This document shows positions 1 to 32,427 of a stretch of 32,427 nucleotides of DNA, one piece after another. Position numbers and translations under genes: made by a program. The notes below the pieces were generated by a model, which saw only the letters and a list, made by a program, of their open reading frames with translations, ran no database searches and was not told the origin of the DNA. Source of the DNA: Candidatus Aciduliprofundum sp. (lineage in GTDB: Archaea; Thermoplasmatota; Thermoplasmata; Thermoplasmatales; Aciduliprofundaceae); NCBI GenBank assembly GCA_015520565.1, contig WAPW01000091.1, positions 1 to 32,427 on the forward strand. The letters are read 5' to 3'. Position 1 is the stretch's first letter. Each line of letters opens with the position of its first letter.

Positions 1-72
1 ACACAGCAGGGAGATGGCTTATCAAGGGTATTCTCACAGAACATTCCGGGGGTGAGTGAGGGTGCAGCATGA
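1..72 (+). CDS. smc: C-terminal end of SMC chromosome segregation ATPase (partial, truncated by window start)
   Basis: Frame 1 reads TQQGDGLSRVFSQNIPGVSEGAA*, resembling the SMC C-terminal 'GVTxxxxGxSxV' signature; it overlaps the scpA start. Confidence 0.5.
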   Translation, partial: TQQGDGLSRVFSQNIPGVSEGAA

Positions 73-919
73 AATAACTGAGCACCTTATGTACTACAAA
101 GCACTCTTGGATGAGGATGTGGATGTAGATTATTACATTCATATGGCTCAGAGTTTAGAGGATGGAATACATATAACTGCAAAAAATCCTGTAGATAAGG
201 CAATTGCAATTGTATTTGAATTAGTCATGGACGAGAAGCTTGACCCTTGGAAAATAGACTTGGTGAAATTCACAAAGCTCTATATGGAGAGGGTGAAGAA
301 GGAGAAAGATATAGATTTCATAATTGCGGGCAAGATAATATACATGGCTTGGAACATACTTATGAGAAAGAGCGAGGATGTTCTTGATGAAATTGAGAGG
401 GAAATTTATTATGTAGATTCAGATTTCTTTGACATAGATGTCTCTCCTTTTGAGCCATATGAAGAGGAAATTATAGATGTGGAGCCAGATATAGAGATAA
501 AAGAGCCAGTGAGAAGAGAAGAAGAGAGACCTGTTAGTTTAATGGAGCTTCTGCAAGCAATAAATGAGGCAAGAAGAGAAGTGGAGAGGAGAAAGAAGCA
601 AAGGAAGATAAGGGAGAAATTCAAATTCAATCTTGATGAAAAGGTGCACAGGGAGGATTTAGAGGAGGAGATAAAAGAAGTATGGTCTCGCTTGAGTGAA
701 GTGAATGGAGATGAGATTCCATTATCCCTTCTGTACGATGGAACTAGGGAAGATTTCATAAAAGTCTTTTTATCTCTCTTATTCTTAGAAAGATTCAAAA
801 AAGTTGAATTGCAGCAAGAAGAGTCCTATGGAGAGATAAACATAAGAATACTGGTACCTCAGGAGCTTAGAAACATAGAATTTATAAATCCACCAGAGAT
901 AAGAATAGAATCTATTTAA
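56..919 (+). CDS. scpA: Segregation and condensation protein A (ScpA-like kleisin)
   Basis: ORF with ScpA-like N-terminus (PVDKAIAIVFELVMDEKLDPWKIDLVKFTKLYMERV), acidic middle and winged-helix-like C-terminus; GTG start at 56 or 62. Confidence 0.85.
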   Translation: MRVQHEITEHLMYYKALLDEDVDVDYYIHMAQSLEDGIHITAKNPVDKAIAIVFELVMDEKLDPWKIDLVKFTKLYMERVKKEKDIDFIIAGKIIYMAWNILMRKSEDVLDEIEREIYYVDSDFFDIDVSPFEPYEEEIIDVEPDIEIKEPVRREEERPVSLMELLQAINEARREVERRKKQRKIREKFKFNLDEKVHREDLEEEIKEVWSRLSEVNGDEIPLSLLYDGTREDFIKVFLSLLFLERFKKVELQQEESYGEINIRILVPQELRNIEFINPPEIRIESI

Positions 920-1193
920 CCTTCTCAAATTCTTTTTCCATTTCTTCAAATACTTTTTCCAATCTTTTAGCTGCTCTCTTTATAGCTGCCTGCGGCTTAC
1001 CACTCTTTACTTTTATCTTTAAAGTTGGATTTTCAAGATATGGATGGTCATAGTGGTAAATGGCCTGCTCAACCATATCATCTTTATTTAATTCTTCCAC
1101 GAGTGGGATGAGTAATGTTCTATCCGCATTAATAACCTCTAAAACCATCTCATTTTTCTCCTTTGAAATGATCTTGAACTCCATCTCCTTCAT
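912..1193 (-). CDS. rpoL: DNA-directed RNA polymerase subunit L (Rpo11)
   Basis: [33 protein letters not shown] matches the Rpo11/RpoL dimerisation fold; ATG at 1193 or 1184. Confidence 0.9.
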
Positions 1194-1284
1194 AAACTGG
1201 GTTAAATTTCCCTATTATTTAATTATTCCGCTATGCATTCATAAGTTTAAAATACAAAAAAGGCAATATGGAAACGGTGTAAAT

Positions 1285-2469
1285 ATGACAAAGGACCTTA
1301 TTGATAGCGATGTGATGGATTACGATTACGACCGTGATGAGTTGTTGAGGCAAATTAGGATATTGGAGGATGAGAAGAGGTATCTGGAATCGGAGCTTAG
1401 GAGATTGCAGAACGATATTGAACGCTTGCGCAAGGAAATAAACAGGATGAAATCTCCGCCTCTCCTTGTTGGCACAATTGAGGATATAATTGATAGCGAT
1501 AGAATCGTTGTGAGAAGCAGTGCAGGCCCAACATTTATAGTTAATGCCTCCTCTTATGTGCCCAAAGAGAAGATTAAGCCGGGGGCAAAGGTTGCGTTAA
1601 ACAAGCAAACATTTGCAATAGTGCACATGATTCCAGAATCATACGATCCGGCAATAACTGCAGCTGAGATAATAGAAAAGCCAAGGGTTACTTACGATGA
1701 TATAGGTGGGTTAAAGAAGCAGATTAGGGAGATAAGAGAGGCAGTTGAGCTTCCTCTATTAAAGCCAGAATTGTACAAGAAGGTTGGAATTGAGCCACCT
1801 AAGGGAGTTTTACTTGCAGGCCCACCAGGCACAGGTAAGACCTTGCTTGCTAAGGCAGTTGCTCATCATACCCATGCTACATTCATTCGCACCGTCGGGA
1901 GCGAGTTAGTTAGGAAATACATAGGAGAAGGTGCTAAGCTAGTGCGAGAGTTATTTGACTTGGCAAGGAAAAAAGCACCGAGCATAGTTTTCATTGATGA
2001 GATAGATGCCATAGGTGCTCGCCGCCTTGATATGGCTACAAGTGGAGATAGGGAAGTGCAGCGCACCCTTATGCAACTTCTTGCCGAGTTAGATGGTTTT
2101 GAGCCATTGGATAATGTGAAAATCATCGCAGCTACAAATCGTCCTGACATATTGGATGAGGCATTGCTCAGGCCTGGAAGATTTGACAGGATAATTCAAG
2201 TACCATATCCAGATTATGAGGCAAGAATTGAAATTCTAAAGATTCATACGAGAAGAATGAATTTGAAAGATGTAAATCTTGAAAGAATTGCAAAGAAAAC
2301 AGATGGATTTAGCGGTGCTGATTTGAAGGTTATATGTATGGAAGCTGGAATGTTTGCAATAAGAGATGAGAGGGACTATGTAACCTATGAAGATTTTGAA
2401 AATGCCATAAGGAAATTCCTGCATGCCGATGACCTAAGAAAGGAAATACCCGGAGAGATGTTTGCATAA
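1285..2469 (+). CDS. pan: Proteasome-activating nucleotidase (PAN), AAA+ ATPase
   Basis: N-terminal coiled coil, OB domain, Walker A GPPGTGKT, Walker [36 protein letters not shown]; the ORF track start (1060) is over-extended, [10 protein letters not shown] at 1285 is the likely start. Confidence 0.95.
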
Positions 2470-2488
2470 TTGGCCAGAAGGGTAAAAT

Positions 2489-3979
2489 ATGTCAGAAGTT
2501 GAAGTTAAGCATCTTGGAGAGGGATATATGGATAGCGCTTCCCTTAAAAAAGTTGGAGTGATTTACGGAGAAGTAGGTACAACGCAATTTACCTGCAATG
2601 TTATAGGGAATTTAGAGCAGGGGGATTATGTTCAGGTCTATCACGAAAGATTTGGCTGGGTCTTAGGCAAGGTTGATGAAATAAAGAGAAAAACGAATTT
2701 GACCTTGGAGAAAGCCATAAAATTACAGGATGATGATTTTACTGTGAAGGAAATAGTGGCTGCAACTGTTGTGGTTATAGGTTATAGGGATGAGCGTGGT
2801 CTCTTACAATTCCCCCGCACTCCTTTCAATGTTGGAAGCATAGTTTATAAAGCGGAGGAGGAGTTCATAAAGAAAGTAATAGGCATAAAAGATATAAGAG
2901 AAAAGGGCGCCTACATAGGGCGCCTATATCGCTATAGAAAAATACCCATTTATCTGGATATAAATGTGATGGTTCAAAAGCATGTTAGCATTCTAGCAAA
3001 AACTGGGGCTGGAAAGAGCTATTTAACAGGTGTGCTTCTTGAAGAATTTTTAAAGCATAATGTAACTGCTGTTGTCATAGACCCTCATGGGGAGTATATA
3101 TCCCTAAGAACTCCAAGTAAAAAAACCAAATTGCATCAAGAGTTTGGAGTTGTTCCGAGGGGCTATGAAGGCAAGATAAATGTTTTCACTCCGGATGTGC
3201 AGCTAAATAAGGGAAAGCCCTTGAAATTTACTCTAGCTTCAATGACTCCAAGAGAACTCTTAAATTTAATGAATCTTGATACTAGACAGTACCTTATACC
3301 TCTTCGCAAAGCCATGGATTTGCTTAAAACCTCTAGGCAATACTATACCATAAGGGATGTTATGAGGGTTTTGGAGAGTGAGGAGAATAATGCTTTACAG
3401 CCCCTTATCTCTCAACTTGAATATCTTGATGAAATGGGAATATTTGATAAGAGAGGTACAAAAATTAACGAAATTGTGCAGCGTGGGAAATTATCCATAA
3501 TAAATCTCAGAGGAGTGCCTCCGGACATACAAGAACTCGTGGTTCAGCGTCTCTCAATGGCTCTATTTGAGCTCAGGAAGAGAAATAAAATTCCTCCATT
3601 AATGCTCGTTGTTGAAGAGGCGCATAACTATGCTCCACAGCAGGGAACATCCTCCTCCACTAAAATTCTGCGAACAATAGCATCTGAAGGAAGAAAATTT
3701 GGACTTGGATTGTGCATAATATCCCAGAGGCCTGCGAAGGTTGATAAAAACATACTTTCTCAGTGCAATACTCAGATAATATTGCGAGTCACGAATCCAA
3801 ATGATTTGAGAGCCATAGGAAATTCGGTAGAAGGGCTCACAAAGGGTTCTTTGGAAGAGATTCAGAGATTGCCTGTTGGTGTAGCCTTAGTTACAGGAGG
3901 AAATATTCCCATGCCTCTCTTTGTGGAGATAAGGCCTAGGGAGACAAAGCATGGGGGAGAGAGCGTAAAAGTTGTTTGA
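2489..3979 (+). CDS. herA: HerA-type hexameric DNA translocase/helicase
   Basis: N-terminal HAS-like barrel, Walker A AKTGAGKSY, VIDPHGEY, LVVEEAHNYAP, IISQRPAKVDKNILSQCNTQIILRVTNPNDL. Confidence 0.9.
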   Translation: MSEVEVKHLGEGYMDSASLKKVGVIYGEVGTTQFTCNVIGNLEQGDYVQVYHERFGWVLGKVDEIKRKTNLTLEKAIKLQDDDFTVKEIVAATVVVIGYRDERGLLQFPRTPFNVGSIVYKAEEEFIKKVIGIKDIREKGAYIGRLYRYRKIPIYLDINVMVQKHVSILAKTGAGKSYLTGVLLEEFLKHNVTAVVIDPHGEYISLRTPSKKTKLHQEFGVVPRGYEGKINVFTPDVQLNKGKPLKFTLASMTPRELLNLMNLDTRQYLIPLRKAMDLLKTSRQYYTIRDVMRVLESEENNALQPLISQLEYLDEMGIFDKRGTKINEIVQRGKLSIINLRGVPPDIQELVVQRLSMALFELRKRNKIPPLMLVVEEAHNYAPQQGTSSSTKILRTIASEGRKFGLGLCIISQRPAKVDKNILSQCNTQIILRVTNPNDLRAIGNSVEGLTKGSLEEIQRLPVGVALVTGGNIPMPLFVEIRPRETKHGGESVKVV

Positions 3980-4013
3980 TAAGATTTTTAAATTTCCTAA
4001 ATATACCTTTTCT

Positions 4014-4307
4014 ATGAATAATGTGGTAAGCGATGATATATTGGACCATTATTTTGATGTAACGGAGAGAGCGTATAATATTGTAAAAATCTCAGTGCCT
4101 CAAAGCTCGCATCTTTACCCCATAGCCAAGGATTTTTTGAATATGGCTAAAGCATATATAGAGGATGCAAAGTACTTTCGCAGCAAGGGTGATTATATTA
4201 GAGCTCTTGGCTCAATCTATTATGCCCATGGGTGGTTAGATGCTGGAGCAAGATTGGGCATATTTGATGTTGGAGATAATCACGAGCTATTCACCCTAGC
4301 AAAATGA
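4014..4307 (+). CDS. DUF357-family helical protein
   Basis: AKAYIEDAKYFRSKGDYIRALGSIYYAHGWLDAGARLGIF typical of DUF357; ATG at 4014 preferred over TTG at 3972. Confidence 0.75.
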   Translation: MNNVVSDDILDHYFDVTERAYNIVKISVPQSSHLYPIAKDFLNMAKAYIEDAKYFRSKGDYIRALGSIYYAHGWLDAGARLGIFDVGDNHELFTLAK

Positions 4308-5702
4308 TTATACCCTTGCAACGGCTAAAAACAAGTTCTTTCTCTTCTCAATAATCACTCCTTTTTGGAGCAGTTCTCTTAGAATCTTTTCAGCATTCTC
4401 CACTCCTCTTTCTTTCAATTTTTTCTCCAAGTAGAAGAAATCCCAACCCTCTGGCTTTAAGATATTCAATTCCCAAAGCACTCTGTTTATTACTCTCTCA
4501 ATTCTTTTTCTCTCATCCAAGGATGATATCTTCCTGCGCAATCTATCTTGAAGAACATCTTCAATTCTCTCAAAAAGAGTGCTATACAATTCCATTATTT
4601 TTTCCTCAGCATTCTGCATTCCCAATCTTTCCCAAGAATCAATCAATCTTACTGTGTGCTCCCCAAATCCATTCACATCGGCAATATCCATAATAATCCC
4701 AACTCTCATCGCCTGTGCTAGCAGAGGGAACTCTTTTTCTATCTTTGCAATTAATTTCTCTTTCGCCCTTTCCATCCTGCTTGTATCAATCACAGGGGCC
4801 TCAAAATGCTTTTTTAGAACAAAAGATGCTATATCCACAGCATATTCTTTTAGCTCTTTAATCTCAAATTTCATCTCCTCTTTGTAAGGTATGAACGGGA
4901 GTTCAGCAGAGCCGATTAAATTTTCAATCTTTATTGTTGATTCTGTTATTGCACTCTTTTCCCATTCTTTGCCCTTCCTTGTTGGATAAAATTTTAATGC
5001 ATTATTTTGATTTAAATGGGCATACTTGATTTTCAAAGGATGAGATACCTTAATCTCTATGGGCTCATCATACATTACTTCAACCTTTGTAGAATTTTTG
5101 CTTAAGAGTGATGGCATTAAACCCATTAAAATCCGTGCATCTTTGAAATCAGAAGTGTAGTATTTTGAAAGGGAATCTAATAGGGTAACTGTGCATCCTC
5201 CAATCCTCTTAGCATATATTCCTGATGAGAGGAAGAATGAGAGCATCACATCCCTTGATGTTTCAGGAAATGAAGAATCAAATAAATTGTAAATCTTTCT
5301 TCCATCCAAACCAGATTTTTCCATAAGAAGATAATCTTCCATTTTCATTCTCTCAAAATTTTCCACGAGCAAGAACCTTCCTCTCATCTCTGAAAATTGA
5401 GATAAATCGTATATTTTTCCCTCCACAATTCCGCAGCAACCTTGAAATTTTACCCATTTTGGAGCCACAATTGGCATAATAGGAAAGCCCTTCTCTGGAA
5501 ATGGGGTTATGCCTCTAACTTCAAAATCTCCAACTATGGGTGCAATTTTTGCCCATAGAGCTTCCCTTATTATTCTCTCATTTTGAAGTTTGACGATAAA
5601 TCCTTTAAAATTGGCAAAATCTCCAATCTTTAGGGTATTTTTCAAGAATTTTAACTTCAATTTTTCGGGTAACCTTTGAGGATAAAAATAATCCTCTATC
5701 AT
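4308..5702 (-). CDS. Uncharacterised 464-aa protein with probable C-terminal winged helix
   Basis: Long intact ORF; no nucleotide-binding motif seen; 4-nt ATGA overlap with the upstream ORF. Confidence 0.6.
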   Translation of the reverse strand: MIEDYFYPQRLPEKLKLKFLKNTLKIGDFANFKGFIVKLQNERIIREALWAKIAPIVGDFEVRGITPFPEKGFPIMPIVAPKWVKFQGCCGIVEGKIYDLSQFSEMRGRFLLVENFERMKMEDYLLMEKSGLDGRKIYNLFDSSFPETSRDVMLSFFLSSGIYAKRIGGCTVTLLDSLSKYYTSDFKDARILMGLMPSLLSKNSTKVEVMYDEPIEIKVSHPLKIKYAHLNQNNALKFYPTRKGKEWEKSAITESTIKIENLIGSAELPFIPYKEEMKFEIKELKEYAVDIASFVLKKHFEAPVIDTSRMERAKEKLIAKIEKEFPLLAQAMRVGIIMDIADVNGFGEHTVRLIDSWERLGMQNAEEKIMELYSTLFERIEDVLQDRLRRKISSLDERKRIERVINRVLWELNILKPEGWDFFYLEKKLKERGVENAEKILRELLQKGVIIEKRKNLFLAVARV

Positions 5703-5947
5703 CTGTAAACACTGTACTTGTAAAGCAAATCTATAAGCTTCTTTGCAAGAGTTTCATCTATTATACCCTCCTCTTTTTTCTTTAGTATGTAATCTCTTGC
5801 CTCTCTGATCCCATAATTTGATGCTTTAGCATATATACTACCCTTCAAAGAACCCTGAATTCCCTCTGGCAGGTCTTTTAAAAGCTGGCCTAGCATGTAC
5901 CTGAATTCATAATCCTTCCTCATATTTAATTTTCTTATCTTTTTCAC
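5699..5947 (-). CDS. Uncharacterised 82-aa basic/helical protein
   Basis: ORF translationally coupled (ATGA overlap) to the 464-aa ORF. Confidence 0.6.
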   Translation of the reverse strand: MKKIRKLNMRKDYEFRYMLGQLLKDLPEGIQGSLKGSIYAKASNYGIREARDYILKKKEEGIIDETLAKKLIDLLYKYSVYR

Positions 5948-5984
5948 ATCTCTTGCATGCTCTACCCGATAATATAAATTGTGG

Positions 5985-7424
5985 TCAAAAATCTTCCAAG
6001 TCGGATTGGAATCTTATTTTTTCTCCCTTTATTTGCACAGGATATTTGCCTGTTAAGCATCCTAAGCAAAGCTCCTCGTAGGGTAATCCTATCGCTTTTA
6101 CCAACCCCTCTATGCTAATGTAGCCGAGAGAATCAGCCCCAATAAGTTCTCTTATTTCTTCAACGCTCCTTCCTGCAGCTATAAATTGGTCCCTTGTTTT
6201 CATATCAATTCCAAGATAGCAAGGGGCTATAATTGGGGGCGAGCCAACGCGTACATGCACCTCTTTTGCACCAGCATCTTTTAGCATTTTTACTATTTTT
6301 CTCATGGTGTTTCCCCTAACGATGCTATCATCCACAAGCACAATTTTTTTATCCTTTACAACTGATTTGACAGGACTTAACTTCATGTTTATCTCCATAA
6401 CTCTCGTCTCTTGAGATGGCAAGATGAATGTTCTCTCAACATACCTGTTTTTCATCAATCCTTCCGCATAGGGTATTCTGCTCCTCTCAGAGTAACCTAT
6501 AGCGTGGGCTCTCCCAGAATCTGGCACTGGAACTACGAAATCCGCTTCTGCGGGATGCTCCTCTGCAAGTATTCTTCCAATTTCCCTGCGCACATCGTAA
6601 ACGCATCTTCCATCAATTATGCTATCTGCCCTTGCAAAATAAACATACTCAAACATGCAATGCGCTTTGTGTTTCTTCTTAAAAACATGATGTGTTATAA
6701 ACCCTGTAGGTGTGATTTCTATAATCTCTCCCGGCTTAACATCCCTTATGAATTTCCCTCCAATGGAATGGAAGGCAGTGCTCTCAGAAGCCAATCCATA
6801 GCCGCCATTCACCTTTCCTAAAGCTAATGGCCTAATTCCAAGGGTGTCTCTTATTGCAAACAAGCGATTATCAATGAGAATTGCGAGAGAGAAAGAGCCT
6901 CTCAACTTTCTAACCATATTTTTTAGAGATTCCACGATATCATGCTTGCTCAACTCATATGCCAATACCCTCGCTATTACCTCGCTATCTGCCTTAGTTA
7001 TGAAGGCTGCTCCTATCTCATTTAAAAAATCTTTAAGTTCTTCCACATTAACTATTTCCCCGTTATGTGCCACCGCAATCTTATGCTCCTTTGTGTATAT
7101 TCTTATTGGCTGGGCATTCTCCGCTGAGGATCCCCCTGTTGTGGAGTATCGCACATGCCCAATTCCTACATTCCCTTTCAAAGATTCTAAAATTGAGGAG
7201 TTGAAAACTTCGTGTACGAGGCCCATTCCCTTATATATTAGAATATCCTCGCTAGAGTAAGTGGCAATACCAGCACTTTCTTGACCACGATGCTGCAAAG
7301 CCCTCAAAGAGAAATACAAAAGATGAGAAACATTATAAATGGAAGAAAATCCAGCTATCCCGCAATACTCATTTCTTTTTCTTTGCCCATGAGTATGAGC
7401 GCATTCTTGGAGCGGGATAACCAC
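5985..7424 (-). CDS. purF: Amidophosphoribosyltransferase (glutamine PRPP amidotransferase)
   Basis: CGIAGFSS N-terminal Cys, RALQHRGQESAGIATY, PRTase motif IVLVDDSIVRGNTM, GCLTGKYPV. Confidence 0.93.
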   Translation of the reverse strand: MVIPLQECAHTHGQRKRNEYCGIAGFSSIYNVSHLLYFSLRALQHRGQESAGIATYSSEDILIYKGMGLVHEVFNSSILESLKGNVGIGHVRYSTTGGSSAENAQPIRIYTKEHKIAVAHNGEIVNVEELKDFLNEIGAAFITKADSEVIARVLAYELSKHDIVESLKNMVRKLRGSFSLAILIDNRLFAIRDTLGIRPLALGKVNGGYGLASESTAFHSIGGKFIRDVKPGEIIEITPTGFITHHVFKKKHKAHCMFEYVYFARADSIIDGRCVYDVRREIGRILAEEHPAEADFVVPVPDSGRAHAIGYSERSRIPYAEGLMKNRYVERTFILPSQETRVMEINMKLSPVKSVVKDKKIVLVDDSIVRGNTMRKIVKMLKDAGAKEVHVRVGSPPIIAPCYLGIDMKTRDQFIAAGRSVEEIRELIGADSLGYISIEGLVKAIGLPYEELCLGCLTGKYPVQIKGEKIRFQSDLEDF

Positions 7425-7536
7425 AGTGAGAGCACCTCTTTGTATGAATATTATATGTTTTATGACCGCATCTTCTACAAACTATATGGGTCGGCTTCCT
7501 GTTTCTTTTACCCTTTGAAGTTGTACCTTTTGTCAT
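7369..7536 (-). CDS. rpl37e: Ribosomal protein L37e (55 aa; not in the supplied ORF track)
   Basis: Minus-strand translation MTKGTTSKGKRNRKPTHIVCRRCGHKTYNIHTKRCSHCGYPAPRMRSYSWAKKKK* with CxxC...CxxC zinc ligands. Confidence 0.93.
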   Translation of the reverse strand: MTKGTTSKGKRNRKPTHIVCRRCGHKTYNIHTKRCSHCGYPAPRMRSYSWAKKKK

Positions 7537-7547
7537 CTTAAATCACC

Positions 7548-7775
7548 TCATGGTGGGGATATGTAAATTACATTATCTCCTCTAACTACCACAACATTAT
7601 GCACGCCTTTTGATTCTCCGTTTATTATTTCCTCCACATTTTTGAGCACGAGATTCAAATGCTGGTCATAGCCATCTAGAACTCCCCTGTACTCTTTGTT
7701 TCCCTTCATAGCTACCAATACCGGTTTGTTCAAGCTCTCGTGGAGAACATGCAGAGGCTTTAGCTGTTCCACCAT
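7548..7775 (-). CDS. Archaeal LSm/Sm-like RNA-binding protein
   Basis: Sm1/Sm2 motifs: KPVLVAMKGNKEYRGVLDGYDQHLNLVL ... VVVRGDNVIYI. Confidence 0.92.
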   Translation of the reverse strand: MVEQLKPLHVLHESLNKPVLVAMKGNKEYRGVLDGYDQHLNLVLKNVEEIINGESKGVHNVVVVRGDNVIYISPP

Positions 7776-7838
7776 ATTTACCACTAAGCCCTTTATTTAC
7801 TTCCCCTATTTAAATTTTGGCTTAGCAACATCGCCAAA

Positions 7839-7847
7839 TTTATATAT
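7839..7847 (+). promoter_or_regulatory. TATA box for tRNA-Gly
   Basis: TTTATATAT about 24 nt upstream of the tRNA 5' end. Confidence 0.6.
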
Positions 7848-7870
7848 CCCCTTATTATTTCCGATTTTGA

Positions 7871-7943
7871 GCAGGCGTAGTGTAGTCTGGCAGCACAAGG
7901 GCCTTCCAAGCCCTTAGCCCGGGTTCAAATCCCGGCGCCTGCA
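7871..7943 (+). tRNA. tRNA-Gly(TCC)
   Basis: GCAGGCG/CGCCTGC acceptor, anticodon arm AGGGC-CTTCCAA-GCCCT, T arm CCGGG-TTCAAAT-CCCGG, discriminator A. Confidence 0.95.
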
Positions 7944-7945
7944 TT

Positions 7946-7966
7946 AAGCCCTTTAAAAAAGGGCTT
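7946..7966 (+). terminator. Hairpin in tRNA-Gly trailer
   Basis: AAGCCCTTT aaa AAAGGGCTT, 9-bp stem immediately 3' of the tRNA; could be a processing or termination signal. Confidence 0.4.
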
Positions 7967-7980
7967 TATCCCAAAAGAAA

Positions 7981-8097
7981 TAAGCCCTTTTCTTAGGAAG
8001 AAAGGCACCACAGCCCTGCAAAGCGGTGCGTCTCGCATCTTCCACCACTCGTTTACCCCCAAATTTTACTTAAAAGGGAAGAGTGTGGAGAGAGAAA
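7981..8097 (+). repeat. tRNA-trailer element, copy A (candidate ncRNA)
   Basis: 117 nt aligning to the minus-strand copy at 29194-29311; last ~50 nt (CTCGTTTACCCCCAAATTTTACTTAAAAGGGAAGAGTGTGGAGAGAGAAA) identical. Confidence 0.85.
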
Positions 8098-8144
8098 CCG
8101 TAGGTGTCTCTTTCTAAGGAACCCGCTGGTGGTTCCTAAGCATT

Positions 8145-9401
8145 CTAAATAAGGTATATTGCAAGCACTATGGCTATTACAAATATTATAGCAGGACTTA
8201 CTCTCTTTATGACTTTATATATATCTGCTTTAAAATGCTGGGCAGATAGAACAAGGCATAGATGAACAGGGGAAGATAGATGGCCCGCATAACCAGAAGC
8301 ATAAGCCAATGCAATAGCTGCGAAATTTGGTGGAGAGCCTATGTAGGGAAGCAATAGAGGGAAAGTAGCTGCCACATATGCCACAGTAACTCCGGTCATA
8401 AGTCCTGCTAAATACGGAAGAATGATTATAACAATAAACGGAGGTATGCCGTAGAGATTGAAAAAGTGGTATGTATAATTCATTGAGTTTGTTTCTATTA
8501 CGGCAATTTTCATAAATAAAGCTGCAAAAGTTACACCTAAAAATGTGGGCTTTAAGGCAAATTTTAAACCATATAGAGTATCCTTGTATTTTTTGCGATA
8601 TAGCAAGAAGATTATTAAGAGCAAATCAACTACTAAGAGGGAATAAAATAAGTCAACTCTTTGGATTACTATTTTTCCATTTACTACCCATGGTATTCCA
8701 AGGAGGGTTAATGTCATCACGGCAATTATAGGCCAGGCAGAGTATAGAAGCTTCCCAAAATCTATACCTTTACCTTTTTTTATTTTAATATTTTTTATGT
8801 TTTTCTTTCGCATAATTGGATAGTAAATGAACAAATACCCGCCTATGACGGCTAGTATTGTTAAAAAGAACATGTGAATCACAAAATCAGGTATTGAGAC
8901 CTCCAATATTGCCGATGCTACAATTACGCCAGTATAGAGAGGCCACCAGTACTCCCATAGGTGTCTGAACCAGTAATTTAAGGATGTGGCTTCTATAGGA
9001 TTTAATTTCATTTCTTTAGTCAAAGGATCAACTAAACGTGCAGATACATAAGCACCTCCAGGCATTGGGAGCAATCCAATAAACGCAGATATTGAAACTA
9101 AAGCAGAGCCCAGAGATGAAGCCAACGCTTTAACAGAGCGTACCATCATATTCAAGTATCCTATCTTCTCCATTAGCGCAACTATGAGAAGAGAGAGAAA
9201 TACAATAACTATAATTCTCCAAAAGCTATGCCACTCTGTGAGGTCTAATAAAACATTATGCCACTGGGCACCTAATGCAAAGAGTAGAAATAAGGCCCCA
9301 GCCATTATTGCTAAGGCAATATGAACTTTAAACCTTGGAAGAATTAGTATTATGATTATCGATATGAGAATCATTAGGAATCCTAAAGTGGCATCCATCA
9401 C
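8145..9401 (-). CDS. DUF401-family integral membrane protein (putative permease)
   Basis: Many TM segments; GLLPMPGGAYVSARLVDPLTKEMKLNPIEATSLNYWFRHLWEYWWPLYTGVI. Confidence 0.8.
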   Translation of the reverse strand: MMDATLGFLMILISIIIILILPRFKVHIALAIMAGALFLLFALGAQWHNVLLDLTEWHSFWRIIVIVFLSLLIVALMEKIGYLNMMVRSVKALASSLGSALVSISAFIGLLPMPGGAYVSARLVDPLTKEMKLNPIEATSLNYWFRHLWEYWWPLYTGVIVASAILEVSIPDFVIHMFFLTILAVIGGYLFIYYPIMRKKNIKNIKIKKGKGIDFGKLLYSAWPIIAVMTLTLLGIPWVVNGKIVIQRVDLFYSLLVVDLLLIIFLLYRKKYKDTLYGLKFALKPTFLGVTFAALFMKIAVIETNSMNYTYHFFNLYGIPPFIVIIILPYLAGLMTGVTVAYVAATFPLLLPYIGSPPNFAAIALAYASGYAGHLSSPVHLCLVLSAQHFKADIYKVIKRVSPAIIFVIAIVLAIYLI

Positions 9402-9543
9402 TGGGTTATTGTGTTTAAATATTTATAATTTGCACAGCCATACAAACCTTATAAAATAAAAAAATAAAGAAGTAGCCAGAAGGGATGGGATGCGCTTCCC
9501 ACCAATCTTAACACAATCCACCATATAAATTTTCTCCAAAAAA

Positions 9544-9574
9544 TTTATATACTACTTCATCTTAAGGTAAGATG
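9544..9574 (+). promoter_or_regulatory. hsp20 promoter: TATA box plus palindromic operator
   Basis: TTTATATA (9544-9551), then CATCTTA-AGG-TAAGATG (9558-9574) covering the expected transcription start. Confidence 0.65.
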
Positions 9575-9607
9575 TGAACTAAAAGTTGATAACTGGAGGT
9601 GATAAAA

Positions 9608-10156
9608 ATGGTGATAAGAAAAGATAAAGATAAGGATGAATGGAGAGATCCGTTCTTTGATGATTTCTTTGACTTTGACATTGAAAAGGAAGTAAGGAGG
9701 ATGGAAGAGTGGATGAATAGAATGCTAAGAGAGTTCGGTAAAGGTGAAATAAAAGGGCCTTATGTTTACGGATTCAGCATGCGGGTAGGTCCCGATGGAA
9801 AGCCACAGATTCAGGAATTTGGTAATGTGCCTCGCAGATTCGGTATAAAGGAAGAAAGCATGGAAGGTTACAGAGAGCCCTTGGTGGATGTTATGGAAGG
9901 AGATAAAACAGTGAGCATAACAGCTGAAATTCCAGGGGTGAGTAAAGATGACATTGAGTTGAATTTAGATGAGGATTCTAATGTACTAACCATAAAGGTT
10001 GACACACCGGAGAGGAAATACTACAAGGAAATAGAGTTACCAGCGAAGGTCAAACCCGACAGTGCAAAGGCAACATACAAGAATGGCATATTAGATGTGG
10101 TATTTGAAAGAGTAGAGCCAAAGAAGAAGAAAGGAAAGAAAATAAAGGTAAATTAA
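9608..10156 (+). CDS. hsp20: Small heat shock protein, Hsp20/alpha-crystallin family
   Basis: EPLVDVMEGDKTVSITAEIPGVSKDDIELNLDEDSNVLTIKV...YKNGILDVVFER; C-terminal IKV; SD GGAGGTGAT before ATG 9608. Confidence 0.92.
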   Translation: MVIRKDKDKDEWRDPFFDDFFDFDIEKEVRRMEEWMNRMLREFGKGEIKGPYVYGFSMRVGPDGKPQIQEFGNVPRRFGIKEESMEGYREPLVDVMEGDKTVSITAEIPGVSKDDIELNLDEDSNVLTIKVDTPERKYYKEIELPAKVKPDSAKATYKNGILDVVFERVEPKKKKGKKIKVN

Positions 10157-10157
10157 A

Positions 10158-10598
10158 ATGAGCTCAATTGATGAGCTTTTAAATGCAATTGAAAATCAAA
10201 CGAGAAGGGAGATATTAAAGAGGCTAGTTGAGGGGCGGCGCTACGCCCTTCAACTAGCTAAGGATTTGAGAGTATCGCAGCAGGCAATTGTGAAACATTT
10301 GGATGTTCTTGAGAAATCAAAAATAATCAAAAAAGCAGGTATGGAAAAAAGTGATATGGGTGCACCGCGCAAATTATATGAAGTAAACAAAAGTTTTTCA
10401 ATAGTGATAGATGTTGCTCCTGGGATTTTTGAGATTAGAGAATATGACATAGATGATAATTGTAATTTAAAAGTTGATGGTGAAGATTTTGGAGAGATAT
10501 TGGAGAGGATTGAAAGGGAGCTTAGGGAAATTGAGAAGAGAAGAATTGAGCTTATAAAGATGAAAGAAAAGATTATTCAGAAAATGGAAGTGAGATAG
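10158..10598 (+). CDS. ArsR-family HTH regulator, Phr (heat-shock regulator)-like
   Basis: NQTRREILKRLVEGRRYALQLAKDLRVSQQAIVKHLDVLEKSKII...GAPRKLYEV; starts 2 nt after the hsp20 stop. Confidence 0.8.
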   Translation: MSSIDELLNAIENQTRREILKRLVEGRRYALQLAKDLRVSQQAIVKHLDVLEKSKIIKKAGMEKSDMGAPRKLYEVNKSFSIVIDVAPGIFEIREYDIDDNCNLKVDGEDFGEILERIERELREIEKRRIELIKMKEKIIQKMEVR

Positions 10599-10599
10599 A

Positions 10600-11112
10600 T
10601 TATTCGGGAAGTTCAAATTCCTCTTTTTCCTCTTCTATTTTGAAAGTTCTTATGGTTTTTTCCTCCTTGAATTCTGCAATAACTAGGGAATCCAAAATTC
10701 TTTCAGAATATCTTTGTCTTGGCTCTCCTTCAGTGCTTAATCCTGCAATTATGTCTGCTATGTAAATGATTATATTTAGTTTTGTTGCGTTTCTGGCTAG
10801 GGCTTTCCATACATCTAAGGGGCCAATAAATGAAACAGCTCGTAGCTTAAATATATATTTTCCCGGAGTTTTACCATTAATTGAGTCAAAAATTGATGAG
10901 TATATGAACCATACTATGCCTTGCCAAAGGAATAAAATCATCTCAAATCCCCAATTAAAAATTAAGCCAATTCCATAGGCGATTATGAGGGTTATTACAA
11001 AATCTATAAAACTTGCTGCAACTCTTTTTGCCCATAACCTCCGCAAAGTTTTGTCATACTCCATTATATCAAAGCCCGTCTGCATATATGAAGCGTATGC
11101 ATATAGCCCCAT
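10600..11112 (-). CDS. RDD-family membrane protein
   Basis: LWAKRVAASFIDFVITLIIAYGIG...IFDSINGKTPGKYIFKLRAVS typical of RDD proteins. Confidence 0.8.
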   Translation of the reverse strand: MGLYAYASYMQTGFDIMEYDKTLRRLWAKRVAASFIDFVITLIIAYGIGLIFNWGFEMILFLWQGIVWFIYSSIFDSINGKTPGKYIFKLRAVSFIGPLDVWKALARNATKLNIIIYIADIIAGLSTEGEPRQRYSERILDSLVIAEFKEEKTIRTFKIEEEKEEFELPE

Positions 11113-11157
11113 AAATATTTTTCTCGTTGCAAAGTTTTTATACTTTCCATCAATATT

Positions 11158-11763
11158 ATGCTTATGCTCGTTGATGATATAGAAAAATGGTTAAAGGAGG
11201 GCACGGAGGATGCCCAAGACCTTGTAGATTTACCTTGGAATGTTGAAAGAAATGGAAATGCTCTTGTAGCCCAGCACCCGAAGATTCCATTCATACTGAA
11301 TGTTGTGGAGGATGAGAACTTCATAAGATTGAGAGTATACACGGGAATTGAGACAGCAATTGAAGAATTGAAAGAGAGATTGAAGATAATTAGGGCTCTT
11401 ATGATTTTAAATGGAGGTGTAGATTATCTTAAATTCGCCTTAGAGGGCATAAACGAGGAGGTTGTACTCCAAGTTGATCTCGGGAAGAAATATTTCAACA
11501 AGGACATATTTGAAGATTCCATTGCCTCCATACTCACAGGAATGTATATGATGGTAAAAGCTCTTGATATGGAGGAAGAATTTAGGGACGAGCTCTTTGC
11601 CCGTCTTGTGGGTATGGTTAAAGAGAGATTGAGCGAAGGAGCCAGCAGGGATGATTTGATAAAATTCCTCACAAATAGAGTTGGATTGAATAAGAAGGAT
11701 GCTGAGCAAGTGGTTGATGAGATTATGAAGAGCATGAACAAGGATGTAAAGGGTTATATGTGA
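11158..11763 (+). CDS. Uncharacterised protein upstream of RPA (possible YbjN/T3SS-chaperone-like fold)
   Basis: Intact ORF tightly linked to the RPA gene; fold suggestion is weak. Confidence 0.65.
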   Translation: MLMLVDDIEKWLKEGTEDAQDLVDLPWNVERNGNALVAQHPKIPFILNVVEDENFIRLRVYTGIETAIEELKERLKIIRALMILNGGVDYLKFALEGINEEVVLQVDLGKKYFNKDIFEDSIASILTGMYMMVKALDMEEEFRDELFARLVGMVKERLSEGASRDDLIKFLTNRVGLNKKDAEQVVDEIMKSMNKDVKGYM

Positions 11764-11772
11764 GGTGATTTG

Positions 11773-13050
11773 ATGGACGATTTTGACAGGCATGTTGATG
11801 ATATTTACAATATCCTTGAGGGAAAGGTGGATAAAGAGACAATAGCAAAGGAGCTTCGCAACTGGATTGTAAATTTCAAAGTGCCAATTATAGAGGCAAA
11901 GAGGAGCATAGTATCAAAATTAGGTGGAGATCCTTCTAAGCTAACAAATAATGAGAAAAAGGTAGAAGATTTAGGCCCCAATGATGCCAGAGTTGATATA
12001 AAATTGAAAGTCATAACGATTAACTCAAAGGAGTACGAGCTTGATGGAATAAAAAGGAAGATGTACTATGGAATTGTGGGGGATGAAACGGGCACAATAC
12101 CTTTCACAGCTTGGAAATTGGATGTGGAGTTGCGCAAGGGAGATTGTGTAGAGGTAAAAAATGCATATACGAGGGAATGGCAAGGAAAGGTTCAACTCGT
12201 TTTCGGAAATAACACAAAGCTCTCTCTCTTACCTCCAAATTCGGTTAATGTTAAAACAACAATCAAGCCAGCAAAGATAGTTGAATTGCATCCAAAGATG
12301 GGCTTTGTGGAAGTTATGGGAAAGATACTTGAAGCAAATCCAAAGGAAGTTATGGTTGATGGTGTGCCAAGAAAAGTTTATGAAGGCATTATTGGCGATG
12401 ATACTGGCGAAATTCCCTTTAGTGCTTGGGATGTAGAGGTGAATAAGGGAGATGTGCTTCGCATTTCTGGGGCGTATGTGAGAACTTTCAGGGGCATGCC
12501 CCAGCTTGTATTTGACCCAAGGGCGAGTATAGAAAAAAGGGATGAGGATATAGAAGTACATGAGATTCCAGTTACATTGGAGAGTTTAGAGGGAAAAGGT
12601 GGATTCAATGTTTTAGTTGAAGGTGTTATAATAGATGTTAAGAAGGGAAGTGGATTGATTTACAGATGTCCAGAATGCGGGAGAGTTCTAACTTCCACGA
12701 TTTGCCCTGTGCATGGCAAGGTTACACCAAAACCAGATTTGAGAATAAAGGCGGTTCTTGATGATGGCACAGGCGGGATGATTTGTATATTCAATAGAGA
12801 GCAAACTGAGAAGATTCTTGGAATAGATGTAAATAAGGCGATATCCATTGTGCAGGAGAATTTTGGAAATATGATGGTTATAAGGGAAATGATTGAAGAC
12901 AAGCTAATAGCAGTTCCTATGCGATTGAGGGGAAATGTGATATCAAAGGAGAAATATGGGCTAACTATGCTAGTTAAAGATTTTGAATTCATAAACTTAG
13001 AGGATATAGCCAAGAATGCAGAAAATCTTTTAGAGGAGTTGGGGTGGTAA
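11773..13050 (+). CDS. Replication protein A-like ssDNA-binding protein (OB folds, zinc finger)
   Basis: Repeated OB modules (YYGIVGDETGTIPFTAWK; YEGIIGDDTGEIPFSAWD) and zinc finger YRCPECGRVLTSTICPVHG. Confidence 0.92.
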   Translation: MDDFDRHVDDIYNILEGKVDKETIAKELRNWIVNFKVPIIEAKRSIVSKLGGDPSKLTNNEKKVEDLGPNDARVDIKLKVITINSKEYELDGIKRKMYYGIVGDETGTIPFTAWKLDVELRKGDCVEVKNAYTREWQGKVQLVFGNNTKLSLLPPNSVNVKTTIKPAKIVELHPKMGFVEVMGKILEANPKEVMVDGVPRKVYEGIIGDDTGEIPFSAWDVEVNKGDVLRISGAYVRTFRGMPQLVFDPRASIEKRDEDIEVHEIPVTLESLEGKGGFNVLVEGVIIDVKKGSGLIYRCPECGRVLTSTICPVHGKVTPKPDLRIKAVLDDGTGGMICIFNREQTEKILGIDVNKAISIVQENFGNMMVIREMIEDKLIAVPMRLRGNVISKEKYGLTMLVKDFEFINLEDIAKNAENLLEELGW

Positions 13051-13051
13051 A

Positions 13052-13900
13052 ATGAGAGAGCCAGCTTGGAGGGTTTTTGCAGCAGAATATAACTCTTCAA
13101 AATACTACATTAAGGCAACAGAGCCAAAGACACCTAGCTATGTTATAACTCCATTAGGAGCAAAGATAAGCAGATTGTTCATAGTAGGGGTTCTAACAGA
13201 GGTTAGATTGATAACTGACGAAATTGTTAAGGCGAGAATTGCAGATCAAACTGGGGCCTTTTATCTTTTAGCAGGAAAATTTAATCCAGATTCAAGGCAA
13301 TTGCTTGAAACTGTAAAGGTACCACAATTTGTTGCAGTTGTTGGCAAGGTAAATGTTTACAATCCAAAGGAGGATTTGATGTATGTCTCCGTTGTACCTG
13401 AGAGGGTAAAGGTTGTAAATGAGATCTTGAGAGATTACTGGGTATTTGACACTGCAAGGAGATTGAAGATAAGGATTGATGCCATGAATGAGGCACTTAA
13501 AATGGACGAGCCAACGGCGGATAAGCTAGTTTCCTTGGGATTCTCCCAAAAGCTCTCTGAGGGAATCATAATTGCATTGCAAAAGTATCAGCGTATAAAT
13601 GTAGAAAGGTATATGGACATGCTAAAAGATGCTTTAAAGCACTTGCTTCCAGAGTATAAGGCAATGGGCTATGAGCTTCCAACAGTGGAAGAGGAAGAAG
13701 TTGCTGAGGAGAGTAGCGAGAATGAGGACTTGATACTTAAACTCATTGACGAATTGGATCAAGATGGAAAAGGAGCATCTTACGAGGATCTCTTGGAGAA
13801 GTCAGGGCTTGATGAGGAAAAACTGGACGAGATTCTTCTCTCTCTCCAAGAAAAAGGAGAGATATACGAGCCATATTTGGGCAAATTCAAAAAAATATGA
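13052..13900 (+). CDS. RPA-associated protein (COG3390-type)
   Basis: OB-like N-terminus FIVGVLTEVRLITDEIVKARIADQTGAFYLLAGKF; directly downstream of RPA. Confidence 0.85.
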   Translation: MREPAWRVFAAEYNSSKYYIKATEPKTPSYVITPLGAKISRLFIVGVLTEVRLITDEIVKARIADQTGAFYLLAGKFNPDSRQLLETVKVPQFVAVVGKVNVYNPKEDLMYVSVVPERVKVVNEILRDYWVFDTARRLKIRIDAMNEALKMDEPTADKLVSLGFSQKLSEGIIIALQKYQRINVERYMDMLKDALKHLLPEYKAMGYELPTVEEEEVAEESSENEDLILKLIDELDQDGKGASYEDLLEKSGLDEEKLDEILLSLQEKGEIYEPYLGKFKKI

Positions 13901-13902
13901 AG

Positions 13903-15060
13903 TTAGAAGAATACATAGTACAATGCAATCATAGTTCCAGAGCCGATTATATCTGCTAAAGTGGTTATTATAGGTATAACGGCATTATCCGGGTCCATTT
14001 TTAGTTTTATGCTTATATAAGTTAGATAGTAGGAGATGAGAATAAGTAAAGTGGCAGCTATAATGCCTGCTATAAATACCATTCCTATGGCTATTAGGTT
14101 TGAAGAGTAGAAGTATCCTAATCCTGCAACTATTGAGGACATTATTAAGGTTAAAACAAAAGTTGATACTACATCCCTCCAGAAATGCTCTCCCCTCGGC
14201 ACTATTCTTGGCTCTATGTAACCTAGGTATATAAATGAGGAAAGTCGTGCAGAGAGAACACTTCCAATATTACCTAGAGTTTCCTGAAATGGAGGCAGGA
14301 GAAGAAGCAGAAAAGCTATTTTGTTTGCCTCCCATAAAGAGCCAGTTACAAGTTCAAATAAGCCAACAAGAATGAGGACTATAAAACTCTCCTTGTATAT
14401 TCTCTTTCCTTCCTTGCTCTTTAATGTTTTCATAAATATGTATATTGTGTAGCCAATCCACAATCCTAGTAGTCCGTATCTCATGCCCCAAGGAAGCCAT
14501 AAAACCAATATTGCACTAAATACCATAAAGAATACAACTAAAAAATCACCAACAGCCGATATTAGAGGAACCCCAATGTTATCTGGATTCCACTTTTTTT
14601 GGAAAGATTTAACGGATAGAAATGCAGCAAAGGGAGTTAATATTGAGGATGTAAAAAAATGATTAGTTAATACAATGGTTAAAATTAGCAAAATTGGTAT
14701 TACTACTTGCTTTGTAAGGTAAAAAACTCCTGAAGTTAAAAGAATCATAATGTAGCTAACAGTGAATGCCAATGCAATGGATGAAATTATATTTATCTTT
14801 ACTTTTTTATCTTTTACGCTTTTTATCTCTCCTAAATGCAATTTGGAGCTTAATCGGGATATTTGAGCACCATAAACATTACCGCGCATATCTAATAGGG
14901 CGGGTAGAATCATAAGTAGGCCTGGAATAGCATTAAAAACTGAAATAGATTTATTTAGCAAAATTCCAGCGAAACTATCTGCAACTAGGGCAAGAATCAG
15001 AGCCATAAAACTCTGGCGAATCATCTTCATATCTATAAGGTGGCGGTTCATCGCCACCAC
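13903..15060 (-). CDS. MgtE/SLC41-like divalent cation transporter (two integral domains)
   Basis: GLLMILPALLDMRGNVYGAQISRLSSKLHLG and a second copy LLLLPPFQETLGNIGSVLSARLSSFIYLG. Confidence 0.82.
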   Translation of the reverse strand: MVAMNRHLIDMKMIRQSFMALILALVADSFAGILLNKSISVFNAIPGLLMILPALLDMRGNVYGAQISRLSSKLHLGEIKSVKDKKVKINIISSIALAFTVSYIMILLTSGVFYLTKQVVIPILLILTIVLTNHFFTSSILTPFAAFLSVKSFQKKWNPDNIGVPLISAVGDFLVVFFMVFSAILVLWLPWGMRYGLLGLWIGYTIYIFMKTLKSKEGKRIYKESFIVLILVGLFELVTGSLWEANKIAFLLLLLPPFQETLGNIGSVLSARLSSFIYLGYIEPRIVPRGEHFWRDVVSTFVLTLIMSSIVAGLGYFYSSNLIAIGMVFIAGIIAATLLILISYYLTYISIKLKMDPDNAVIPIITTLADIIGSGTMIALYYVFF

Positions 15061-15108
15061 CTCCTAGGGTCATAGGTAGGGAATGAACTTTGTTGTATAA
15101 AATAGTAG

Positions 15109-15828
15109 CTATCTTTCTTTTACATCAAAATAAATGTGCACATTTGTGTAGAAAATTCCATTTAAATACAAATTAAAGGATGCAAGATTTTTTCCCTCTT
15201 GCGATGCGTTGTATTCAAAAATAAAATGCTTAGATTCTCCCTTTTCTAAAGTAAAATTTTTCCATTCTACAGTTCTATTATTCATTTCAAATTGCAAACT
15301 TAAATGTACATTCTCGTAATTCCAATTTTTTACATATATATCAAAGCTTAAATTCTCGCCTAAAGTGGCATTATGGGGCCAGCTTTCTATTGCTATATCT
15401 ATCTCCTTGTAACTTGGAGCAGTAAAATCTGCATATATCCATATTGAGAGCAAGATAAGGGATAGTGAGAGTACTATAGCAACAATTTTATGAGGTCTTT
15501 CCCATTTGAATTTTCCAATGTCTTGGGAGGAGGATAATAAGAACGCAATTGCTATATATGCGCCTATGAATATCAGCATTGTTTCATAATTCAATATTGA
15601 AAAAGCTGCTAAGAGTAAAGCTATGGCTCCGCTTATACCTAAACTCAATGGAGGGGCTATTAGGAGCAGCTCCTCTTTCTTTATATTTTTGTATATCCTC
15701 AATGTGAAGAATCCAGGAGAGAAAAATAATATGAATGCCACAGCTATGAATTTTATGATTGTATTGGGAATGAAGTAAATCAAGAAGAATGCAAGAGTAA
15801 GAATGCCAACTAAGTATTTATCCTTCAT
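15109..15828 (-). CDS. DUF1616-like membrane protein with extracytoplasmic domain
   Basis: N-terminal TM helices followed by a CARDB-like beta domain. Confidence 0.55.
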   Translation of the reverse strand: MKDKYLVGILTLAFFLIYFIPNTIIKFIAVAFILFFSPGFFTLRIYKNIKKEELLLIAPPLSLGISGAIALLLAAFSILNYETMLIFIGAYIAIAFLLSSSQDIGKFKWERPHKIVAIVLSLSLILLSIWIYADFTAPSYKEIDIAIESWPHNATLGENLSFDIYVKNWNYENVHLSLQFEMNNRTVEWKNFTLEKGESKHFIFEYNASQEGKNLASFNLYLNGIFYTNVHIYFDVKER

Positions 15829-16468
15829 ACAATTTTCCCTCTCTCATATTGTATTTCTTACCTTCCAAGTTCTCCATTCTCTGGTCATGAGTGGCAATTA
15901 TTATGCTCATATTCATCTCTTTGTTAATCTTTTTAAGAAGATTCAAAATATTTTCTGTGTTCTCATCATCTAAATTTGATGTGGGCTCGTCTGCAATTAA
16001 TATCTCTGGCTCGTTTGCAATGGCTCTTGCTATTGCTACTCTCTGCATCTCACCTCCACTTAACTCCATTGGAAATGAGTGCTTTATATCCTCAACATTT
16101 AGATATTTTAAAAGCTCATTTACCTTTTTTTTCCACTCTTTTCCCGCAAGTTTTAGAGGTAAGGCAATATTCTCCATAACACTTAAATCTTCTATTAGAT
16201 TCATATTTTGAAATATTATTCCTATTTTATTTAACCTGAATTTTGCCCTTTCATTTTCATTCATCTTTGTTATATCCTTGGAATCAATTATAACCTTTCC
16301 CTTATCTGGTAGGTCTATGCCTGAAAGGATATTCAAAAATGTGGTTTTTCCTATGCCCGATGGTCCTCTTATCATCACAATATCTCCCCGCTCAACATTT
16401 AAACTCACGCCTCTCAAAACTAGTTTTTTGCCATAGTGCTTGTAAATATCCAGAGCTTGAATATGCAC
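15818..16468 (-). CDS. ABC transporter ATP-binding protein (LolD/MacB-type)
   Basis: Walker A GPSGIGKTT, signature LSGGEMQRVAIARAIA, Walker B ILIADEPTSNLD, H-loop THD. Confidence 0.92.
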   Translation of the reverse strand: MHIQALDIYKHYGKKLVLRGVSLNVERGDIVMIRGPSGIGKTTFLNILSGIDLPDKGKVIIDSKDITKMNENERAKFRLNKIGIIFQNMNLIEDLSVMENIALPLKLAGKEWKKKVNELLKYLNVEDIKHSFPMELSGGEMQRVAIARAIANEPEILIADEPTSNLDDENTENILNLLKKINKEMNMSIIIATHDQRMENLEGKKYNMREGKLYEG

Positions 16469-16512
16469 GGGGGAGTAAATTTAATAAATGTATATAGTTT
16501 TTACTGGATTAA

Positions 16513-17532
16513 ATGATTGCTCCTCTAAGATATGTAATTTCATTGAAAAGACGCTCTAAAATTACTATTATGGCTATTGCTGTTGTCATAATGTTCATAA
16601 CATCCACATCCATAATTGCATATAGTTTTGAAGTTAACAACAAAGAGCTTGTGGAGAGATTTGAATCCCGTTATTATATGGTTTACTCTAATGAGAATAT
16701 TCTAAAGAGTTCAGTGCCAATATCAAATGATATAAAGGGTGCATATGCCTACATAATCCCTGCCAAGATTGGAAATAAAAGTACATATTTGGTTGGCATA
16801 TATGACCCAAACCATTTGCTATCCTCCTTCTTTCAATGTCATTACGGTGATATAATTTTAGGAGATAATTATGAGAATTACAAGATTGGCAATAATGTGA
16901 ATGTGAGTTTGAATTTTTCCTCCCCCATTAATTTACACATTACAAATGTTCATTCTCTCATCTTATTTCCCTCATATTGGGGTATTATAAATTACACACT
17001 TGCTCAAAAATACAGGAAGAATCCAAATTTTGCAATAATCAACGAGAATAAGAAAATTGAAGGATTTTATACAAGCTCAATGATAGGCCTAAGCGATTTT
17101 TATTTTAAGAGTAGTGAGGAGATAACTACTGATTTATTATTCTTAGCTTTAATTTCAATTGTTGCAGTTTATTTCTTCATTGACTCCCTTTTAACCATAG
17201 AGATAAGAGAAAGCGTGAGAAAAATAGCGATTATAAGGGCAATTGGCTCTACAACAAAAAACATAAGTGCAATTTACATACTTCGCTCTCTCTACATAGG
17301 AATAGTCGGTATGATATTGGGCCTTTCAGCAGGAATTGTTATAGCTTATCTCGTAGCAGCCATATTCCCCCTAACTGGAATTTTAACTTACTTCGTCATA
17401 TATATTCCTCTCAAAGTTTTCACATTTCCTTTGATAATAATACTTGTTGGCTCAGTGCTAGGTATAATACAACCATTGCTAAATGCGAATAAGGTAAATA
17501 TTGTTAAAGGTATGAAGGGGATGATTAAATGA
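16513..17532 (+). CDS. FtsX-like/MacB-type ABC permease
   Basis: N-terminal TM, extracytoplasmic region, C-terminal TMs with ESVRKIAIIRAIGSTTKNI. Confidence 0.82.
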   Translation: MIAPLRYVISLKRRSKITIMAIAVVIMFITSTSIIAYSFEVNNKELVERFESRYYMVYSNENILKSSVPISNDIKGAYAYIIPAKIGNKSTYLVGIYDPNHLLSSFFQCHYGDIILGDNYENYKIGNNVNVSLNFSSPINLHITNVHSLILFPSYWGIINYTLAQKYRKNPNFAIINENKKIEGFYTSSMIGLSDFYFKSSEEITTDLLFLALISIVAVYFFIDSLLTIEIRESVRKIAIIRAIGSTTKNISAIYILRSLYIGIVGMILGLSAGIVIAYLVAAIFPLTGILTYFVIYIPLKVFTFPLIIILVGSVLGIIQPLLNANKVNIVKGMKGMIK

Positions 17533-20500
17533 TTATCAAGAAATCCATTGTGGTTCCAATAATAATCCTTTTGATTCTCTTTACATCAACATTCGTATCC
17601 CTAAATTCCATATTTGCCATGCCTCAAGAAATTATGGGAAAAAATAATGTTTATGTTTTAACTTCATCCACTGATAGAAATCCTCTAAGAAGTAATTTGG
17701 ATATAAATTTGGCATATGCCTTAGAAAATACCTCTTACATTAAAGCAGTTAGCCCTGAAATTTTTGTATTCACCTCAATTCACAATGAACCTGTAACGGT
17801 TAGAGGGGTAATATTCTCAAAGTTCTTAAAAATTGAAAATGGAAAATTGGTAAAAGGGGTTATGCCTAAGAGCAATAACGATGCCATAGTTGGAGAGAGT
17901 TTGTTTAACTATATGCACCTGCATCTTGGAGAGAATTTAACTGTTAGGGGCTCATTTCAATCTTCCTTAGCCATATTGCACATAGTTGGAGTTTTTAGAA
18001 CTAATGATTCCACAAATGATGAAATCTTAGTGGATTTATCTACTGCTCAAACTTTGGCAGAATTGAAAAAAGGCACTGTTTCTATAATAAGATTTAAAAG
18101 TGATGATGTAAAGAAGGCACATGAATTAATGGATCCAAACTATCCTAAATTTAAAATTATGCTAAATGCTACCGGGCAAATTTATTATGGTGAGAAGTTC
18201 AATGTTAGTGTGAATATAGAAAATATGGGAAGTATATCTGGCAATTGCAGATTCTATTTGTATTTCCAAAATGTAACTGTAGTAAGAGATTTGCATATAA
18301 ATAAAAATACAAGTTTTAATATAACTCTTAAGGCAAATTATGTTGGCAACTGGAAGATAAAGGCATATGCTGAAAATGATGTTTTAAATTATTCTTACTC
18401 ATCTAGAATTGCTGTTGTTGATAGGCCAGTCATATTCCAAGGAAAGACCCTCACCTATGTTTATACTCCTACATTGTTCTCTTTTCACTCAATAAACAAT
18501 TCTTCCATAGAAAATGCCACTTTAAAGGTATACGGCGAGGATTATTATAAGGTATACCATTTCAACTCTTCCATTACTCTATCTTTTCCAAAAAGAGGAG
18601 AATATACCATTTATTTTGATAAATATGGCTATGAAAATAAAACAATATTGGTAAGAGTTTTTAAAAAGGCAAATTTAATAACTCCATCGGATATCTATCC
18701 TAAGCCTGTGAATAACATAATATTTCTCAAGAAAAATGAGGATATAAGATTAAAAGTGGGAAATAACGCATCCATTTACTATTCCATAGACAATAGCTTA
18801 ATAAGAGAGACAAATTCAACAATTTCTATTCTTGGTAATGCGGGAGAGAAGCATAATCTGGATATTTATGTTGTCAAAAAATGGATTATGGAAAACTCAT
18901 CATATACGATTTACATATGCAACAATTATTCAGTAAATATATTCTCACCAATAAATAATGAATCCGTTGTCTATTATAAAGGAAATTTCACAATAAATAT
19001 TTGGAGCGAGCTCCCTCTCAGGAATTTAACACTCTATATCAATAGACATAGGCAAGATATAGATTTGAATGAGAGTTTGGAAGAAGGCATTCTAAATTAT
19101 ACATACAATATTACGGTTAATGTGAAGTACAAAAATTTTGAAGTTGAAATTTATGCTCGGAATATTATGAATATTTCAGCCCATAAAATAATAAAACCAA
19201 AGGTAGTTTATTCCTCAGATTTCATAAAACCAGAAATTATCACTGGAAGCAGAAGAGCCCTATATAAATCATTGCTTGGAGATGAGGCCCCATTTACTAT
19301 AAGGGTATGGAGTGGGCAGAGTTTTACAATAAGCGCATCAGATAATTTACAAATGAAAAACCTTACCGTTTATATTTTTCAAAAGTATTTCTATGCCCCC
19401 GAGGAAAATTCAAATGTTAAAACTTCAAGTGTGACAATTCCCACTATGTTTAGAAATGGCACTAACATACAATTCTTACCAGAAGGTGTTTATCAAGGAG
19501 AAATAATAGCAATTGATTCCTCTGGAAATGTGAATGAGACAAATTTCTATGTGGATGTAAACAACACAAATGAAAAAATACCCCCAATTATTCTCGGGTC
19601 CAAACTTCTAATTTTTAATTCTCCAAGTAAATCATTCAAATTCAAAATTTATGATAATGTTGGTGTAAAATACATAGCACTTTTTGAAAATAATACTATC
19701 ATAAAGAATATTTCTTGCAATGGGGATAATAATATAACTGCATATCTAAATTATTCTGAGATTAAAGATGGACTTTATAATTTAACCATCATTGCTATGG
19801 ATGTAAATAATAATTCCGTAGATTTTGAAGGGAAGATATTGAAAAATTACACAGATAAAGAGTCACCTACAATTCTACCATTACCCACTAAAATATTCAG
19901 CGGAGAATCTATAACCGTGGAGGCAAAGGATAATGTATATATGAAAAGTTTAGCAGTTTATGCTTTCGGCAAATGGTTCAATGCTACGAGCAGGGTTATT
20001 GTACCTACTGAGTTTATAGGAAACAATACTGTGGAGTATATTCCTCCTGGAGTATATGATCTAAAAATTGAAGCCCGGGATATTTTTAATAATGGCATAT
20101 CTAAGATTGTGCATATTGAAATTAACAATACCAACGAGAATATACCCCCCATTATATTTCCATCAAATATCACAAAATGCAACGCATCGGATATATTAAC
20201 TTTCAAAGCCTATGATAATGTAAGAGTTTCTACTATGTGGATTGAAGTTGATAATCTTCCCGTAATCATTGTAAAGGGTAATAACATAACTTGTAGAGCT
20301 GATACTCTGGGATATGGAATCGTAGATGCAGAAATATTTGCAATGGATGTAAATGGCAATACTGCCTCTATTCCCTACGAAGTGCTTGTAAGAGACAACA
20401 TTCCTCCGAGGGTACTTAATAGGACCATTAAAATATGGGGGGGAAATACAAGCGTTGTATCTTTATACGATAATGTTGGAATCCAAGATGCTACTCTATA

Positions 20501-21755
20501 TATATTTGGAAAAGAATTTAAAAATATTGGAAATGAAATTAAAATACCCACAATGTTTAGAAAAGGGAATAATATAAGCTTTGTATCCCAAGGCATTTAT
20601 AAAGGTTTTGTAAGAGTAGAAGATCTTGCGGGCAATATAAACAGCACGGAAATCACGCTCATTATTAACAACACCGATGAAAGGAATCCTCCAATCATCA
20701 TTGGAAACCCTTATAACACATTGAATAAGAACAATACCGTTATTTTTAAGGCCTACGATAATGTAAAAACAGAAAAAATTTGGTGTGAAGAGAAAGGCAA
20801 GGTTATATACGGAGAAAAAGGCAATGTTTTGAATCTCTCTATAAACTATTTCTCACCTGGACTGCATAATGTTACCATTTATGCTGAGGATATTAATGGG
20901 AATATTGCAAATATGAGTGCCCAGATAGAAGTTGTTGGAATTGCAGAGTATACAATTAATGCAAGCCTTTATCAATCAAAGATAACAATGGACCAAAGGG
21001 GAATTTTGAGTATAATAGTAAAAAATAAAGTAAATGAAGGAAATTGCACCATAAATATATTTATTGATGGGAATTTATATGATACGATAATAACATATCT
21101 TCATTCATACGAGACAAAGAGTTTTACAATTCAGTTGCCCTATATGAGTGAGGGTACCCATCTAATCAAGGTAAACAATATAACAATGAAGCTCAAAGTT
21201 ACAAAGGTGCTCATAGAGAAACTACCAATAGATTTACTTTTAAAGTATGATAAAAATTTAAAAGTTACCGGAGGGAAAGAAGTAATATATAAGGGATTTC
21301 AACTATCCGAGGGTAATTTTCTCCTAATAATTTACGCTTTGATTACCATAGCAATAATTCTGGTTGCCTTAGGGTTGTATTCTTCATTGCTTAAAGGTAT
21401 AAAAAATAATACAATTGCCATTCTAAGAGCCATAGGTGCAAGCAACAAGCAGATTTTGAAAATAGCATCAAAAGAAATTTTGATATATGTAATGCCCTCA
21501 ATACTTGGAGGCATATTCTTAGGCTTCATTTCAGTTATGGCTATTCAACATTTCAATTTGATGCGGGCCTTCGGACACACTTTAATAGTTATAATTAATA
21601 TGGATGTTGTAATGTACAGCATACTCATTGGACTAGGGTTTCTTGCGTTTTCCACGGCGCTAATTTTCAGAAACATATTCCATTCCAAGATAGCTTACCT
21701 TATGGGGAGTGAGAGTTCTGAGAAAATATCAACATTAGAGGAGGTACTTCAATGA
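17529..21755 (+). CDS. Giant FtsX-like permease (1408 aa) with repeated Ig/FN3-like extracellular modules
   Basis: N-terminal TM and MacB-like core; tandem modules ending NNTNEKIPPII / NNTNENIPPII / NNTDERNPPII; C-terminal FtsX TMs with NTIAILRAIGASNKQILKIASKE. Confidence 0.85.
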   Translation: MIIKKSIVVPIIILLILFTSTFVSLNSIFAMPQEIMGKNNVYVLTSSTDRNPLRSNLDINLAYALENTSYIKAVSPEIFVFTSIHNEPVTVRGVIFSKFLKIENGKLVKGVMPKSNNDAIVGESLFNYMHLHLGENLTVRGSFQSSLAILHIVGVFRTNDSTNDEILVDLSTAQTLAELKKGTVSIIRFKSDDVKKAHELMDPNYPKFKIMLNATGQIYYGEKFNVSVNIENMGSISGNCRFYLYFQNVTVVRDLHINKNTSFNITLKANYVGNWKIKAYAENDVLNYSYSSRIAVVDRPVIFQGKTLTYVYTPTLFSFHSINNSSIENATLKVYGEDYYKVYHFNSSITLSFPKRGEYTIYFDKYGYENKTILVRVFKKANLITPSDIYPKPVNNIIFLKKNEDIRLKVGNNASIYYSIDNSLIRETNSTISILGNAGEKHNLDIYVVKKWIMENSSYTIYICNNYSVNIFSPINNESVVYYKGNFTINIWSELPLRNLTLYINRHRQDIDLNESLEEGILNYTYNITVNVKYKNFEVEIYARNIMNISAHKIIKPKVVYSSDFIKPEIITGSRRALYKSLLGDEAPFTIRVWSGQSFTISASDNLQMKNLTVYIFQKYFYAPEENSNVKTSSVTIPTMFRNGTNIQFLPEGVYQGEIIAIDSSGNVNETNFYVDVNNTNEKIPPIILGSKLLIFNSPSKSFKFKIYDNVGVKYIALFENNTIIKNISCNGDNNITAYLNYSEIKDGLYNLTIIAMDVNNNSVDFEGKILKNYTDKESPTILPLPTKIFSGESITVEAKDNVYMKSLAVYAFGKWFNATSRVIVPTEFIGNNTVEYIPPGVYDLKIEARDIFNNGISKIVHIEINNTNENIPPIIFPSNITKCNASDILTFKAYDNVRVSTMWIEVDNLPVIIVKGNNITCRADTLGYGIVDAEIFAMDVNGNTASIPYEVLVRDNIPPRVLNRTIKIWGGNTSVVSLYDNVGIQDATLYIFGKEFKNIGNEIKIPTMFRKGNNISFVSQGIYKGFVRVEDLAGNINSTEITLIINNTDERNPPIIIGNPYNTLNKNNTVIFKAYDNVKTEKIWCEEKGKVIYGEKGNVLNLSINYFSPGLHNVTIYAEDINGNIANMSAQIEVVGIAEYTINASLYQSKITMDQRGILSIIVKNKVNEGNCTINIFIDGNLYDTIITYLHSYETKSFTIQLPYMSEGTHLIKVNNITMKLKVTKVLIEKLPIDLLLKYDKNLKVTGGKEVIYKGFQLSEGNFLLIIYALITIAIILVALGLYSSLLKGIKNNTIAILRAIGASNKQILKIASKEILIYVMPSILGGIFLGFISVMAIQHFNLMRAFGHTLIVIINMDVVMYSILIGLGFLAFSTALIFRNIFHSKIAYLMGSESSEKISTLEEVLQ

Positions 21756-23308
21756 AGGGAAAATGGATTGCATTAATCGCCATATACATATTATCTGTGG
21801 CAATAAGGATATATCCAGCATTTGTAACTCCTATTCCATACAATGTTGATGCTTTAACAGATTCTCGCGCCTCTCAATTTATAGCAGACCATGGCAATTT
21901 AAACTTTCCAAGTGGAGTTACATACAACAACCATCATACTCCTATAACACCATTGTTTAATGCTTTATCCGCAGCCATTTCCCAACTTACAGGGGTTAGT
22001 GTTATGCACTTCTTACCATTCTTATTTCCTTTTATAACCTCGCTCTCAGTAATTGGATGGTATTTATTGAGTAAAAAGATAACCAATAGAGAGGATGTGG
22101 CACTTGCAACAGCTGCCTTCTTTGCCATTAGCGGTACATATGTTCTCCAAACTGCGCTGGTGTGGAAAGAAGCAATTGGATTCGTGCTTATGCCCTTTGC
22201 TCTATACACTTATAGAAAAAAGAGTTGGATAAGCGTGTTTTTACTTCTTTTACTTCCCTTAACACACCACTATGTGGCTTTAATAACATATTTAATGATG
22301 ACTTTTACAATAATCTTAAATTTCTATGAAAAATATACAAATCATATAGAATTTAAAAAATCTGATTATACATGGGCTTTAACAGTAGGAATTTTATGGA
22401 TATATATGGCAAGCTATTATTCTTTGAGACATTTTGATAGATTAAATCAATTATCTCCATCATCATCCTTGTGGCTATTTATCTCTTTATTTTTCTTGCT
22501 TTTGCTTTTTGGTATAAAGCTGTTGAAAACTCATTATAAAAAGATAAAAAAATGGCACATAGTTATGGGCTTTATATTACCCTTTAGTGCTTATATAATC
22601 TACTTCTTTTTCCCAGTATTTTCTTACACTATGCTTTTTAATAGCAGCACTTTTGAATATACAATAGGTTATATTTTATTAATGCCCATAATTGCAATAG
22701 GTCTATATTTACTTACAACAACAAGTTATGATGAGAGAAAGGGCTTTATTTCCATACTTTTAGCACCACTTCAAATGATTTTATTCTTTGTGCTCCATGG
22801 ATTTGACCCAGCAACATATGCCTCAGTAAGTAGAACTTATGATTTTCTTGACCCATCTACCCATGTTTCTCTAGCAACTGGAAGCTTCAAACTTAAAAAA
22901 TTTGCAATAGTTTTTCCCATAGTGTTTATCACTTTAGCAACTACAACGCCTATAGCATATCATACGCAAGAATCCTTTGGGGTCTCTTACTTTATATTTC
23001 CAGATGAGCTCCACAGCGTAGAATGGATTGAAAAACATTTTCCAAATAAGAATATAGCTACAGATGATAAGCTAGGTCTTGTGGCTAAAAATGAATATGA
23101 TATAAATGCTACTAGAAACTTGCCCTATCTAATACAGAATGGTTTATACAACAAGAGCCAGATATGGCTACTGGGCTCATACTGGAATTATGGTGCGCAA
23201 ATGTCTCCTATGGCTCCCATAAAGGTAAATGTAACTAGGATTTTAAACCAGAATTCTGTGGTTTTTTCCTCTGGTCATACTTTCGTAGTTCTAAATAATA
23301 CCTCATAA
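21752..23308 (+). CDS. Polytopic membrane protein, GT-C glycosyltransferase-like
   Basis: N-terminal TM then PYNVDALTDSRASQFIADHG loop, ~10 TMs, soluble C-terminus; ATGA overlap with the giant permease gene. Confidence 0.6.
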   Translation: MKGKWIALIAIYILSVAIRIYPAFVTPIPYNVDALTDSRASQFIADHGNLNFPSGVTYNNHHTPITPLFNALSAAISQLTGVSVMHFLPFLFPFITSLSVIGWYLLSKKITNREDVALATAAFFAISGTYVLQTALVWKEAIGFVLMPFALYTYRKKSWISVFLLLLLPLTHHYVALITYLMMTFTIILNFYEKYTNHIEFKKSDYTWALTVGILWIYMASYYSLRHFDRLNQLSPSSSLWLFISLFFLLLLFGIKLLKTHYKKIKKWHIVMGFILPFSAYIIYFFFPVFSYTMLFNSSTFEYTIGYILLMPIIAIGLYLLTTTSYDERKGFISILLAPLQMILFFVLHGFDPATYASVSRTYDFLDPSTHVSLATGSFKLKKFAIVFPIVFITLATTTPIAYHTQESFGVSYFIFPDELHSVEWIEKHFPNKNIATDDKLGLVAKNEYDINATRNLPYLIQNGLYNKSQIWLLGSYWNYGAQMSPMAPIKVNVTRILNQNSVVFSSGHTFVVLNNTS

Positions 23309-23681
23309 AGCTCTCAGGATATCTGAGAAGAATGAGAATTATAAATATCATCAGAAGTGGATAGTAATACACAGTTACTCCAGCACTCTTTAAATTTATT
23401 GTAAACACTCCTCTATTTAGCAGGTAATATGTCCAAACCAATAACATAGTTAAGGCAATGCCACTAAAAACCATCTTGTATTTTGGATTTTTATGGTACT
23501 CTTCAAGAAATCTAAATGCTATGTATATTACGCCTGTAAGTATTATTGGCAAACTATACTCTCTCAAACTCACACCCAAGTATGAAAAATACTGGTTGAA
23601 GTACTTAACAAATAAAATTGGGAGAACAATAAGGAGAAATAATCTTCCAACCGCTTTGAGAGAGGGTTTTAAAGCACTCAT
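23235..23681 (-). CDS. Small membrane protein
   Basis: Intact ORF with several TM segments, coupled to the upstream ORF. Confidence 0.6.
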   Translation of the reverse strand: MSALKPSLKAVGRLFLLIVLPILFVKYFNQYFSYLGVSLREYSLPIILTGVIYIAFRFLEEYHKNPKYKMVFSGIALTMLLVWTYYLLNRGVFTINLKSAGVTVYYYPLLMIFIILILLRYPESFMRYYLELRKYDQRKKPQNSGLKS

Positions 23682-24769
23682 AGATTAATCACCTCTTCAT
23701 ACCTAAATCCTGTGTTTTCCTCGTAGAAAATAATTTTTATTTTGTCAATAGGTTTTGTTATCTCTAACTTTTCATATTTTTCCACATGTTCTCCTGGATT
23801 CACATTGTACAAAGAGCTATCTCTTCCTACTTCGGAACCTTTATAATAGTATATCTTTGTGACATTCATTGAGAGAGGGTAAGGGGCAGAATCTGTAAAA
23901 GAGTAGTAGAGAGTGCCGTTATTAAATACTCTATATGTCAAATTATCTAAAGGTGCCCCCCAGTGATATGTTTTTTGAAAGGGAATACTGAATCCAAGTA
24001 AGCTAATATTACCAACCATTTTGAGGGGCATAGAATGGGTGATTAGATAGTGCATTGCTTCTGAATTTATATGCACCTTAATTTTTCCTTTATAAAATGT
24101 CCCAAGGGTAAGCGAAGTGTTGAAATTGCCATATTTTTCACCATTTCCTTTTATTTCACCCAAAATCTCAGCAGATCCTGATAGATAACTAGCAGTTTTT
24201 ATTTCATAGGGTATGTAAAAGTATAATGATGAGTTCATATGTACATCTTCAGGTGGGTAAATATGGGTGCTTTCAATTGGGGGTATCCAATCAAATGTGT
24301 GGTTCATATTTATGGATATATCTACCAAACCTAGCATATATTTTAGTGAAACTGAGAAATTGGCGTAGAGGGTATCTCTATTATAAAAATGATACAAACC
24401 CGGATATTCTTCTTTGTATATTTTTTCAAAATCTATGGCAATAGGTACATCAAAGGTATCAATACTGTCGGTGGGTATGCTGCCTATTAAACTACTTCCA
24501 TTGATAAATTGAGAGGTTTTATTGTTTATTTCATAATTTATTTTCAAATTTGTGATGTTGTAAAATCCATAATTTTTTATAGTCACCGGTATGTTTATAA
24601 TAATTTTAGATCCCTCATAAGTAACAAAGGGCTTGCCCACATTGACTATCTTAACATCCTCAACAGCGAACGAGTATGCTGCGAGTAAAATAATTGCAAT
24701 AACACCAATTTTAGCTAGAGTTAAAAGTATAGAATAGGCTTTAATAGCAACCTTTAATTTTTTAGCCAT
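23678..24769 (-). CDS. Membrane-anchored LEA14-like extracellular protein
   Basis: N-terminal TM (MAKKLKVAIKAYSILLTLAKIGVIAIILLAAYSF) then beta-rich repeats; ORF track start at 25009 lies in the 16S gene and is rejected. Confidence 0.7.
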   Translation of the reverse strand: MAKKLKVAIKAYSILLTLAKIGVIAIILLAAYSFAVEDVKIVNVGKPFVTYEGSKIIINIPVTIKNYGFYNITNLKINYEINNKTSQFINGSSLIGSIPTDSIDTFDVPIAIDFEKIYKEEYPGLYHFYNRDTLYANFSVSLKYMLGLVDISINMNHTFDWIPPIESTHIYPPEDVHMNSSLYFYIPYEIKTASYLSGSAEILGEIKGNGEKYGNFNTSLTLGTFYKGKIKVHINSEAMHYLITHSMPLKMVGNISLLGFSIPFQKTYHWGAPLDNLTYRVFNNGTLYYSFTDSAPYPLSMNVTKIYYYKGSEVGRDSSLYNVNPGEHVEKYEKLEITKPIDKIKIIFYEENTGFRYEEVINL

Positions 24770-24812
24770 AATAATAGGGTATAAAATATGTTTTAATAAT
24801 TTTGCGGAGTGA

Positions 24813-24847
24813 GACGCTCGATAGATAATGTGCCTGCGGCCTGTCGC
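24813..24847 (-). other. 3' half of pre-16S BHB processing stem
   Basis: Pairs with 26360-26394: 14-bp outer helix, GTGC:GCAC 4-bp core, two 3-nt bulges, 14-bp inner helix. Confidence 0.9.
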
Positions 24848-24852
24848 AAACT

Positions 24853-26331
<1,479 letters not shown>

Positions 26332-26359
26332 TGATCCGCCTAACACTTGGAGAGTATCG

Positions 26360-26394
26360 GCGACAGACCGCAGTCTGCACACCTATCGAGCGTC
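26360..26394 (-). other. 5' half of pre-16S BHB processing stem
   Basis: Minus strand GACGCTCGATAGGT-GTGC-AGA-CTGCGGTCTGTCGC, complementary to 24813-24847. Confidence 0.9.
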
Positions 26395-26530
26395 GGATTT
26401 GAGAGCTCCATCCCGTTTTGGGAAGTTTTTCTCAAATCCCCACAATTTTATGTACAGCCATGGAACCCAGACGCTCATTTTCTCGCATCTGGCGCCTTTT
26501 GGCTGCACTGCAAAGCCCTTAATGAGCAAC

Positions 26531-26549
26531 CAATATATATCCCTTTCGC
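26531..26549 (-). promoter_or_regulatory. 16S rRNA promoter (BRE/TATA)
   Basis: Minus strand GCGAAAGGGATATATATTG. Confidence 0.65.
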
Positions 26550-26605
26550 TCTACTTTATGAGCATTAGGTAATTGCCCCTATGAGTAGGTTGTATATGAA
26601 ACTTT

Positions 26606-29092
26606 TTACCTCTCATCAATTTTCCTCTTTAACTCGTTTAATTTGTTAAGTGCATCTATTGGGGTAAGATTCATTATGTCAATTCTTTTTATCTCATCCA
26701 AAATATCTGTGCAATTCTCCTCCCCAAACAGCATAGTTTGAATTATTTTCTTTCCTCTTCTAACCTCTATTACCTTTTCCTCCTCTATCAGATTCAATAT
26801 TTCCTTTGCCCTTTTAACAACTTTTTCTGGTACTCCTGCAAGCTTTGCAACTTCAATTCCATAGCTCTTACTCATCCCACCGGGCATAACTTTCCTAACA
26901 AAAATCAAGCCATCCTGAGTTTCTTTGACAGCAATATGGTAATTTCTAACATTATCTAGAACATTTTCTAACTCAATAAGATGGTGGTAATGGGTTGCAA
27001 ATATCGTCCTAGCTCTAATTGAATTGTGAATATGCTCAGTTATGCTCCAAGCTATGGCTAAACCATCGTAGGTGCTTGTGCCGCGACCAATTTCATCAAG
27101 GAGAATTAGGGATCTTTGTGTGGCAGTATTTAGAATATTTGCTAGTTCAACCATTTCCATCATAAATGTTGATCTTCCTCGCGTGATATCATCACTTGCT
27201 CCAACACGGGTATAGATGCGGTCAACGAGCCCTATTTTTGCATAATCTGCAGGCACGAATGAGCCCATTTGAGCCAGTATAACTATCAATGCTACTTGTC
27301 TCATGTATGTACTCTTACCTGCCATATTTGGACCTGTAAGGATTATAAACCTTGCATCCGAGTTTATATGCGTATCGTTAGGAACAAAATCCGTATATAA
27401 TTCTACCACTGGATGCCTTCCATTCCTGATTTCTATGTCCATACTTTCATCCACTTCTGGCCTTGTGTAATTCATCTCAAGTGCAATTCTTGCCAAGGAG
27501 GATATAACATCAATTAAAGCTACACTCTTGGCAACTCTCTCAATAACATCTATTTTCTCTCCCAATTTCCTTAAAATATCCTTGTAAATTTTATTTTCAA
27601 GCTCGTAAATTCTATCCTTTGCACTCAAAATTTTGTACTCTAATTCTTTAAGCTCCTCTGTGATGAATCTCTCTGAATTTTTCAAAGTTTGCTTTCTTTT
27701 ATAATTATCGGGCACCTTGGAAAGATTTGATTTGCTAACTTCTATGTAATATCCCATAACATCATTGTATCCAATTTTCAAGTTCTTTATTCCTGTAATT
27801 CTTCTTTCTCTCTCTTCCATCTTTCCAATCAATAGTTTTGCATCCGCAGCAATACGCTTTATCTCATCCAATTCCTTATCATATCCTTCTTTTATCACTC
27901 CTTCACCCACGGGATAATCTCCATTTATTGCACTTTCAATCAATTCAATTATGTCATCAATTTCATCAATATTCATCGCGGCATCTCTCAAAATTTTTGA
28001 TTCAAAATCAATTTTTAATTTACCAGCATGCTTCAAGCTTTCCTTTAAGGAGATTAAATCTCTAGGTGTAGCTTTACCCAAGGAAATTCTTGTTTTTATC
28101 CTTTCAATGTCCTTTATGCGTGAGAGAATTGCACGGATAGAATCTTGAAGGAGCTGCTTATTGACAAGTTCTTCAACAGCATCCAATCTATTATTTATCT
28201 CTCCTATATCTTTCAAAGGTCTCTGCATCCATCTCTTTAATAATCTAGCACCCATGGGGGTCTCACATTTATTTATTGTGTAATAAAGAGTGTATTTGTT
28301 TTCCCCAATAACATTGTGAAAAATTTCTAAATTCTTTAGAGTTGTGGAATCTAAAATAAGATACTTGTCTTTAAAATATCCTTGCAACGAGGTTATGTTC
28401 TTCAATTCACTCATAGTATTCTCCTTAGCATATTTTAAAGCAGATGCAGCTGCTCTTAATCCATATTCCCCTATCCCAAACCCACCCAGTTCGGCAACTT
28501 TAAAATGCTCTTTCAAAATTCTCTCATAATCCACATAGTATTCTTCATCCATAATCTTAATTGGAAAGTCTAAATTTAATTTAGAATTGGACAAAATTTC
28601 TGAAGGCTGGAGACGAAGAATTTCAGCGTTTAGTCCATAAAAATCCAATTCACCTGCAAAGAATTCTCCAGTGGATATGTCCAAGGCGGCAAATCCATAA
28701 GTTTCATCGTGCTTATAAATTGAGAAAAGAAAATTGTTATCCTCTGTCAATAATGTATCCTCAATCAATGTGCCGGGAGTAACTATACGCACTACATCCC
28801 TCTTCACCAATCCCTTTGCTTTTGCTGGGTCTTCAAGCTGCTCACATATTGCAACCTTGTAACCTTTTTTAACTAAGCGGGATAAATATGCATCCAGAGC
28901 ATGATAGGGTATGCCTGCCATAGGTACAGGCTCATCTTTGCTTCTCCTCGTTAGCACTATATTCAATTCCTTTGAAACGAGCTTTGCATCATCTTCAAAT
29001 GTCTCATAGAAATCTCCTACACGGAAAAATAATATTGTATCCTTATACTTCGCCTTTATCCTGTGATACTGTCTCATAAGGGGAGTAGCCAT
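26606..29092 (-). CDS. mutS: DNA mismatch repair protein MutS (MutS1 type)
   Basis: [11 protein letters not shown] mismatch-recognition motif, [16 protein letters not shown] Walker [28 protein letters not shown]. Confidence 0.96.
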
Positions 29093-29193
29093 TTATCGTT
29101 GCTATTGAATTTTGATATTAAACTCTTTTGGAAAGATACTCTCATACCCTAAACTATCTTGCAGAAGGTCATCTTACAATAAATCGTTGCTCA

Positions 29194-29311
29194 TTTCTCT
29201 CTCCACACTCTTCCCTTTTAAGTAAAATTTGGGGGTAAACGAGCATCGGAAGATGTGAGCACGCCCTGCTTTGCAGGGCTGTGGCACCTTTCTTCTTAAG
29301 AAAGGGGCTTA
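29194..29311 (-). repeat. tRNA-trailer element, copy B (candidate ncRNA)
   Basis: 118 nt homologous to 7981-8097, starting 1 nt after the tRNA-Glu discriminator base. Confidence 0.85.
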
Positions 29312-29444
<133 letters not shown>

Positions 29445-29543
29445 ATATCAAATGCCCGTTGCAAAGGCGTATAAGCGTAGGGAATATAAAATTTTTTATT
29501 CTTGGTGAGTTTATACCTTTTACAATGTTTGGAGGTGAATTGT

Positions 29544-29849
29544 ATGCTTACAAAGAGAATTTACGATGAGCTTGAATTGTTATCAAGGCATATAAGGGTA
29601 TTAGAGGTGGTTATGAAAAAGCAACCTGTTGGAATAATAAGGATGTCTCAGATTCTTGGGATTGAAGAGCATGAGGTAAGACGCTCTTTGGCAGCTCTTG
29701 AGAATAATGGGTTCATAAAACCCACACCCAATGGGGCTATAATAGATGGAAATATTAAAGATGACTTGCTTGAACTCGCAGAGCAGTTGGGGGAGATAGA
29801 GGATATAGTAAAAATACTAAGAAAGAAAGTTTTAACACTAGTGGTTTAA
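29544..29849 (+). CDS. Predicted HTH transcriptional regulator
   Basis: VGIIRMSQILGIEEHEVRRSLAALENNGFIKPT winged-helix pattern; SD GGAGGTGAAT before ATG 29544. Confidence 0.7.
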   Translation: MLTKRIYDELELLSRHIRVLEVVMKKQPVGIIRMSQILGIEEHEVRRSLAALENNGFIKPTPNGAIIDGNIKDDLLELAEQLGEIEDIVKILRKKVLTLVV

Positions 29850-31592
29850 ATGGGAAAACCTGTGTATCTTGGAAAAATAAATTTTTACTGGTGTGATGAA
29901 TGTAATGTTCCGCTTCTCACAAAGCATTGTAGTATATGTGGGAATGAAGGAAGAAAAGTTCCCATTACTCCTCCTGGTGAGGTTAGAATAGGATTTGAAG
30001 GTGATTTGAATATTTTAAATGAAGCATTAGAAAGGGCATTTGGATGCAAACTTGAAAATTTTTTTGTGCTTTTCAACAGGGTTCCCCATTATGATAGGAT
30101 GGATGAGGTTATAATTGATGGAAAGGTAATAGGTAATTTGAGATACGATATTGAGAGAAAAGAATTTAGAATTGCTCTTAGGATGGAGGGTGCATACTTA
30201 TTGAATAAGTGCATATCCAAAGGATGGGTTGAAATTGATGATGGGGCTATACAACCAATTTTGAGCGGCAAGAATTTGATGGCTCCAGGGGTAAAGGATT
30301 GCGCAGAGGGCATAAAGAGTGGAGATGAGGTAATAATAAGGGATTCCTCGGGCAGAGCTTTGGCGGTTGGCATAGCGAGAATGAATTCGGAGGAGATGTG
30401 TAGAGCTACGCATGGAATGGCTGTTAAAATTAGACATAGCGGCTATGGAAAATGGGAAAAAAGAGAGCAAGCAGATTTGGAGAAGGTTATAGAAGCCAAT
30501 AAGCATCATTTAGAAAATATAGAAAAGAAAGCTGTAAGATTCATAAAAGAAATAAAGAATAAATACAATTTACCCTTAGCAGTTTCATTTAGTGGTGGAA
30601 AAGATTCTTTAGCTGTTCTTCTTCTTGCTTTGGAGAGCGGTTTGGATTTTCATACTTTTTTCTTGAATACTGGCATAGAGCTTCCAGAAACTGTTGAATA
30701 TGTGAATGAATTTGAGAAGAAATATGGAATAAAAATAGACAGAATAAATGCAGGTAAAGCATTTTGGAAATCCTTGGAGCATTTTGGACCTCCTGGGAGG
30801 GATTACAGATGGTGCTGCAAAGTTTCCAAGCTTGGTCCTACAACAAGGTATATACTTGAAAATTATCCATCAGGGCTTCTAACTCTCATAGGACAGAGAA
30901 GGTATGAAAGCATGGAGAGAATGAGAAAGGGGAATATTTGGAGAAATGAGTGGGTTCCGAATCAATTGTCTGTAAGCCCCATTCAAAACTGGAGCTCTTT
31001 GGAAGTTTGGCTCTATATACTCTGGAAAAAGGCACTAATAAATGTTTGGTATAAAAGGGGCTTAACTAGAATCGGCTGCTACTTATGTCCATCTTCAGAC
31101 CTTGCAGATTTTGAAATTTTAAGAAAATATTTTGAAGGCATAGAAAAGTGGTTCTCTTATCTAAAAGAGTATGCCAAGAAGAGAAAAATTCCTGAAGAAT
31201 GGGCACAATCTTCTTGGCGCTGGAAGAATCCACCAAAATGGGCTGGTGGCATAAGGGTAGAAAGGGATAAGCTAAAGGTGCAATTTGTGGGCAAGGAATG
31301 GAAAGAGGTAAGGTTTGACAGGGAAGTTGATGAGGAAAGGATGCTCAATATTCTTTTTGCCTTACCTCAGGGCTCATTTAGATACGATAAAAAATTGGAA
31401 ATATCGGAAAATTTCGTTAAAGAGGCAAAATCCTTGATAATACGCTCTCAAGAGTGCATTGGATGTGGTATATGCCTTGGAAGATGCCCTGTGGGAGCGT
31501 TATATCTGGAAAATGGAAAGATAGCAATAAAAGAGGAAAGGTGCATACACTGCTTAGATTGCCTTGGAAAATGTCCCGCAGAGGAGTTTTAG
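29850..31592 (+). CDS. PAPS reductase-like protein with zinc ribbon, PUA domain and C-terminal 2x[4Fe-4S] ferredoxin
   Basis: CDECNVPLLTKHCSICG; LMAPGVKDCAEGIKSGDEVIIRDSSGRALAVGIA; SFSGGKDSLAVLLL; CIGCGICLGRCPVGAL and CIHCLDCLGKCPAEEF. Confidence 0.88.
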   Translation: MGKPVYLGKINFYWCDECNVPLLTKHCSICGNEGRKVPITPPGEVRIGFEGDLNILNEALERAFGCKLENFFVLFNRVPHYDRMDEVIIDGKVIGNLRYDIERKEFRIALRMEGAYLLNKCISKGWVEIDDGAIQPILSGKNLMAPGVKDCAEGIKSGDEVIIRDSSGRALAVGIARMNSEEMCRATHGMAVKIRHSGYGKWEKREQADLEKVIEANKHHLENIEKKAVRFIKEIKNKYNLPLAVSFSGGKDSLAVLLLALESGLDFHTFFLNTGIELPETVEYVNEFEKKYGIKIDRINAGKAFWKSLEHFGPPGRDYRWCCKVSKLGPTTRYILENYPSGLLTLIGQRRYESMERMRKGNIWRNEWVPNQLSVSPIQNWSSLEVWLYILWKKALINVWYKRGLTRIGCYLCPSSDLADFEILRKYFEGIEKWFSYLKEYAKKRKIPEEWAQSSWRWKNPPKWAGGIRVERDKLKVQFVGKEWKEVRFDREVDEERMLNILFALPQGSFRYDKKLEISENFVKEAKSLIIRSQECIGCGICLGRCPVGALYLENGKIAIKEERCIHCLDCLGKCPAEEF

Positions 31593-31948
31593 ATATTTAG
31601 ATAGCTCTTTATTTTCTCTCTAAAATATCTCGGGCTTACATTCTTAACTATGTAATCTTTAGCTCCTGCGTCCAAAGCATCTTTTATAACCTCTTGCTTA
31701 TCAAGCCCACTTATAACTATTATATTCGCTTTTTCGTCCAAATTTTTTAGGTCTTTAATCACATCTATTCCGCTTGAATCTGAGAGTATGATATCCACCA
31801 AAATTAAATCTGGCTCCTCCTTTTCAAATTTTTCAATGGCCTCCATTTTATTCTTTGCCCAAATTATTTTAATATTCTCTTTTTTTAGCACATCTTTCAA
31901 GAATTTATAGAATAGCTCCGAATCATCTGCCAAGAGGAGCTTTTTCAT
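31589..31948 (-). CDS. Stand-alone response regulator receiver domain (CheY-like)
   Basis: LLLADDSELFYKFLKDVL ... DLILVDIILSDSSGIDVI ... IVISGLD ... GAKDYIVK. Confidence 0.88.
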   Translation of the reverse strand: MKKLLLADDSELFYKFLKDVLKKENIKIIWAKNKMEAIEKFEKEEPDLILVDIILSDSSGIDVIKDLKNLDEKANIIVISGLDKQEVIKDALDAGAKDYIVKNVSPRYFREKIKSYLNI

Positions 31949-32427
31949 AGAACCTCACCCTTTATTATCTCTGGATAACCTTTATCAGAGGATAAACTTA
32001 GGTGGTATGCTCTTGTCCATGGCTTTATACCATACATAATTATATCCCCATTTACATTCTTAAATTTAAGATATATATCTGCAAGGCCTGCAGTGAATAT
32101 CTTTATTGCCTTATTTGACATCTTGCCAGAAATGATTAGCAGCCCGCCATACTTTCTCACAAAATTCCTCATATAGTCAATTAGCTGCATTATCTGGTGC
32201 TCTTCCAAGAAATTAAATAGGCGGTCATAGCCAATTATAAAGAGAGGATTCATGTCTTCATCGCTTATGCATTTCTCCATACTCTCAATTATGCTCTTTA
32301 CATCGTAAAAATTAGTTTTTACAACAAAATCCTCCAGCTCTTTTTCAGGATAAATTATTCTCATATTTGATATATATTTTTGAAGGCCAAAGAGGTAAAT
32401 TTGGTACTTTATCTCGTTCATATCCAT
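31945..32427 (-). CDS. DUF835-like protein (possibly truncated at window end)
   Basis: FIIGYDRLFNFLEEHQIMQLIDYMRNFVRKYGGLLIISG pattern; coupled to the receiver-domain gene. Confidence 0.55.
   Translation of the reverse strand: MDMNEIKYQIYLFGLQKYISNMRIIYPEKELEDFVVKTNFYDVKSIIESMEKCISDEDMNPLFIIGYDRLFNFLEEHQIMQLIDYMRNFVRKYGGLLIISGKMSNKAIKIFTAGLADIYLKFKNVNGDIIMYGIKPWTRAYHLSLSSDKGYPEIIKGEVL

Follow-up and report, generated by a model that had tools for sequence, protein, structure and literature searches.

Short hairpin repeats shared by tRNA introns and tRNA 3' flanks at chromosome breakpoints in the family of Candidatus Aciduliprofundum

Copies A and B, two similar spans of about 118 nt in a contig of Candidatus Aciduliprofundum sp., are probably two 3'-flank stands of short hairpin repeats that have two main habitats, tRNA introns and the DNA directly after tRNAs, and that are exchanged by DNA recombination. 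The 118-nt span is a mosaic of short hairpin units and is neither a single gene nor a two-copy duplication. The repeats are confined to one family of heat-loving archaea, and their positions coincide with evolutionary chromosome breakpoints. Altogether, the evidence supports an exchange at the DNA level among short repeats of tRNA loci. The DNA analysed here (the window, 32,427 nt) is contig C91 of assembly G000, which comprises 1.51 Mb in 103 contigs.

Copy A (7981-8097, +) and copy B (29194-29311, -) showed 90% identity end to end in a whole-genome search (E 1.9e-39). This agrees with an earlier note on the window, which had described a near end-to-end match of A with the reverse complement of B, and the sequence blocks that it quoted as common to both are present as stated. 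The note had also placed both copies directly downstream of a tRNA in the same relative orientation. The orientation is right for both, but direct adjacency does not hold for copy A, which is separated from tRNA-Gly(TCC) by 37 nt containing another short unit (Table 1). The proposed element of ~118 nt turned out to be an arbitrary cut through three to four repeat modules, which run beyond 8097 to 8140. When copy A was searched against the 1.51-Mb genome, as the note had suggested, 13 matches were obtained, every one at tRNA genes, a result far from chance. Some of them are complete, and others comprise the first 24-40 nt, the middle or the last 30 nt only. A simple duplication with no more copies, the outcome that the note had set against its own proposal, is ruled out by these 13 matches and the further ones in relatives.

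The first part of the element recurs a third time, within the intron of tRNA-Glu(TTC). This gene was missed by a plain tRNA scan and by Rfam at the gathering threshold; ARAGORN run with introns finds it and gives it a wrong name. Rfam 15 over the window matched tRNA and 16S rRNA only, and no family model matched the element. The archaeal 16S rRNA gene lies at 24854-26331 (-), with no other rRNA match in the window at the Rfam gathering threshold, and mutS is located just upstream of it on the same strand.

Table 1. Features of the window that compose or adjoin copies A and B; positions are those of the window.
Feature	Positions	Strand	Basis	Remark
tRNA-Gly(TCC)	7871-7943	+	tRNA scan, Rfam	
Type I unit, short perfect-hairpin form, in the gap between tRNA-Gly and copy A	7946-7977	+	covariance model R1, 39.2 bits, E 2.8e-7	
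Copy A, type I hairpin (first half of type I unit)	7982-8004	+	pattern search	
Copy A, module b (double hairpin), which splits the type I unit	8005-8050	+	whole-genome search	
Copy A, TTTACCC tail of type I unit	8051-8063	+		
Type III unit in the opposite orientation to the tRNA, forming the last half of copy A and continuing past it	8074-8114	-	shared k-mers	counterpart of the tRNA-Pro(CGG) intron core in relatives
Hairpin of a type II unit, in the opposite orientation to the tRNA	8116-8140	-	pattern search	also found as the intron core of tRNA-Pro(TGG) and of the G000 tRNA-Gln
Copy B, type III unit, opposite in orientation to the tRNA	29194-29217	+	shared k-mers	
Copy B, TTTACCC tail of type I unit	29228-29240	-		
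Copy B, module b (double hairpin)	29241-29287	-		
Copy B, type I hairpin	29288-29310	-	pattern search	
tRNA-Glu(TTC) with intron	29312-29444	-	ARAGORN (mis-named)	
Type I unit within the tRNA-Glu intron	29363-29402	-	model R1, 63.9 bits, E 1.4e-13	third copy of the first part of the element

The tRNA 3' flanks of three genomes of the genus (G000; G003, a single contig of 1,486,778 bases; and G002, also a single contig) are a mosaic of short modules whose order is variable. The sequence read consisted of tRNA neighbourhoods and of the DNA around hits. Type I is AAGCCCCTTTCTTAGAAAGAAAGCGGCTTTACCCGGAAAG and type II is AGGAACCACCAGCGAGTTCCTTTACCTCCTGCAACC, type III has the forms GGGGCACC..GGTTCCCCTTTCTAAACCC and GAGACACC..GGTTTCTC, and the fourth module, called b, is a double hairpin. 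The basic type I unit consists of a hairpin of ~29 nt followed by TTTACCC..AAAG. In both copies A and B, a type I unit that is split by module b just before its TTTACCC tail precedes an inverted type III unit, and an inverted type II unit comes after copy A.

Comparison by hand of the placement of types I and II relative to tRNAs revealed that these units are bound to tRNAs in the three genomes. At up to 3 mismatches, all the places of type I (25/25) and of type II (20/20) fall within tRNA introns or the 3' flanks of tRNAs, and reversed control patterns gave 0 matches in G000, G003 and G002. The type I core is present in the introns of tRNA-Asp, Glu, Ile, Thr, Arg, Met, Asn and Gln, that is, near-identical introns are found in tRNAs of different identity, and the introns of tRNA-Pro(TGG) and tRNA-Pro(CGG) are type II and type III, respectively. 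Several intron-bearing tRNAs were mis-named by ARAGORN, and their anticodons are given according to our own reading; in the ARAGORN placement, the intronic copies sit at the canonical position 3' of the anticodon. Furthermore, tRNA-Gln(TTG) and tRNA-Gln(CTG) have introns of type I in G003 but of type II in G000 (the TTG gene of G002 has type I), so the tRNA-Gln intron has been replaced at the same site. The introns of tRNA-Met, Asn and Thr(TGT) are present in G000 and G002, and not in G003. The minimum-energy fold of tRNA-Gln is BHB-like with either intron type and that of tRNA-Glu is not, the predicted fold of the tRNA-Glu precursor favouring the hairpin of the unit itself over the splicing motif. 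Copies A and B are by definition not tRNA introns, since both lie after complete tRNA genes and interrupt none.

Concerning the flanks, type I units are nearly always in sense orientation; 18 of the 25 flank cases have a unit that starts 2-3 nt past the tRNA. Type II units are sense in 5/5 introns and inverted in 15/15 flanks. More than half of the tRNAs in the same genome have no type I unit. No duplication of the tRNA end was seen after the hairpin units, where there was no clean empty site to compare, and no repeat of the tRNA end in the form of a 14-15-bp target duplication of the casposon type occurs behind A and B. Likewise, no transposase, terminal repeats or target duplication tied to the units were found.

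Other sequences were also observed behind tRNA genes. The tRNA-Ala genes carry 50-bp inserts downstream, between which the tRNA 3' end is repeated over 13-14 bp (CCCGCCCGGTCCA and variants). These inserts are located at G000:C8:11842-11907 (L107) and at G002:57910, 96709 and 506129 (L069, L070 and L075); they precede any hairpin unit and resemble serial integrations with target duplication. In addition, a fluoride riboswitch (Rfam RF01734, 45 bits) is found downstream of tRNA-Pro(CGG) in G003, near 738.4 kb (L064 946-1007, -).

The relation between flank and intron copies could be followed most clearly at tRNA-Arg(CCG). In G003, this gene has a type I intron and is followed downstream by a region called X. 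The intact tRNA-Arg(CCG) of G000, on contig C98, has a different intron and the same upstream region as in G003 (92% over 877 bp), and region X of G000 is located on contig C101 after tRNA-Pro(TGG), preceded by a type I unit and a tRNA-Arg 3' half. That unit is a hybrid, and because its first half is flank-like (CTTTCTTAGAAAGAAAG) and its second half is intron-like (ACCCGTAAAGAAGGG), the crossover was placed inside it. The hybrid unit joins tRNA-Pro to the tRNA-Arg 3' half and therefore indicates that flank and intron copies recombine, at a joint read from the fragmented assembly G000. Orphan tRNA halves were also seen elsewhere. At G000:C61:29008-29089 (L174), the sequence comprises another promoter and another 5' half of tRNA-Leu(TAG), truncated at the intron position, with a type I unit after it; the intact tRNA-Leu(TAG) gene of this genome is on C100. 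At G011:C169:20917-21002 (L160), a tRNA-Phe 3' half abuts an inverted type I unit, and its reading as a split tRNA was set aside given the intact tRNA-Phe in G011.

For the analysis of synteny, the upstream and downstream neighbours of each G003 tRNA were compared with those of the orthologous tRNA. Upstream neighbours were mostly kept. Between G003 and G000, the downstream neighbour was kept at 19 of 21 tRNAs without units and at 6 of 20 with units (Fisher p 9.3e-5, unit status curated), and the same test between G003 and the single-contig G002 gave p 0.0018; these p values are only indicative, since the status was partly curated by hand and the events are not independent. Copies A and B are both synteny joints: the region after tRNA-Gly(TCC) of the window follows tRNA-Arg(TCG) in G003, and the mutS region after tRNA-Glu of the window follows tRNA-Pro(GGG) there. 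Moreover, the downstream regions of tRNA-Leu(CAG) and tRNA-Pro(CGG), which are on opposite strands and ~505 kb apart in G003, are swapped reciprocally between G003 and G000, and this is what one inversion would produce. tRNA genes without reported units are also frequent breakpoints in archaea (PMC3218864), so the association between units and breakpoints need not be causal, and the units may be participants in rearrangement rather than its sole cause.

Two pairs of isoacceptors, Val-CAC/Val-TAC (G003:704952, 1359372) and Glu-CTC/Glu-TTC (G003:1143988, 1035940), seem to have swapped places with respect to G000 and G002, the upstream flank of one belonging to its partner. It was also observed that contigs C6, C21, C22, C41, C54 and C65 of G000 end within or just after unit-bearing tRNAs, which is expected if repeats break the assembly.

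The hairpin structure of the units is conserved. Among 42 distinct 40-nt sequences, the 13-bp type I hairpin has 5 pairs with changes on both sides (22 cells), and its percentage paired and covariation score were reached by 0 of 500 shuffles, which do not model relatedness. Covariation was computed on these 42 real type I sequences and not on the seed of model R1, which has 15 rows, one of them short by one loop base. In module b the two hairpins are kept and the stems are wholly different between genera (for instance GCCCTGC/GCAGGGC, GCCTCAC/GTGAGGC and GCCTCGC/GCGAGGC).

Regarding the phylogenetic range, the type I covariance model has matches in 13 of 18 genomes of the archaeal family of the window, covering all five genera, and in 0 of 90 other genomes of the order. 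In a scan of named genomes, the core appeared only in Aciduliprofundum, DHVE2 group or Thermoplasmata records, and viral contigs contained no exact match to it. Outside G000, G003 and G002, the family has 87 further copies, of which 34 occupy recognised tRNA introns, always in sense orientation, and 35 lie in 3' flanks; the remaining 18 are at a distance from recognised tRNAs, 4 of them at truncated or half tRNAs. The note had suggested checking whether every genomic copy follows a tRNA. Copies in the genus of the window are indeed at tRNAs, in the flank or in the intron, but 14 of the 87 further copies have no tRNA link and are mostly intergenic stands in other genera, for which reason the link appears looser there. 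The tRNA link is thus complete in the genus of the window, as far as it was searched, and not across the whole family. Intergenic stands without a recognised tRNA are L206, L212, L213 and L214 (G008, G016), L228-L230 (G013) and L154 and L177 (G009).

Different explanations can be weighed against these results. The sense type I hairpin could be a host signal for tRNA 3' processing or termination, kept by selection and gene conversion, with incidental rearrangements. The fixed offset of 2-3 nt from the tRNA, the sense orientation of nearly all flank copies and the compensatory changes in the hairpin are consistent with such a signal; nevertheless, it is unlikely, as the type I unit also fills tRNA introns and is missing from the majority of tRNAs in the same genome, types II and III are inverted and further downstream, and other genera have copies away from tRNAs. 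The note had proposed a novel sRNA family, co-transcribed with tRNAs and released from their precursors as a discrete RNA of 100-120 nt. Conserved hairpins with covariation and a location behind tRNA promoters would fit this, but there is no constant 118-nt unit and no Rfam match over the element; the modules occur singly, nested, inverted, in introns and, in other genera, away from tRNAs, which makes the sRNA a quite improbable explanation.

The other proposal of the note, a small mobile element targeting tRNA 3' flanks, captured part of the picture: the units are tRNA-bound in the genus, vary by species and are located at rearrangement joints. However, no transposase, terminal repeats or target duplication were found for them, and it was overlooked that the flank units are the cores of tRNA introns. 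It is very improbable that the units were left behind by site-specific integration, with a casposase or a tyrosine integrase acting at tRNA 3' ends, in the manner of the tRNA-Ala inserts. A casposase of A. boonei has its preferred site at the 3' end of a tRNA-Pro gene (PMC6614799), and a cas1 gene lies ~5 kb beyond tRNA-Pro(TGG) in G003, in line with the A. boonei casposon at tRNA-Pro; spacer-like 50-bp inserts separated by tRNA-end repeats also exist at the tRNA-Ala loci. Against this, the tRNA end is not duplicated after the hairpin units, and integration would leave the intron-position copies and the inverted types unexplained. REP-like elements mobilised through the action of a Y1 (IS200/RAYT) transposase on hairpins would account for a hairpin with a short conserved foot motif and for modular stands in both orientations, but the likelihood is minimal because the Y1 transposase (PF01797) was detected in 0 of 4 genus genomes, with 5 control genomes positive.

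The preferred explanation is thus the exchange of hairpin units between tRNA loci by DNA recombination. The first arm of an intronic unit could act as the inner helix of the splicing motif, and the unit would leave with the intron; a flank unit would begin in the trailer and be cut off by 3' processing. Introns and trailers are both removed during tRNA maturation, so a unit in either of them should not harm the tRNA. Near-identical units at different tRNA loci could recombine as DNA, by means of RadA or a tyrosine integrase, and this would invert chromosome segments, exchange flanks, swap introns and spread units. Genes for tyrosine recombinases (PF00589) number 4-6 per genome, and the unit content at the same tRNA differs between sister species. 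Module b would be an additional element, made of two hairpins and positioned immediately 5' of the TTTACCC-type tail.

A more tentative, though quite possible, proposal is that archaeal tRNA-intron gain has its missing reservoir and intermediate in the flank copies, a mobile hairpin unit having two safe places in a tRNA gene, the intron and the trailer. If this is true, recombination from this reservoir brings introns into new tRNAs, replaces old ones and shuffles the chromosome. A clade with the same sequences inside and outside introns, with intron replacement and with a flank-intron crossover makes the movement of archaeal tRNA introns testable, partly in the cultured Aciduliprofundum boonei, and in these units the rearrangements that recur at archaeal tRNA genes would have a concrete substrate in DNA. 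No paper describing these repeats, the tRNA introns of A. boonei or any intron-type units located elsewhere than in tRNA introns was found in the open-access literature searched.

Several known systems share features with these units. REP/RAYT palindromic repeats are short intergenic hairpins that form modular stands; unlike them, the units are tRNA-bound in the genus of the window and occur without Y1 transposase (PF01797, four genus genomes). With respect to MITEs, terminal inverted repeats and target-site duplication are the features of those elements, and the units are themselves hairpins. Module b, with its two successive hairpins, is similar in architecture to the mitochondrial double-hairpin elements mentioned in papers such as PMC7218506 and PMC4478555, which belong to a different domain of life. 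As in the tRNA gene disruption of Caldiarchaeum (PMC3293823), intron gain is found together with an orphan tRNA fragment, but the insertion in Caldiarchaeum is 1.8 kb long and bears a recombinase, whereas in the family of the window just 40-nt hairpin units adjoin the orphan halves.

In Thermococcus, inversions driven by a pTN3-type integrase are bounded by tRNA genes, and the integrase recombines segments as short as 104 bp (PMC5495485). Breakpoints at tRNA genes and reciprocal exchange or inversion between opposite-strand tRNA loci are common to both cases; however, the breakpoints in the genus of the window fall in intron-type repeats behind the tRNA or in the intron. In Thermoproteales, similar introns in different tRNA species were read as intron transposition (2010 work cited in PMC4033280 and PMC4090602), and the mechanism of archaeal tRNA intron movement is still unknown according to a review (PMC4090602). 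The near-identical introns in different tRNAs reported here are like those transposed introns. Compared with that work as these two papers present it, the units of the window differ in being also outside introns, in 3' flanks and in both orientations, in a different archaeal phylum, and in showing the replacement of one type of intron by another among sister species. Copies in the flanks are not themselves introns, and the behaviour of the units is like that of intron transposition together with repeat-mediated inversion.
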